A stretch of DNA of 64,000 nt from Castellaniella denitrificans. GTDB lineage: Bacteria; Pseudomonadota; Gammaproteobacteria; Burkholderiales; Burkholderiaceae_B. Below, in pieces: positions 1 to 64,000 of this stretch (positions are counted from its first letter, which is position 1; every line of letters begins with the position of its first letter). A model generated the notes under the pieces. The model saw nothing but the letters and a program-made list of their open reading frames with translations. It did not search any database and was not told where the DNA came from. A program made the position numbers and the translations under genes. The stretch covers positions 1-64,000 of the forward strand of contig NZ_JAPWHE010000003.1 in NCBI RefSeq assembly GCF_027214045.1, written 5' to 3'.

Positions 1-32
1 GAAAGTAGGTCATCGTCAGGCTTTTATTCCGC

Positions 33-69
33 AAAACCCCCGCAGAGCTCCTCTGCGGGGGTTTTGTCT
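33..69 (+). terminator. Rho-independent terminator of an upstream gene outside the window
   Basis: A perfect 15-bp stem pairs 33-47 with 51-65 around a 3-nt loop and is followed by a T-rich stretch. The arms start with AAAA and end with TTTT, so it could act in both directions. No gene ending just before it can be identified in the first 32 bases. Confidence 0.75.
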
Positions 70-296
70 TTGTGGCGCCATAAAAAGCCCGAGATCCAAA
101 AGCACAAGATCCGGACGCCCCCCCGCAGAGGACCGGCCTGGACTTCGTTATCTCCCCGCTTCGCGCCTTTTGCCAGGCCCCCAGATTCGACGGACGCGGG
201 CCAGTCCGCTACGGACGGACTCGTGCCCGCGCCCATCCCTGATAGAATGAACTTTTCAAACGCCGGCGCAGGGCCTGCGCCCACGCAGGAGATCTC

Positions 297-665
297 ATGA
301 TTCAAGGCGACGATACCCCCGACATGGATAAGGGCCTGAGCCAGCGGCAGCTCGTTCATCTGATGTATGGCCTGTTTGCCGTGGGCATCCTGTCCGCGGG
401 AATTTTCGGTGCGGCCGCGCTGGCAGCCGTGGTGCTGGCCTATCTGAAGCGTGGCGACATGGTCGGCACCGTCTATGCCGGACACATCGACTGGATCATC
501 AGGACGTTCTGGTGGGGTCTGCTGTGGTTGACGTTGAGCGCCCTGGGCAGCCTGATCTTTGTCGGCTTCGTCACGGGCCTGGTTGCCGTGATCTGGATCA
601 TCTACCGCATCGCCAAGGGCTGGCTGGCGCATTGGGCGGGGGAAACACCGCTGCCGGGGCTGTGA
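297..665 (+). CDS. small integral membrane protein (COG3671/DUF4870-like)
   Basis: A 122-residue protein of unknown function. Two or three hydrophobic stretches are visible: about residues 25-49 (GLFAVGILSAGIFGAAALAA) and a long one around 71-104 that may cross the membrane twice. This matches the small uncharacterised membrane proteins grouped as COG3671/DUF4870, which are common in Burkholderiales. The ATG at 297 has a good ribosome binding site (CAGGAG at 286-291). The gene stands alone and is convergent with the SWIB gene. The bases upstream (70-296) hold no convincing gene. The family assignment is from memory of sequence style, not from a search. Confidence 0.75.
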   Translation: MIQGDDTPDMDKGLSQRQLVHLMYGLFAVGILSAGIFGAAALAAVVLAYLKRGDMVGTVYAGHIDWIIRTFWWGLLWLTLSALGSLIFVGFVTGLVAVIWIIYRIAKGWLAHWAGETPLPGL

Positions 666-767
666 TCAGCCGCTGAACCGCATGGCGGGTTACAGGGCCT
701 TTGCCGCCGTGCCTGGTCATGCAGGCTTTGGTCCCGGCCAGGGGCCGGTCTGGATTCAGCGTGGACA

Positions 768-792
768 GGCGGGGCTGCCGCGACAGCCCGCC
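768..792. terminator. hairpin between convergent genes
   Basis: A GC-rich stem pairs 768-777 with 784-792, with one bulged G and a 6-nt loop. It lies between the small membrane protein and the SWIB gene. There is no clear T-run, so its role as a terminator is tentative. Confidence 0.3.
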
Positions 793-802
793 GCAACCCT
801 GC

Positions 803-1075
803 TTATTTCAGGTGTTGGCTGACCAGCTTGGTCAGTTCGAACATCGAAACCTGGTCCTTGCCGAACAGGGGACGCAGCTTGGCATCCGCATTGATGTTGC
901 GACGGTTCGCGGGATCCTGGAGATCATGCTTCTTGATATAGTCCCAGACGCGCTTGGTGACTTCGGTGCGGGGCACGGCTTCGTTGCCGATCACGGCCGC
1001 CAGGGTGGCGCTGGGGGTCAGGGGCTTCATGAATGCCGCATTGGGTTTGCGACCGGACTTTTCGGTGGTTGCCAT
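803..1075 (-). CDS. SWIB/MDM2 domain-containing protein
   Basis: A 90-residue protein that is essentially one SWIB (BAF60b/MDM2-like) domain. It runs from FMKPLTPSATLAAVIG through VTKRVWDYIKKHDLQDP to the NINADAKLRPLFG and FELTKLVSQHLK blocks that define the fold. Free-standing SWIB proteins occur in Chlamydia and many betaproteobacteria. They are thought to bind nucleic acid or chromosomal proteins, but their bacterial role is not settled. The ATG is preceded by TAGGAG at a good distance. The lysine-rich N-terminal tail (residues 1-17) fits DNA or RNA contact; that is inference. It is monocistronic and divergent from pyrC. Confidence 0.9.
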   Translation of the reverse strand: MATTEKSGRKPNAAFMKPLTPSATLAAVIGNEAVPRTEVTKRVWDYIKKHDLQDPANRRNINADAKLRPLFGKDQVSMFELTKLVSQHLK

Positions 1076-1205
1076 GTACGCAGGCTCCTACAGTGTTGAG
1101 TGAATAGCCCTCGCAGCATACCGCGTGTTTCCTCGAAAGACAAAACAGGATTGTCAGACCGTGTCACAGACTTCTGCCCATGTTTCCACGAACCGCGATG
1201 CACCC

Positions 1206-2300
1206 ATGGCCGGGCCCTCCGGCCCGGCCGCCCGCATCCGCTTGATCAGGCCTGACGACTGGCATCTGCATCTGCGCGATGGTGCGGTGCTGCGCGACGT
1301 CGTGCTGGACTCCGCACGGCAGTTCGGGCGCGCCATCATCATGCCCAACCTGAAGCCCCCTGTGCTGACGACAGCGGATGCGCACGCCTATCGCGAGCGC
1401 GTCCTGGCCGGCCTGCGCGAAGCCTGCGAGCGGGTGGGCGTCGACGAGACGCCGTCCTTCGATCCTCTGATGACCTTGTATCTGACGGACCGGACGACGC
1501 CGGATGAGATCCGTCGGGCGCGCGACAGCGGTTTCGTACATGGGGTCAAGCTCTACCCGGCCGGGGCAACGACCCATTCGGACGCCGGGGTGACGGATTT
1601 GCTGGGACAATGCCGCCGGACGCTCTCGGCCATGCAGGATTGCGGCATGCCGCTGCTGGTCCATGGCGAAGTCACCGATCCGGCGGTCGATCTGTTCGAC
1701 CGCGAGGCCGTCTTCATCGAACGGGTCATGCTGCCCTTGCGTCGGGCTTTTCCAGCACTGAAAGTGGTGTTCGAGCACCTGACCACGGCGGACGGTGCGG
1801 CCTATGTCACCGAAGCGGATGGCCCTGTCGGCGCGACGCTGACGCCACAGCATCTTTTGTATAACCGCAATGCCCTGTTCAAGGGCGGGCTGCGGCCCCA
1901 CTGGTACTGCCTGCCGGTCCTGAAACGGGAAACCCATCGCCTGGCCTTGCTGAAGGCGGCCACCAGCGGCAACCCGCGCTTCTTCCTGGGGACGGACAGC
2001 GCACCGCACCCGCGCGGGGCCAAGGAGCAGGATTGCGGCTGCGCGGGGTGCTACACGGCCCGCCACGCCATGGCGCTTTACGCGACGGCCTTCGAGTCCG
2101 TCGGCCGCCTGGACCGGCTGGAGGCCTTCGCCAGCCTGCATGGCCCGGCTTTTTACGGCCTGAAGCCCAACAGCGGTTCGTTGACGCTGGAACGGGCGAC
2201 CGACCCGATTCCGCAGGAACTGCCGCTGGGCGACGACGTGGTCGTCCCCCTGGCCGCCGGCGAGTCCCTGCAATGGAGAATGAGTCAGGACGCGTGCTAG
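1206..2300 (+). CDS. pyrC: dihydroorotase, homodimeric class (PyrC)
   Basis: Third step of pyrimidine synthesis: reversible cyclisation of N-carbamoyl-aspartate to dihydroorotate. The 364-residue protein has the PyrC-type signature: DDWHLHLRDG (two zinc histidines), GVKLYPAGATTHSD (the lysine that is carbamylated to bridge the zincs), HGEV and EHLTT (further ligands) and GTDSAPH (catalytic Asp). The start chosen is the ATG at 1206, which puts the conserved block 12-16 residues from the N-terminus as in E. coli PyrC, although no Shine-Dalgarno precedes it. In-frame GTGs at 1161 and 1125 are alternatives, and 1161 has a weak AGGATT upstream. The stop codon lies inside a perfect 36-bp palindrome. 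Confidence 0.93.
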   Translation: MAGPSGPAARIRLIRPDDWHLHLRDGAVLRDVVLDSARQFGRAIIMPNLKPPVLTTADAHAYRERVLAGLREACERVGVDETPSFDPLMTLYLTDRTTPDEIRRARDSGFVHGVKLYPAGATTHSDAGVTDLLGQCRRTLSAMQDCGMPLLVHGEVTDPAVDLFDREAVFIERVMLPLRRAFPALKVVFEHLTTADGAAYVTEADGPVGATLTPQHLLYNRNALFKGGLRPHWYCLPVLKRETHRLALLKAATSGNPRFFLGTDSAPHPRGAKEQDCGCAGCYTARHAMALYATAFESVGRLDRLEAFASLHGPAFYGLKPNSGSLTLERATDPIPQELPLGDDVVVPLAAGESLQWRMSQDAC

Positions 2301-2323
2301 TCCCCGGGGACTAGCACGCGTCC
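2288..2323. repeat. 36-bp perfect palindrome over the pyrC stop codon
   Basis: Bases 2288-2305 (GGACGCGTGCTAGTCCCC) are followed immediately by their exact reverse complement to 2323. The pyrC TAG (2298-2300) is inside the left arm. RNA from either strand would fold into a long hairpin, but no T-run follows on either strand. It lies between the convergent genes pyrC and uup, so a bidirectional transcript-end or RNA-stabilising role is plausible but unproven. Confidence 0.85.
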
Positions 2324-2354
2324 GGGCGAATCGGAGCGTCTTGCGGGCGGCCGT

Positions 2355-4199
<1,845 letters not shown>

Positions 4200-4283
4200 G
4201 AGGCGGGCGGCGGTGAGGCGGTCGCTGGTCTCGGCGGCGGGCCGGGACACAAAAGTGTATTGTCGCAGTTTGGCCGGGCGCGT

Positions 4284-4312
4284 GCCGGCGACGGCCGGCG
4301 CTGTCGTACAAT
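4284..4312 (+). promoter_or_regulatory. rnpB promoter
   Basis: TACAAT at 4307-4312 is a good -10 box that would start transcription at about 4319-4321, exactly where the P1 helix of the RNase P RNA begins. The -35 position (4284-4289) is GC-rich and poorly matched, so the upstream AT-rich stretch around 4250-4272 may contribute. Confidence 0.55.
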
Positions 4313-4320
4313 GCCGTCGC

Positions 4321-4720
4321 GGGGCAGATCGGGCGATCGCGGTGCCGTCAGGCATCGAGGAAGGTCCGGACTCCATCGGGCGCGATAGCGGCTAACGGCC
4401 GTCCGGCGATCCTTTCGGGGAGAGCCGAGGACCAGGGCCACAGAGACGAGTCTGCCGCGGGGGTGAGCCGCAAGGCGCACACCGGTACGGCCATCTCCGT
4501 ACCGTCCGTCCGGTTTGTCCGGGCGGTCCGCGGCAGGGTGAAACGCGGCAACCTCTATCGGGAGCAACATCAAATAGGCATGCGCCGGCTTCGTGCCGAC
4601 AGGGCGGCCCGTCCGAGCATGCGGGTAGATGGCTAGAGCGGTCCAGCAATGGCCCGCCCAGAGGAATGATCGCCCGCCGGGGCAACCCGGCGTACAGAAT
4701 CCGGCCTATAGATCTGTTCC
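4321..4720 (+). ncRNA. rnpB: RNase P RNA, bacterial class A (rnpB)
   Basis: Catalytic RNA that removes 5' leaders from pre-tRNAs. Conserved tracts occur in order: GAGGAAGGUCCGGACUCC (CR-I, from 4357), ACAGAGACGAGUC, AGGGUGAAAC, GGAGCAA-N4-AAAUAGG, GGGUAGAUGGCU, AGAGGAAUGAUCGCCC and ACAGAAUCCGGCCUAUAG (CR-V, 4694-4711). The ends pair as P1 (4321-4330 with 4711-4720, including G-U pairs). The P4 helix differs from the usual sequence: CR-I reads AAG-GUCC rather than AAA-GUCC, and CR-V reads CCUAU rather than CUUAU. The two changes restore pairing (G4363 with C4706). The specificity domain is compact: the usual GGUAAGAGC tract after GGGUGAAA is absent, which I believe is typical of Burkholderiales. 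Ends are assigned from P1 pairing. Confidence 0.95.
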
Positions 4721-4866
4721 GCCTTCTTCATAGGGAATTGTGCGCATTCGGCCGCCGTGCCGGCTGTGATACCCTGAATCATCATTTCGAACCGACGGCC
4801 CGCGGCGCGGATGCGTGCCGGGTACGCCGGCCGGATTCCTTCATGGAAATCCAGCAGGAGACATCG

Positions 4867-5697
4867 GTGGCGGATTCGACAGCATCATCCCTGTCGGAAA
4901 CGGATGTCGGACAGCGGCCTCCGTTGCTCGAAGTCCGTGACCTGACGAAAAGCTTCGGTGGCTTGCGGGCCGTGGATCATTGCTCGTTCCAGGTGGAACA
5001 AGGCACCATCACCGGCCTGATCGGGCCCAACGGCGCCGGCAAGACCACGGTGTTCAACCTCATGACCGGTTTCATCCCCCCTGATTCGGGCCGGATCCTG
5101 CTGGGCGGCCAGGACATCGGTCATCTGCGTCCCGATCAGATCTTCGCCCGGGGACTGTGCCGCACGTTCCAGATCCCGCGTGAACATGGCACCATGAGTG
5201 TTCTTGAAAACCTCATGCTGGTGCCGCCCGGACAGTCGGGTGAACATTGGTGGAACGCCCTGCTGCGCCCGGGCCGTGTCCGGGCCGAGGAGGCCCGCCA
5301 TCTGGACAAGGCGCGGGAAGTCCTGGAATACCTGCAGCTCACGCCCGTCCGGCATGAATACGCGGCCAACCTGTCGGGCGGCCAGAAAAAGCTGCTGGAA
5401 ATGGGGCGCATGCTGATGGCGGATCCGCAGATCGTCCTGCTGGACGAACCGGCCGCCGGCGTCAACCGCACCCTGCTGCAAAGCATCGTCCGGAACATCC
5501 AGGCCCTGTCCCGCGAGCGCGGCATCACCTTCCTGCTGATCGAGCACGACATGAACATGGTCATGAACCTGTGCGATCCGGTCATCGTCATGAGCGAAGG
5601 ACGCAAGCTGGCCGAAGGCGCGCCCGACACGGTGCGCGGCGACCCCGCGGTGCTGGAGGCTTACCTGGGAGGGCAATATGCCGCTGCTGCAGGTTGA
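4867..5697 (+). CDS. livG: branched-chain amino acid-type ABC transporter ATP-binding protein (LivG)
   Basis: ATPase of a HAAT-family importer, 276 residues. Walker A GPNGAGKTT, signature LSGGQKKLLEMGRMLM, Walker B IVLLDEPAAGVN and switch histidine in LLIEHDMN are all present. The LivG hallmark of a longer loop (CRTFQIPREHGTMSVLENLM) is visible. The GTG at 4867 is preferred because AGGAG (4856-4860) sits 6 nt ahead; an ATG at 4843 in the same frame is possible. It is the first gene of livGFHM and overlaps livF by 20 nt, so the two ATPases are probably translationally coupled. Substrate specificity cannot be read from sequence: HAAT systems carry Leu/Ile/Val, amides, urea or aromatic compounds. 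Confidence 0.9.
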   Translation: MADSTASSLSETDVGQRPPLLEVRDLTKSFGGLRAVDHCSFQVEQGTITGLIGPNGAGKTTVFNLMTGFIPPDSGRILLGGQDIGHLRPDQIFARGLCRTFQIPREHGTMSVLENLMLVPPGQSGEHWWNALLRPGRVRAEEARHLDKAREVLEYLQLTPVRHEYAANLSGGQKKLLEMGRMLMADPQIVLLDEPAAGVNRTLLQSIVRNIQALSRERGITFLLIEHDMNMVMNLCDPVIVMSEGRKLAEGAPDTVRGDPAVLEAYLGGQYAAAAG

Positions 5698-6385
5698 CGC
5701 CGTCACGGCGGGCTACGGCGATACCGAGATCCTGCGCGCGGTGTCCCTGCATGTCGAGGCCGACGAGGTCGTCGCCATCATCGGCCCCAACGGGGCGGGC
5801 AAATCCACCCTGATGAAGACGATCTTCGGCCTGCTGCATCCCCGCCAGGGGACGATCGCTTTCGACGGACACGACATCACGCATCAGGCACCGCACCGCA
5901 TCGTGCGGCTGGGCATGTGTTACGTGCCGCAGGTGGCCAATGTATTCACCTCGCTGACGGTCGAGGAAAACCTGGAGATGGGCGCATTCCCAATGGGCAA
6001 GGTCGATCTGTCCGACAGCAAGGACCGGGTCTACGCGATGTTTCCAAAACTGCGCCAGCGCAGACGGCAACTCGCGGGCAAGATGTCCGGCGGCGAGCGG
6101 CAGATGGTTGCGATGGGCAGCGCCCTGATGATGAATCCCAGGCTGCTGCTGCTCGACGAGCCCACGGCCGCCCTGTCGCCCAAGCTCGTGGCAGAAATCT
6201 TCGAGCGCATCGCCGGGATCAACGACAGCGGCGTGGGCATCCTGATGGTCGAGCAGAACGCCCGGCAATCCCTGGGGATGGCTCATCGCGGCTACGTGCT
6301 GGCCAACGGCGAGAACCGGCACGAGGGCACGGGCCGGGACCTGCTCGAGGACCCGAACGTCGGGCGCCTCTACCTGGGAGGATGA
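5678..6385 (+). CDS. livF: branched-chain amino acid-type ABC transporter ATP-binding protein (LivF)
   Basis: Second ATPase of the same importer, 235 residues, the usual LivF length. Walker A GPNGAGKST (near 36-44), signature MSGGERQMVAMGSALM, Walker B LLLLDEPTAALSP and the switch region ILMVEQNARQSL are intact. The start ATG lies inside the end of livG. The order G-F-H-M differs from the E. coli order (K-H-M-G-F) but is common in betaproteobacteria. Confidence 0.9.
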   Translation: MPLLQVDAVTAGYGDTEILRAVSLHVEADEVVAIIGPNGAGKSTLMKTIFGLLHPRQGTIAFDGHDITHQAPHRIVRLGMCYVPQVANVFTSLTVEENLEMGAFPMGKVDLSDSKDRVYAMFPKLRQRRRQLAGKMSGGERQMVAMGSALMMNPRLLLLDEPTAALSPKLVAEIFERIAGINDSGVGILMVEQNARQSLGMAHRGYVLANGENRHEGTGRDLLEDPNVGRLYLGG

Positions 6386-6389
6386 CACG

Positions 6390-7442
6390 ATGATCGATAG
6401 GGCGCGGCCTGTGGCGGACGAGGACATGCCGGCGGACGCCCGGGATCCGGGCGGCGCCCGCAGCAGCCGCTTTGTCGGCGGCGTGCTGCTGCTGGTGCTG
6501 GCCGGCATGTGGATCGCCGGCTGGCTTTCAGGCACCAGCGCCGAGGACATGCTGTCCCTGACCGCGTGGGGCGTGATGCTGGGAGGCATCATTGCGTTGG
6601 GCGGCATCGGTCTCACCCTGTGTTATGGCGTCCTGAAGTTCCCGAATTTCGCTCATGGGGAATTCCTGACCCTGGGGGCGTACGTGACTTACGGCATGGT
6701 GCTCGTCCTGCCTCGGTCCGAGCCCATCTGGCGATTCTCTTTTGGATGGGAACTGGTCGTCGGCCTGCCGCTGGCGGCGGCGGTCACCGCCGTCGTGGCG
6801 ATCACGATCGACCGGCTGCTCTACCGGCCGCTGCGCAGGCACCATTCGCCGCTCGTGCTGCTGGCCATGGCCTCGCTGGGCATGGAATTCCTCCTGCGGG
6901 GCATCGTCTACCTCATCTGGGGCTCGGACTTCCATTTCTATTATTCGGGGCGAGCCAATCCGGCACTGTATCTGCCTTTCGGATTGCGCCTGCAGGCGGA
7001 CCAGATCTTCGTCTTCGCCCTGGCCCTGGTCCTGGTGGCGCTGCTGTATTGGATGCTCACCCGGACACGCATCGGCAAGGCCATGCGCGCGACAGCCGAC
7101 AATCCCGACCTGGCCCAGGTGCGCGGCATCGACACTGAACAGGTCGTCGCCTGGACCTGGGCCATTGGCGCGGGCCTGGCCGCCGTCGGCGGCGTCATGT
7201 ACGGGCTGGCCTCTCAGATGCGTCCGGACATGGGTTTCGTTCTGCTGCTGCCCTTGTTCGCCGCGGTGATCATGGGCGGGATCGGCAGCGCCTGGGGCGC
7301 GCTGGTCGGGTCGATCATCATCGGGGTCGCCATGCAGTTGACGTCCGCCTTCCTGAATCCGGCCTACGGGCCGGCGGTCGCTTTCGTCCTGATGGTGCTG
7401 GTGTTGCTCATGCGGCCCCAGGGGCTGTTCGCCCAGCGCTAG
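6390..7442 (+). CDS. livH: branched-chain amino acid-type ABC transporter permease (LivH)
   Basis: Inner-membrane permease, 350 residues, longer than E. coli LivH (308) because of an N-terminal extension of about 30 residues ahead of the first membrane segment (VLLLVLAGMWIAGWLSG). Family marks include GGIGLTLCYGVLKFPNFAHGEF near the first core helix and the cytoplasmic EAA-like loop TRIGKAMRATADNPDLAQVRGID. About eight or nine membrane segments are visible. The GGGAGG before the ATG gives good initiation. The gene lies 4 nt after livF. Confidence 0.9.
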   Translation: MIDRARPVADEDMPADARDPGGARSSRFVGGVLLLVLAGMWIAGWLSGTSAEDMLSLTAWGVMLGGIIALGGIGLTLCYGVLKFPNFAHGEFLTLGAYVTYGMVLVLPRSEPIWRFSFGWELVVGLPLAAAVTAVVAITIDRLLYRPLRRHHSPLVLLAMASLGMEFLLRGIVYLIWGSDFHFYYSGRANPALYLPFGLRLQADQIFVFALALVLVALLYWMLTRTRIGKAMRATADNPDLAQVRGIDTEQVVAWTWAIGAGLAAVGGVMYGLASQMRPDMGFVLLLPLFAAVIMGGIGSAWGALVGSIIIGVAMQLTSAFLNPAYGPAVAFVLMVLVLLMRPQGLFAQR

Positions 7443-7452
7443 GAGCCGGATC

Positions 7453-8658
7453 ATGGATCTTCTTCACTTCCTCAAGGCCTGCTTCCTGCTGGTTCCCGCT
7501 TTCCTGCTGGGCTGCCTGCTGTTCTCGCGCTGGCGCTGGCCGGCGCGCCTGTCGTCGGCCCTGGCGTTCGGCTGTCTCCTGGTGTTCGGTGTGGCGGCCT
7601 GGTGGCCGGGCGCCATGGATTACCTGGCGTCCTTCAGCATCGTGGCGATCATCTATTCGATCCTGTCGCTCGGCCTGAACGCGCAATGGGGGTACAACGG
7701 CCACCTGAATTTCGGCGTGGCCGGTTTTTTTGCCGTGGGGGCGTTCACCATGGCGCTGTTCGTCACCTCGCCGCCTTCCGGCCTGATGGCGGCCTATGCC
7801 CAGCAGTGGTTCGGGCTGGACGCGCCTTATCTGGTCGGCGTGGCGGCAGCCGGCCTGATGGCGGGCGCCGTGGCCTGGCTGATTGCTCAGCCCATCCTGC
7901 ACCTGCGGGCGGATTTCCTGGCGATCGCCACACTGGGGATCGCCGAGATCATCCGGCTCGTCTTCCAGAACGAGCGCTGGCTGGCCAACGGACCGCAGCC
8001 CATGTCCGGGATTCCCCAGCCGCTGTCCTGCGTCTTCGACGACGCGGGCTGCGCCTGGTTGCCCGATGCCCTGCGGTCCGCGCTGTCCGTGATGCAGCCC
8101 AGGGATTACGGTTATCTGTACCTGGTGATCGTCACGTTCGCGATGGCCTTGGTGTATGTCGTGCTCGAGGCCATGGTGCGCTCCCCCTGGGGGCGCGCGT
8201 TGCGCGCCGTCCGGGACGAGGAAGAATCGGCCGCCATGAGCGGCAAGCACGTCAAGTCGCTGCGTGTGCAGTCCTTCGTCCTGGGCGCCATCGTCATCGG
8301 TGTGGCGGGCGCCCTGTACGCGCCGTACATGGTCACGATCGACTACAGCCACTTCAAGCCGCTGTTCGCCACGTTCCTGGTCTGGGTGATGCTGATGCTG
8401 GGAGGCAGCGGCAACAACAAGGGTGCCATCCTGGGCGCCTTCGTGATCTGGGCCGTCTGGAGCGGCACGGGATTCGTCACGGATTATCTGCAGGTCGCTT
8501 TGCAGGGGGTCGCCCCCGACGTGGCCTCGCGGATGTCCTTCCTGCGCTGGGCCTTCGTGGGGCTGCTGTTGGCGTTGATCGTGCTGTATCGTCCACAGGG
8601 CATCCTGCCCGAGCGGAAACGCGTGTCCCGCTTTCTGGACGGAGAGCCGGAAGACTGA
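7453..8658 (+). CDS. livM: branched-chain amino acid-type ABC transporter permease (LivM)
   Basis: Second permease subunit, 401 residues. Family marks are SLGLNAQWGYNGHLNFGVAGFF, the LRADFLAIATLGIAEIIRL block and the ATPase-contact loop SPWGRALRAVRDEEESAAMSGKHV. About ten hydrophobic segments are seen. An AGGAG 5 nt upstream of the ATG supports the start. It is the last gene of the operon and is followed by a strong terminator at 8686. Confidence 0.9.
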   Translation: MDLLHFLKACFLLVPAFLLGCLLFSRWRWPARLSSALAFGCLLVFGVAAWWPGAMDYLASFSIVAIIYSILSLGLNAQWGYNGHLNFGVAGFFAVGAFTMALFVTSPPSGLMAAYAQQWFGLDAPYLVGVAAAGLMAGAVAWLIAQPILHLRADFLAIATLGIAEIIRLVFQNERWLANGPQPMSGIPQPLSCVFDDAGCAWLPDALRSALSVMQPRDYGYLYLVIVTFAMALVYVVLEAMVRSPWGRALRAVRDEEESAAMSGKHVKSLRVQSFVLGAIVIGVAGALYAPYMVTIDYSHFKPLFATFLVWVMLMLGGSGNNKGAILGAFVIWAVWSGTGFVTDYLQVALQGVAPDVASRMSFLRWAFVGLLLALIVLYRPQGILPERKRVSRFLDGEPED

Positions 8659-8685
8659 GGGCGGTCCCGGGACGTATGATGCACA

Positions 8686-8716
8686 AGAGGCCGCTTTCCA
8701 GGCGGCCTCTTTTTTT
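8686..8716 (+). terminator. terminator of livGFHM
   Basis: A 9-bp stem pairs 8686-8694 with 8702-8710 around a 7-nt loop, followed by a run of six or seven T. It separates livM from the convergent binding-protein gene. Confidence 0.9.
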
Positions 8717-8731
8717 GGGGCGCGGCGCGGA

Positions 8732-10081
8732 TCAACTGGCCGGGATGTCCTTGGCGGCGACCATCTTCACCGTTTCGATCTTGTCCCCGGTGTATTTCCA
8801 GATGTTGACGGGCGTGATGACGTCGCCGTTCTTGTCGAAGTCGCACGGGCCGGCGACGCCGTTGTAGTTGATTTTCTTTTTGTCCTTCAGCGCCTTGAGC
8901 ATGGCGGTGACGCGGGCCTGGTCTCCGCCGTCGATCATCTCGCCCGGCGGGTTGGAGACCTTGCGCAGTTCGTCGCGCAGCATCGTGCCCGTGATCCTGG
9001 CGGCATCGGTGGCCCCCGCTGCCACAACGGCGGCCATGGCCAGTCCCGCAACCAGGCCGGCGTCGTATGAGCAGGTGGTGAACGGCGGGAAGTGATCGTG
9101 CTTGTAGGTGGCCATGTACGTCTTGGCGAAGTCTTGGTAGGACTGTGTGGTGGTGTCTTCGCCGGGGGCCGTGCCGTAGCGGCCGTCCATGTCCTTGGCG
9201 CCGACCTCTTTGATGATGTCGATGCTGGCGTTGCCGTCGGTGAACTGCCATTGGGTGAAGTTGAAAGTGTCGCGGGATTCCTTGCAGATGGCGATGGTGT
9301 GCGCCGGATAACTGACGATGAGCAACAGGTCGGGCTTGTCCTTGAGTGCCTGTGAAAGCATCGACTTGTAGGTCGGCTGGACTTCTTCCGGATGCGGGAC
9401 CTCGGCCAGGACGGTGCCGCCGCGCTTTTTGAAGGCGGCGGCGAAAGCGTTGGACAGGCCTTGTCCGTAAGGGTTGTTGATGTAGAGGGTGGCGACGCGC
9501 TTGAACTTGTAGTTCGGGTCGATTTCGCCGTTGACGAACTGGGCGGCCACCACCCCCTGCATGGCGTCGGACGCGCTGGTGCGGAACAGCAGGTCGGCCT
9601 TGGCGTCGGCGGGCAGCACGCTGACCAGCGGGGACGTGGTGCCGTTCCCGATCTGCAGCACGCCCGATGGGATGGTGACCGAGGTCGCGACGGCGACCGT
9701 GACACCGCTGGACCAGCCATTGATGATGACCGGTGTGTGCTGGGTGTCGATCATCTGGCGGGCCGCCTGGACGCCGACCGTCGGCAGGGTGGCGCTGTCG
9801 GCCGTGACATGGTGGGCGATGATGGGGCCGCCGAAGACTGCCGTGGCGGCGGTGTTGATCTGATCGACGGCGAGCCGGACCGCGTCGCGGTAATAGGGAC
9901 CGAACTCGGCTGCGGAGCCCGTCATGGGCAGAACCTGACCAAGATTGATGGCGGGCGGGGCCCCTGCGGCCAGGGCGCGCCGCAACGGCAGGACGCCGCC
10001 AAGCATCAGGACGCCGCCGGTGGCCCCGACGGATTGCAGGAAATGGCGGCGTGATTGAGGAAGAGGGGTTGGATCCGACAT
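8732..10081 (-). CDS. ABC transporter substrate-binding protein, Leu/Ile/Val-binding family, Tat-exported
   Basis: A 449-residue periplasmic type I binding protein (Peripla_BP_6/LivJ-like), presumably the binding component for the adjacent LivGFHM transporter. The N-terminus carries a twin-arginine motif, SRRHFLQ (residues 10-16), then a hydrophobic core and an ALAAGA cleavage region, so export of the folded protein by Tat is predicted. The mature part starts INLGQVLPMTGSAAEFGPYYRDAV, the family's usual opening. The ATG complementary to 10079-10081 has AAGGAG about 9 nt upstream; the longer open frame is not supported. It is transcribed convergently to the permease operon, so its level is set separately. 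A promoter is visible at 10199-10227. The ligand is not predictable. Confidence 0.88.
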   Translation of the reverse strand: MSDPTPLPQSRRHFLQSVGATGGVLMLGGVLPLRRALAAGAPPAINLGQVLPMTGSAAEFGPYYRDAVRLAVDQINTAATAVFGGPIIAHHVTADSATLPTVGVQAARQMIDTQHTPVIINGWSSGVTVAVATSVTIPSGVLQIGNGTTSPLVSVLPADAKADLLFRTSASDAMQGVVAAQFVNGEIDPNYKFKRVATLYINNPYGQGLSNAFAAAFKKRGGTVLAEVPHPEEVQPTYKSMLSQALKDKPDLLLIVSYPAHTIAICKESRDTFNFTQWQFTDGNASIDIIKEVGAKDMDGRYGTAPGEDTTTQSYQDFAKTYMATYKHDHFPPFTTCSYDAGLVAGLAMAAVVAAGATDAARITGTMLRDELRKVSNPPGEMIDGGDQARVTAMLKALKDKKKINYNGVAGPCDFDKNGDVITPVNIWKYTGDKIETVKMVAAKDIPAS

Positions 10082-10198
10082 GTGAAGCACTCCTTTCTGG
10101 TGACTGACGAGACGGCAGGCAAACGCAAAAAAGGCTCGGATGCTTTCGAGTCTGGCTCTCGGGCGCGCGGATGTTCCGGCCCGGGATGGTGGAAGTTC

Positions 10199-10227
10199 AT
10201 TACATCGGCTGCTCTCCGGCATGTCAA
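10199..10227 (-). promoter_or_regulatory. sigma-70 promoter for the binding-protein gene
   Basis: On the reverse strand TTGACA (complement of 10222-10227) is followed after exactly 17 nt by TGTAAT (complement of 10199-10204). That is near-consensus, with a leader of about 110 nt before the ATG at 10081. Confidence 0.75.
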
Positions 10228-10402
10228 TCGGGAATTGGTGCAGGTTCGATCGGCGCCGGTCCGTGGCCGCAAAGGCCCCGACCTGACAAAGGACTTTCAG
10301 TTTAGTTCCCAATACATTGATTTTTCAGGTTTTTATTTACAGGTCGATTCGTAAAAACAGTTGTAAGTGCTTGTTGTCATTGAATAAATTTCAATTTTTG
10401 CC

Positions 10403-10431
10403 TTGACCGGCCTCGATCCATCCCGTAGAGT
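10403..10431 (+). promoter_or_regulatory. dcw cluster promoter (Pmra)
   Basis: TTGACC at 10403-10408 and TAGAGT at 10426-10431, spaced 17 nt, form a good sigma-70 promoter immediately upstream of the MraZ repeats. The flanking sequence (10290-10400) is strikingly AT-rich for this genome. The gene-free stretch 10082-10475 otherwise holds only the divergent binding-protein promoter. Confidence 0.75.
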
Positions 10432-10466
10432 GGGGCAAAGTAGATTTTTGTGTCATGAAGTGGGAG
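10427..10466 (+). promoter_or_regulatory. MraZ operator: four 10-bp repeats
   Basis: GT dinucleotides of an AAAGTGGGNN-like unit recur at exactly 10-bp spacing: GTGGG at 10430, GTAGA at 10440, GTGTC at 10450 and GTGGG at 10460, mostly preceded by an A/T-rich triplet. MraZ is known to bind tandem GTGGG/AAAGTG boxes with this period and to repress its own operon. The first box abuts the -10 and the last overlaps the mraZ ribosome binding site. Confidence 0.75.
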
Positions 10467-10475
10467 AAACCCCTC

Positions 10476-10904
10476 GTGTTTCAAGGAAGCAGCGCGCTCA
10501 CGCTGGATGCCAAGGGCCGGATGTCCATTCCGGCCCGGCATCGTGACGCCCTGCAGACACAGGAACAGGGGCGCCTGACGCTGACACGGCATCCGGACGG
10601 TTGCCTGATGATCTATCCACGCTCCACCTGGGAGGCAAAGCGCGAGCAGATCGCGGCGCTGCCGGCCTCGGCGCGGCCCCTGCAGCGTCTGCTGCTGGGC
10701 AACGCCCAGGACGTGGACATGGACGGGGCGGGCCGCATCCTGGTCGCGCCCGAATTGCGCATGGCGGCCGGCCTGAGCCGGGACGTCATGCTGCTGGGAC
10801 TGGGATCGAACTTCGAATTGTGGGATCGCGCCCAATGGGAGGCGCGCTGCATGGCGGACGTGGGCAACCTCGATCCGGCCATTCTTGAACAGATTTCTTT
10901 CTGA
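10476..10904 (+). CDS. mraZ: transcriptional regulator MraZ
   Basis: DNA-binding regulator of the division and cell wall cluster, 142 residues. Two AbrB-like SpoVT/MraZ repeats are visible: [23 protein letters not shown] at the N-terminus and [19 protein letters not shown] (about residues 73-91), each with the conserved D-x-x-GR-x-x-x-P core. The GTG at 10476 is chosen because GGGAG (10462-10466) lies 9 nt upstream and the family begins M-F-x-G; an ATG at 10455 would fall inside the operator repeats. It is the first gene of the dcw operon, and autorepression is expected. Confidence 0.92.
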
Positions 10905-10912
10905 ACCCGCAC

Positions 10913-11968
10913 ATGGCGTATTCCCATCGCACCGTTCTGCTGGAACCGGCCATCGACGCGTTGTTGAGCCCCGCGTTCGGCCGCCGGTCGGCTGTGCCGG
11001 AGCAGGCGCCGCCGCTCGACGGCGTTTACGTGGACGGGACGTTCGGCCGCGGGGGGCATAGCCGCCTGCTGTTGAGCCGGCTGGCACCGGGGGCGCGGCT
11101 GCTGGTGTTCGACAAAGACCCCGCAGCCATCGCCGAGGCCCTGGCGCTGCGCGCCGACGATGCCCGGGTCGAGATCGTCCATGAGGGTTTCGCAGACCTG
11201 GCCGCACAGCTCGATCGACTGGGCATTGACCGGGTGGATGGCGTGCTGCTGGACCTGGGCGTGTCCTCGCCCCAGATCGATGAGGCGGAACGCGGATTTT
11301 CGTTCATGCGGGATGGCCCGCTGGACATGCGCATGGACACCAGCCGTGGACAGACGGCGGCGCAATGGCTGGCCGAAGCCGACCAGGAACAGATCAAGGA
11401 GGTCATCGCAGATTATGGCGAAGAACGGTTTGCTTTCCAGATTGCAAAGGCGATTGTTGCGCGCCGCCAATCCAGGCCGCTGCGCACCACGGGCGAACTT
11501 GCCGAGCTCGTCGCCGGTGCCGTCCGTACGCGCGAAAAGGGTCAACACCCGGCCACCCGCACCTTTCAAGCTGTACGGATTCACATCAATGAAGAGCTCG
11601 CGCAGCTCGCGCACGCCCTCCCGGCAGCGCTGACCCGCCTGCGCGCGGGCGGGCGCCTGGCCGTGATCAGCTTCCACTCGCTGGAAGACCGCATGGTCAA
11701 GCAGTGCTTCGCCGCCGCGGCCCACCCGGGACGCGATCGGGCGCGGCTGCCGATTCCAGAGCGGGACATGCCGCAACCCTACGTGACTTTGCTGGGCCGC
11801 GTTCAGGCGGACGCCGCCGAGGTGGCGGACAACGTGCGCGCGCGTTCGGCCGTCCTGCGGGTGGCCGAGCGGACCGCGGTGCCTCTGTCGCTGGACGAGG
11901 CCTCCGCTTTCGTCCGCCTGCCCGGTCGTCCGGTTTCGCAGCGCAGGGCGGGGAGGGCGGCGCGATGA
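10913..11968 (+). CDS. rsmH: 16S rRNA (cytosine(1402)-N(4))-methyltransferase RsmH
   Basis: S-adenosylmethionine-dependent methylation of C1402 in the decoding centre, 351 residues. Motifs: [29 protein letters not shown] (SAM loop), [28 protein letters not shown] and the catalytic-region [13 protein letters not shown]. About 20 extra residues ([18 protein letters not shown]) lie between the first helix and the SAM loop. It overlaps ftsL by 4 nt (ATGA). Confidence 0.94.
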
Positions 11969-12255
11969 TCCGGCTGACCCTTTTCCTGGCGTTCATGCTG
12001 ATGGCTTCGGCCATTTCCCTGGTCACGGTGCGGTTCCAGACACGCGAGCTGTTCGTGGCATCCGAGCGGCTGAAGTCCCGTGCCCATGAGCTCGATTCGG
12101 AGTGGAGCCGCCTGCAGCTCGAGCGGGCGGAACTGGCTCGCAATGCCCGCATCGATTCGCTGGCCCGCTCGGATCTGCATCTGGTGTCGGTGACGCCGGA
12201 CCGCACGATCTACCTGCAGCAGCCGGCCCCCGTTGCGAGGGAGGGCCGGCCATGA
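11965..12255 (+). CDS. ftsL: cell division protein FtsL
   Basis: Small bitopic division protein, 96 residues. One membrane helix (about 3-21) is followed by a periplasmic coiled coil ([20 protein letters not shown]) and the FtsL-type tail with [18 protein letters not shown]. It forms the FtsQLB complex. Sequence conservation in the family is low, so the call rests on size, topology and position between rsmH and ftsI. It overlaps both neighbours by 4 nt. Confidence 0.9.
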
Positions 12256-13990
12256 AGCGTTTCGGTTTCCACGAAAGCCCCGTGCTGGCGAGCCGTCCGG
12301 CCTTCTGGCGCGCGCGGCTGGTGGTGATCATGCTCATGCTGGGTTTCGCCGCGTTGGCGGCCAAGGCGCTGAATCTGCAGATCCTGTCCAATGAATTCCT
12401 GCAGCGCCAGGGTGAACGCCGCTATGAGCGTACCCTGGTGCTGCCGGCTTCGCGCGGCAAGATCCTTGACCGCAGCGGCTCGGTGGTGCTGGCTTCCAGC
12501 GTGCCGGCGAAGGCGGTCTGGGCGATTCCGGAAGATTTCCACAAGGCCTCCGACGCCCAGGTTTCCGAGTTGGCGCGGCTGCTGGACGTCAAGCCGGCCG
12601 AGTTGCGTCAACGCACGCAGGACGAGGACAAGAATTTCGTCTATCTGCAGCGCCAGGTGGCCGTCGACAAGGCCAAGGCCATCCAGCAACTGAAGATCCC
12701 GGGGGTCCAGCAACTGGCCGAGACGCGCCGCTTCTATCCGGAAGGCGAGGTCATGGCGCACATCGTCGGCTTCACCAATATCGAGGACCGGGGCATCGAG
12801 GGCATCGAACTGGCGTTCAACGACCGGCTGTCGGGGCAGCCGGGGTCCAGGCGCGTGATCAAGGACCGGCTGGGCCGCGTGGTCGAGGACGTTCAGGCCG
12901 TGGTGCCGCCGGTCGATGGCCAGAACCTCCAATTGTCCATCGACGCCGGTATCCAGTTCGACACCTATACGGCACTCAAGGCCGCCATGAAAGAGCATCA
13001 GGCGCGCGCGGCGGCGGCCATCGTGCTGGATGCCCGTTCGGGCGAGATCCTGGCGATGGTCAATCTGCCGTCCTACGATCCGAACGACACCTCGGCGCGC
13101 ACGGGCCAGGCGCTGCGCAATCGGGTGGTCACCGACACGTTCGAGCCCGGTTCCATCATGAAACCGTTCACGGCCGCGCTGGCCCTGGACGAGGGCAAGA
13201 TCACGACGCATACGCAGTTCGACACGGGCAATGGACGCTACAACTATCAGGGCGCCGTGATTTCCGACGTCAGCCGCAAGGGCAACGGCGTGCTGGATGT
13301 GGGCGGCATCATCCAGCGTTCCAGCAATATCGGCATGACCATGATCTCGGAGCGGCTGTCGTCCCAGTCGATGTGGGAGAAGTTCTCGGCGCTGGGCTTC
13401 GGTCGTGCGCCTCAGACACATTTCCCCGGCATGGTATCGGGCCGCTTGCGGCCCTGGCAGCGCTGGCGGCCGATCGAGCGCGCCACCATGGCCTACGGCT
13501 ACGGGCTGTCCGTATCCCTGCTCCAGGTCGCGCATGCCTACACCGTCTTTGCCCGCAACGGCGATATGGTCTCGCTGTCCCTGCTGCGGCGCGAGGGCGA
13601 ACCCACCAGCGTCCAGGTCTACACGCCTGAAATCGCCCGATTGATGCGCGGCATGCTGGAAGCCGCCGCCGGGCCGGACGGCGCCAAGCGGGCGCAGGTC
13701 CAGGGATACCGGGTGGCGGGCAAGAGCGGCACCGCGCGCAAGATCGTCAATGGCCAGTACAGCAAGACCAAATACCGCGGGTCTTTCGTGGGTCTGGCGC
13801 CGGTGTCCGATCCTCGCATCGTCGTGGCCGTGTCCATCGATGAGCCGAGCGCCGGGGGGTATTATGGCGGCCGCGTGGCCGCACCTGTCTTTTCCGACAT
13901 CGTTTCAAGCACCCTGCGCCGCCTCGGCGTGCGGCCGGACGCGCCCATGGATTCCCTCGTGGCCGTGGCGGGGCAGGGGGGAAGCACACA

Positions 13991-13994
<4 letters not shown>
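12252..13994 (+). CDS. ftsI: peptidoglycan D,D-transpeptidase FtsI (PBP3)
   Basis: Septal transpeptidase, 580 residues. A short cytoplasmic tail and one membrane segment (about 22-40) are followed by the PBP dimerisation domain (SRGKILDRSG onward). The transpeptidase domain has catalytic S301-I-M-K, S357-S-N and K491-S-G-T. The ATG at 12252 overlaps the ftsL stop; the longer open frame upstream is the ftsL region read in another frame. It works with FtsW at midcell. Confidence 0.95.
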
Positions 13995-16766
<2,772 letters not shown>

Positions 16767-16777
<11 letters not shown>

Positions 16778-17939
16778 ATTGGCGCGCTGGTTGTCCGACG
16801 AGCATTTCCGCGCCTTCGGCGTGGTGGAATACATTACGTTCCGCGCGCTGCTGGCCTGCGCCACGGCGCTGGCCATCGGTCTGGTGGCCGGTCCTTGGCT
16901 GATCCGCCGGTTGACGGCCCTGAAGATCGGCCAGGCGGTGCGCAGCTACGGCCCGCAGACGCACCTGCAGAAGAGCGGCACCCCGACCATGGGCGGCGCG
17001 CTGATCCTGATCGGCATCGGCATCAGCACGTTGCTGTGGGCGGACTGGACCAATCGCTTCGTCTGGGTGGTGCTGCTGGTGACTTTCGGCTTCGGCTGGA
17101 TCGGCTGGGCGGACGATTACCGCAAGGTCGTGCACCACGATCCGGAAGGCATGCCGGCGCGGCAGAAATTCTTCTGGCAGGCGCTGATCGGCGCCGTGGC
17201 CGCCGTCTACCTCAGTTTCGCCGTGTCGGCGCCGGCCAACACGGCGCTCTGGCCGCTGTTTCGTGAATGGATCCTGAGCGGCTTTGCCATGCCGCTGCCC
17301 GCGCGCGCCGACCTGATCGTGCCGTTCTTCAAGACCGTCAGTTATCCGCTGGGCGTGTTCGGCTTCGGCGCGCTGACCTGGCTGGTGATCGTGGGCACCA
17401 GCAACGCCGTGAACCTGACCGATGGCCTGGACGGCCTGGCGATCATGCCCACCGTGATGATCGGTTCGGCCCTGGGCATCTTCGCCTACGTGGTCGGGCG
17501 GGTGGACTATTCGAAGTACCTGCTGTTCCCCTACATTCCCGGCGCCTCCGAGCTGATGGTGATCTGCGCGGCCATCGCGGGCGCGGGTCTGGCTTTCCTG
17601 TGGTTCAACGCCTATCCCGCCCAGGTCTTCATGGGGGACGTGGGCGCCCTGGCGCTGGGGGGCGCGCTGGGCACGATCGCCGTCATCGTGCGGCAGGAAA
17701 TCGTCCTGTTCATCATGGGCGGGGTGTTCGTGGTCGAGACCCTGTCGGTGATGCTGCAGGTCACCTGGTTCAAATACACCAAAAAGCGCTATGGGGAAGG
17801 CCGCCGGATCTTCCGCATGGCCCCGCTGCATCACCATTTCGAGGTGGGTGGCTGGAAGGAAACCCAGGTGGTGGTCCGTTTCTGGATCATCACCATGATG
17901 CTGGTCATGGTCGGTCTGGCGAGCCTGAAACTGCGATGA
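16767..17939 (+). CDS. mraY: phospho-N-acetylmuramoyl-pentapeptide-transferase MraY
   Basis: Inner-membrane enzyme that makes lipid I from UDP-MurNAc-pentapeptide and undecaprenyl phosphate, 390 residues with about ten membrane segments. Motifs: [11 protein letters not shown], the catalytic aspartates in [33 protein letters not shown] and the histidine-rich MAPLHHHFE. It overlaps murEF by 11 nt and murD by 4 nt. Confidence 0.95.
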
Positions 17940-19474
17940 CGAGCCCCCGCGACTTCCCCTCCCTGCGCCGCGACGGCCTGACCCTGATCCTCGGATTGGG
18001 GGAAACGGGCGTGGCGGCGGCGCGCTGGTGCGCCGCGCAGGGCGTCCGCCTGCGGGTGCTGGACACGCGCGCGCGGCCCGGCGGATTGGACGCACTGAAG
18101 GCGGACGGCGTCGATGCCGATCTGCGGCTGGGGCCCGATGCCCTGACGGCCGACGCGCTCGACGAAGTGCACACGCTGGTGCTCAGTCCGGGCCTGAGCC
18201 CACTCGAGGCGCCCGTGGCCGGCCTGCTGGCGGCGGCGCGCGAGCGCGGCGTCGAAATCCTGGGCGAGATCGAGCTGTTCGCCCGCGCCCTGGGCGACCT
18301 GCGCGCACAGGGCTATGCGCCCGCCTTGCTTGCGGTGACAGGCACCAACGGCAAGACCACGGTCACATCACTGACGCGTCATCTGGTCGAGACGTGCGGT
18401 CGCCGCGTACGCGCGGCCGGCAATATCGGCCCGGCCGCGCTCGCCAGCCTGAAGGATGCGCTGGAGCAAGACGACCTGCCGGAGATCTGGGTGCTGGAGC
18501 TGTCCAGCTTCCAGCTGGAGTCCACTTTCTCTCTGGCGCCCGATGCGGCCACGGTGCTCAACGTCACTCAGGATCACCTGGACTGGCACGGTTCGATGCG
18601 TGCCTATGCGGCGGCCAAGGCGCGGCTGCTGGAGATGGCGCGGATCGCCGTCGTCAACCGCGACGACCCGTTGGTGCGGGACATGGTTGGCGACCTGGAC
18701 GACGAGCGCGTGCGCGGTTTCGGGGCGGATGCGCCGACCCTGGCGGGGGATTTCGGCCTGCTGACGCAACAGGGTCTGGTCTGGCTGGCGACTGCGCCCG
18801 AGGTCGAAACCGATCCGGTGGCTCAGGTTCCGGCCCGCCGCCGTCGGGCGGCGCGCGACGAAGCGCCCGCCCGGCGGCCCGCCGTGCCCGCCCAGGCGCT
18901 GATGCCAGCCGAGGCGCTGCGTATCCAGGGCACCCACAACGCGCTCAATGCGCTGGCGGCGCTGGCCCTGTGCCGCGCCATCGGACTGGAATGGGCGCCG
19001 CTGTTGCACGCCCTGCGCGGGTATCGGGGCGAGGCGCACCGCACGGAATTCGTGCGGGCGATTGCCGGGGTGGACTTCATTGACGACAGCAAAGGGACCA
19101 ATGTGGGTGCCACGCTGGCCGCCCTGAAGGGGCTGGGCCGGCCGGTGGTGCTGATCGCCGGCGGCCTGGGCAAGGGTCAGGATTTCGCGCCGCTGGCGCC
19201 GGCCGTGCGCGCCCATGCGCGCGCCGTGCTGCTGATCGGCCAGGACGGTCCGCTGATCGGCCAGGCGCTGGCGGACTGCGGGGTGCCGTTGCGGGCCTGC
19301 GCCACGCTGGAAGACGCCGTGGCCCAGGGCCTGGCACTGGCGCGGCCGGGCGACGCCGTACTGCTGTCGCCCGCCTGCGCCAGCATGGACATGTTCCGCA
19401 ACTACGCCCATCGCAGCGAATGCTTCGTCGAAGCCGTGCGCGAACTGGCGATCGAGCGTGGAGAGATCGCATGA
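17936..19474 (+). CDS. murD: UDP-N-acetylmuramoylalanine--D-glutamate ligase MurD
   Basis: Adds D-glutamate to UDP-MurNAc-L-Ala. The Rossmann-like start ([15 protein letters not shown]), P-loop [39 protein letters not shown] and [11 protein letters not shown] identify it. At 512 residues it is longer than E. coli MurD (438). Part of the excess is an arginine/proline/alanine-rich insert at about residues 284-325, between the central and C-terminal domains. It overlaps mraY and ftsW by 4 nt each. Confidence 0.94.
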
Positions 19475-20676
19475 GCGTGCTCGGCACCCTGAGCGGCGGC
19501 GTGAACGCGGTGCGGCCGGGCCGCACGGCCATGCCCAGCGTGGACGTGGGGCTGATCGTGGCGGTCAGCGCCCTGGTCCTGTTCGGCCTGCTGATGGTGT
19601 ATTCGGCTTCGATCGCCCTGGCGGACGGACCGCGTTATGAAAGCTATGGCCGCTTCTATTTCGTCGGTCGCCATGCCGCATTCATTGTCATCGGCTTGCT
19701 GGCCGCGCTGTTCACCGCCAGCATTCCGATGCGGATCTGGCAAAAGGTCTCCATGCCCCTGTTCATCCTGGCGCTGGCCCTGTTGATGGTGGTGCTGGTG
19801 CCCGGCATCGGGCGCGAAGTCAACGGCGCCCGGCGCTGGCTGCCCCTCGGGCCGGTGAATTTCCAGCCCTCGGAGCTCATGAAGGCCGCCATCCTGTTGT
19901 ACGCAGCCGATTACGTGGTGCGCAAGCAGGCTCATCTTCAGGGTTTCGTGCGCGGGTTCGTGCGCGGGTTCGCACCCATGGCGCTGGCATTGATGCTGGT
20001 CGGGGTGCTGCTGCTGCTGGAACCCGACCTGGGCGCGTTCATCGTCATCGGCGCCATCGCCGTCGGTATCCTTTTCATTGGCGGAATCAACCTGAAGCTG
20101 TTCACCCTGCTGCTGGGCGGGGTGATGTCCAGCTTCCTGATGCTGATCTGGCTGTCGCCCTGGCGCCGCGAACGCCTGTTCGTCTACCTGGATCCCTGGA
20201 ATCCGGACAATGCCTACGGCAGCGCCTATCAGTTGTCCCATTCCCTGATCGCCCTGGGGCGGGGGGAATGGTTCGGCGTAGGCCTGGGCGCCAGCATCGA
20301 GAAACTGCATTATTTGCCGGAGGCGCATACCGACTTCATCGTCGCCGTCATCGGCGAGGAGCTGGGCCTGGTCGGGGTGCTGTGCCTGATCGCCGTGTTT
20401 GTCTACGTCGTGATGCGCGGCTTCGACATCGCCCGACAGGCGATGGTGCTGGAGCGGGTCTTCGACGGCCTGGTCGCCCAGGGCGTGGCGCTGTGGATGG
20501 GGGTCCAGTCCTTCATCAACGTCGGCGTCTGCCTGGGGCTGTTGCCGACCAAGGGGCTGACGCTGCCGCTGGTCAGCTACGGCGGCTCGGGCATCGTCAT
20601 GAATCTGGCGGCCATCGCGCTGCTGCTGCGGGTCGATTACGAGACCCGCTGCATGATGCGGGGGAAGCGGCGATGA
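19471..20676 (+). CDS. ftsW: septal peptidoglycan glycosyltransferase FtsW
   Basis: SEDS-family polymerase partner of FtsI, 401 residues with about ten membrane segments. Marks: [62 protein letters not shown] and [17 protein letters not shown]. The ATG at 19471 overlaps the murD stop. A cytoplasmic tail of about 20 residues precedes the first helix. Confidence 0.94.
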
Positions 20677-21746
20677 GCGCGCGCACGATCCTCATCATGG
20701 CGGGTGGCACGGGCGGGCACATCATGCCGGGCCTGGCCGTGGCGGAGGTCCTGGGCGCCGCCGGCTGGCGTGTGCTGTGGCTGGGCGATCCGGCGCGCAT
20801 GGAAGGCCGCCTGGTGCCGGCGCGCGGCATCGAACTGCTGCCGCTGCGCTTCGGGGGCGTGCGCGGCAAGGGTGCCGGCGCGCTGCTGAAGCTGCCGTTC
20901 ACCCTGGGCGCGGCCTGCCTGCAAGCGCGCCGGCTGCTGCGTGTGCATCGTCCCGACGTGGTGCTGGGCATGGGCGGCTACGCGGCCTTTCCGGGTGGCC
21001 TGATGGCGCGCCTGGCGGGCATCCCCTTGGTCGTGCACGAGCAGAACGCCGTGGCGGGCACCGCCAATCGCGTCCTGGCCCGTTTCGCCAGCCGGGTGCT
21101 GTGCGGTTTCCCCGGGGCGCTGCCCGACGCCCTGATGGTGGGCAATCCGGTGCGCGCCGCGCTGAAATCGCTCGTCCCTCCAGGCGAGCGCTACGCCGGC
21201 CGTCAAGGTCCGCTGCGCGTGCTGGTGGTGGGTGGCAGCCTGGGGGCGGCCCGTCTGAACGAACTGGTGCCCGAGGCCCTGGCGCTGTTGCCAGCGGCGT
21301 CCCGGCCGCTGGTGCGCCATCAGGCGGGGGAGCGCCACGCCGAGGCCGTGCGCCGGCACTACGAGCGCCTGGGTGTGACCGGCGAGGTCGCGGCCTTCAT
21401 CGACGACATGGCCGAGGCCCTGGGCTGGGCCGACCTGGTCGTCTGCCGGGCGGGCGCCATGACGGTGGCCGAGGTCGCGGCCGTGGGCGTTGCGGCCCTG
21501 TTCATTCCATTGCCGCACGCCATCGACGACCACCAGACGGCCAATGCCCGCTATCTGTCCGAGTGCGGCGGCGGCTGGATGATGCCGCAGTCCGGTCTGG
21601 ACGCGTCCGGACTGTCGGACTGGCTGGCTTTGCGCCAGCGGGCCGAACTGTCCGCCGTGGCCACCCATGCCCGTGAACATGCAAGTCTGAACGCCGCGCA
21701 GTTGATCGCCGATGCCTGCGTCCATAGTCTGGAGGAATCGGCATGA
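20673..21746 (+). CDS. murG: undecaprenyldiphospho-muramoylpentapeptide beta-N-acetylglucosaminyltransferase MurG
   Basis: Makes lipid II from lipid I at the inner face of the membrane, 357 residues. Motifs: [17 protein letters not shown] (donor loop), [41 protein letters not shown] and [15 protein letters not shown]. It overlaps ftsW and murC by 4 nt. Confidence 0.95.
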
Positions 21747-23149
21747 AGCATCGCATCCGCAACATTCATTTTGTCGGCATCGGCGGTTCGGGCATGAGCG
21801 GCATCGCCGAGGTTCTGCTGAATCTGGGCTATTCGATCAGCGGCTCCGACGTCCAGGAGACCGCCGTGACGCGGCGGCTGGCGTCGCTGGGCGCGCGCAT
21901 TCTGATCGGGCATGCCGCCGAAAACATCCAGGGCGCAGGCGCCCTGGTCACGTCCACCGCCATCCACGCGGACAACCCGGAAGTCCTGGCGGCACGCGCC
22001 GCGCGCATCCCCGTGGTACCGCGCGCACTGATGCTGGCCGAGCTGATGCGCCTGAAGCGCGGCATCGCTATCGCCGGCACGCACGGCAAGACCACCACCA
22101 CCAGCCTCGTGGCCAGCGTGCTGGCGGCGGGCGGGCTGGATCCCACCTTCGTCATCGGCGGGCGGCTGAATGCGGCCGACGCCAACGCGCGGCTGGGCCA
22201 GGGCGATTACATCGTCGTCGAGGCCGACGAGTCCGATGCCTCATTCCTGAACTTGTTGCCGGTGATGGCCATCATCACCAACATCGACCTCGACCACATG
22301 GACACCTACGGGCATGACGTGGCGCGTCTGAAGAGCGCCTTCGTCGAGTTTACCCAGCGGCTGCCGTTCTACGGCAGCGCGGTGCTGTGCGTGGACGATG
22401 CCAATGTGCGCGAGATCATTCCATTCGTGTCGCGACCCGTGACGACCTATGGCATCGACATGCCGGCCCAGGTGCGCGCCCGCAACCTGCGCGCCGACGG
22501 CACCGTCATGTGTTTCGAGGTCGAGCGCCAGGGCGCCCAGGGCGATATGCCACCCTTGTCCGTGCGGCTGAACCTGCCGGGCCGGCATAACGTGCTCAAC
22601 GCGCTGGCCGCCATCGCCGTCGCCACCGAGCTGGGTGTTCCCGACGAGACGATCGCCGAGGCGCTGGCCCAGTTCCGTGGCGTGGGCCGCCGCTTCACCC
22701 AGGTGGGCCGCTTCCCGGTGTCGCCGAAGCACGGCGGCGGCGTGTACGCCGTGGTCGACGACTACGGCCATCATCCGGTCGAAATGGCGGCGACTCTGGC
22801 CGCCGCGCGCGGCGCCTGGCCGGACCGGCGCATCGTCCTGGCCTTCCAGCCGCATCGCTATACGCGCACGCGCGACTGTTTCGAGGATTTCGTGCGTGTC
22901 CTCGGTTTGGCCGATGCGGTGCTGCTGACCGAGGTCTATGCGGCCGGCGAGGCGCCATTGATCGCCGCCGACGGCCGCGCGCTGGCGCGCGCGTTGCGGG
23001 TTGCCGGCAAGGTCGAGCCGGTCTTCGTCGAAGACGTGGCCGACATGGCGGCCGCGATCGGGGATTTCGCCCGCGACGGGGATGTCGTGATCATCATGGG
23101 GGCCGGCTCCATCAGCCGCGTCCCCGCACAACTGGGGAGTCCGCTATGA
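21743..23149 (+). CDS. murC: UDP-N-acetylmuramate--L-alanine ligase MurC
   Basis: First amino-acid addition to UDP-MurNAc, 468 residues. Motifs: [19 protein letters not shown]-loop [39 protein letters not shown] and [10 protein letters not shown]. It is located between murG and ddlB with 4-nt overlaps on both sides. Confidence 0.95.
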
Positions 23150-24087
23150 GCCAGGCATTCGGCCGCGTGGGCGTGCTGTACGGCGGCAGTTCCGCCGAGC
23201 GGGAAGTCTCGCTGATGTCGGGCGAGGGCGTCTGCGCCGCGCTGCGCGAGGAGGGTGTCGATGCCCACCTGTTCGATACCGGGGAACGCAGCCTGGCGGA
23301 TCTGGCGGCGGCGGGCTTTGACCGTGTCTTCATCGCCTTGCACGGGCGTTATGGCGAAGATGGCACGCTGCAGGGCGCGCTGGAATTGCTGCGGATTCCG
23401 TATACCGGCAGCGGCCCTCTGGCTTCCTGCCTGGCCATGGACAAGATCGCCACCAAGCGCCTGTGGCTGCAGCTCGGACTGCCCACGCCGCGCTTCGCCG
23501 AGTTGGCCTGCGATGCCGATCCGGCGGATCTGGCCGGCACCCTGGGCCTGCCGCTGATCATCAAGCCGCCGCACGAAGGCTCCACGCTGGGCCTGACACG
23601 GGTCGAGTCGGCAGGCCAGCTGCGCGAAGCGCAGGCGCTGGCCTGCCGTTTCGACGACCTGGCCCTGGCCGAGCAGTTCATCCGCGGCCGCGAGCTGACC
23701 GTGCCGGTCCTGGGCGCGGGCGCGGCCGCGCGCGCGCTGCCCGTGATCGAAATCATCGCGCCGCAGGGCAACTACGATTACGAACACAAGTACGTATCCA
23801 ACGATACCCGTTATGAATGTCCGGCCCGCCTGCCGGATGAACTGACCCGCCATGTCCAGGATCTTGCCGTCCAGGCCTATCGGGCGCTGGGTTGCGAAGG
23901 CTGGGGTCGCGCCGACGTGATGCTCGACGAGCAGGCACGCCCCTGGTTGCTGGAAATGAACACCTCGCCGGGCATGACGAGTCATTCGCTCGTGCCCATG
24001 GGCGCCCGGGCCGCCGGCATGAGCTATGGCCGGCTGTGCGTGGAAATTCTGTCGACGGCGCGCTGCAAGCTGCGTCGGACGGACTGA
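23146..24087 (+). CDS. ddlB: D-alanine--D-alanine ligase DdlB
   Basis: ATP-grasp enzyme supplying D-Ala-D-Ala to the MurF half of the fusion, 313 residues. Marks: [31 protein letters not shown], the ATP-grasp lysines ([10 protein letters not shown]), [17 protein letters not shown] and [10 protein letters not shown]. It is followed by a 14-nt gap to ftsQ, one of the few true gaps in the cluster. Confidence 0.95.
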
Positions 24088-24101
24088 GGGAGGACCCGGA
24101 C

Positions 24102-24905
24102 GTGTTCGCCGAAGCCCGACTGACCAATCTGATCGCCAACCTGCTGGCCCTGCTGGCGGTGTTGTCGATCGTGGTCGGGGCCGTCGTCTGGACCATCCGT
24201 CGGCCGTATTTCTCGATTTCGCGGATCGAGCTGGCCCCGGCGGCCGGCTCGACCCTGCAATATGTTACGCCGCTGAGCCTGCAGACCGCCCTGGCGGGCC
24301 AGGTGCGAGGCAATTTCTTTCTGATGGATCTGGATGCGGCCCGGCGCCGCATCGAATCCGCGCCCTGGGTGCGTCACGCCATCGTCCGGAGAGTCTGGCC
24401 GGCGACGCTGCAGGTGCGCATCGAGGAACAGCAGCCGCTGGCCTACTGGAATGAGAACCAGATGATCAACACCTGGGGCGAGGCCTTCACGGCCAACCAG
24501 GGTGAACTGCCCGACGATCTGGACTTGCCTCAGTTGAACGGTCCGGTGAATTCGGAGCGGCTCGTGGTGCAGCGCTACGCCGAGATCGCACGTTGGTTCG
24601 CCCCGCTGGGCCTGAGCGTGCGAGAGGCGACCTTGACGCCCCGCTACGCCTGGGAAGTCACGCTGTCCGACGACGTCCGCCTGACGCTGGGCCGGGATCC
24701 GGCCGCCGACGTCGCCGACCCCCACGGGCGCTCCGGCGCACTGCCGTTCGCCGCCCGAATCGAACGCTTCGTCCAGGCTTGGCCGGAACTGACCCGGCGC
24801 CTGGGCGGCCGCATGATCGCCAGCGCCGACCTGCGCTATCCGAACGGATTCGCCATCACGCTTTCTCCCGAAACCTCAGCATCCTCCCGATCGACCAGAC
24901 CATGA
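24102..24905 (+). CDS. ftsQ: cell division protein FtsQ
   Basis: Bitopic division protein, 267 residues, that scaffolds the FtsQLB complex. One membrane segment (about 8-31) is followed by a POTRA domain (FSISRIELAP to VRRVWPATLQVRIEEQQPLAYW) and the FtsQ beta domain. The GTG at 24102 has GGGAGG 8 nt upstream; the longer open frame is not supported. The stop overlaps the ftsA ATG. Confidence 0.93.
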   Translation: MFAEARLTNLIANLLALLAVLSIVVGAVVWTIRRPYFSISRIELAPAAGSTLQYVTPLSLQTALAGQVRGNFFLMDLDAARRRIESAPWVRHAIVRRVWPATLQVRIEEQQPLAYWNENQMINTWGEAFTANQGELPDDLDLPQLNGPVNSERLVVQRYAEIARWFAPLGLSVREATLTPRYAWEVTLSDDVRLTLGRDPAADVADPHGRSGALPFAARIERFVQAWPELTRRLGGRMIASADLRYPNGFAITLSPETSASSRSTRP

Positions 24906-26128
24906 CCCGTGACATCAAAGACCTGATCGTTGCACTCGATATCGGCACCAGCAAGGTGGCCGCCGTCGTTGCCGAAATCCTGCCCGACGGCGGGTTCGAG
25001 GTGCTGGGCCTGGGGCAGCACGAGTCCGAAGGCATGCGCAAGGGCGTGGTGGTCAACATCGAGTCCACCGTGAATTCGATCCAGCGCGCGCTGGAGGAAG
25101 CCGAACTGATGGCCGATTGCAAGATCCGCGAGGTCTACACCGGCATCGCCGGCAGCCACATCACCAGTTTCAATTCCAGCGGCATGGTGGCGGTCAAGGA
25201 CAAGGAAGTCACCGCCACCGACGTCGCGCGCGTCATCGAGACGGCCAAGGCGGTCAACATTCCGACCGACCAGCAGGTGCTGCATGTGCTGACCCAGGAG
25301 TTCATCGTCGACGCCCAGGAGGACATCCGCGAGCCGATCGGCATGAGCGGCATGCGCCTGGAAGTGCGCGTGCACATTGTCACGGGCGCGGTCAGCGCGG
25401 CCCAGAACATCGTCAAATGCGTGCGCCGTTGCGGCCTCGAGGTCCAGGACCTGATCCTGCAGCCGCTCGCCTCCAGCCTGTCCTGCCTGACGACCGACGA
25501 AAAGGAACTGGGCGTGGTGCTGGTGGACATCGGCGGGGGCACCACCGATATCGCCATCTACACCGGCGGCGCGATTCGCCACACCTCTGTGATCCCGATC
25601 GCGGGCGACCAGGTCACCAGCGATATCGCCGCCATGCTGCGCACCCCGACGCCGGACGCCGAGGAAATCAAGCTGCGCCATGGCATCGCCAAGCAGGCCC
25701 TGGTCGACGCCGAGGAAATGATCGAGGTGCCGGGCCTGGGTGACCGCCCCAATCGCAGTGTCAAGCGTCAGGCCCTGGGCGCGGTGATCGAGCCGCGCAT
25801 GGAGGAACTGTTTGGTTTCGTGCAACAGGTGGTGCGCGAATCCGGTTACGAAGAATTGCTGTCTTCCGGGGTTGTGCTGACCGGGGGGACGGCGCTCATG
25901 CCGGGCATGGTGGAACTGGCCGAGGACGTGTTCCTCAAGCCGGTTCGCGTCGCCGTGCCCATGTACGAGGGCAGTCTGGCAGACGTGATGCGCAATCCGC
26001 GCTTCTCGACGGTGATGGGTTTGCTGACCGAGGCGCGCATGCAGCGCGCCCGCGGCCGCAAAGTGGCGCAACAGAAGGGAAAGGTCAAGTCCGTTCTGGC
26101 GCGCATGAAGGAGTGGTTCATGAACTGA
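24902..26128 (+). CDS. ftsA: cell division protein FtsA
   Basis: Actin-like membrane tether of the Z-ring, 408 residues. Marks: VALDIGTSKVAAVVAE (phosphate 1), VVLVDIGGGTTDIAIY (phosphate 2), VVLTGGTALMPGMVELAE (adenosine motif) and a C-terminal amphipathic helix ending VLARMKEWFMN. The ATG at 24902 overlaps ftsQ. Confidence 0.96.
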   Translation: MTRDIKDLIVALDIGTSKVAAVVAEILPDGGFEVLGLGQHESEGMRKGVVVNIESTVNSIQRALEEAELMADCKIREVYTGIAGSHITSFNSSGMVAVKDKEVTATDVARVIETAKAVNIPTDQQVLHVLTQEFIVDAQEDIREPIGMSGMRLEVRVHIVTGAVSAAQNIVKCVRRCGLEVQDLILQPLASSLSCLTTDEKELGVVLVDIGGGTTDIAIYTGGAIRHTSVIPIAGDQVTSDIAAMLRTPTPDAEEIKLRHGIAKQALVDAEEMIEVPGLGDRPNRSVKRQALGAVIEPRMEELFGFVQQVVRESGYEELLSSGVVLTGGTALMPGMVELAEDVFLKPVRVAVPMYEGSLADVMRNPRFSTVMGLLTEARMQRARGRKVAQQKGKVKSVLARMKEWFMN

Positions 26129-26146
26129 GGCGGCGCCAAGGCCGCC
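26129..26146 (+). other. intercistronic hairpin between ftsA and ftsZ
   Basis: GGCGGC at 26129-26134 pairs with GCCGCC at 26141-26146 around a 6-nt loop directly after the ftsA stop. The 76-nt ftsA-ftsZ gap is the longest inside the cluster. The hairpin may mark an mRNA processing or stability point; no T-run follows. Confidence 0.35.
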
Positions 26147-26204
26147 CGGAACGTGGGCTTTTCAGGGGAAGTTGTTCGTTTTTCCGTATGTGAGGGAGTC
26201 AATC

Positions 26205-27374
26205 ATGATGAATTTCGAAATGCTGGATACCAGCAGAAACGGCACCGTGATCAAGGTCGTCGGTGTGGGCGGGGCGGGCGGCAACGCCGTGGCCCATATG
26301 ATCCGTTCGGGCGTGCAGGGAGTGGAGTTCGTCTGCGCGAACACGGATTCCCAGGCGCTGGTCACCAGCGAGGCGCCGGTCCAGATCCGCCTGGGCCGCA
26401 CCGGCCTGGGCGCCGGCGCCAAGCCCGAGCAGGGCCGTGCCGCCGCCGAGACCGCGCGCGAGGAAATCCGCGCGGCGCTGAACGGCGCCCACATGGTGTT
26501 CATCACCGCCGGCATGGGCGGGGGCACCGGGACGGGGGCCGGCCCCGTGGTGGCCGAAGTCGCCAAGGAACTGGGCATCCTGACGGTGGGCGTGGTCACC
26601 AAGCCCTTCGTCTTCGAGGGCGGCAAGCGCATGCGCATGGCCGAGGAAGGCATCCGTGAACTGTCGCGCCATGTCCATTCGCTGGTGGTCGTGCTGAACG
26701 AAAACCTGTACGAACTGATGGACGAGGACGCCACGCAGGAAGACTGCTTCCGCGCGGCCGACGACGTGCTGCACAATGCCTGCGCCGGAATCGCCGAGAT
26801 CATCAATGTCGAAGGCAACGTCAACGTCGACTTCGAAGACGTGAAGACCATCATGGGCGAGCAGGGTCAGGCCATGATGGGGACGGCCGTGGCGTCCGGC
26901 GCCGACCGCGCCCGCATCGCGGCCGAACAGGCGATCGCCTGCCCGCTGCTGGAAGGCGTGGATCTGCACGGCGCGCGTGGCGTGCTGGTGAACATCACCG
27001 CCAGCCGTTCTTTGAAGATGCGCGAGACCCGCGAGATCATGGACACGATCGGAAGCTATGCCTCGGCCGACGCCACGGTGATCTTCGGCACGGCTTACGA
27101 TGAGTCCATGGGTGAAAACCTGCGCGTCACGGTGGTCGCCACCGGCCTGGGCGCCGCAGCGGCCCGTCCGCAGCTGGTGTCGAACAACGCCGAGGCCCAG
27201 CGCACCGGTACGGACAACATGCCGGTGGGCGTCGGGCACGATTTTTCCGGTACGGATGTGCCGTCGGTGATCCGCAATCCGCGCACCCACGCCTCGGCCC
27301 AGGTCCGGGCACTGGAAACGGCCGGCATGGATCATTTCGACATTCCGGCGTTCCTGCGCAAGCAGGCCGACTGA
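26205..27374 (+). CDS. ftsZ: cell division protein FtsZ
   Basis: Tubulin-like GTPase that forms the Z-ring, 389 residues. Marks: GVGGAGGNAV (20-29), tubulin signature GGGTGTGAGP (105-114), synergy loop NVDFEDVKTIM and the conserved C-terminal peptide DHFDIPAFLRKQAD that binds FtsA/ZipA. A ribosome binding site (GAGGGAG) 6 nt ahead supports the ATG at 26205; 26208 is an alternative. The C-terminal linker is short (about 40 residues). Confidence 0.97.
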   Translation: MMNFEMLDTSRNGTVIKVVGVGGAGGNAVAHMIRSGVQGVEFVCANTDSQALVTSEAPVQIRLGRTGLGAGAKPEQGRAAAETAREEIRAALNGAHMVFITAGMGGGTGTGAGPVVAEVAKELGILTVGVVTKPFVFEGGKRMRMAEEGIRELSRHVHSLVVVLNENLYELMDEDATQEDCFRAADDVLHNACAGIAEIINVEGNVNVDFEDVKTIMGEQGQAMMGTAVASGADRARIAAEQAIACPLLEGVDLHGARGVLVNITASRSLKMRETREIMDTIGSYASADATVIFGTAYDESMGENLRVTVVATGLGAAAARPQLVSNNAEAQRTGTDNMPVGVGHDFSGTDVPSVIRNPRTHASAQVRALETAGMDHFDIPAFLRKQAD

Positions 27375-27434
27375 CCGGGCCCGCTTCGCGCGCAACCTCA
27401 CATCGCGGCTGTCGTACAGCAGTTCGCGGCGCCT

Positions 27435-27485
27435 GGCGCGTCTTCCCCTGCCCCTGGGGGAAGGCGCGCCTTCGCTTTGGTTTTG
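27435..27485 (+). terminator. terminator of the dcw operon
   Basis: A 14-bp stem pairs 27435-27448 with 27457-27470, with one G-U pair, and is followed by a T-rich tract (TTCGCTTTGGTTTTG). It separates ftsZ from lpxC, so lpxC probably has its own promoter. TACAAT at 27544-27549 is a candidate -10, but no convincing -35 accompanies it. Confidence 0.75.
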
Positions 27486-27612
27486 CTTGCATCCATTTCC
27501 GGCCATGTTGCATTCGACTATCGTGGAAAACCCGGATATTGATTACAATACGTGAGATCAAGCCATGCGGACCGCGTTCCGCAGGGCCGTTTTCACGTCG
27601 AAAAAGAATCTC

Positions 27613-28536
27613 ATGCTCCTGCAGCGCACCATCAAACAGTCCGTGTCTACCACCGGGGTCGGCTTGCACTCGGGTCGCCGTGTGGAAATCACCCTGCGCC
27701 CGGCCGAGCCCAATACCGGCATCGTGTTCCATCGCGTGGACCTGCCCGAAGTCGTGGATCTGCCCGCGCGCGCCGATGCCGTGGGCGACACCCGCATGGC
27801 CTCGGTCCTGCAGCAGGGCTCCGTGCGCGTGTCCACCGTCGAGCACCTGATGTCGGCCCTGGCCGGTCTGGGTGTGGACAATCTGCACGTCGATCTCGAC
27901 GCCGAGGAAGTCCCCATCATGGATGGCAGCGCGGGCACGTTCGTCTACCTGCTGCGCAGCGCCGGCCTGCTGGAGCAGGCCGCGCCGAAGCGCTTCCTGC
28001 GGGTGCTCAAGCCCGTCGAAGTCCGTGAAGGCGAGGGCCCCGCCGCCAAATGGGCGCGGCTGGAACCCCACGACGGCTTCGCGCTGTCCTTCTCGATCGA
28101 TTTCCGGCATCCCGCCATCGATTCCACGGCCAACGCGGCTGAAATCGACTTCGCCCGGGATTCCTACGTCAAGACCATCGCCCGCGCGCGCACCTTCGGC
28201 TTCGCCAGCGAAGTCGAGGCCCTGCGCTCCATGGGCCTGGCGCGCGGCGGCAGCCTGGACAACGCCATCGTCATGGACGAATACCGTGTCCTGAACGCCG
28301 ACGGGCTGCGCTATGACGACGAATTCGTGAAACACAAGATCCTCGATGCCATCGGGGATCTGTACCTGGCCGGCAATCCGCTGGTGGCGCGCTACGTCGC
28401 CTGCAAGTCCGGCCATGGCCTGAACAATCAGCTGGTGCGTGCGCTGCTGGCCCGCCAGGATTGCTGGGAACTGGTCAGCTACGAGTCGCGCGACACCGCG
28501 CCCGCCGCTTTTACCCGCGACTGGCAGCTTGCCTGA
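27613..28536 (+). CDS. lpxC: UDP-3-O-acyl-N-acetylglucosamine deacetylase LpxC
   Basis: Zinc enzyme for the committed step of lipid A synthesis, 307 residues, the family's usual length. Marks: [16 protein letters not shown], the zinc histidine H78 in [32 protein letters not shown] (zinc His/Asp) and the catalytic-region [13 protein letters not shown]. The ATG at 27613 matches the family start ([10 protein letters not shown]); an upstream in-frame ATG at 27565 adds 16 poorly conserved residues. Confidence 0.95.
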
Positions 28537-28569
28537 TTGCGGCTTGCCGTCGCCGGGCCTGAAGTCCTT

Positions 28570-29040
28570 TCACGAACGGTGGTGGCGCAGCAGCCGCCCA
28601 ATGGCGTCGGCCAGCGGGCCGGGTGCCACTTGACGCTTCAGGTCTTCGAAAGACCGCAGAGCGTTTTCTCCCAGGGGTTGGGCTTCCCGCCTGGGCTTTT
28701 GTGTCCAGGTCCGGTCCATGCCGGCGTCGATCTGGACGACAATCCGTTCGACGGGCCAGCCGGCGTCCCGGATCCTGCGGGCCGCGGCTTCGGTCGTCTG
28801 GCGCAGCCGCGCAGCGTGCGCGGGTCCGGGAACCATCACGGTGATTTGCGGTCCATCAATCCGGGCGACCCGGATCCGGCGCGCCAGGGCGGGCGGCAGC
28901 GTGCCGGCCAGCGCAGCCTGGATGGCCAGCAGTTCGCGCGCCGTGCGCATCATGAGCGCGCCCTGGGGGGTGCGGTCCAGCCACTCCAGGGCCGGGGTGC
29001 CGGATGATCGGTTCCGCCGGGGCGGCATCGCCATGGACAT
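28570..29040 (-). CDS. DciA/DUF721 family protein
   Basis: A 156-residue basic protein with the DUF721 pattern: ELLAIQAALAGTLPPALARR, then VARIDGPQITVMVPGPAHAARLRQ and the IVVQIDAG strand. DciA is the ancestral loader-like partner of the replicative helicase DnaB in bacteria that lack DnaC; inferring that role here rests on family membership. Location between lpxC and an M23 peptidase is conserved in Burkholderiales. The start is among three near ATGs (29040, 29034, 29028), and no good ribosome binding site marks one. Only 12 nt separate it from the divergent M23 gene. Confidence 0.75.
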   Translation of the reverse strand: MSMAMPPRRNRSSGTPALEWLDRTPQGALMMRTARELLAIQAALAGTLPPALARRIRVARIDGPQITVMVPGPAHAARLRQTTEAAARRIRDAGWPVERIVVQIDAGMDRTWTQKPRREAQPLGENALRSFEDLKRQVAPGPLADAIGRLLRHHRS

Positions 29041-29052
29041 GAGGAATTTTGA

Positions 29053-30075
29053 GTGACGAAATCGGAACACACTGCGCTCACCGCGCGCTGGCTTCATTCT
29101 AACGCGCGCCGCTTGCGCTGGCTGGGCGGGGCCTGCGCCCTGGCGCTGGCAGCCTGGAGCGGCGCCCAGTGGCAGGCCTGGCGCGCGCCAGTCCTGGATC
29201 CCGGTCAGCGCGAGGCGATCGATTCCCGGCTGCGGCAGGATACGGCGGTGCTGCAGGGCAGCATCGCGGGCCTGGCGGGCAAGCTGGGCGAACTGCAGGG
29301 GCGCGTGCTGGCCATGGAATCCGTGCGTGCGCGCGTCACCCAGGCCGCAGGCCTGAGCTACACCGCGCCGGAACTCGCCGCCTCGCCGGGCAGCGGTGCG
29401 GCGGGCGATGGCGGCACCTCGCATGACGATACGCAGGTGATGGACGACATTCCCGCCCAGACCCTGCCGGAGCCCGTCATCGGTTCCGCGGAACTGCTGG
29501 GGCGGCACATCGACGCGCTGGGGCGGCGCCTGGAGAACCAGGAGGACACCTTCGCGCTGGTGGATGCGGCCCTTTCCCGCCAGGCGGGCTTCCAGGCCAG
29601 CCTGCCCACCCTGTCGCCGGTCGACTACCCTGCGCTCAGCTCTTCGTTCGGCTGGCGCCGCAATCCGGTCAGCGGCCGCCATACGATGCACGAAGGCCTG
29701 GATTTCGTCGCTCCTCGCGGCACACCCATCCGGGCGGCCTCCGGCGGGCTGGTGACGCGGGCGGGTACTTGGCACGGCTATGGCCGGATGGTCGAGATCG
29801 ACCATGGCAACGGCCTGCGCACCCGCTACGCCCATGCCTCCAGCGTGCTGGTGAAGACCGGCGACATCGTGCGCCAGGGCCAGTTGATCGCCCGCGTGGG
29901 CAGCACCGGCCGGTCCACCGGGGCGCACCTGCATTTCGAGGTGCGAATGGCGGATTATCCCCTGGATCCGGCGCTGTTCATCCAGGATGACGCCCGTACA
30001 CGCCTGGCGATGTCGGATGATCGGGTGGCGCAGGCCGCATCCTCCGCCAATGCGCAGGCTTCCTCGCTGCGTTAA
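29053..30075 (+). CDS. M23 family metallopeptidase, membrane-anchored
   Basis: Peptidoglycan endopeptidase-type protein, 340 residues. A basic N-terminus and one membrane helix (about 22-40) are followed by a coiled-coil stretch (LQGSIAGLAGKLGELQGRVL), a variable linker and a C-terminal LytM/M23 domain. Zinc ligands are H213 and D217 (HEGLDF) and the HLHFE motif at 292-296, so the active site looks complete. The GTG at 29053 is the only start before the membrane segment, with GAGG about 8 nt upstream. It could be a septal hydrolase or a structural regulator; the sequence alone does not decide. Confidence 0.87.
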   Translation: MTKSEHTALTARWLHSNARRLRWLGGACALALAAWSGAQWQAWRAPVLDPGQREAIDSRLRQDTAVLQGSIAGLAGKLGELQGRVLAMESVRARVTQAAGLSYTAPELAASPGSGAAGDGGTSHDDTQVMDDIPAQTLPEPVIGSAELLGRHIDALGRRLENQEDTFALVDAALSRQAGFQASLPTLSPVDYPALSSSFGWRRNPVSGRHTMHEGLDFVAPRGTPIRAASGGLVTRAGTWHGYGRMVEIDHGNGLRTRYAHASSVLVKTGDIVRQGQLIARVGSTGRSTGAHLHFEVRMADYPLDPALFIQDDARTRLAMSDDRVAQAASSANAQASSLR

Positions 30076-30171
30076 ACTGCATCGTTTATCTGCGTTCGCC
30101 ATGCGGCGTCCGCGCTTCACCACAATCTTTCGGTGTCCGATCCCCGCTCGGGCCCGCAGCGACGACACGAT

Positions 30172-32922
<2,751 letters not shown>

Positions 32923-32941
32923 GGCTTCTTCGGGTGAGTGG

Positions 32942-32973
32942 AAAGGCCGGGCGCTGTGTCCCGGCCTTTTTCA
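32942..32973 (+). terminator. secA terminator
   Basis: A 10-bp stem pairs 32942-32951 with 32960-32969 around an 8-nt loop and ends in a run of T. Confidence 0.9.
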
Positions 32974-33203
32974 TTTCTGGTGCGCGGGCGTGTGGACGCG
33001 TTCCGGTCTGGAGGGTGTCGACTGTCGGTGCGCTTTTGCGAGGCCTCGGCGACGTCCTGTGGCCGCCGCTGCCAGTCATCCAGCAAGTTTCAGCTTTTCA
33101 TCCCGAAGGTCGTGTGTGGGTCGATATCTCGGCCTGGGTTGCATGGCTCGTCGGTCGTGCATCTGTCAGACGGTTGGGCAGGCGATTTTCTACGGAGGTC
33201 ATC

Positions 33204-33302
33204 ATGGCGCTCCAGATCGAGAGCCCGAACTGGAAATCACGTCGGACCGCATGGCCCTCTTCCGGACGCGCTGTTCGAACCCGCCAGGCGGAGGGTCGAT
33301 AG
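33204..33302 (+). CDS. possible 32-residue orphan peptide
   Basis: An ATG with a strong GGAGG 5 nt upstream opens a 32-codon frame (MALQIESPNW, then an arginine-rich tail) ending in TAG. I do not recognise it. It lies in a 537-nt stretch (32923-33459) with no other convincing gene between the secA terminator and the end of mgtE. It may be the start of a decayed gene or chance. Confidence 0.25.
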   Translation: MALQIESPNWKSRRTAWPSSGRAVRTRQAEGR

Positions 33303-33326
33303 CCGGGAGGCAAGCGAGCCATCGTT

Positions 33327-33363
33327 CAAGCGGGACGCTTGTGATTCGTCCGGGGGACGAATC
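33327..33363. repeat. pair of adjacent perfect hairpins
   Basis: CAAGCG (33327-33332) pairs with CGCTTG (33336-33341), and GATTCGTCC (33343-33351) pairs with GGACGAATC (33355-33363), each around a 3-nt loop. No T-run follows on either strand. They lie downstream of mgtE in the gene-free stretch and could protect or end its transcript. Confidence 0.45.
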
Positions 33364-33459
33364 GCCCCGCGCGTTTGGCGAGCGGTCGAGATACAGCACA
33401 ACAGACACTACCGTACAAGAGCCGCTACGCATGAAGCACGTGCCGCCCGCAGCCAAAAA

Positions 33460-34947
33460 CTACAGCAAAAACAACGTCGCCAGTCCCAGGAACAGGAAGA
33501 ACCCCAGCGAATCCGTGGCAAACGTCAGCAGCACCGACGAGCCCATGGCGGGGTCCTTGCCGAAGCGGTCGCGCAGCAGCGGGATCAGCACCCCCAGCGT
33601 TGCGCCGATCAGCATGTTGCCGACCATGGCCGCCATCATCACCCCGGCGACCGCGTAGGAGCCCGAGATCACCCAGGCGAAGGTGGCCGCCACCAGGCTG
33701 CCACAGGACCCCACCAGGAACGTCACCTGCAGTTCGCGCTTGACCAGTTGCGCGATGTTCGCGCCGGTGACGCGGCCCGTGGCCATGGCGCGGATGATCA
33801 TGGTCATCGTCTGGTTGCCGGAATTGCCGCCGATGCCGGCCACGATGGACATCAGGAAAGCCAGGATCACGATGTGGCTGACCGTATCCTCGAAGCGCGA
33901 CGCCACCAGCGAGGCGATCGAGGCCGTGCACAGGTTCACCAGCAGCCAGGGCGCGCGGTTGCGCAAGGCCGCCAGGACGGGCGCGAAGATGTCCTCTTCC
34001 TGCAGGCCGGCGCGCGACAGTTCCTGCTCCTGGGAGTCTTCCTGCAGCACGTCCACGACCTCGTCGATCGTCACGCGGCCGATCAGGCGGCCCTGTTCAT
34101 CCACCACCGGGGCCGACACCAGGTCGTAGCGCTCGAAGGCGTTGGCGGCGTCGATGTCGGCGTCCATCGGGTTCAGGCTGAGGACGTCGGGCTCCATGAC
34201 CGCGTTGACCAGGGTTTCGGGCTCGCTGAGCAGCAGGCGCGACAGCGACAGCGTGCCGCGCAACTGGTCTGCGCGGTCCACCACGAAGATTTGATCGGTG
34301 TGGTCGGGCAATTCATGCAGCCGGCGCAGGTAGCGCAGTACGACCTCCAGGGTCACGTCCTCGCGCACCCGCACCATGTCGAAGTCCATGATGGCGCCGA
34401 CGGTGTCTTCCGGGTAGCCCATGGCGGCGACCAGTTGGGCGCGCTCGGCATCGGTCAGGCCCTTCTGGACCTCGGCGATGACGTCGGGGGGCAGGTCGGG
34501 TGCGAGATCGGCGATCTCGTCGGCATCCATGGCGCCCGTGGCCGCGATCAGATCGTCGTGGTCCATGGACTCGATCAGCGATTCGCGGACCCAGTCCTCG
34601 ACCTCCAGCAGCACGTCGGCGTCGTGTTCCTGGCTGACCAGTTGCCAGACCGCCTGGCGTTGCTGCACCGGCAGGGATTCGAGGATGAAGGCGATGTCGG
34701 CCGGATGCAGCGTATTGACGATCTGGCGGATCTCGTCCTCGTGCTGGCGCTGCAACATGCCTTCCAGCAGGTTCGAGCCGTCCTCGTCCTCTCCTTCGTG
34801 CTGGCGCTGGGCGAGGGCGTCCACGACCTCCTGGCGTTTCAGGATGGCCTGCAGTTCCTGCAGCGCCAACTGGGCGTCTTCCGGGTCCAGGCGGCGTGGA
34901 ATGACGACCGGGATGGCGGTCTCGTCGACGACGGGCAGATCGGCCAT
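33460..34947 (-). CDS. mgtE: magnesium transporter MgtE
   Basis: Mg2+ channel/transporter of the inner membrane, 495 residues. There is an acidic N-terminal domain (about 35-160) with MgtE-N repeats, paired CBS domains (about 160-290, AMGYPEDTVGAIMDFD and TIDEVVDVLQED) and a C-terminal membrane domain with five segments containing GGNSGNQTMTMIIRAMATG, the pore-lining signature. About 45 acidic/polar residues precede the first repeat. It is 13 nt downstream of the thioesterase gene. Confidence 0.93.
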   Translation of the reverse strand: MADLPVVDETAIPVVIPRRLDPEDAQLALQELQAILKRQEVVDALAQRQHEGEDEDGSNLLEGMLQRQHEDEIRQIVNTLHPADIAFILESLPVQQRQAVWQLVSQEHDADVLLEVEDWVRESLIESMDHDDLIAATGAMDADEIADLAPDLPPDVIAEVQKGLTDAERAQLVAAMGYPEDTVGAIMDFDMVRVREDVTLEVVLRYLRRLHELPDHTDQIFVVDRADQLRGTLSLSRLLLSEPETLVNAVMEPDVLSLNPMDADIDAANAFERYDLVSAPVVDEQGRLIGRVTIDEVVDVLQEDSQEQELSRAGLQEEDIFAPVLAALRNRAPWLLVNLCTASIASLVASRFEDTVSHIVILAFLMSIVAGIGGNSGNQTMTMIIRAMATGRVTGANIAQLVKRELQVTFLVGSCGSLVAATFAWVISGSYAVAGVMMAAMVGNMLIGATLGVLIPLLRDRFGKDPAMGSSVLLTFATDSLGFFLFLGLATLFLL

Positions 34948-34960
34948 CGGTGCGGGCTCC

Positions 34961-35353
34961 TCAGATCGGGGGCAGGGGGCGGCTGTGGCGATCCTCGTCG
35001 GTGGCGACGTAGGTCAGTGTGGCCTCGGTGACCTTGACGACCTCGGCCTCCAGGCGCTGGCGTTCGGCGTAGACTTCGACCGACACGGTGACGGAAGTCC
35101 GGCCCGTGTGGGTGATCTCGGCGTAGAAGCTGAGCAGGTCGCCGACGAAGACGGGCTGTTTGAAGGTGAAGGCGTTGACGGCCACAGTGGCGACCCGTCC
35201 GCCCGCGCGTCGCGTGGCCGGGATGGAGCCGGCAATGTCCACCTGGGACATGATCCAGCCCCCGAACACGTCGCCATGGACGTTGGCGTCGGACGGCTGG
35301 GGCATGACGCGCAGCGTGACCGGGCGATCTGAGGAGGGCAGGGTAGTGGACAT
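34961..35353 (-). CDS. YciA-type acyl-CoA thioesterase
   Basis: Hotdog-fold thioesterase, 130 residues. Marks: DANVHGDVFGGWIMSQVDIAG (catalytic-loop Asp and Gly-Trp) and NAFTFKQPVFVGDLLSFYAE. E. coli YciA hydrolyses a broad range of acyl-CoAs; the substrate here is not readable from the sequence. It is upstream of and probably co-transcribed with mgtE. Confidence 0.9.
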   Translation of the reverse strand: MSTTLPSSDRPVTLRVMPQPSDANVHGDVFGGWIMSQVDIAGSIPATRRAGGRVATVAVNAFTFKQPVFVGDLLSFYAEITHTGRTSVTVSVEVYAERQRLEAEVVKVTEATLTYVATDEDRHSRPLPPI

Positions 35354-35510
35354 GGCGGCCTCGGGATGGATGCCGGGGCGCCGCGTCCGGATCGGAAGGC
35401 GCGCGTCGGCAAAGCGCGTATTTTAACCGTTCGGCATGAAAGGCTCATGACGATGGGCGGCCTTTTTCCGGGGTGTGGCCCGGTGGCCGAAACGCCCGGG
35501 CGCGGACCGG

Positions 35511-36713
35511 TCAGGCGGCGGAATCGAGAAAACGGCGCGACAGCAACACCCAGTAGGCGGCGCCGAGCGGGATGATGGCGTCGTTGAAGTCGTAGCTGCC
35601 GTTGTGCAGGGTGCAGGGCCCCAGGCCGTGGCCCGTCGTGCGGTGGTCGCCCGTGCCGTTGCCGATCCAGACGTAGCATCCTGGGCGGGCCTGCAGCATG
35701 AAGGCGAAGTCCTCCGCCCCCATGGAGGGCCGGACCTGGGCGTCGACCCGGTCGGCGCCGACCAGCTCGGTCAGTACCCGGGCGCAGAGGGCGGCCTGCT
35801 CGGGGTGATTGACGGTGGCCGGGTATTCGCGGTGGAAGCTGAAATCCGCCTCGCAGCGCAGCGCCTGCGCGAGTGGGCCCGCCAGGTCGCGCATGCGGGT
35901 CTCGATCAGGTCCAGCGTGTCCTGCGATAGCGTGCGCACCGTGCCGCGCAACACGGCCAGGTCCGGGATGACGTTGTCGGCCGAGCCGGTGTGGATCTGG
36001 GTCACGCTGATGACGCCGGATTCCAACGGGTCCAGGTCGCGGGTCAGGATGGTCTGGAAAGCCAGGGTGAGCTGGGCGGCCGCGACTACCGGGTCCACAC
36101 CCAGGTGGGGCATGGCGCCGTGGGCGCCCCTGCCCCGCAGCGTGATCTCGAAGGTGCTGCTGGAGGCCATGATGGGACCGTCGGTCAGGCCGAAAGCGCC
36201 GGCGGGCAGGCCGGGCCAGTTGTGCATGCCGAACACTGCGTCCATGGGGAACTGTTCGAACAGGCCGTCCTCGATCATGTGGCGCGCGCCGCCCCCGGCC
36301 TCCTCGGCGGGCTGGAAGATCACGTGCACGACGCCGTCGAAGTCGCGGTGTCCGGCCAGGTAGCGGGCTGCGCCCAGCAGCATGGCGGTGTGGCCGTCGT
36401 GGCCGCAGGCGTGCATGACGCCCGGGTTGCGGCTGGCGTGCGGGAATGTGTTGGTCTCCGGCATGGGTAAGGCGTCCATGTCGGCCCGCAGGCCGATGGA
36501 CCGGCCCGGGCCGCGTCCCGCGATGCGGCCCACCACGCCGGTCTCGCCCAGGCCGCGATGGACCTCGATGCCCCAGGACTCCAGCAGGCGCGCCACGGTG
36601 TCGGCGGTGCGGGCCTCCTGGAAGGCGAGCTCGGGCCAGGCGTGGATCGCGCGGCGGATGTCGGTCAGGTCGGGCAGCCAGCCGCCCAGGGTGTCGAGGA
36701 GCTGTCGTGTCAT
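35511..36713 (-). CDS. M20 family amidohydrolase (hippurate hydrolase-like)
   Basis: Di-metal amidohydrolase of the IAA-amino acid hydrolase/HipO group, 400 residues. Marks: RRAIHAWPELAFQE, GLRADMDALPM, HACGHDGHTAMLLGAARYL, PAEEAGGGARHMI and the C-terminal PSMGAEDFAFML ligand. These enzymes cleave N-acyl amino acids; the substrate is unknown. It follows the inositol monophosphatase-family gene by 1 nt, so the pair is almost certainly one transcript. Confidence 0.9.
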   Translation of the reverse strand: MTRQLLDTLGGWLPDLTDIRRAIHAWPELAFQEARTADTVARLLESWGIEVHRGLGETGVVGRIAGRGPGRSIGLRADMDALPMPETNTFPHASRNPGVMHACGHDGHTAMLLGAARYLAGHRDFDGVVHVIFQPAEEAGGGARHMIEDGLFEQFPMDAVFGMHNWPGLPAGAFGLTDGPIMASSSTFEITLRGRGAHGAMPHLGVDPVVAAAQLTLAFQTILTRDLDPLESGVISVTQIHTGSADNVIPDLAVLRGTVRTLSQDTLDLIETRMRDLAGPLAQALRCEADFSFHREYPATVNHPEQAALCARVLTELVGADRVDAQVRPSMGAEDFAFMLQARPGCYVWIGNGTGDHRTTGHGLGPCTLHNGSYDFNDAIIPLGAAYWVLLSRRFLDSAA

Positions 36714-36714
36714 G

Positions 36715-37554
36715 TCATGTGTGTTTCTGGATCAGGTCGTCCAGCGCGGTGGCAATGTGCGGATTGCCGGCGTAGACGTAGCCGCCCTCGGGCCAGGGTT
36801 CCTGGTGGCGGATGTCTTCGCAGACCCCGCCCGCCGCACGGACCAGCGCCGTGCCGGCGGCCACGTCCCAGGGTGCCAGACCCATTTCCCAGTAGCCATC
36901 GTAGCGCCCGCAGGCCGTCCAGGCCAGGTCCAGGGCCGCCGAACCCTGGCGGCGGATGCCGCGGGTGGCGTGGATGGCGTCGTGCAAGGTCGGCATGTAG
37001 AGGGCTTCGAAGGAAAAGTCGCGGAAAGGAAAGCCCGTGGCCAGCACCGCCTGATCCAGCGTCGGCGTGGTGGAGCATTGGATGCGGCGCCCGTTGAGCC
37101 AGGCGCCCAGGCCATGCAGCGAAGAGAACAGTTCTTCCCGGTTCGGGTCGTAGACCACGCCGATCAGCGGGGTGTCCCGGGGCAGCGGATCACCGCCGTT
37201 CGCACGGCAGCCCGCGTGGCCGATCAGGGCGATGGACACGGCGTAGTGAGGAATGCCGCTGATGAAGTTGGTGGTGCCGTCCAGCGGATCGATGCACCAG
37301 GTTGCCTGGGTACCCGGCTGGCCGCCGGATTCCTCGGCGACGATGCCGATTTCCGGGGTACGGGCGCGCAGGATGTCGATGATGGCCTGTTCGGCCTCGC
37401 GGTCGGCCTGGGACACCAGGTCGTTGCGCATCTTGTGGTCGACCACCAGATCCGCGCGGTGCAGGGCGTGGGTTTGTAGAATGGCGGCTGCGGCATGCGC
37501 CGCCGTGACGGCGGCGTCCAGGCAGTCAGCCGACAGGAAGTGCGAACTGGACAT
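36715..37554 (-). CDS. inositol monophosphatase family protein
   Basis: Li+-sensitive Mg2+-dependent phosphatase fold, 279 residues. Metal ligands appear in EESGG, CIDPLDGTTNF (the family PROSITE block) and WDVAAGTALVRAAGG. It may be SuhB-like or act on another sugar phosphate. It is the first gene of a two-gene unit with the M20 amidohydrolase and is divergent from mnmC, with 96 nt between them. Confidence 0.9.
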   Translation of the reverse strand: MSSSHFLSADCLDAAVTAAHAAAAILQTHALHRADLVVDHKMRNDLVSQADREAEQAIIDILRARTPEIGIVAEESGGQPGTQATWCIDPLDGTTNFISGIPHYAVSIALIGHAGCRANGGDPLPRDTPLIGVVYDPNREELFSSLHGLGAWLNGRRIQCSTTPTLDQAVLATGFPFRDFSFEALYMPTLHDAIHATRGIRRQGSAALDLAWTACGRYDGYWEMGLAPWDVAAGTALVRAAGGVCEDIRHQEPWPEGGYVYAGNPHIATALDDLIQKHT

Positions 37555-37650
37555 GACGCGCTGATTCCCGTGATGCGCCCGCGAGGCCGCCAGCCGGCCC
37601 GCGTGGCGTGTTCATCCCATTGTACGTGACCATCGGACGAGTGTCCCCGC

Positions 37651-39510
37651 ATGTCGGATTCCTATCAGATCCTGAAACCCGCCGCCTGGCACGAAGACGC
37701 GCGCAGCGTGCCGCGCAGTCTGGAATACGGGGACTTCTATCACGGCGAGGCCGGGGCGCTGCCCCAGGCGCGGCATGTCTTTCTGGGCGGCAACGGCTTG
37801 CCTGGCCGCTGGCGTGGCCGCGCGGCGTTCACGATTGCCGAGACCGGTTTCGGGCTGGGACACAACTTTCTGGCGGCCTGGCGGGCCTGGCTGGACGACC
37901 CTGAGCGCAGCGGCCAGCTGCATTATCTGGCGTTCGAGGCGCATCCCTTCACGGTGGCGGACCTGCGGCGGGCCTGGAGCCGGCTGCCGGCCGACCATCT
38001 GAATCTGGCCTGGGAACTGGCCGGGCACTGGCCCGCCCTGCTGCCGGGCGTCCATCGGCTGGATCTGCAGGAAGGCCGTGTCACCCTGACGCTCCTGTTC
38101 GGTGACATCCGCCGCCTGGCGCGTCAGGCGCAAGCCTGCGTCGACGCCTTTTTCCTGGACGGCTTCGCGCCCCGTGTCAATCCCGACATGTGGTCGCCCG
38201 CCGTCTTCGGCCAGTTGCGGCGCCTGGCGGTGAGCGGCGCCACGGTTGCCACCTGGTGCTCGGCCGGGCAAGTGCGGCGCGATCTGCGTGACGCCGGTTT
38301 CCTGGTGGAGAAGGTGCCGGGCATCGCCGGCAAGCGCGACATGACGGTGGCCGTGCTGCGTCCCGGCCTGGGCGCCGCGCCGCCCGACATGGTCCGGCGC
38401 CGGGTGGCGGTGGTGGGCGGCGGTCTGGCGGGTGCCGGGGTGGCGCAGGCCCTGGCCGGGCGGGGCCACCAGGTCGAGGTCTGGGATCCGCAGTGCGCCC
38501 TGGACGTCGATCCGGCCTTGCGGCGGCGCGGGGCCGCCGCCCTGGTGCCCGCCCTCAGTCCGGACGACGACACGCGCTCGCGCCTGAGCCGCGCCGGTCT
38601 GGCCCGGGCGCGGGCCCGTTGGTTGGATTTGGCCGAAGCGGCCCGGCCGCAGGCCTGCGGCGCGCTGGTCTGTGCGCAATCGGCGGCGCAGGCCGAAGCG
38701 CAGCGGCATGCTTTGGCGCGGCTGGGATTTCCCGAAGACTGGGTGCGCTGGCTCGATCCCGCCGGGGCGCGCCTGCGGGCGGGTGTCGGGGTGCCCGGGG
38801 GCGGCCTCTGGTTTCCGGATGCCCTGAGGGTATGCCCCGGCGAACTGATCGCCGCTTTGCTGAGCCTCCCGGGCGTGACGCGGCGGGCCGCAGCCGTCGG
38901 CGCGCTGGTCCCGGCGGACGGCGGCGGCTGGTCGCTGCAGGATGCGGGGGGGCGGGAACTGGGGCGTGCGGACCGGGTCGTGCTGGCCAATGCCCTGCAC
39001 GCGCGGACCCTGCTGGCCACCGTGATGCCGGTCGAGCGCCTGCCGGTCCTGTCCGGGCTCGCGCCCCTCGCCGGCCAGGTCAGCCTGTATCCGGCCGGGG
39101 CGTCCGATGTGCCGCGCTGCGTCCTGTCGGGACACGGCTACTGCCTGCCGCCCCGGCAAGGCTGGGGCGTGGCCGGCAGTACGTACCGGCCCGACGCGGA
39201 CGAGGCCGTGGCGGACGAGGCGGGTCATCGGGACATCCTGGCCCGTGTGCGGGACTGGGTCGACGCGCGGGACATCCCCTGGCTGGGGCGTGGCGCGGCC
39301 GCCGGCTGGGCCGGCTGGCGGGCCGCCACGCGCGACCATTTGCCGCTGATCGGCGCGGTGCCGGATCGGCCGGGTCTGTGGCTGGCGTGCGCCTATGGGT
39401 CACGCGGCCTGAGCTGGTCAGCCCTGGCGGGGGACCTGATCGGCGCCTGGATGGATGGCGAGCCCGTGCCCGTCGAGCGCGAACTGGTCCGGCGCATTGG
39501 CCTTCGCTGA
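37651..39510 (+). CDS. mnmC: bifunctional tRNA 5-methylaminomethyl-2-thiouridine methyltransferase/FAD oxidoreductase MnmC
   Basis: Last two steps of mnm5s2U34 synthesis on tRNA, 619 residues. The N-terminal MnmD methyltransferase (1 to about 245) has IAETGFGLGHNFLAAW and FLDGFAPRVNPDMW. The C-terminal FAD-dependent domain begins RVAVVGGGLAGAGVAQALAG near residue 251 and ends with the DAO-fold GLWLACAYGSRGLSWS. Both halves look intact, so the fusion is the normal form. The substrate tRNAs include the tRNA-Lys(UUU) encoded at 42770. Confidence 0.93.
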   Translation: MSDSYQILKPAAWHEDARSVPRSLEYGDFYHGEAGALPQARHVFLGGNGLPGRWRGRAAFTIAETGFGLGHNFLAAWRAWLDDPERSGQLHYLAFEAHPFTVADLRRAWSRLPADHLNLAWELAGHWPALLPGVHRLDLQEGRVTLTLLFGDIRRLARQAQACVDAFFLDGFAPRVNPDMWSPAVFGQLRRLAVSGATVATWCSAGQVRRDLRDAGFLVEKVPGIAGKRDMTVAVLRPGLGAAPPDMVRRRVAVVGGGLAGAGVAQALAGRGHQVEVWDPQCALDVDPALRRRGAAALVPALSPDDDTRSRLSRAGLARARARWLDLAEAARPQACGALVCAQSAAQAEAQRHALARLGFPEDWVRWLDPAGARLRAGVGVPGGGLWFPDALRVCPGELIAALLSLPGVTRRAAAVGALVPADGGGWSLQDAGGRELGRADRVVLANALHARTLLATVMPVERLPVLSGLAPLAGQVSLYPAGASDVPRCVLSGHGYCLPPRQGWGVAGSTYRPDADEAVADEAGHRDILARVRDWVDARDIPWLGRGAAAGWAGWRAATRDHLPLIGAVPDRPGLWLACAYGSRGLSWSALAGDLIGAWMDGEPVPVERELVRRIGLR

Positions 39511-39597
39511 ATCAGGGATTTTATTTTATGGCGCAAATCCGTCAGAATAACGTCCTTTGCAAGACGCTTGCGGGTAGAGTGCCCAGAGGATCACGCT

Positions 39598-41784
39598 GTG
39601 TCGCCCACCATCGAATTGGCGGACCAAATTTTCGAGACCGGCCCGGTCGTTACGACGCCCTCTTGCGTCGAATGGGCGTTTCATGCCGATGAATGGCGTC
39701 TGCGGGTCGAGGCCCACGCGCCCGGGGTGTTCAGGCTGCGCTGTGGCCCGCGCGCCTGGCTGGAACCCGGAAAGCAGACGCTGCGCGCGCAACGCCAGGC
39801 CGATATGCTGCTGGCTCGTCAGGAACCCGTCGGGGAAATGGAATGCCATGCCCTGGCCTCGGGCGGCTGGCGCCTGACGCAGGGCGAGGCAGGCCTGGAG
39901 GTCGGCGGCGCCGATGCCGGTCTGCGCCTGTCCCGGAGCGACCAATGCGTGGCCCGGGCCAGACTGCCGATCCGGCCGTCCGGCGACGGCGGCGAAGGCC
40001 GCTGGTCGCTCGACTGGACGCTGGAATCCGACGAGGGGCTGTATGGCCTGGGCGAATCCTGCACCGCACTTGACCGACGGGGCGTCCGCCTGGTGTCCGA
40101 TCTGCCGGCGGACCGGACCTTGCCCCTGGTCTGGAGCCCGCGCGGCTGGGGCGCGCATGTCAACACGCTCGATCGCGTGGAACACGATCTGCGCGCCGAA
40201 GGCGTCTATGCCGTCCGGGCGCGGGGCGCAGGTCTTGACCTGTTCCTGTTCGTCGGCGACCCGTCCGAAATCCTGAATCAGTACACGGCGCTCACCGGAC
40301 GCGCCGGCCAGCCCAATCTGTGGCCCATGGGGGTCTGGCTGGACCAGGCGCCGGGCCAGTCCGTCGAATCCAGCTTGCAGCAGGTCCGCAGCCTGCGCGG
40401 CCAGGGCATGGCGCTTGACGCGCTGTTGCTGGCCGACCCGGCCATCCTGGGTTTCCAGGCCGACAAGCCCGTTTTCGAATGGTCCGACCGCGTCCCCGAC
40501 TGGCGCGGCTTCGTGGCGGCGGCGTCCGCGCTCGACATCCATCTGGCCGGCGCCTGCATTCCCGGCGTCCTGCGCGGCACGCCGCTGTTCGAGGAATGGG
40601 AGGACCGGGGCTGGTTGCTGTCCGATGCCGAAGGGGAACCCTGGGTCTGTCCCGGTACGCCGGCTTCCGGCGGACACCCGTTCGGGCTGCTGGACCTGAC
40701 ACACCGGGATGCGGCCCGGCTGTGGACGGAACGTCATCTGCAGGCTGTCGAAGAGGGCTTGGCCGCGCCTGTCTGCCAGGCGCAGTTCGACTTGCCCGAC
40801 GGGGTCGAGGCCCGGGGCGGAGAGACCGGCGCGGTGCTGCGCACGGCCTATCCCCATCTGACGCGCCGCGCCCTGTTCGACGCCGTCGCCGGCCCACGCA
40901 CGCCCCAGGAGGGCGTCATGCTCAGCCGCGACCTGTTTCCCGGGGTGCAGCGCTTCGCCTGGCAGCAAGGGCCGTCCGTGGAGAATGACTGGGACGGCTA
41001 CGCGGCCACCTTGCGAGCCGCCCTGACGGTGGGCAACAGCGGCGTAGCCGTGCAGGCTCACTGCCTGGGCAACGCCGGGCGCCCGACCGGCGCCATGACG
41101 CCCGAACTCTACCTGCGCTGGCTGGCGATGGGCGTGTTTTCCGCCAATTTCAGCTTTCAGGGGCTGCCGGCGCTGATGCCGGACGCCTTCGACGCCGACA
41201 CACGGGCCCTGATCGCGCATTGGCTGCAATGGCGCTACAGGCTGCTGCCCTACGTCGCCGGGATCATCGACGACGCCGTGCGCACCGGCCTGCCGGTTCA
41301 ACGGTCCATGGCGCAGGCCTTTCCCGCCGACATCGATGCGCATGTCTGGGATACACAGTATCTGTTGGGGCCCGCGCTGCTGGTGGCGCCGGTGATGCGG
41401 CCCGGCGGTGTGACGGAAGTCTATCTGCCCAAGGGAGACGCCTGGTGGGACCTGAACACGGGCTGGCGCTACGAGGGCGGCACCCGCTGGACGGTGCGTC
41501 CGGGCCTGGACACGCTGCCGGTGTTCGGTCGCGAGGGCCATATGTTGTGCCTGGGGCCTGCGGCCCAGCACACCGGAGAGATCAATTCGGCCCGCATCCT
41601 GGAAGAAGTCTGGATGTTCGGCATGCCGGAACACAATCCGGTGGTCATGCGCAACAAGATCCGTGTCATGCAGATGCAGGGCTCCAGCTACATCAAGGGC
41701 CTGGAAGGCCTGCGGATCCTGCCGTCAGAGGGGCTGGAGGTCAAGCGGCGCGGCGCCGAGGTCAGGATTTCCCGGGCCCGATAG
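39598..41784 (+). CDS. glycoside hydrolase family 31-like protein with degenerate active site
   Basis: 728 residues with GH31 architecture: an N-terminal beta-sandwich, the conserved EGLYGLGE block, a TIM barrel starting near PNLWPMGVWLD and C-terminal sandwich domains (LLGPALLVAPVM, VYLPKGDAWWDLNTG). The motifs that carry catalysis are eroded. The nucleophile region reads QFDLPD (396-401) where YicI has TDFGE. The acid/base region reads WQQGPSVENDWD (455-466) in place of W-x-GDN. The substrate-binding DIGGF is CLGNA (489-493). The GTG at 39598 is preferred (AGAGGA 7 nt upstream) over an in-frame TTG at 39568. It stands alone after mnmC. It could be a non-catalytic paralogue or have a shifted mechanism. 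Confidence 0.75.
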   Translation: MSPTIELADQIFETGPVVTTPSCVEWAFHADEWRLRVEAHAPGVFRLRCGPRAWLEPGKQTLRAQRQADMLLARQEPVGEMECHALASGGWRLTQGEAGLEVGGADAGLRLSRSDQCVARARLPIRPSGDGGEGRWSLDWTLESDEGLYGLGESCTALDRRGVRLVSDLPADRTLPLVWSPRGWGAHVNTLDRVEHDLRAEGVYAVRARGAGLDLFLFVGDPSEILNQYTALTGRAGQPNLWPMGVWLDQAPGQSVESSLQQVRSLRGQGMALDALLLADPAILGFQADKPVFEWSDRVPDWRGFVAAASALDIHLAGACIPGVLRGTPLFEEWEDRGWLLSDAEGEPWVCPGTPASGGHPFGLLDLTHRDAARLWTERHLQAVEEGLAAPVCQAQFDLPDGVEARGGETGAVLRTAYPHLTRRALFDAVAGPRTPQEGVMLSRDLFPGVQRFAWQQGPSVENDWDGYAATLRAALTVGNSGVAVQAHCLGNAGRPTGAMTPELYLRWLAMGVFSANFSFQGLPALMPDAFDADTRALIAHWLQWRYRLLPYVAGIIDDAVRTGLPVQRSMAQAFPADIDAHVWDTQYLLGPALLVAPVMRPGGVTEVYLPKGDAWWDLNTGWRYEGGTRWTVRPGLDTLPVFGREGHMLCLGPAAQHTGEINSARILEEVWMFGMPEHNPVVMRNKIRVMQMQGSSYIKGLEGLRILPSEGLEVKRRGAEVRISRAR

Positions 41785-41786
41785 GG

Positions 41787-41889
41787 CCCCCACGCTGCGC
41801 AGCCCAGGGCTGCTTGCTGCCCCCCCAAGGGGGCGCTTTTTGCCTTGGGGCGGCCCGGCGGCAAAAAGAGTCCCCCACGCTGCGCAGCC
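41787..41889. repeat. Burkholderiales-type intergenic repeat with flanking 18-bp direct repeats
   Basis: An 18-bp sequence, CCCCCACGCTGCGCAGCC, occurs twice, at 41787-41804 and 41872-41889, exactly 85 bp apart. Between the copies are two hairpins, a C/G-run stem near 41819-41834 and CTTTTTGCC (41836-41844) pairing with GGCAAAAAG (41860-41868). Similar C-run/G-run elements are scattered in intergenic spaces of many Burkholderiales genomes (from memory). It may serve as a bidirectional terminator for the convergent genes here; the second copy touches the stop codon of the phosphoesterase gene. Confidence 0.75.
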
Positions 41890-42689
41890 TACGCCCTCAG
41901 TGCTTCGGCGCGGCGGGGGACGTCGATACACAGCCCCGGGTCGAAGTCCGGGTTCTCGTTCGTCCCGTCGCGGCAGTAGCCGCGCGGATTGCAGATGACG
42001 CGGGCGCCGTATACCGAGTAGTCGAAGCTGTCGTGCGTATGGCCGTGAATCCAGAGATCGGCCCGGCCCAGCAGGCTCGCGCATTCGGACACGAAACCCG
42101 CGCTGACCAGGGATTCGGCGAAACGCGGATGGACGCTGCGCATGTTGGGGGCGTGGTGGGTGATGACCACCGTCGGTCCCGGATGGGGGGTGTCCAGTTG
42201 TGCGTCGAGCCAGTCGTATTGTTCGCGGAACAGCGCGGCGGCGTCCCGGGGAGTGAATCGTGAGCCATCGCCGTTGCCGATGACCTGGAAGTCGCGCATG
42301 AATTCCGCCGTGCGCTCCATGGCCAGGTCGCGCAGTTCCGCGCCGAACAGTTCGAAATCCGTCCATAGGGTGGCGCCCAGGAAGCGCACCTCGCCGATCA
42401 CCACGGACCGCTGGTCAAGCAACTGGACGTCATGGGCCCGCGCCTGATCGGCCAGTTCGGCGCGCACGGCGGGAATGGTGCCGCCATAGAATTCGTGGTT
42501 GCCCGGCACGTACAGCACGGGGCGCGGGATCCGTCCAGCCCAGTCCATCGCCGCGCGGGGCCGGGCGATGTCGCCAGCGAGGATGGTGACGTCCGCCTCG
42601 ATGTCGGGCAGATCCAGGCCCTGCTGGCTGAGATGCAGGTCGGACAGGATGTGCAGCCGCAGGGATGAACGGTCGGTCGGATCGGGCAT
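41889..42689 (-). CDS. calcineurin-like metallophosphoesterase
   Basis: 266-residue protein with the full set of metallophosphoesterase motifs: SDLHLS, AGDIARP, YVPGNHEFY, VVITHHAPN and IHGHTHDSFDY. There is no signal peptide, so it is cytoplasmic. The substrate is unknown; the family includes nucleotidases, phosphodiesterases and phosphoprotein phosphatases. The stop codon adjoins the intergenic repeat. It is divergent from tRNA-Lys. Confidence 0.88.
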   Translation of the reverse strand: MPDPTDRSSLRLHILSDLHLSQQGLDLPDIEADVTILAGDIARPRAAMDWAGRIPRPVLYVPGNHEFYGGTIPAVRAELADQARAHDVQLLDQRSVVIGEVRFLGATLWTDFELFGAELRDLAMERTAEFMRDFQVIGNGDGSRFTPRDAAALFREQYDWLDAQLDTPHPGPTVVITHHAPNMRSVHPRFAESLVSAGFVSECASLLGRADLWIHGHTHDSFDYSVYGARVICNPRGYCRDGTNENPDFDPGLCIDVPRRAEALRA

Positions 42690-42728
42690 GGGAATCTCTC
42701 GGGTTTCGGGGATCTGGTTTCCTGATGC

Positions 42729-42757
42729 TTGACGCTCTATGGATGCGATGTCAGAAT
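42729..42757 (+). promoter_or_regulatory. tRNA-Lys promoter
   Basis: TTGACG (42729-42734) and CAGAAT (42752-42757) are separated by 17 nt. The -10 ends 12 nt before the mature 5' end of the tRNA, a normal distance for a short 5' leader. Confidence 0.6.
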
Positions 42758-42769
42758 ATAGGGCTTAGT

Positions 42770-42845
42770 GGGTCGTTAGCTCAGTCGGTAGAGCACCGGA
42801 CTTTTAATCCGTTGGTCGCGCGTTCGAGCCGCGCACGACCCACCA
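42770..42845 (+). tRNA. tRNA-Lys (anticodon UUU)
   Basis: A 76-nt cloverleaf: acceptor GGGUCGU pairs with ACGACCC, D-arm AGCUCAGUCGGUAGAGC, anticodon loop CUUUUAA with stem CGGA(C)/(G)UCCG-type pairing, T-arm GCGCG-UUCGAGC-CGCGC, discriminator A, and CCA encoded at 42843-42845. The UUU anticodon reads AAA/AAG lysine codons and would carry mnm5s2U34 made in part by the MnmC encoded 3 kb upstream. Confidence 0.97.
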
Positions 42846-42867
42846 GATTTTCCTTGCGGATCAAACA

Positions 42868-42901
42868 CGGACGCCTCCTTCACGGAGGCGTCCGCGTTTT
42901 T
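42868..42901 (+). terminator. tRNA-Lys terminator
   Basis: A perfect 11-bp stem pairs 42868-42878 with 42884-42894 around a 5-nt loop, with five T at 42897-42901. The following 42902-43074 is GC-rich and shows no gene or obvious RNA. Confidence 0.92.
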
Positions 42902-43074
42902 CGCGGTCGCTTTGCCGCAGGCCTGGCGTCACGCATGAGTCAGCCCATGTGGCAACCGAGGTCATTGTGCGACCGGCTTCGGGTGCTGTGTATCCGTACT
43001 TCCGCGCATCCTCCCGTCCGGCGCGGGCGCCGACCCGATCCGCGGCCGCTATCGCGGCGCGTGTGCCGTGCCGC

Positions 43075-43187
43075 TTGATCATTATTTTCAGTAATATGCT
43101 ATCGAAATAATCCACCAAATCGGCATGGTAAATTCTTGTTTCGCATCCCGCTGATCCGGGATCGCGCCATTTAAGCGACTCCGTATC
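43075..43187 (+). promoter_or_regulatory. metNIQ promoter region and leader
   Basis: An AT-rich stretch (43075-43135) contains TTGATC at 43075 and TAATAT/TATGCT at 43092-43101, but not at ideal spacing, so the exact promoter is unclear. Downstream a small hairpin (ATCCCG around 43145 with CGGGAT around 43157) precedes the TTG start, and no Shine-Dalgarno is visible in the last 20 nt. I cannot match it to a known methionine or SAM riboswitch. Confidence 0.35.
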
Positions 43188-44201
43188 TTGATCGATCTCG
43201 AGAACATCCGTAAAACGTACGAATCCGCCGGCCGGGCGGTGAACGCGCTCGTCGACGTCAATCTGAACATCCGCGAGGGCGAGGTCTTCGGCATCATCGG
43301 GCGTTCGGGCGCGGGCAAGAGCACACTGATCCGCATGCTCAATTTGCTGGAGCGCCCCACTGCGGGCAGCGTGCGGGTGGACGGGCGCGACATCACGGCG
43401 TTTTCCGACGCCCAGTTGCGCGAATACCGGCGTTCGGTGGGCATGGTGTTCCAGCATTTCAACCTGCTGCGCTCGCGCACGGTGATGGACAACGTGTGCT
43501 TCCCGTTGCGCCTGTCGGGCATGCCGCGTCCGGACCGCGAGGCGCGCGCCCGCGAGGTGCTGAACCTGGTCGGCCTGGCCGACCAGGCGCACAAATACCC
43601 GGGGCAGTTGTCCGGCGGTCAGCAGCAGCGCGTGGGCATCGCCCGCGCGCTCGCCAGCAAGCCCCGTTTGCTGTTGTGCGACGAGGCGACCTCGGCCCTG
43701 GATCCCGAAACCACCCAATCCATTCTGCGGTTGCTGGGCGACATCAATCATCGTCTGGGACTGACCATCGTGCTGATCACGCATGGCATGGATGTGATCC
43801 GGGCGGTCTGCGACCGGGTGGCGGTGATCGAAGGCGGGCGCATCGTCGAGGCTGGCCAGGTGCTGGATGTTTTCCTTCATCCCCGGCATGACGCGACACG
43901 GGCGCTGCTGTCCGAGAGCGGCCTGGATGGAGGCGAGGGCTGGCGGACCCTGGCGCAGGGCGTACCGGGCCGTCTGCTGCGGCTGAGTTTCCGGGGCGAC
44001 AATACGGCCAGCCCGCTGCTCAGCCGTCTGAGCCGCGACCTGGGCCTGGACCTGAGCATCCTGCAGGGGTCCGTGGGCCGGATCAAGGATACCCCCTACG
44101 GCCAGTTGGTCGTGGCGGCCGAAGGGGCCGCGGCCGGTCTGGACGGGCTCGCCCCCGCCCTGGACGCGGCGGGCGTCGATTACGAGGTGTTGCGGCCATG
44201 A
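43188..44201 (+). CDS. metN: methionine ABC transporter ATP-binding protein MetN
   Basis: ATPase of the methionine importer, 337 residues. Walker A GRSGAGKST (38-46), signature [15 protein letters not shown], Walker B LLLCDEATSALDP and switch LITHGMDV are present. The last roughly 90 residues (LLRLSFRGDNTASPLLSRL onward) form the NIL/ACT-like domain that senses intracellular methionine and inhibits transport. The start is TTG: no ATG or GTG precedes the conserved MIDLENIRKTY in frame, and no ribosome binding site is seen. It overlaps metI by 4 nt. Confidence 0.93.
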   Translation: MIDLENIRKTYESAGRAVNALVDVNLNIREGEVFGIIGRSGAGKSTLIRMLNLLERPTAGSVRVDGRDITAFSDAQLREYRRSVGMVFQHFNLLRSRTVMDNVCFPLRLSGMPRPDREARAREVLNLVGLADQAHKYPGQLSGGQQQRVGIARALASKPRLLLCDEATSALDPETTQSILRLLGDINHRLGLTIVLITHGMDVIRAVCDRVAVIEGGRIVEAGQVLDVFLHPRHDATRALLSESGLDGGEGWRTLAQGVPGRLLRLSFRGDNTASPLLSRLSRDLGLDLSILQGSVGRIKDTPYGQLVVAAEGAAAGLDGLAPALDAAGVDYEVLRP

Positions 44202-44854
44202 TGGCGAACGTGGATTGGTGGATGATCGGCGAAGCCACGATCGACACCTTGCTGATGACGGGCTTTTCCCTGCTGTTCACCGTGCTGATCGGGCTGCCGG
44301 TGGGCGTGCTGCTGTTCCTGTCCAGTCCGGGGCAGGCCATGGACAACCGCGCTGTCTACCAGACGGTCGCCTTCGTGGTGAACGTGCTGCGTTCGGTGCC
44401 GTTCCTGATCCTCCTGATCGTGATGATCCCGTTTTCCCGCCTGGTGGTGGGTACGGCGCTGGGGGTCCAGGGTTCGATCCCGCCGCTGGTGGCCAGTGCG
44501 GCGCCGTTCTTCGCCCGGCTGGTCGAAAACGTGTTGCGCGAGCTGGACCCCGGGGTCAACGAGGCCTGCCGCGCCATGGGCGCCACGTCCCGCCAGACGG
44601 TGCTGTGGGCGCTGCTGCCGGAGGCGACCACCGGCATCCTGGCGGCGATCGTGGTCACCGCCATCACCCTGGTCGGCTATTCGGCCATGTCCGGCGTGAT
44701 CGGCGGCGGCGGCCTGGGCGACCTCGCGGTGCGCTACGGCTACCAGCGCTACCAGGGCGACGTCATGGCCGTCACGGTCGTGATCCTGGTGATCATGGTC
44801 CAGGTTTTCCAAGTGTCTGGCGACCGCTGGGTGGCCAGGCTCAACAGACGGTAG
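44198..44854 (+). CDS. metI: methionine ABC transporter permease MetI
   Basis: Inner-membrane permease, 218 residues with five membrane segments. The cytoplasmic EAA loop VNEACRAMGATSRQTVLWALLPEA that docks MetN is clear, and the C-terminal part (MSGVIGGGGLGDLAVRYGYQR) is family-typical. It is coupled to metN by ATG overlap and lies 26 nt before metQ. Confidence 0.93.
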   Translation: MMANVDWWMIGEATIDTLLMTGFSLLFTVLIGLPVGVLLFLSSPGQAMDNRAVYQTVAFVVNVLRSVPFLILLIVMIPFSRLVVGTALGVQGSIPPLVASAAPFFARLVENVLRELDPGVNEACRAMGATSRQTVLWALLPEATTGILAAIVVTAITLVGYSAMSGVIGGGGLGDLAVRYGYQRYQGDVMAVTVVILVIMVQVFQVSGDRWVARLNRR

Positions 44855-44880
44855 TTCCCGGAATTTTCAGGAGATCTCTC

Positions 44881-45666
44881 ATGTTCAAGAAATTCGCGCC
44901 GGTCCTGGCGCTGGCATTGCCCCTGGCCTTCGCCGCTCCGGCTCAGGCCGCCACGCTGTCCGTGGCGGCCACTCCCGTGCCGCACGCCGAGTTGCTGGAA
45001 TTCGTCAAGCCCGACCTGGCCAAGCAAGGCGTGGACCTGGACATCAAGGTGTTCACCGACTACGTCCAGCCGAACCTGCAGGTCTCCGACAAGCAGATCG
45101 ACGTCAATTTCTTCCAGCATCAGCCCTACCTGGACTCCTTCAACAAGGAACACGGCACTCATCTGGTGTCGGTGGGCCTGGTCCACGTCGAGCCCTTCGG
45201 CGCCTACTCGCAGAAGATCAAGAACATCAAGGACCTGAAGGACGGCGCCCAGGTCGCCATCCCGAACGATCCCTCGAACGGTGCCCGCGCCCTGCTGCTG
45301 CTGCAAAAACAGGGGCTGATCAAGCTGAAGGATCCGGCCAACATCCTGGCGACCGCCCGCGACGTGTCGGAAAACCCCAAGCACCTGAAGTTCCGCGAAC
45401 TGGAAGCCGCCACGCTGCCGCGTGTGCTGCCCGATGTGGACGTCGCGCTGATCAACACCAACTACGCGCTCGAGGCCGGCCTGAACCCGGTCAAGGACGC
45501 CCTGTTCATCGAGGACAAGGATTCCCCCTACGCCAACATCGTGGTCGCCCGCGCCGACCGCAAGGACGATCCCGCGATCCGCAAGCTGGTCGACGCCTTG
45601 CATACCCCCAAGGTCCGCGACTACATCCTGGAGCACTACAAGGGCGCCATCGTCCCCGCGTTCTGA
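44881..45666 (+). CDS. metQ: methionine-binding protein MetQ (NlpA family)
   Basis: Periplasmic binding component, 261 residues. The signal peptide (MFKKFAPVLALALPLAFAAPAQA) ends in a type I AQA site and has no lipobox cysteine, unlike E. coli MetQ, so the mature protein should be soluble. Family marks: VAATPVPHAELLEF, VNFFQHQPYLDSFN and NDPSNGARALLLLQ. CAGGAG ahead of the ATG supports the start. Confidence 0.93.
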   Translation: MFKKFAPVLALALPLAFAAPAQAATLSVAATPVPHAELLEFVKPDLAKQGVDLDIKVFTDYVQPNLQVSDKQIDVNFFQHQPYLDSFNKEHGTHLVSVGLVHVEPFGAYSQKIKNIKDLKDGAQVAIPNDPSNGARALLLLQKQGLIKLKDPANILATARDVSENPKHLKFRELEAATLPRVLPDVDVALINTNYALEAGLNPVKDALFIEDKDSPYANIVVARADRKDDPAIRKLVDALHTPKVRDYILEHYKGAIVPAF

Positions 45667-45693
45667 TCCGGCTGGAATGTGAATCCGGTGTCT

Positions 45694-45725
45694 GGGAAAT
45701 CCCTGAAATCTTTAGGGGATTTCCC
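45694..45725 (+). terminator. hairpin after metQ
   Basis: A perfect 10-bp stem pairs GGGAAATCCC (45694-45703) with GGGATTTCCC (45716-45725) around a 12-nt loop. No T-run follows, so termination would be weak or factor-assisted, or it may stabilise metNIQ mRNA. Confidence 0.55.
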
Positions 45726-45852
45726 GAAAATCGCAGCCCGTGCCGGTAATTCCGGCCCTTCGGGCCACGGGCGCCAAGGGCATTTCAGTTAACATGGAAA
45801 ATGACGCGGCGAATCGGCCGCAGCAGACGAATCCCACAAGGAGACTTCAATC

Positions 45853-46611
45853 ATGATGCTGTCCAAGACCTTCAAGGCCGCCCTGGCGGGGCTGGCCCTC
45901 ACCCTGGCGCTGCCGATGACCCAGGCCTCCGCCAAGGATCTGGTCGTTGCGACCGACACCGCCTTCGTGCCGTTCGAGTTCAAGCAGAACGGCAAGTACA
46001 CCGGCTTCGACATCCAGCTCTGGGAAGCCATCGCCAAGCAGGCCGGCCTGAAATACCGCCTGCAGCCGATGGATTTCAACGGCATCATCCCGGGCCTGCA
46101 GACGCGCAACGTGGACGTGGCCCTGGCCGGGATCACCATCCGCGAGGACCGCGCCAAGGTCATCGATTTCTCCGAGCCCTACTATGAATCCGGTCTGGCG
46201 ATCCTGGTCGCCAGCGACAGCCCCATCCAGACCGCGAAGGACCTGGAAGGCAAGACGGTGGCCGTGAAGATCGGCACCGCCACGGTGGACTACATGAAGG
46301 CCAACGTGCCTTCGGCCAAGCTCAAGCTCTTCCCGAACATCGACAACGCTTTCCTGGAACTGGCCACGGGACGCGTGGACGCCGTCGTGCACGACACGCC
46401 CAACGTCCAGTACTACGCCAAGACCGCCGGCAATGGCAAGGTCAAGGTCGTGGGCTCCCTCAAGAGCGGCGACTTCTACGGCATCGCCTTCCCCAAGGGC
46501 AGCGAACTGGTGCCTGTCGTCAACAAGGCCCTGTCCGAACTGAAGTCCAACGGCACCTACGACAAGCTGTACGAGACCTGGTTCGGCAAGAAAGCCAGCG
46601 CCATGAACTGA
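45853..46611 (+). CDS. glnH: glutamine-type ABC transporter substrate-binding protein (GlnH-like)
   Basis: Periplasmic type II binding protein (SBP_bac_3), 252 residues, with a Sec signal peptide ending around [16 protein letters not shown]. Marks: [28 protein letters not shown] and [19 protein letters not shown], whose Arg/Asp contacts bind the amino acid. Neighbouring permease and ATPase look like E. coli GlnP/GlnQ, so glutamine is the likely ligand, though related systems carry other polar amino acids. AAGGAG precedes the ATG. Confidence 0.9.
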
Positions 46612-46628
46612 GCGCGGGCGATTGATCC

Positions 46629-46672
46629 GACGGCGGCGGCCGGATGCATGCATGCGTCCGTCCGCCGTTTTT
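46629..46672 (+). terminator. attenuating hairpin between glnH and glnP
   Basis: An imperfect GC-rich stem (ACGGCGG near 46629 with CCGCCGT ending near 46668, inner pairs around a GCATGCATGC centre) is followed by TTTTT. It lies inside the operon, so partial termination would keep the binding protein in excess over the membrane subunits. Confidence 0.6.
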
Positions 46673-46693
46673 CATCATTGATGAGGAAAGACC

Positions 46694-47533
46694 GTGACTT
46701 TTGAATGGTCCGCCATATGGGCCGCCTGGCCCGACCTGATGGCTGGTTCGTGGATGACGATCCAGATCACCCTGCTCGGCCTGATCGGCGGCACGATCAT
46801 CGGCGCCCTGTCCGGGGTCGTGGTGACGTACGTGCCGGTGCCCGTGACACGCCGCACCCTGGCCTGGGGCGTCGTGGTCCTGGTGGCCGCCGTGGGGCTG
46901 CTGCGGCTGGCGTCCTGGCTGGGCGACGGCCCGCTGGCCGGCGTGCCCGACGGGGTCTGGTGGGCCCTGCGGCTGGCGGTGCTCGCCCTGCTGGCCTGGC
47001 GTTTCCTGTCCAGGATCCCGCTGGTGCTGTCCTTTCTGGCCCAGGTCTACATCCTGGTGATCCGGGGCACGCCGATCGTGGTCCAGGTGATGTTCATCTA
47101 TTTCGCGCTGCCGTTGCTGGTGAGCCTGCGCATCGACGGCTTCACGGCCGCGACCGTGACGCTGATGATCAATTCGGGCGCCTACATCGCCGAGATCGTG
47201 CGCGCCGGCCTGCTGTCGGTACCCAAGGGTCTGTACGAGGCCGGCCAGGCCATGGGCCTGCCGTTCCACAAGATCCTGGCCCGCATCATCGGCCCGGTGG
47301 CGCTGCGGCGCATGATCCCGACCATGGGCAACCAGTGCATCATCAGCCTCAAGGACTCGTCCCTGTTCATCGTGATCGGAGTGGCCGAGCTGACACGCCA
47401 GGGCCAGGAAATCATCGCCGGCAACTTCCGCGCGGTGGAAATCTGGGGCGCGGTGGCGGTGATCTATCTGATCATGACGGGCTGCATCGCGCTGGCGTTG
47501 AAATTCATCGAACACAGGACGCGCATCGTATGA
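46694..47533 (+). CDS. glnP: glutamine-type ABC transporter permease (GlnP-like) with internal insertion
   Basis: Permease of 279 residues against 219 in E. coli GlnP. The two ends align closely: [18 protein letters not shown] at the start and [35 protein letters not shown] and [21 protein letters not shown] further on. Between them about 60 residues (about 48-108) are extra and form two hydrophobic segments separated by a short loop ([16 protein letters not shown]), so the protein should have seven membrane helices instead of five. The start is GTG at 46694 with GAGGAAAG upstream. It overlaps glnQ by 4 nt. Confidence 0.9.
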
Positions 47534-48258
47534 GCATCGTCGAATTCAAGAACGTCACCAAGCGATTTGGCGACAACATCGTGCTCGACGGCATCGACCT
47601 GAGCATCGACGCGGGCGAGGTGGTGGTCGTGGTCGGGCCTTCCGGGTCGGGCAAGTCCACGTTCCTGCGCTGCATCAACGTGCTGGAGACCATCCAGGGC
47701 GGAGACATCATCGTCAATGGCCACAGCGTCCTGGGGCCGCCGGCCCAGGTGCGCGAACTGCGCCGCGAGGCCGGCATGGTGTTCCAGCAGTTCAATCTGT
47801 TTCCGCAGCTCACGGCGTTGGAGAACGTCATGTTCGGCCCTCTCCATACCCGGGGCACGCCCCGGCCTCAAGCCCGGGAACAGGCGCTGGAGTTGCTGTC
47901 CAAGGTCGGGCTGGCCGAGCGGGCCGGCCATTACCCGGGGCAGTTGTCCGGCGGCCAGCAGCAACGCGTGGCCATCGCCCGCGCGCTGGCCATCAAGCCA
48001 CTATTGATGCTGTTCGACGAGCCGACCTCGGCGCTGGACCCGGAGCTGCGCCATGAGGTCCTGAAGGTGATGCAGGACGTGGCCGAGGAGGGCATGACCA
48101 TGATCGTGGTCACCCACGAAATGGAATTCGCCCGCAAGGTCGGCAGCCGGCTGATTTTCATGGACGCCGGCAAGATCGCCGAGGATGGCGATCCCGCGAC
48201 GTTGCTCAGCCAGCCGCCCAGCCAGCGCCTGAAGGATTTTCTGCAGCACGTGACCTGA
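47530..48258 (+). CDS. glnQ: glutamine-type ABC transporter ATP-binding protein (GlnQ-like)
   Basis: ATPase, 242 residues, the normal size. Walker [11 protein letters not shown]-loop [11 protein letters not shown], signature [15 protein letters not shown], Walker [15 protein letters not shown] and switch VVTHEMEFA are intact. The ATG at 47530 overlaps the glnP stop. Confidence 0.93.
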
Positions 48259-48297
48259 CCGCGACGTCCGGTCCGCCGGAACATCAGGCGTCTTGGA

Positions 48298-49020
48298 TCA
48301 GCGACCGGCTGAAACGAGGAAGGTGCGCGTGGCGATGACCTTGTCGGATCCGTCGGCCATGATCTGGATGGTGACCTGACGCGGCCGGAAGGTCTTGTTC
48401 GGCAGTTCCGCGCGGCCCGAGACGACAATGTAGCGGCCCATTTCCAGGGGCTGCGTGACCAGTTCGACGTGGGCCGCGTTGCCGTTGGGATAGGATCCCT
48501 GGGCGATCAGTCTGATCTGGCCCTTCAGGGTAGGCGCCTCGGACTGGCCTTCTGGCAGATCCTGGATCAGCAGGATGCGGTAGTCCACGCCTCCATCACG
48601 CGCGGTCATGTCGGCGCCGCGGATGCCGGGCGACGTCCCGCGCGGATCGGGGGGGATGGCCTCGATCAGGCTGGCGACGCCGGCCGCCATGTCGGCGGCC
48701 TGTTTGCGCGCCTGCTCGGCCAGGACGGTCTGTTCTTGCCGGTCCTGCAGCGCCTGCTTGATCTGGGACCGGATTTTTTCCGATTCGATGGACAGGCGCT
48801 GGTTTTCAAGGTTGGCGGTGTTCAGGTCCGTGCGCAGTTGCTCGGATTGCTCGACCGTGAGGCGCTGCGGGCCATAGCTGCGCTGCAGAAACAGCACGCC
48901 GCCGGCCCCCAGGACCACGCCGGTGATCAGCAGCAGCAGCCAGCGGGGGATCCCGCGACTGCGTCTGGTGTAGCCGTAGGGCGTGGGTTTGAAGGTGGGG
49001 CGTTTGGGGCCGAGCGACAT
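48298..49020 (-). CDS. single-pass membrane protein with coiled coil (DUF6776-like)
   Basis: A 240-residue protein of unknown function. A basic proline-rich N-terminus (1-26) and one membrane helix (about 27-46) are followed by a coiled coil (about 53-105, with LENQRLSIESEKIRSQIKQA) and a C-terminal beta-rich domain (about 130-240, with LLIQDLPEGQSEAPTLKG and GRYIVVSGRAELP). Similar proteins occur across Burkholderiales. The topology suggests the large domain is periplasmic. It is upstream of no partner on its strand; murU/amgK follow after a gap of 135 nt in the opposite order of transcription start. Confidence 0.7.
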   Translation of the reverse strand: MSLGPKRPTFKPTPYGYTRRSRGIPRWLLLLITGVVLGAGGVLFLQRSYGPQRLTVEQSEQLRTDLNTANLENQRLSIESEKIRSQIKQALQDRQEQTVLAEQARKQAADMAAGVASLIEAIPPDPRGTSPGIRGADMTARDGGVDYRILLIQDLPEGQSEAPTLKGQIRLIAQGSYPNGNAAHVELVTQPLEMGRYIVVSGRAELPNKTFRPRQVTIQIMADGSDKVIATRTFLVSAGR

Positions 49021-49155
49021 GACGAAATTCCCGAATTGCTTGAAGCTTTCATGAAGCGCCGCGCAAAGCGCGCGGGTGCGAAACCAATTAGGATAAACGC
49101 TTTCGCGATCCCGCTGGGACGGCGCCTACATCCGGTTGCGATTTTACGGACGTGG

Positions 49156-49869
49156 TCAGACGTCCCGGGAGGCGTCCTCGCGATCCGTGAGTCCGGCGTC
49201 CAGCGCCGCCAGGCGTGCGGGTGTGCCGACGTCGACCCATTCGCCGGCGTGCCGTTCGCCGTCCACGGCGCGCGCCGTCATGGCCTGGCGCAGCAGCGGC
49301 GCCAGCGGGGCGGGCTGGTCCGGATCTGTGGCGGCGAACAGGGCGGGGCGGTAAATGCCGATGCCGGCGAAGGTCAGCGCCGGGCTTGCGGCGTCCTGGC
49401 GCGGCGTGACGAGCCCGTCGGCACGCAGGGTGAAGTCGCCTTCCGGATGATGGTCGGGATTGTCCACCAGGACCAGATGGGCCAGACGGTCCGGCGGCCA
49501 GGCGGCCACGAACCGGAGCGCCCGCGCCGGGTTCCAGTCGCACCAGACGTCGCCGTTCATGACCAGGAAGGGTCGGTCCTGGAAGAACGGCAAGGCGCGC
49601 GCGATGCCTCCCGCCGTTTCCAGTGCCGGGGATTCAGCCGAATAGCGCAGCCGCACGCCGTATGCGCGGCCGTCGCCCAGCGCGGCCTCGATGCGTTCGC
49701 CCAGCCAGGCGTGGTTGATCAGGATGTCGGTGATGCCGGACCGGGCCAGGCGTTCGAGGTGCCATGCGATCAGCGGTTTGCCGCCCGCCGGCAGCAGGGG
49801 CTTGGGGCAGGTGTCCGTCAGCGGGCGCATGCGTTCGCCGCGCCCGGCGGCCAGGATCATGGCGCGCAT
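49156..49869 (-). CDS. murU: N-acetylmuramate alpha-1-phosphate uridylyltransferase MurU
   Basis: Sugar nucleotidyltransferase of 237 residues: MILAAGRGERMRPLTDTCPKP (nucleotide loop), ETAGGIARALPFF and MNGDVWCDW (metal Asp). With the overlapping upstream amgK it forms the anabolic recycling shortcut that turns MurNAc into UDP-MurNAc and bypasses fosfomycin-sensitive MurA (known from Pseudomonas). The start is the ATG complementary to 49867-49869, whose first base coincides with the last base of amgK's stop; an internal ATG at 49860 is the alternative. Confidence 0.87.
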   Translation of the reverse strand: MRAMILAAGRGERMRPLTDTCPKPLLPAGGKPLIAWHLERLARSGITDILINHAWLGERIEAALGDGRAYGVRLRYSAESPALETAGGIARALPFFQDRPFLVMNGDVWCDWNPARALRFVAAWPPDRLAHLVLVDNPDHHPEGDFTLRADGLVTPRQDAASPALTFAGIGIYRPALFAATDPDQPAPLAPLLRQAMTARAVDGERHAGEWVDVGTPARLAALDAGLTDREDASRDV

Positions 49870-50918
49870 CAGAACGAGTACCCGTCCGCCCGAGGCACGC
49901 GTCCGGCCTGGTCCAGCAGCCGCAGCAGCGGGTGGAAGACCGCATAGCGGCCCGCGACCTGGCGCACGTAGGTCAGCACTCTGGGGATGTGGTCCAGATA
50001 GTGATGCTTGCCATCGCGGTGCGACAGGCGGGCGAAGACGCCGAGGATGCGCAGGTTGCGCTGCAGACCCATCCATTCGTAGTCGACGTGGAAGCTGGCG
50101 AAGTCCTCCGGGACCGGCAGTCCGGCCGCCCGGGCGTATTCCCAGTAGCGGATGGCCCAGTCGAGCTGGCGGGCCTCGTCCCAGGTCGTGCGGGCATCCA
50201 TGGCCAGCGAGGCGATGTCGTAGCTGATCGGTCCGCTCAGCGCGTCCTGGAAGTCGATGATGCCGGGGGCGGAGTCTGGCGTATCGGCCCCGAGCATCAG
50301 GTTGGGCGAATGGAAGTCCCGATGCACGAGGACGCGCGGCTGCGCGGCCGCTCGCCGTGCCAGTAGATCGAAGATGTTCGCCAGCGCGGCCTCGGCGGTG
50401 TCGTCGGGAGTGTGACCCAGGTGGGTGCGCAGGAACCAGTGCGGAAAGACGGCCAGTTCCTCGAGCAGGCGGGCTTCGTCGTAGGGCGACAGGCCGTCGG
50501 CCGGGCATCGCTGCAGGGCGACCAGCGCGCGCAGGGCGCCCCGGTAATGGCGCTGCAAGGCGGCTTCGTCCCGGTCCAGGCCGTCTCGCAGGGCCTCGTA
50601 GAAGGTGCGGTCCCCCAGGTCGGACAGCAGCAGGAATCCCTGGTCGAGATCCTGGGCCAGGATATCGGGCACGCGCAGGCCGCCCCGGGCCAGCAGGCCG
50701 GCGATGCGCACGAAGGGCGCGCAGTCCTCGTGGGGCGGCGGGGCGTCCATGGCGATCACGGTGCCGTTCGCGGCATGCAGGCGGAAATAGCGTCGGAAGC
50801 TGGCGTCGCCGGAGACGGGGACAAGACTGTCCGGGACCAGTCCCAGACGGTCGGCGTGCAGGTCCAGCCAGCGGCGCAGGGAGTCCAGGCGGAGGTCCGG
50901 ATGAGGTGTGGGGGTCAT
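49869..50918 (-). CDS. amgK: anomeric MurNAc/GlcNAc kinase AmgK (aminoglycoside phosphotransferase fold)
   Basis: 349-residue kinase. Marks: SGDASFRRYFRL (glycine-rich loop), VIAMDAPPPHED, the catalytic loop VLVHRDFHSPNLML and the metal Asp in IIDFQDALSGPISYDIASL. It is assigned as AmgK from its overlap with murU and its position divergent from lptD, the arrangement seen in Pseudomonas. The ATG complementary to 50916-50918 begins the conserved region; the 48-codon extension upstream is not supported. Confidence 0.88.
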   Translation of the reverse strand: MTPTPHPDLRLDSLRRWLDLHADRLGLVPDSLVPVSGDASFRRYFRLHAANGTVIAMDAPPPHEDCAPFVRIAGLLARGGLRVPDILAQDLDQGFLLLSDLGDRTFYEALRDGLDRDEAALQRHYRGALRALVALQRCPADGLSPYDEARLLEELAVFPHWFLRTHLGHTPDDTAEAALANIFDLLARRAAAQPRVLVHRDFHSPNLMLGADTPDSAPGIIDFQDALSGPISYDIASLAMDARTTWDEARQLDWAIRYWEYARAAGLPVPEDFASFHVDYEWMGLQRNLRILGVFARLSHRDGKHHYLDHIPRVLTYVRQVAGRYAVFHPLLRLLDQAGRVPRADGYSF

Positions 50919-51082
50919 GCGCGGGTTTCGGAAAGAATTCGGGGAAATGAAGAAAAGACGGATCGCCCGGACGCGAGGTCGGGACACGATGCCGCCCGGC
51001 TTCTCTATAATACTGGGTCGCTGGTCGTCGCGGGTGGGCCGATCAGCCGTCGTCTCTCTCAACCATTTCGGGGAACCGGGTC

Positions 51083-53449
51083 TTGACGCATTGGATCGGT
51101 CGCATCATCTTCCTGGGCTTGTGCCTGCCGGCGCCGGTCCTCGCGGCGCAGCCCTCGCCGGATGCGAACGGTATGCGGATGGTCGGCAGCTTGCGGCTGC
51201 ACCCTGGCCTCAAGGCCGATGAGCTGCCGTCGTTCCTGATCGGCGACGACATCAACCGCGACGCCCAGGGGCGGGTGATCCTGCGCGGCAACGCCCAGGT
51301 CCGCCGGCTGGATGCCGTGATCAAGGGCGATCGCATCGATTATCTTGAATCCACGGGCGAGGTCGACGTCCGCGGGAACGGCCTGGTGGTCCGCGATGGC
51401 AACATCGTGCGCGGGCCGCACCTGCGCTACAACGTCGATTCCGAACAAGGCCTGGTCGAGCAGCCGCGTTTCTGGCTGGGCGGTTCGGCCGGGGCAGGGA
51501 AGGCCGCCGAGGCGGAAATCCTCAGCCGCCAGCACATGCGCCTGAAGAACGTGCGCTACAGTGGCTGGACGGGGCCGGATCCGGCCTGGTACATCGATTC
51601 CAGCCGCGTCGATCTGTATCTGGACGAGAACGAGGGTGCGGCGCGCAATGGCGTGCTGTATTTCAAGGGCGCGCCGATCCTGTATTCGCCCTACCTGACG
51701 TTTCCGCTGGGCAAGGACCGCAAGACCGGTTTCCTGCTGCCGACCTACGGCACATCCAGCAACGGCGGGGTCGAGATCACCACCCCGTACTACCTGAACC
51801 TGGCGCCCAACTACGACGCGACCCTGTATCCCCGTTATCTCAGCAAGCGCGGCCTGCTGCTGGGCACCGAATTCCGTCATCTGAGCGCCGATTCCCATTC
51901 CGAACTGTTCGGCACCTACATCATGCGCGACCAGCAGACGGGCGACAAACGCTGGATGTATTCGGTGCAGCATACCCAGACGCTGGGCAAGGGTTTCAGC
52001 GCCTACCTGGATGCGCGCAAGGTCTCGGACGACAATTACTTCCGCGACTTCTCGTCTTTCGGTCTGACGGATGCGGCCATCACCTACATGCCCAGCCAGG
52101 CGATGCTGTCCTGGTCGGACAACCGCTACCTGTCCGGCTTCCTGCAGTTCTACCGCTATCAGACCTTGCAGGACAGCACCGGATCCTTTCTGGCGCCGCC
52201 CTACGACACCCTGCCCAAGCTCAGTTTCACCGCGCAACGCTATGGTTGGCACGGCCTGGACGTGGTGTCGGAAAACACCGCCGCGCGTTTCATCGCGCCG
52301 ATCTATCGCGGCGACGCCTTTCCCGGCATGTCCGGCCAGCGCCTGATGCCCAATGGCTCGCGCCTGACTTCCTATACTTCGGTCGCGCGGCCCTTCATCC
52401 TGCCCGGCGCCTACCTGACACCGAAGATCGGCCTGCACATGACCCAGTACGAGACGGAATGGTTCTCCGGTACCCCGGGTATGGAAAAATTCGCCGGTCG
52501 TCCCCACAGCCAGTCCCGGGTGCTGCCGATCGCCTCGGTGGACAGCGGCCTGACATTGGAACGCGACGCCTCGCTGTTCGGCAACGCCGCCATCCAGACG
52601 CTGGAGCCGCGCCTGTACTACCTGTACGTGCCCTACCGCGACCAGTCCGACCTGCCCGTATTCGACACGGGCCTGGCGACCTTCAACTATCAGCAGGCCT
52701 TCGATGAGAACATCTTCAGCGGCGGCTGGGATCGCATCGCCAATGCCAATCAATTGACCGTCGGACTGACCAGCCGATGGCTGGACGCCGACACCGGGTT
52801 CGAACGCCTGTCCCTGTCGCTTGCCCAGCGCTTCTATTTCGACTCGCAGAAAGTGACCCTGTCGAGCGAGACACCGCGCAATGACACCCAGTCGGATTAT
52901 CTGGTCGGCGCCAAGGCGGCGCTGACCGACAAGTTCTCGGTGTATTTCGACGGCCTGTTCGACCACGAGACCCAGAAGCGCAACCGGCTCAGCAGCGGCG
53001 TGCGCTGGACGCCCAAACGCCTGGCCACGGTGTCGCTGTCCTATCGCTACGAGCGCGACATCAACAGCTATGCCGATCCCTACGGGGTGCTGCCGTCGGG
53101 GACCGTCCCGACCAGCCGCGAACAGGTCAGCCTGAGCGCCCAGTGGCCTCTGTCCGTGCGCTGGTACGGGGTGGGCCGGTATGATTATTCACTGGCTGAA
53201 AAACGCAGCACGCAGTCCATCATGGGGCTGGAATACCGGGGCGACGGCGGCTGGGCCGCGCGCGTGGTGATGCAGCGCTACGCCGTGTCGGCCCAGAAGA
53301 CCAACACAGCGCTGTTCCTCCAGCTGGAACTCACCGGCCTGGGTTCCCTGGGCACCGATCCGATGTCCCTGTTGACCGATCGCGTCATCGGCTATAAACC
53401 CGTGACGCCTCCTACGCCTGAAAAAACCGTTTTCGAGAGGTACGAATGA
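51083..53449 (+). CDS. lptD: LPS-assembly protein LptD
   Basis: Outer-membrane translocon that inserts lipopolysaccharide, 788 residues. A signal peptide (about 1-22, ending VLAAQ) is followed by an OstA/LptA-like jellyroll (about 60-170: ILRGNAQVRRLDAVIKGDRIDYL) and a C-terminal barrel with alternating strands. Few cysteines are seen, so the disulfide arrangement of E. coli LptD is not conserved. The start is TTG at 51083 with GGGGAA about 7 nt ahead; no ATG occurs before the signal peptide. It overlaps surA by 4 nt. Confidence 0.92.
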   Translation: MTHWIGRIIFLGLCLPAPVLAAQPSPDANGMRMVGSLRLHPGLKADELPSFLIGDDINRDAQGRVILRGNAQVRRLDAVIKGDRIDYLESTGEVDVRGNGLVVRDGNIVRGPHLRYNVDSEQGLVEQPRFWLGGSAGAGKAAEAEILSRQHMRLKNVRYSGWTGPDPAWYIDSSRVDLYLDENEGAARNGVLYFKGAPILYSPYLTFPLGKDRKTGFLLPTYGTSSNGGVEITTPYYLNLAPNYDATLYPRYLSKRGLLLGTEFRHLSADSHSELFGTYIMRDQQTGDKRWMYSVQHTQTLGKGFSAYLDARKVSDDNYFRDFSSFGLTDAAITYMPSQAMLSWSDNRYLSGFLQFYRYQTLQDSTGSFLAPPYDTLPKLSFTAQRYGWHGLDVVSENTAARFIAPIYRGDAFPGMSGQRLMPNGSRLTSYTSVARPFILPGAYLTPKIGLHMTQYETEWFSGTPGMEKFAGRPHSQSRVLPIASVDSGLTLERDASLFGNAAIQTLEPRLYYLYVPYRDQSDLPVFDTGLATFNYQQAFDENIFSGGWDRIANANQLTVGLTSRWLDADTGFERLSLSLAQRFYFDSQKVTLSSETPRNDTQSDYLVGAKAALTDKFSVYFDGLFDHETQKRNRLSSGVRWTPKRLATVSLSYRYERDINSYADPYGVLPSGTVPTSREQVSLSAQWPLSVRWYGVGRYDYSLAEKRSTQSIMGLEYRGDGGWAARVVMQRYAVSAQKTNTALFLQLELTGLGSLGTDPMSLLTDRVIGYKPVTPPTPEKTVFERYE

Positions 53450-54957
53450 TGTCTGGCTTGCGTCATCCCGTCCGCGCCTTGTCGCTGGCCATCGTGCTCA
53501 GCGTCTGGGTGTCGGCGTCCGCCCTGGCGGCCGGCAAGCCGGCGCCCCGCCCGGCCCCCGCCCAGGCCGCGTCCGAGCAATTCGTGGACGGCATTGCCGC
53601 CATCGTCGACAAGGAAGTCATCACGCTGGCCCAGGTCGACGCCAAGGCGGTCCAGGTGCGCCGCCAGATGGAGCAGCAGCGCATCCCGGTACCCGAGGCG
53701 TCCGTGCTGCGGCGCCAGGTGCTGCAGCAGATGATCAACGCGACCCTCCAGGATCACGAGGCCAAGCGTGTCGGCATTCGCGTGTCCGACGCTCAAGTCG
53801 ATCGCGCCGTGCAGACCATCGCCCAGCGCAACCGCATCACGGTCGACCAACTGCGGCGTGAAATCGCCAACAGCGGCATGAGCTGGGACGATTACCGCGC
53901 CGACCTGCGTGCCCAGATCCAGGACGACATCCTGCGTCAGCGATTCGTCGAGGACCGCATCACCATCAGCGACAGTGACGTCGACGCCTTTCTGGCCATG
54001 AACGCCGGCCAGCCGATGGTCGCGCCGCGCGCCGCCGCGCCCACGAGCGAACCCGCGCCCGCGCCGACCGGTCCCGAGCTGGTCGAACTGGCGCAGATCC
54101 TGATCGAGGTCCCCGATTACGCCGCCGACAGCGTCGTCCAGGAAAAACGCAAGCAGGCCGAGGCCATCCTGCGCAAGCTGAAGTCCGGCGCCGATTTCGC
54201 CGGCGTGGCCGCGGCCTCGTCGAACGGGCCGCAGGCCCTGCAGGGCGGCAACATGGGCATCCGGCCGTTGCACGACTGGCCCGACCTGTTCTCGCAGGCC
54301 ATCGCGAACACGCCGGCCGGCGGCATCAGCGGCGTCGTGCAAAGCGGTCGCGGCTTTCACATCCTGAAGGTCCTGCGCCGGGGCTATGCCCAGCGTCCCG
54401 CGCCCCAGTCCGCCCAGGCCGCGCCCGCCCGGTCCGCACAGGCGCCGGCCCCGGAGACCGACGCGACCCGCGCGCCGTCGCCCTCGGGTCCCATGATGGT
54501 CACGCAGACCCATGCCCGCCACATCCTGATCAAGACCTCCAAGGTCGTTGACGATGCCAAGGCGCGCGCCATTCTCGAAGGCCTGCGCACCCGCATCGAA
54601 CATGGCGAATCCTTCGCCGAGCTGGCCAAGCGCTATTCCGAGGACGCGTCCGCGCCTCAGGGCGGCGACCTGGGCTGGCTCAATCCCGGCGAAACCGTGC
54701 CGGCCTTCGAGCAGGCCATGAACGCCTTGCAGGACGGCCAGGTGAGCGAACCGGTCAAATCGCCATTCGGCTGGCACCTGATCCAGGTCGAGGGCCGCCA
54801 GACCAAGAACATGGAGCAGGAATTCCGCCGCATGCAGGCGCGCCGTGAACTGATGCAACGCCGCATCGGACCGGCCTACGAGGATTGGCTCGACCAGCTG
54901 CGCGCCCAGGCCTACATCGACAATCGCCTGGAAAAGGTGGCCGGCGGGGAGCGCTGA
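53446..54957 (+). CDS. surA: periplasmic chaperone/peptidyl-prolyl isomerase SurA
   Basis: Outer-membrane protein chaperone, 503 residues. Signal peptide (about 1-27, ASALAAGK), SurA N-domain ([22 protein letters not shown]), first PPIC domain (about 205-310), an Ala/Pro-rich linker (about 312-345) and a second PPIC domain (about 350-450, [15 protein letters not shown] and [14 protein letters not shown]), then the C-terminal helix. The linker and an extra Ala/Pro stretch at about 188-202 make it longer than E. coli SurA (428). It is translationally coupled to lptD, one of its main clients. Confidence 0.93.
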
Positions 54958-54958
54958 C

Positions 54959-55792
54959 ATGGCTCATCAGGCGCGCAAACGCTTCGGCCAGCACTTCCTG
55001 GCCGACGAGTCGGTGGTGGACGCCATCGTGCGCGCCATCGATCCGCAGCCCGGCGACGCCATGATCGAGATCGGTCCGGGCCTGTCGGCGTTGACGGCGC
55101 CGCTGCTGGATCGGCTGGATCGGCTGACCGTGGTCGAACTGGACCGCGACCTGGCCCGGCGGCTGCGAAGCCGGTGGGGCGAAGACCGTCTGCGGGTGGT
55201 CGAGGCCGACGCCCTGACCGTGGATTTCGGCGATCTGTCGCCCTCAGCCGACGCTGGATCGGGTCCGGGCGCGGCGAACGCGCCCCGTCTGCGGGTGGTC
55301 GGCAACCTGCCCTACAACATTTCCAGTCCGCTGCTGTTTCATCTGCTGCACTGGGCCGGCCAGATCCGCGACCAGCATTTCATGCTGCAGCGCGAGGTCA
55401 TCGACCGCATGGTGGCCCGCCCAGGCGACAGCCAGTACGGACGCCTGTCCGTCATGCTCCAGGCGCGCTACCGGATGACGCATCTGTTCGACGTGCCGCC
55501 AGAGGCCTTCGATCCGCCGCCGCGGGTCATGTCGGCCGTGGTGCGCATGCGGCCGCTGGCGACCGACGCGCTGCGCCGCCCCCGCGACGCGCGGGTGTTC
55601 GAACGGCTGGTGGCGCGGGTCTTCGAACAGCGTCGCAAGATGATCCGGGGCAGCCTGGGCGCCTGGGCGGAATGGCTGGACTGGGACGCCCTGGGCGTGG
55701 CGCCGACGGCGCGGCCCCAGGAATTGACGGTGTCGCAGTTCATGGACATGGCCGACGCCCTGTCGGCCGCCGGGGTGATCCCGACCGTCTGA
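54959..55792 (+). CDS. rsmA: 16S rRNA (adenine(1518)-N(6)/adenine(1519)-N(6))-dimethyltransferase RsmA
   Basis: KsgA family, 277 residues. Marks: [32 protein letters not shown] (SAM loop), [27 protein letters not shown] (motif IV, catalytic) and the C-terminal helical domain. It begins 1 nt after the surA stop. pdxA, which sits between surA and rsmA in many proteobacteria, is absent from this position. Confidence 0.95.
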
Positions 55793-55805
55793 GCGCAAGC
55801 GGCCT

Positions 55806-56201
55806 TTAGTCTTCGCGACCCGAGCGCTGGATCAGTTCGATCTTGTAGCCGTCGGGATCCTCGACGAAGGCGATCACGGTGGTGCCGTGCTTCATGGGGC
55901 CGGCTTCGCGCACGACCAGGCCGCCGCGCGCCTTGATGGTGGCGCAGGTATCGTAGGCGTCCTCGACCTCGATGGCGATGTGGCCGTAGCCGGTGCCGAT
56001 CTCGTAACGGTCGGTGTCCCAGTTATGGGTCAGTTCGATGACGGCGCCGTCGGACTCGTCCTGGTAGCCCACGAAGGCCAGGGTGAAGCGGCCTTCCGGG
56101 TAGTCCTTGCGGCGCAGCAACCGCATGCCAAGGGTTTCCGTATAGAACATCAGTGAACGGTCCAGGTTGCCGACACGCAGCATTGTGTGGAGCAGGCGCA
56201 T
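55806..56201 (-). CDS. gloA: lactoylglutathione lyase (glyoxalase I)
   Basis: Detoxifies methylglyoxal as its glutathione hemithioacetal, 131 residues. All four metal ligands are present: H5, E56, H74 and E122, as in the Ni-dependent bacterial enzymes. It is convergent with rsmA, with only 13 nt between stops. Confidence 0.95.
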
Positions 56202-56240
56202 GATGGGATCCTCCGGTTGCGCAGCAATACGACATCATAC

Positions 56241-57170
56241 TCAGATCAGCGGCAAAGTATCCGGGGGCTGGCGCCGCAGCGTGTCGCGCGCCGCCCTGAA
56301 ATCCGGACACAGGCGTTCGACCTCGCGCCAGAAGGCCGGGCCGTGGTTCATTTCCTTCAGGTGGGCGATTTCGTGGGCGACCACGTAGTCAATCAACGCC
56401 GGGGCGAAATGGATCAGGCGCCAGTTCAGGCGAATGCGCCCCTGGCTGCTGCACGAACCCCACCGCCCCTGGGCGGATGACAGTCCCCAGCCGGCGATCG
56501 ATCGTCCCGACAGGTCCAGGCAGCGCTGCAGACGCGCCTCGAAATCGATCCGCGCGCGCGCCTGCAGCCAGGCCTGTGCGCGCTCTTGTACGCGGCCGGT
56601 GTCGGCCGTGTCGGGCAGCGGCAGGAACAGCCGGTCGCCCTCGGCGGGGGCGGCGGGATCGCCGTCATAGCGGGCCGGCCGGGCGCCGTCCAGACGCAGT
56701 TCGATGGCGATGCCCAGGTAGGGGATGCGGCCGCCCGGGCGCCATTGGCCGGCTTGCAGGGCGAGTTGTTCCAGCCTCCGGTCGCGGTCCTGGAGCTTGT
56801 TCCGGATCCAGGTGGCCTTGTGGCGGATGGCGTCCTCGATCTGTGCGCGCGTGGCCCAGGCGGGGGCCTGGATCGCGAGGCCGGCGTCGCGGATGTGCAG
56901 CCCGATGGTCTTGCGGCGCGCCCGGCGCAGCACGTAGCCCAGCACCCCTCCATCTTCCAGTTCGAGCGTCAGCCAGCGCGCGCCCTGGGGCAGCGCGGAC
57001 GGCGGCTGAGGGGGCGGGGTGGCGTCGGGGCGGCGGTGCGCGGGCGCCACCCGCTGACGGGCGGGTGGTTCGTGCATCGGATGAGGCGCGGGCCTGCCGG
57101 TGCCGGGACTGGCTGCGGGGTCTTCGGTCGGCCCGAACAGGTCGAGCTGGCGGCCGTCAGCGTTTCGCAT
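56241..57170 (-). CDS. YgjP-like (DUF45/WLM) metallopeptidase-domain protein
   Basis: 309 residues. The C-terminal half is a YgjP/DUF45 domain with zinc motif VAHEIAHLKEMNH plus a downstream glutamate-region (FWREVERLCPDF) and the preceding WGSCSSQGRIRLNWRLI block. The N-terminal 75 residues are proline-rich and poorly ordered. The biological substrate is unknown. The start overlaps the end of plsC by 14 nt; a later ATG at MHEPPARQR would avoid most of the overlap. Confidence 0.82.
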   Translation of the reverse strand: MRNADGRQLDLFGPTEDPAASPGTGRPAPHPMHEPPARQRVAPAHRRPDATPPPQPPSALPQGARWLTLELEDGGVLGYVLRRARRKTIGLHIRDAGLAIQAPAWATRAQIEDAIRHKATWIRNKLQDRDRRLEQLALQAGQWRPGGRIPYLGIAIELRLDGARPARYDGDPAAPAEGDRLFLPLPDTADTGRVQERAQAWLQARARIDFEARLQRCLDLSGRSIAGWGLSSAQGRWGSCSSQGRIRLNWRLIHFAPALIDYVVAHEIAHLKEMNHGPAFWREVERLCPDFRAARDTLRRQPPDTLPLI

Positions 57171-57888
57171 AGCGCTCGGGATTGAGGCGCCGCATTTCGG
57201 CCTCGATCCAGTCGCGCACGGCGTCGTTCAGGGAAGTCGGCGTATGGCCCGCTGGATCGATGGCGGGTCCGAAAGACACGGTCACCAGCCCCGGTGTCTT
57301 CAGGAAGGCGTTGCGTGGCCAGCATTCGCCCGCGTTGTGGGCGACCGGGATCACCGGCACCCCGGTGCGGCAGGCCAGCAGTGCGCCCCCCTGTTTGTAG
57401 CGGCCGGTCTTGCCGGGCGCTACGCGGGTGCCCTCGGGAAACAGCACGGGCCAGCGGCCTTCTTCGAGGCGTTGGCTGCCGATCTTCACGACCTGGTCGA
57501 AAGATTCCTTGCCCTTGGTGCGGTCGATGGGAATCATGCTGAGCAGCGCCAGACTCCAGCCGAAGAAGGGCACGCGGTGCAGTTCCTTTTTGTACACGAA
57601 GACCACGTCGCGCGGCAGCTTCACCGCGAAATACAGGGTTTCCCAGGCGGACTGGTGCTTGGACAGGATGATGGCCGGCCCTTCGGCCGGCAGGTGCTCC
57701 CAGCCCTGCGCCCGGTAGCGCATGCCCAGGATCCAGCGGGCGCCCCACAGCGCCATGCGCGGCCAGCCCAGGGTCAAGCGGTAGCGCCAGGACAGGGGCA
57801 GCGGCGCCCACAGCACGCAGCACAGGGCGTAAGGGATCACCGTGACGACCAGGTAGGTCATGTAGAGCGCGGAGCGCAGGTAGGTCAT
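57157..57888 (-). CDS. plsC: 1-acyl-sn-glycerol-3-phosphate acyltransferase (PlsC family)
   Basis: Makes phosphatidic acid from lysophosphatidic acid, 243 residues. The catalytic HX4D/E box is HQSAWE, followed by FFGWSLALLSMIPIDR and FPEGTRVAPG. Two N-terminal hydrophobic stretches anchor it in the inner membrane. The ATG complementary to 57886-57888 overlaps the gmhB stop by 4 nt; the long open frame upstream is gmhB read in another frame. Confidence 0.92.
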   Translation of the reverse strand: MTYLRSALYMTYLVVTVIPYALCCVLWAPLPLSWRYRLTLGWPRMALWGARWILGMRYRAQGWEHLPAEGPAIILSKHQSAWETLYFAVKLPRDVVFVYKKELHRVPFFGWSLALLSMIPIDRTKGKESFDQVVKIGSQRLEEGRWPVLFPEGTRVAPGKTGRYKQGGALLACRTGVPVIPVAHNAGECWPRNAFLKTPGLVTVSFGPAIDPAGHTPTSLNDAVRDWIEAEMRRLNPERYAKR

Positions 57889-58439
57889 GGCGCGGCCTTC
57901 AGCAGGGCGTCGGCGACGGCGGCCAGATCGTCCTGGATCTGGGTGCCGGCGGGCAGTTCCCCGCTGGTGCCCGAGGTTTCCCAAGTCTTGCGGCCCTTGC
58001 CGGTCAGGACCAGCCAGGGGGCGCAGCGCGCGGCGGCCGCGGCGCGCAGGTCGCGCAGGCTGTCGCCCACCAGCGGGACGCCGTCCAGGCGCACGTCCAG
58101 GCGCTGGGCGATGTCGTGCAGCATGCCGGGCAGGGGTTTGCGGCAGGCGCAGCCGTCGTCCGGACCGTGTGGACAGCAGAAAATGGCGTCGATACGGCCT
58201 CCCGCGTCGGCCACCACCTGGCGCATCCGGGCATGGATCGCACCCAGGGTCTCCATGGTGAACAGACCCCGGGCGATGCCGGACTGGTTGGTGGCCACCA
58301 CCACGCGCCAGCCGGCCTGGCTGAGCCGGCCGATGGCTTCCGGGCTGCCGGGGATCGGCACCCATTCGTCGGGCGACTTGATGAACGCGTCGCTGTCCTG
58401 GTTGATGACGCCGTCGCGGTCGAGGATGATGAGTTTCAC
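57885..58439 (-). CDS. gmhB: D-glycero-beta-D-manno-heptose 1,7-bisphosphate 7-phosphatase GmhB
   Basis: HAD-family phosphatase in ADP-heptose synthesis for the LPS core, 184 residues. Marks: IILDRDGVIN (nucleophile Asp), VVATNQSGIARG, the zinc cluster in CCPHGPDDGCACRKPLPGM and LVGDSLRDL. It overlaps glyS and plsC by 4 nt each, so glyQ-glyS-gmhB-plsC-ygjP is a single tight unit. Confidence 0.94.
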   Translation of the reverse strand: MKLIILDRDGVINQDSDAFIKSPDEWVPIPGSPEAIGRLSQAGWRVVVATNQSGIARGLFTMETLGAIHARMRQVVADAGGRIDAIFCCPHGPDDGCACRKPLPGMLHDIAQRLDVRLDGVPLVGDSLRDLRAAAAARCAPWLVLTGKGRKTWETSGTSGELPAGTQIQDDLAAVADALLKAAP

Positions 58440-60580
58440 CGGGCGAGCCTCGACAGGTCGGCGACCTGGTTCATCAGACCGTGCAGGGACCGCAGCAGCG
58501 CCAGGCGGTTGGCCCGCACACGGGGGTCTTCGGCCATGACCATGACGTCGGTGAAGAACGCGTCGACGGCGGCGCGCGCCTGGGCCAGGGTGGCCAGGCT
58601 CGCGGTGAAGTCGCCGGCCTGCAATTGGGCGGTGGCCTGCGGTTCCAGGCGTCCGATGGTGTCGGCCAACTGGCGTTCGGCTGGCTCGACCAGCAGCGCG
58701 GGATCAAAGCCGGGTTGCGTGTCGTCGGCTTTTTTCAGCAGATTGCTGACGCGCTTGTTGGCGGCGGCCAGGGACTCGGCCTCGGGCAGCGCGGCGAATT
58801 GTTCGCAGGCCCGGACCCGCGCCGCGACCTGGTGCAGCGGCGGGCGCAGGGACAGCACGGCATCGATGGACGAACGGTCGAAGCCGGCCGCCAACTGGTT
58901 GCGGTAGCGTTCGTAGACGAAGTCCAGCACGGCATCGACCGTGCCCTCGGCCAGGGTGCCGGGTTCGAAGCCGGCCGACGCCTGCGCCAGCAGGGCCGAC
59001 AGGCGTGCCGGGGAGTCCTGGCTGGCCTGAAGCTGGCCGCCGGCCGTGAGCTGTTCGTAGGCGCTGATCAGGCCCAGGGCCGCGCGGCGCAGGCCGTAGG
59101 GGTCGCGTTCGCCCGTGGGGGCCAGGCCGATGCCCCAGATCCCGACCAGGGTCTCGGCGCGTTCCGCCATGAACAGGATGGCGGCCGTGAGCGTGTCGGT
59201 GCCGACGGGTTCGTCCAGGCGGATGCGGTACTGGTCGCGCAGGGCGCGCACCACGTCGGCGGGCTCGCCGTCGTGAGCGGCGTAATAGGCGCCCATGATG
59301 CCCTGCAGTTCGGGAAATTCGCCCACCATCTGGGTGCCCAGGTCGGCGTGGGCCAGCAGGGCGGCGCGGTCGGCGGATCCGGCCTGTCCGCCCAGCAGCG
59401 GCGCCAGCCAGCGCGCCAGCGCGCGCACGCGTTCGGTGCGCCGCAGCTGGGTGCCGAGCTTGTTGTGGTAGACGCTGTTGGCCAGTTCGGCCACGCGCTC
59501 GGCCAGCGGCGTCTTCAGGTCGGTCTGGTAGAAGAACTGCGCGTCGGCCAGGCGCGGGCGCACCACGCGCTGATTGCCCTGGATGATGTGTGCCGGGTCG
59601 GCCGGCCGCATGTTGCTGACGATCAGGAAGCGGTGGGTCAGCGCGCCGGTGGCCGGGTCGAACAGGGGGAAGTATTTCTGGTTCAGCCGCATCGTCAGGA
59701 TCAGGCATTCCGGCGGCACGGCCAGGAACGCTTCTTCGAACGCGCCGACATAGACCGTCGGGTATTCGACCAGGGCGGTGACCTCGTCGAGCAGGGCCTC
59801 GACTGCGGGATCCTGGCCGATGGTCGCGCCCAGCGAGGCGGAGGATTCGGCCAGTTGCCGGGCGATGAGCGCGCGCCGGTCGGCGAATGACGGCACGACG
59901 CGTCCTTCGTCGGTCAGGCGCCCGGCCCAGGTGTCGGCCGACTCGATGGACAGCGGGCCGTTTTCCAGGAAACGGTGTCCCAGGGTGGTCCGGCCGGATT
60001 CCAGGCCCAGCGCGCGCACGGGCACGACGTCGGCGCCCCATAGGGCCAGCAGCCGCTGGGCCGGGCGCACGAATTTCACACTGCTGCGCCCGTCGGCCAG
60101 CTGGTATTGCATGACCTTGGGGATCGGCAGGTGGGTGACGGCGTAGTCCAGGGCCTGTTGCAGGCCGTCGGCCAGCCGGGCGCCGGGCGCCGTGCCTTCG
60201 GCGTAGAGCACCTCCTGCTTGCCGTCGTGTTTGCGGGTCAGGTTGTCGACACCCAGATGCCCCAGGCCCTTGGCCTGGAGTTTCTTCTGCAGTGCGGGGG
60301 TGGGTGAGCCCGCGGCGTCCAGTCCGATGGACGCGGGCATGAGTTTTTCAGCGTAGGCCTGGTCGGGCGCCTGATCCAGGACGGCATCCAGCCGCACGGC
60401 CAGTCGCCGGGGCGTGGCGTAAGCGGCGCAGGCGCATGGCGAGGCCAGCAGGCCGAGTGCGTCGAGCGTCTTGCGGATGCCTTCCGCGAAGGCCTGGCCC
60501 AGGGCGTCCAGCGCTTTGGGCGGCAGTTCCTCGGTGACCAGTTCGACGACCAGCGGGCGCGTGTTCGGATTCATGCTCAT
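58436..60580 (-). CDS. glyS: glycyl-tRNA synthetase beta subunit
   Basis: Beta chain of the alpha2beta2 glycyl-tRNA synthetase, 714 residues. Marks: LVVELVTEELPPKALDALGQAF at the start, GHRFLENGPLSIE and the C-terminal anticodon-binding helices with VMVMAEDPRVRANRLALL. The ATG complementary to 60578-60580 follows GGGAGG by about 10 nt; a GTG at 60586 that overlaps the glyQ stop is equally possible. Confidence 0.94.
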   Translation of the reverse strand: MSMNPNTRPLVVELVTEELPPKALDALGQAFAEGIRKTLDALGLLASPCACAAYATPRRLAVRLDAVLDQAPDQAYAEKLMPASIGLDAAGSPTPALQKKLQAKGLGHLGVDNLTRKHDGKQEVLYAEGTAPGARLADGLQQALDYAVTHLPIPKVMQYQLADGRSSVKFVRPAQRLLALWGADVVPVRALGLESGRTTLGHRFLENGPLSIESADTWAGRLTDEGRVVPSFADRRALIARQLAESSASLGATIGQDPAVEALLDEVTALVEYPTVYVGAFEEAFLAVPPECLILTMRLNQKYFPLFDPATGALTHRFLIVSNMRPADPAHIIQGNQRVVRPRLADAQFFYQTDLKTPLAERVAELANSVYHNKLGTQLRRTERVRALARWLAPLLGGQAGSADRAALLAHADLGTQMVGEFPELQGIMGAYYAAHDGEPADVVRALRDQYRIRLDEPVGTDTLTAAILFMAERAETLVGIWGIGLAPTGERDPYGLRRAALGLISAYEQLTAGGQLQASQDSPARLSALLAQASAGFEPGTLAEGTVDAVLDFVYERYRNQLAAGFDRSSIDAVLSLRPPLHQVAARVRACEQFAALPEAESLAAANKRVSNLLKKADDTQPGFDPALLVEPAERQLADTIGRLEPQATAQLQAGDFTASLATLAQARAAVDAFFTDVMVMAEDPRVRANRLALLRSLHGLMNQVADLSRLAR

Positions 60581-60582
60581 GA

Positions 60583-61476
60583 TCACGCGACCTCCCGCAG
60601 CATGGGAAAGCCCAGGCGTTCGCGCGCGTCGTAGTAGGCCTGCGCCACGGCGCGGGAAAGGGCGCGGATACGGCCGATGTAGGTGGCGCGTTCGGTGACG
60701 CTGATGGCACCGCGCGCGTCCAGCAGGTTGAAGGTGTGGGCGGCCTTGAGGGTGGCCTCGTAGGCGGGCAGGGCGAGCGGGACTTCGATCAGGCGCCTGG
60801 CCTCGGCCTCGTAGTCGTTGAAATGGGCGAACAGCATGGCGGTGGAGGCGAATTCGAAGTTGTAGGTGGACTGCTCGACCTCGTTCTGGTGGAACACGTC
60901 GCGGTAGTACACGGGCGTGCCGTCCGGACCTTGCGTCCAGACCAGATCGTAGACGGACTCCACCCCCTGGAGGTACATGGCCAGGCGTTCCAGGCCGTAG
61001 GTGATCTCGCCCATGGTCGGGTTGCAGTCCAGTCCGCCGACTTGCTGGAAGTAGGTGAACTGGGTGACTTCCATGCCGTTGAGCCAGACCTCCCAGCCCA
61101 GGCCCCAGGCGCCCAGCGTGGGGTTCTCCCAGTCGTCCTCGACGAAGCGGATGTCGTGCTGTTGCGGGTCGATGCCCAGCGCGCGCAGCGAACCGATGTA
61201 GAGGTCCAGGATGTCGAGCGGCGCCGGTTTGAGCACGACCTGGAACTGGTAGTAATGCTGCAGCCGGTTGGGGTTCTCGCCGTAGCGTCCGTCCTTGGGG
61301 CGGCGCGAGGGCTGCACGTAGGCGGCGCGCCAGGGTTCCGGGCCGATGGCGCGCAGGAACGTGGCGGTGTGCGAGGTGCCGGCACCGACCTCCATGTCGT
61401 AGGGCTGCAGCAGGGCGCACCCCTGGCGATCCCAATATTGCTGGAGCGATAAAATCAGTTGTTGGAATGTGAGCAT
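60583..61476 (-). CDS. glyQ: glycyl-tRNA synthetase alpha subunit
   Basis: Class II catalytic chain, 297 residues. Marks: [61 protein letters not shown] and [18 protein letters not shown]. The ATG complementary to 61474-61476 matches the family start. The upstream gap of 105 nt contains the divergent start of the enoyl-CoA hydratase gene. Confidence 0.95.
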
Positions 61477-61581
61477 GGCTTGGCGGGCCAGGCCCGCGAT
61501 GGTTTCGTGTCGTCCGGCGGACACGGCCTGGGCCGCTTCCGGAACGGCCATTTTATCCACTTCTCTTTTTTCGGAGAAAAC

Positions 61582-62349
61582 ATGAGCGATTGCCTCGACG
61601 TGCAGCGCCTGGACGGCGTGCTGATCATGCAGCTCAACCGGCCCCAGGCGCGCAACGCGATCAACCTGGAGACCGCCCAGGCCCTGGCGGCGGCCCTGGA
61701 TGTCCTGGACAACGATCCCGACCTGCGTTTGGGTGTGCTGACCGGATCCGGTGGGAATTTCTGCTCGGGCATGGACCTGAAGGCCTTCGCCGCGACCGGT
61801 CAGCGCCCCTACGTGGGCAGGCGCGGTTTCGCCGGCCTGTGCGAACAGCCGCCCGCCAAGCCGCTGATCGCCGCCGTCGAGGGCTACGCGCTGGCCGGCG
61901 GGTGCGAACTGGTGCTGGCCTGCGATCTGGTCGTGGCGGCGCGCGACGCCCGCTTCGGCCTGCCCGAGGTCCGGCGCGGCCTGGTGCCGGGATCGGGCGG
62001 CATGCTTCGCCTGCCGTCTCGCATCCCCTACCACGTGGCGATGGAGGCCGTGCTGACGGGCGAGGCGTTCGGCGCCGAGCGCCTGCACCAGCTCGGGCTG
62101 GTCAATCGCCTGGCCGAGCCCGGCGCGGCGCTGGACGAAGCCCTGGCGATGGCGCGCGTCATCGCCGCCAACGGCCCGCTGGCGGTGCGCACGGCCAAAT
62201 CCATCGTTGCGCAGTCGCGCAACTGGCGCCCGGACGAGATGTTCGAGCGCCAGCGGCCCCTGATCGCCCACATCTTCACCTCGGAGGACGCCCGCGAGGG
62301 CGCGACCGCGTTCGCCGAGAAACGCCCCCCTGTCTGGAAAGGAAAATGA
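61582..62349 (+). CDS. enoyl-CoA hydratase/isomerase (crotonase) family protein
   Basis: 255-residue crotonase-fold protein. The oxyanion-hole segment [17 protein letters not shown] and the family block [24 protein letters not shown] are present. The glutamate in [14 protein letters not shown] occupies a catalytic position of hydratases. The exact reaction is not predictable. TCGGAG lies 7 nt upstream of the ATG. It overlaps the fumarase gene by 4 nt, suggesting co-regulation. Confidence 0.9.
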
Positions 62350-63869
62350 CCACAATCACCGAAGACGATCTGATCCAGTCGATCGAGGACGCCGTCCAGT
62401 TCATCAGCATCTACCACCCGCTGGACTATATCCGGCACCTGGCGCGCGCCTACGAACTCGAGGAAAGCCCGGCGGCGCGCGACGCCATCGCCCAGATCCT
62501 GACCAATTCGCGCCTGTGCGCGGAAGGCCACCGCCCCATCTGCCAGGACACCGGCATCGTCAACGTCTTTCTGAAGATCGGCATGGACGTGCGTTTCGAC
62601 ACGCGCCGCAGCCTGCAGGCACTGTGCGACGAGGGCGTGCGCCGGGGCTACACCAACCCCGACAATCCGCTGCGCGCCTCGGTGCTGGACGACCCGCTGT
62701 TCACGCGCCGCAATACGCGCGACAACACGCCCTGTGTGCTGCACGTCGAACTGGTGCCCGGCGATACGGTGGATGTCCAGGTCGCCGCCAAGGGCGGCGG
62801 TTCGGAAAACAAGACCAAGTTCGCCATGCTCAATCCCAGTGAATCCCTGGTGGACTGGGTGCTCAAGACCGTGCCGCTCATGGGGGCGGGCTGGTGCCCG
62901 CCGGGCATGCTGGGCATCGGCGTGGGCGGTACGGCGGAAAAGGCCATGCTCATGGCCAAGCAGTCCTTGATGCAGGACATCGATATGTACGAGCTGCTGC
63001 AGCGCGGCCCGCAGAACAAGCTCGAGGAACTGCGCATCGAGCTGTACCGCAAGGTCAATGCCCTGGGCATCGGCGCCCAGGGACTGGGCGGACTGACCAC
63101 GGTGCTGGACGTCAAGATCCTCACCTGTCCGACGCACGCCGCCTCCAAGCCGGTCGCCATGATTCCGAACTGCGCCGCCACGCGCCACGTGCATTTCACG
63201 CTGGACGGCAGCGGTCCGGCGGCGCTCCAGCCGCCCGCCTTGTCCGAGTGGCCGGAAGTCCACTGGAAGCCCGACTACAAGGCCTCGCGCCAGGTGAACC
63301 TGGACACGCTTACGCGTGAAGAGGTCGCCTCCTGGAAGCCGGGCGAGCGCCTGCTGCTGTCCGGCCGCATCCTGACCGGCCGCGACGCCGCCCACAAGCG
63401 CATCCAGGACATGCTGGCGCGCGGCGAATCCCTGCCGGTGGATTTCCGCGGACGCGTCATCTACTACGTCGGTCCGGTCGATCCGGTGCGCGACGAGGTC
63501 GTCGGCCCGGCCGGCCCCACCACCTCCACGCGCATGGATGCGTTTACCGATATGATGTTGGGACAGACAGGCCTGCTGGCCATGATCGGCAAGGCCGAAC
63601 GCGGCCCCGATGCCATCGAGGCCATCCGGCGCCATGGTTCGGCCTATCTGATGGCCGTGGGTGGTTCCGCCTATCTCGTGTCCAAGGCCATCCGATCCGC
63701 ACGGGTGCTGGGTTTCGAGGATCTGGGCATGGAAGCCATCTACGAGTTCGAGGTGCGCGACATGCCGGTGACGGTGGCCGTCGATGCGCAGGGCACCTCG
63801 GTCCACCAGACCGGGCCGCGCGAATGGCGTGACCGCATCGCCGCGCGCATCGTCCCGGCACAGGCCTGA
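62346..63869 (+). CDS. fumA: fumarate hydratase, class I (iron-sulfur type)
   Basis: Converts fumarate to malate with a [4Fe-4S] cluster, 507 residues. The N-terminal catalytic domain has the likely cluster cysteines in [22 protein letters not shown] and [16 protein letters not shown]. The C-terminal swivel domain has [22 protein letters not shown] and [11 protein letters not shown]. It overlaps the crotonase gene by 4 nt and is followed 28 nt later by a CitE-like gene. Confidence 0.94.
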
Positions 63870-63897
63870 ACCGCGGTTTGAACGAAGGGGGATTTCC

Positions 63898-64000
63898 ATG
63901 TCTGTGACCTTGATGCGCTCGGCGCTGTTCGTCCCGGCCAGCCGGCCGGAACGCATACCCAAGGCGGTCGCCAGCGGCGCGGACGCCGTGATCGTCGACC
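63898..64000 (+). CDS. HpcH/HpaI aldolase / CitE-like lyase, 5' part only
   Basis: The window ends 34 codons into this gene. The visible MRSALFVPASRPERIPKA and SGADAVIVD are the start of CitE/CoA-ester lyase barrel proteins (RSxLFVPG-type opening, substrate Arg). An AAGGGGG ribosome binding site precedes the ATG at 63898. Together with the crotonase and fumarase upstream it suggests a small CoA-ester and dicarboxylate gene group. Confidence 0.8.
   Translation, partial: MSVTLMRSALFVPASRPERIPKAVASGADAVIVD

Follow-up and report, generated by a model that had tools for sequence, protein, structure and literature searches.

The window, a stretch of 64,000 nucleotides from Castellaniella denitrificans, carries the gene rnpB, which encodes a class A RNase P RNA (Table 1). 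Its RF00010 score lies above the gathering score of 100 bits along the full model, and it is the single match in the genome, which is rated 100% complete. Of the 26 open reading frames listed near rnpB, seven were compared with Pfam, and the neighbouring genes found in this way are ordinary: they encode an amidohydrolase-family protein, a two-domain ABC protein, and a set resembling a branched-chain amino acid transporter together with a periplasmic binding protein. In the RF00010 alignment, 43 model positions, which we take to be the P13/P14 region, are reduced to one in the window RNA; a short spacer here is common among its relatives, and hence it was not treated as defining. The P12 region of the window RNA is longer than that of the model.

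Table 1. Positions of rnpB and of the conserved P4 elements in the window
Feature	Position	Strand	Evidence
rnpB, class A RNase P RNA	4321..4724	+	RF00010 match at 197.2 bits, spanning model positions 1-367 of 367
CR-I, including the 5' strand of P4	4357..4369	+	Direct reading, GAGGAAGGTCCGG; RF00010 alignment
P4 5' strand letters: A4362 G4363 G4364 (U4365) C4366 C4367 G4368 G4369, then A4370		+	Direct reading
G where E. coli has A67	4363	+	Direct reading and RF00010 alignment
Bulged U of P4, retained (U69 in E. coli)	4365	+	Direct reading and RF00010 alignment
A at position 74, partner U4700: second covariant P4 pair	4370	+	Direct reading and RF00010 alignment
CR-V, including the 3' strand of P4 (4700-4707)	4694..4709	+	Direct reading, RF00010 alignment and pattern search
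C at position 359, partner G4363	4706	+	Direct reading and RF00010 alignment

Reading the letters directly, we found GAGGAAGGUCCGG in CR-I at 4357-4369 and CCGGCCTAT in CR-V at 4701-4709, the latter containing CCGGCCUAU. The preliminary description had given the letters and coordinates of both regions, and of G4363 and C4706, correctly. Within 4357-4374 and 4694-4708, four letters depart from those of RF00010: A to G at 4363, U to C at 4706, G to A at 4370, and C to U at 4700. The first two replace the consensus A-U at E. coli positions 67 and 359 of the P4 helix by G-C, and the change is compensatory, as the preliminary description had proposed, with G4363 able to pair with C4706 in an RNA that looks intact along its full-length match. 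The bulged U is likewise kept, and Watson-Crick pairing is possible at all eight P4 pairs. At the far end of the helix, A4370-U4700 (E. coli 74/353) replaces the G-C of the model, a change that the preliminary description had not mentioned. For the 3' strand of P4 we take the E. coli numbers to be 353-360. The numbers 67, 68 and 69 on the 5' strand agree with those in the available parts of PMC12710915 and PMC9433436.

Two unexpected letters in a conserved helix could come from a sequencing error or from a decayed copy of rnpB, an explanation for which we found no support. Two matched changes, in the sole copy of a complete genome and within a full-length match to the model, speak against it, and the identical pair in the rnpB of nine other genomes of the genus refutes it, in keeping with the earlier argument against an error; we give this explanation practically no weight. 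The nearest rows to the window rnpB in a tree are members of the genus, the closest with 99% identity over 336 columns, and the 67/359 pair of rnpB in Castellaniella, other Alcaligenaceae and Oxalobacteraceae is the same as in the window, with no notable difference seen.

We compared rnpB in 41 genomes, all with an RF00010 match: 25 from the family, with the genus represented by ten including the window, and 16 others of the order. The results showed that G67-C359 was present in all ten Castellaniella genomes and in 23 of the 25 family genomes, the remaining two having A-U (G021) and C-G (G023), while the 16 other genomes of the order had G-C in three cases and A-U in 13. In a wider draw from the family, the CR-I pattern matched in 144 of 151 genomes, with G at position 67 in 124, A in 12, U in five and C in three. 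The same pattern matched in 135 of 200 genomes drawn from the phylum, where the letter was A in 132, G in two and C in one. Eleven of the 65 genomes missed in the phylum draw were inspected, and ten of them match RF00010, three with C67 (G073, G116 and G311) and seven with A67, and one was without a match. No RF00010 match was found in genomes G320 and G234. The pair had been described as almost universally A-U; this agrees with the A67 of the phylum sample, but not with the genus and family, where G-C is usual and the supposed exception was not borne out.

A pattern scan of the contigs of named genomes for G67 gave at least 117 stretches. Both P4 strands were present in at least 104 of them, with C359 in all 104; of the other 13 stretches listed, six run off the end of the sequence and seven look unlike rnpB. 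Among the 102 distinct G-C loci listed from named genomes, at least 28 belong to Oxalobacteraceae, at least 16 to Alcaligenaceae, at least 15 to Nocardioidaceae and at least 14 to Streptosporangiaceae. G-C was also found in named Actinomycetota, in three Candidatus Bipolaricaulota among the matches listed, and in 0.8 Mb genomes of the window's family (L155 and L210). G-C is seldom met in the phylum draw, is usual among the relatives of the window, and extends to several phyla; the possibility, raised in the preliminary description, that it is common in bacteria holds in part, for several groups. G-C at 67/359 is an ordinary, lineage-typical covariation: striking when set beside the E. coli consensus, it is what close relatives usually have. 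It is also already on record, the RNA family being long known and the G-C letters standing in many public genome records. In a literature search of largely freely available papers, we found no statement on the natural letters at 67/359 or on the frequency of G-C there in the accessible parts of the papers, including PMC12710915, PMC9433436, PMC7657543, PMC4919922, PMC11221534 and PMC4264200. In one 0.9 Mb genome of the window's family (G336), the rnpB stretch (L211) consists partly of N, and its CR-V is intact with C359.

The least biased of the samples was a draw of 100 genomes of the order, in which the two P4 strands were searched separately in the same genomes. Both strands were found in 80 genomes, and all 80 were paired at 67/359 (A-U 70, G-C 9, C-G 1). 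For 14 of the other 20, the RNA was fetched through RF00010, giving A-U in 12, C-G in one (G073) and C.U in one (G116). The last six have A67 and stand outside the 94 genomes in which position 359 was read, for which the totals were A-U 82, G-C 9, C-G 2 and C.U 1. These pairing counts were not fitted to the helix, because the structure line of RF00010 does not hold P4 as pairs.

We collected 202 distinct RNAs that contain both strands of P4, a set biased by the partly deliberate search for G67 and for a pyrimidine at 67, and found G-C in 139, A-U in 41, C.U in 11, C-G in six and U.U in five. Neither G.U nor A.C occurs at 67/359 in the 202 RNAs, although the absence of G.U may partly reflect sampling, as G67 was the selection criterion for every named locus and genomes with a pyrimidine were sought deliberately. 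Left out of the set were the 13 G67 loci without both P4 strands, L211 and L212, which have no complete P4, and L186, which has A-U at 67/359 and, with four departures from the P4 patterns, falls outside the cut. Pairs 66/360, 68/358, 70/357 and 72/355 and U69 are invariant in the 202 RNAs, partly by choice of search since the patterns fix most letters and allow few departures, and 67/359 varies. The pair 74/353 is A-U or G-C in all 202. On a tree of these RNAs built without the P4 strands, at least 15 changes are required to account for the five pair types, seven of them between A-U and G-C alone and five between paired and mismatched states; the tree is a quick one, from a single RNA gene and with long branches, and the counts of changes are only a guide.

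A search by pattern for C or U at position 67 matched 16 of 399 genomes of the order, two of which do not look like rnpB. The other 14 comprise nine C.U RNAs, all from one family of the same order (f49), and five C-G RNAs, three in genus g253, one in f49 and one in the window's family. Eleven genomes of f49 were sampled; nine have C67.U359, one has C-G, and one (G602) did not match the pattern, and C67.U359 is present in seven of the nine sampled genera. In the window's family, all six sampled genomes of genus g209 are mismatched, four with U.U and two with C.U, and U.U was found in one of six genomes of genus g194, the other five having A67. In a draw from the class, the pattern matched in three of 369 genomes, two being those of f49 and one not rnpB by its look. 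Three matches to the pattern (L224, L228 and L229) were rejected as rnpB, having no CR-V at the right distance. The mismatched loci with an intact-looking rnpB are L173, L187 and L217-L223 in f49 and L188-L194 in the window's family. Three mismatched RNAs scored with RF00010 gave 209.0 to 228.9 bits. Because other RNAs of RF00010 have C-G, C.U or U.U at 67/359, A-U there is not a defining feature of class A. A model duplex with a mismatch at 67/359 opens at that pair; the mismatch may be kept within the helix, or residue 67 may be bulged with A66 and A65 pairing with U359 and U360.

The phosphate at A67 had been linked to metal binding in the preliminary description, and the parts of the published work available to us agree. 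In PMC9433436 a metal ion, Ca2+, contacts the A67 and G68 phosphates as well as O4 of U69, PMC4919922 gives identical metal sites in T. maritima numbers, and PMC12710915 models Mg2+ among phosphates that include that of A67. Since the ligands named for the metal are for the most part backbone phosphates (67 and 68) together with O4 of U69, a G-C pair can serve at this position, and exchanging one Watson-Crick pair for another should disturb the metal site little. Our preferred reading, with a probability of about 0.92, is that the class A RNase P RNA of the window is normal and encoded once in the genome, that in its lineage A67-U359 became G67-C359 by a compensatory change that kept the pair, and that this RNA works as elsewhere. 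The new pair would have been retained once it arose, with P4 binding its catalytic metals chiefly via phosphates 67 and 68 and O4 of the bulged U. The helix at 67/359 would then be needed more for its shape than for its letters, so that G-C would serve as well as A-U; the enzyme is presumed active, and the swap neutral or mildly stabilising. The letters are not free everywhere, because the phylum sample has A67 almost throughout (132 of 135). The available part of the review PMC4919922 credits residues A48, A49 and A50 of T. maritima, the last of which corresponds to E. coli A67, with helping the metal site through their bases as well as their backbone, which slightly lowers our confidence in the preferred reading; the base data quoted there concern A48 and A49.

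An alternative, which we consider improbable, is that G-C at 67/359 represents a special adaptation altering the metal binding or the rate of this RNase P. The pair adjoins the metal ligands (PMC12710915, PMC9433436 and PMC4919922, in the parts available), bases there are also credited with a role in the metal site (PMC4919922, likewise), only two of the 135 genomes matched in the phylum sample have G67, and replacing A-U by G-C stabilises a model P4 duplex by about 2.4 kcal/mol. However, G-C is common to lineages of several phyla and to the 0.8 Mb genomes of the window's family, and relatives have C-G, C.U and U.U at the same place. A link between G-C and the loss of P13/P14 was also rejected, as the spacer lengths of the two pair types overlap, short and long spacers being found with each.

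The series of mismatches is more interesting than the G-C pair itself, although it is a note, not a headline. C.U and U.U occur at 67/359 yet G.U and A.C are unseen in the 202 RNAs, so selection may act against the backbone shift of a wobble pair. We put forward, tentatively and at somewhat under even odds, that 67/359 need not pair, that selection may oppose such a shift rather than favour pairing, and that A-U possibly passed to C-G by way of a pyrimidine mismatch. No part of RNase P has been studied more than P4, and the natural A-U, G-C, C-G, C.U and U.U versions next to its metal site form a ready set for asking what 67/359 does.

According to the available part of PMC4264200, the RNase P RNA of the Paulinella chromatophore has a natural C-U at the last P4 pair, shared by only four other sequences of 5800, and is active in vitro. 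Changing this C-U to A-U, G-U or G-C lowered activity, and a C-C version retained much activity at higher RNA concentration, so that odd end pairs of P4 can be functional (PMC4264200, as far as available). Because the accessible text of PMC4264200 calls G-C preferred there, the pair probably lies at the opposite end of the helix, 74/353, in which case it differs from the mismatch of the relatives described here. Wobble does occur elsewhere in P4: at 71/356 the 202 RNAs have C-G in 194, G-C in four, U-A in two and U.G in two. The flip from C-G to G-C at 71/356, in L017, L170 and L175 (family f3) and in L167 (family f22), is an unusual compensatory change inside both CR-I and CR-V.
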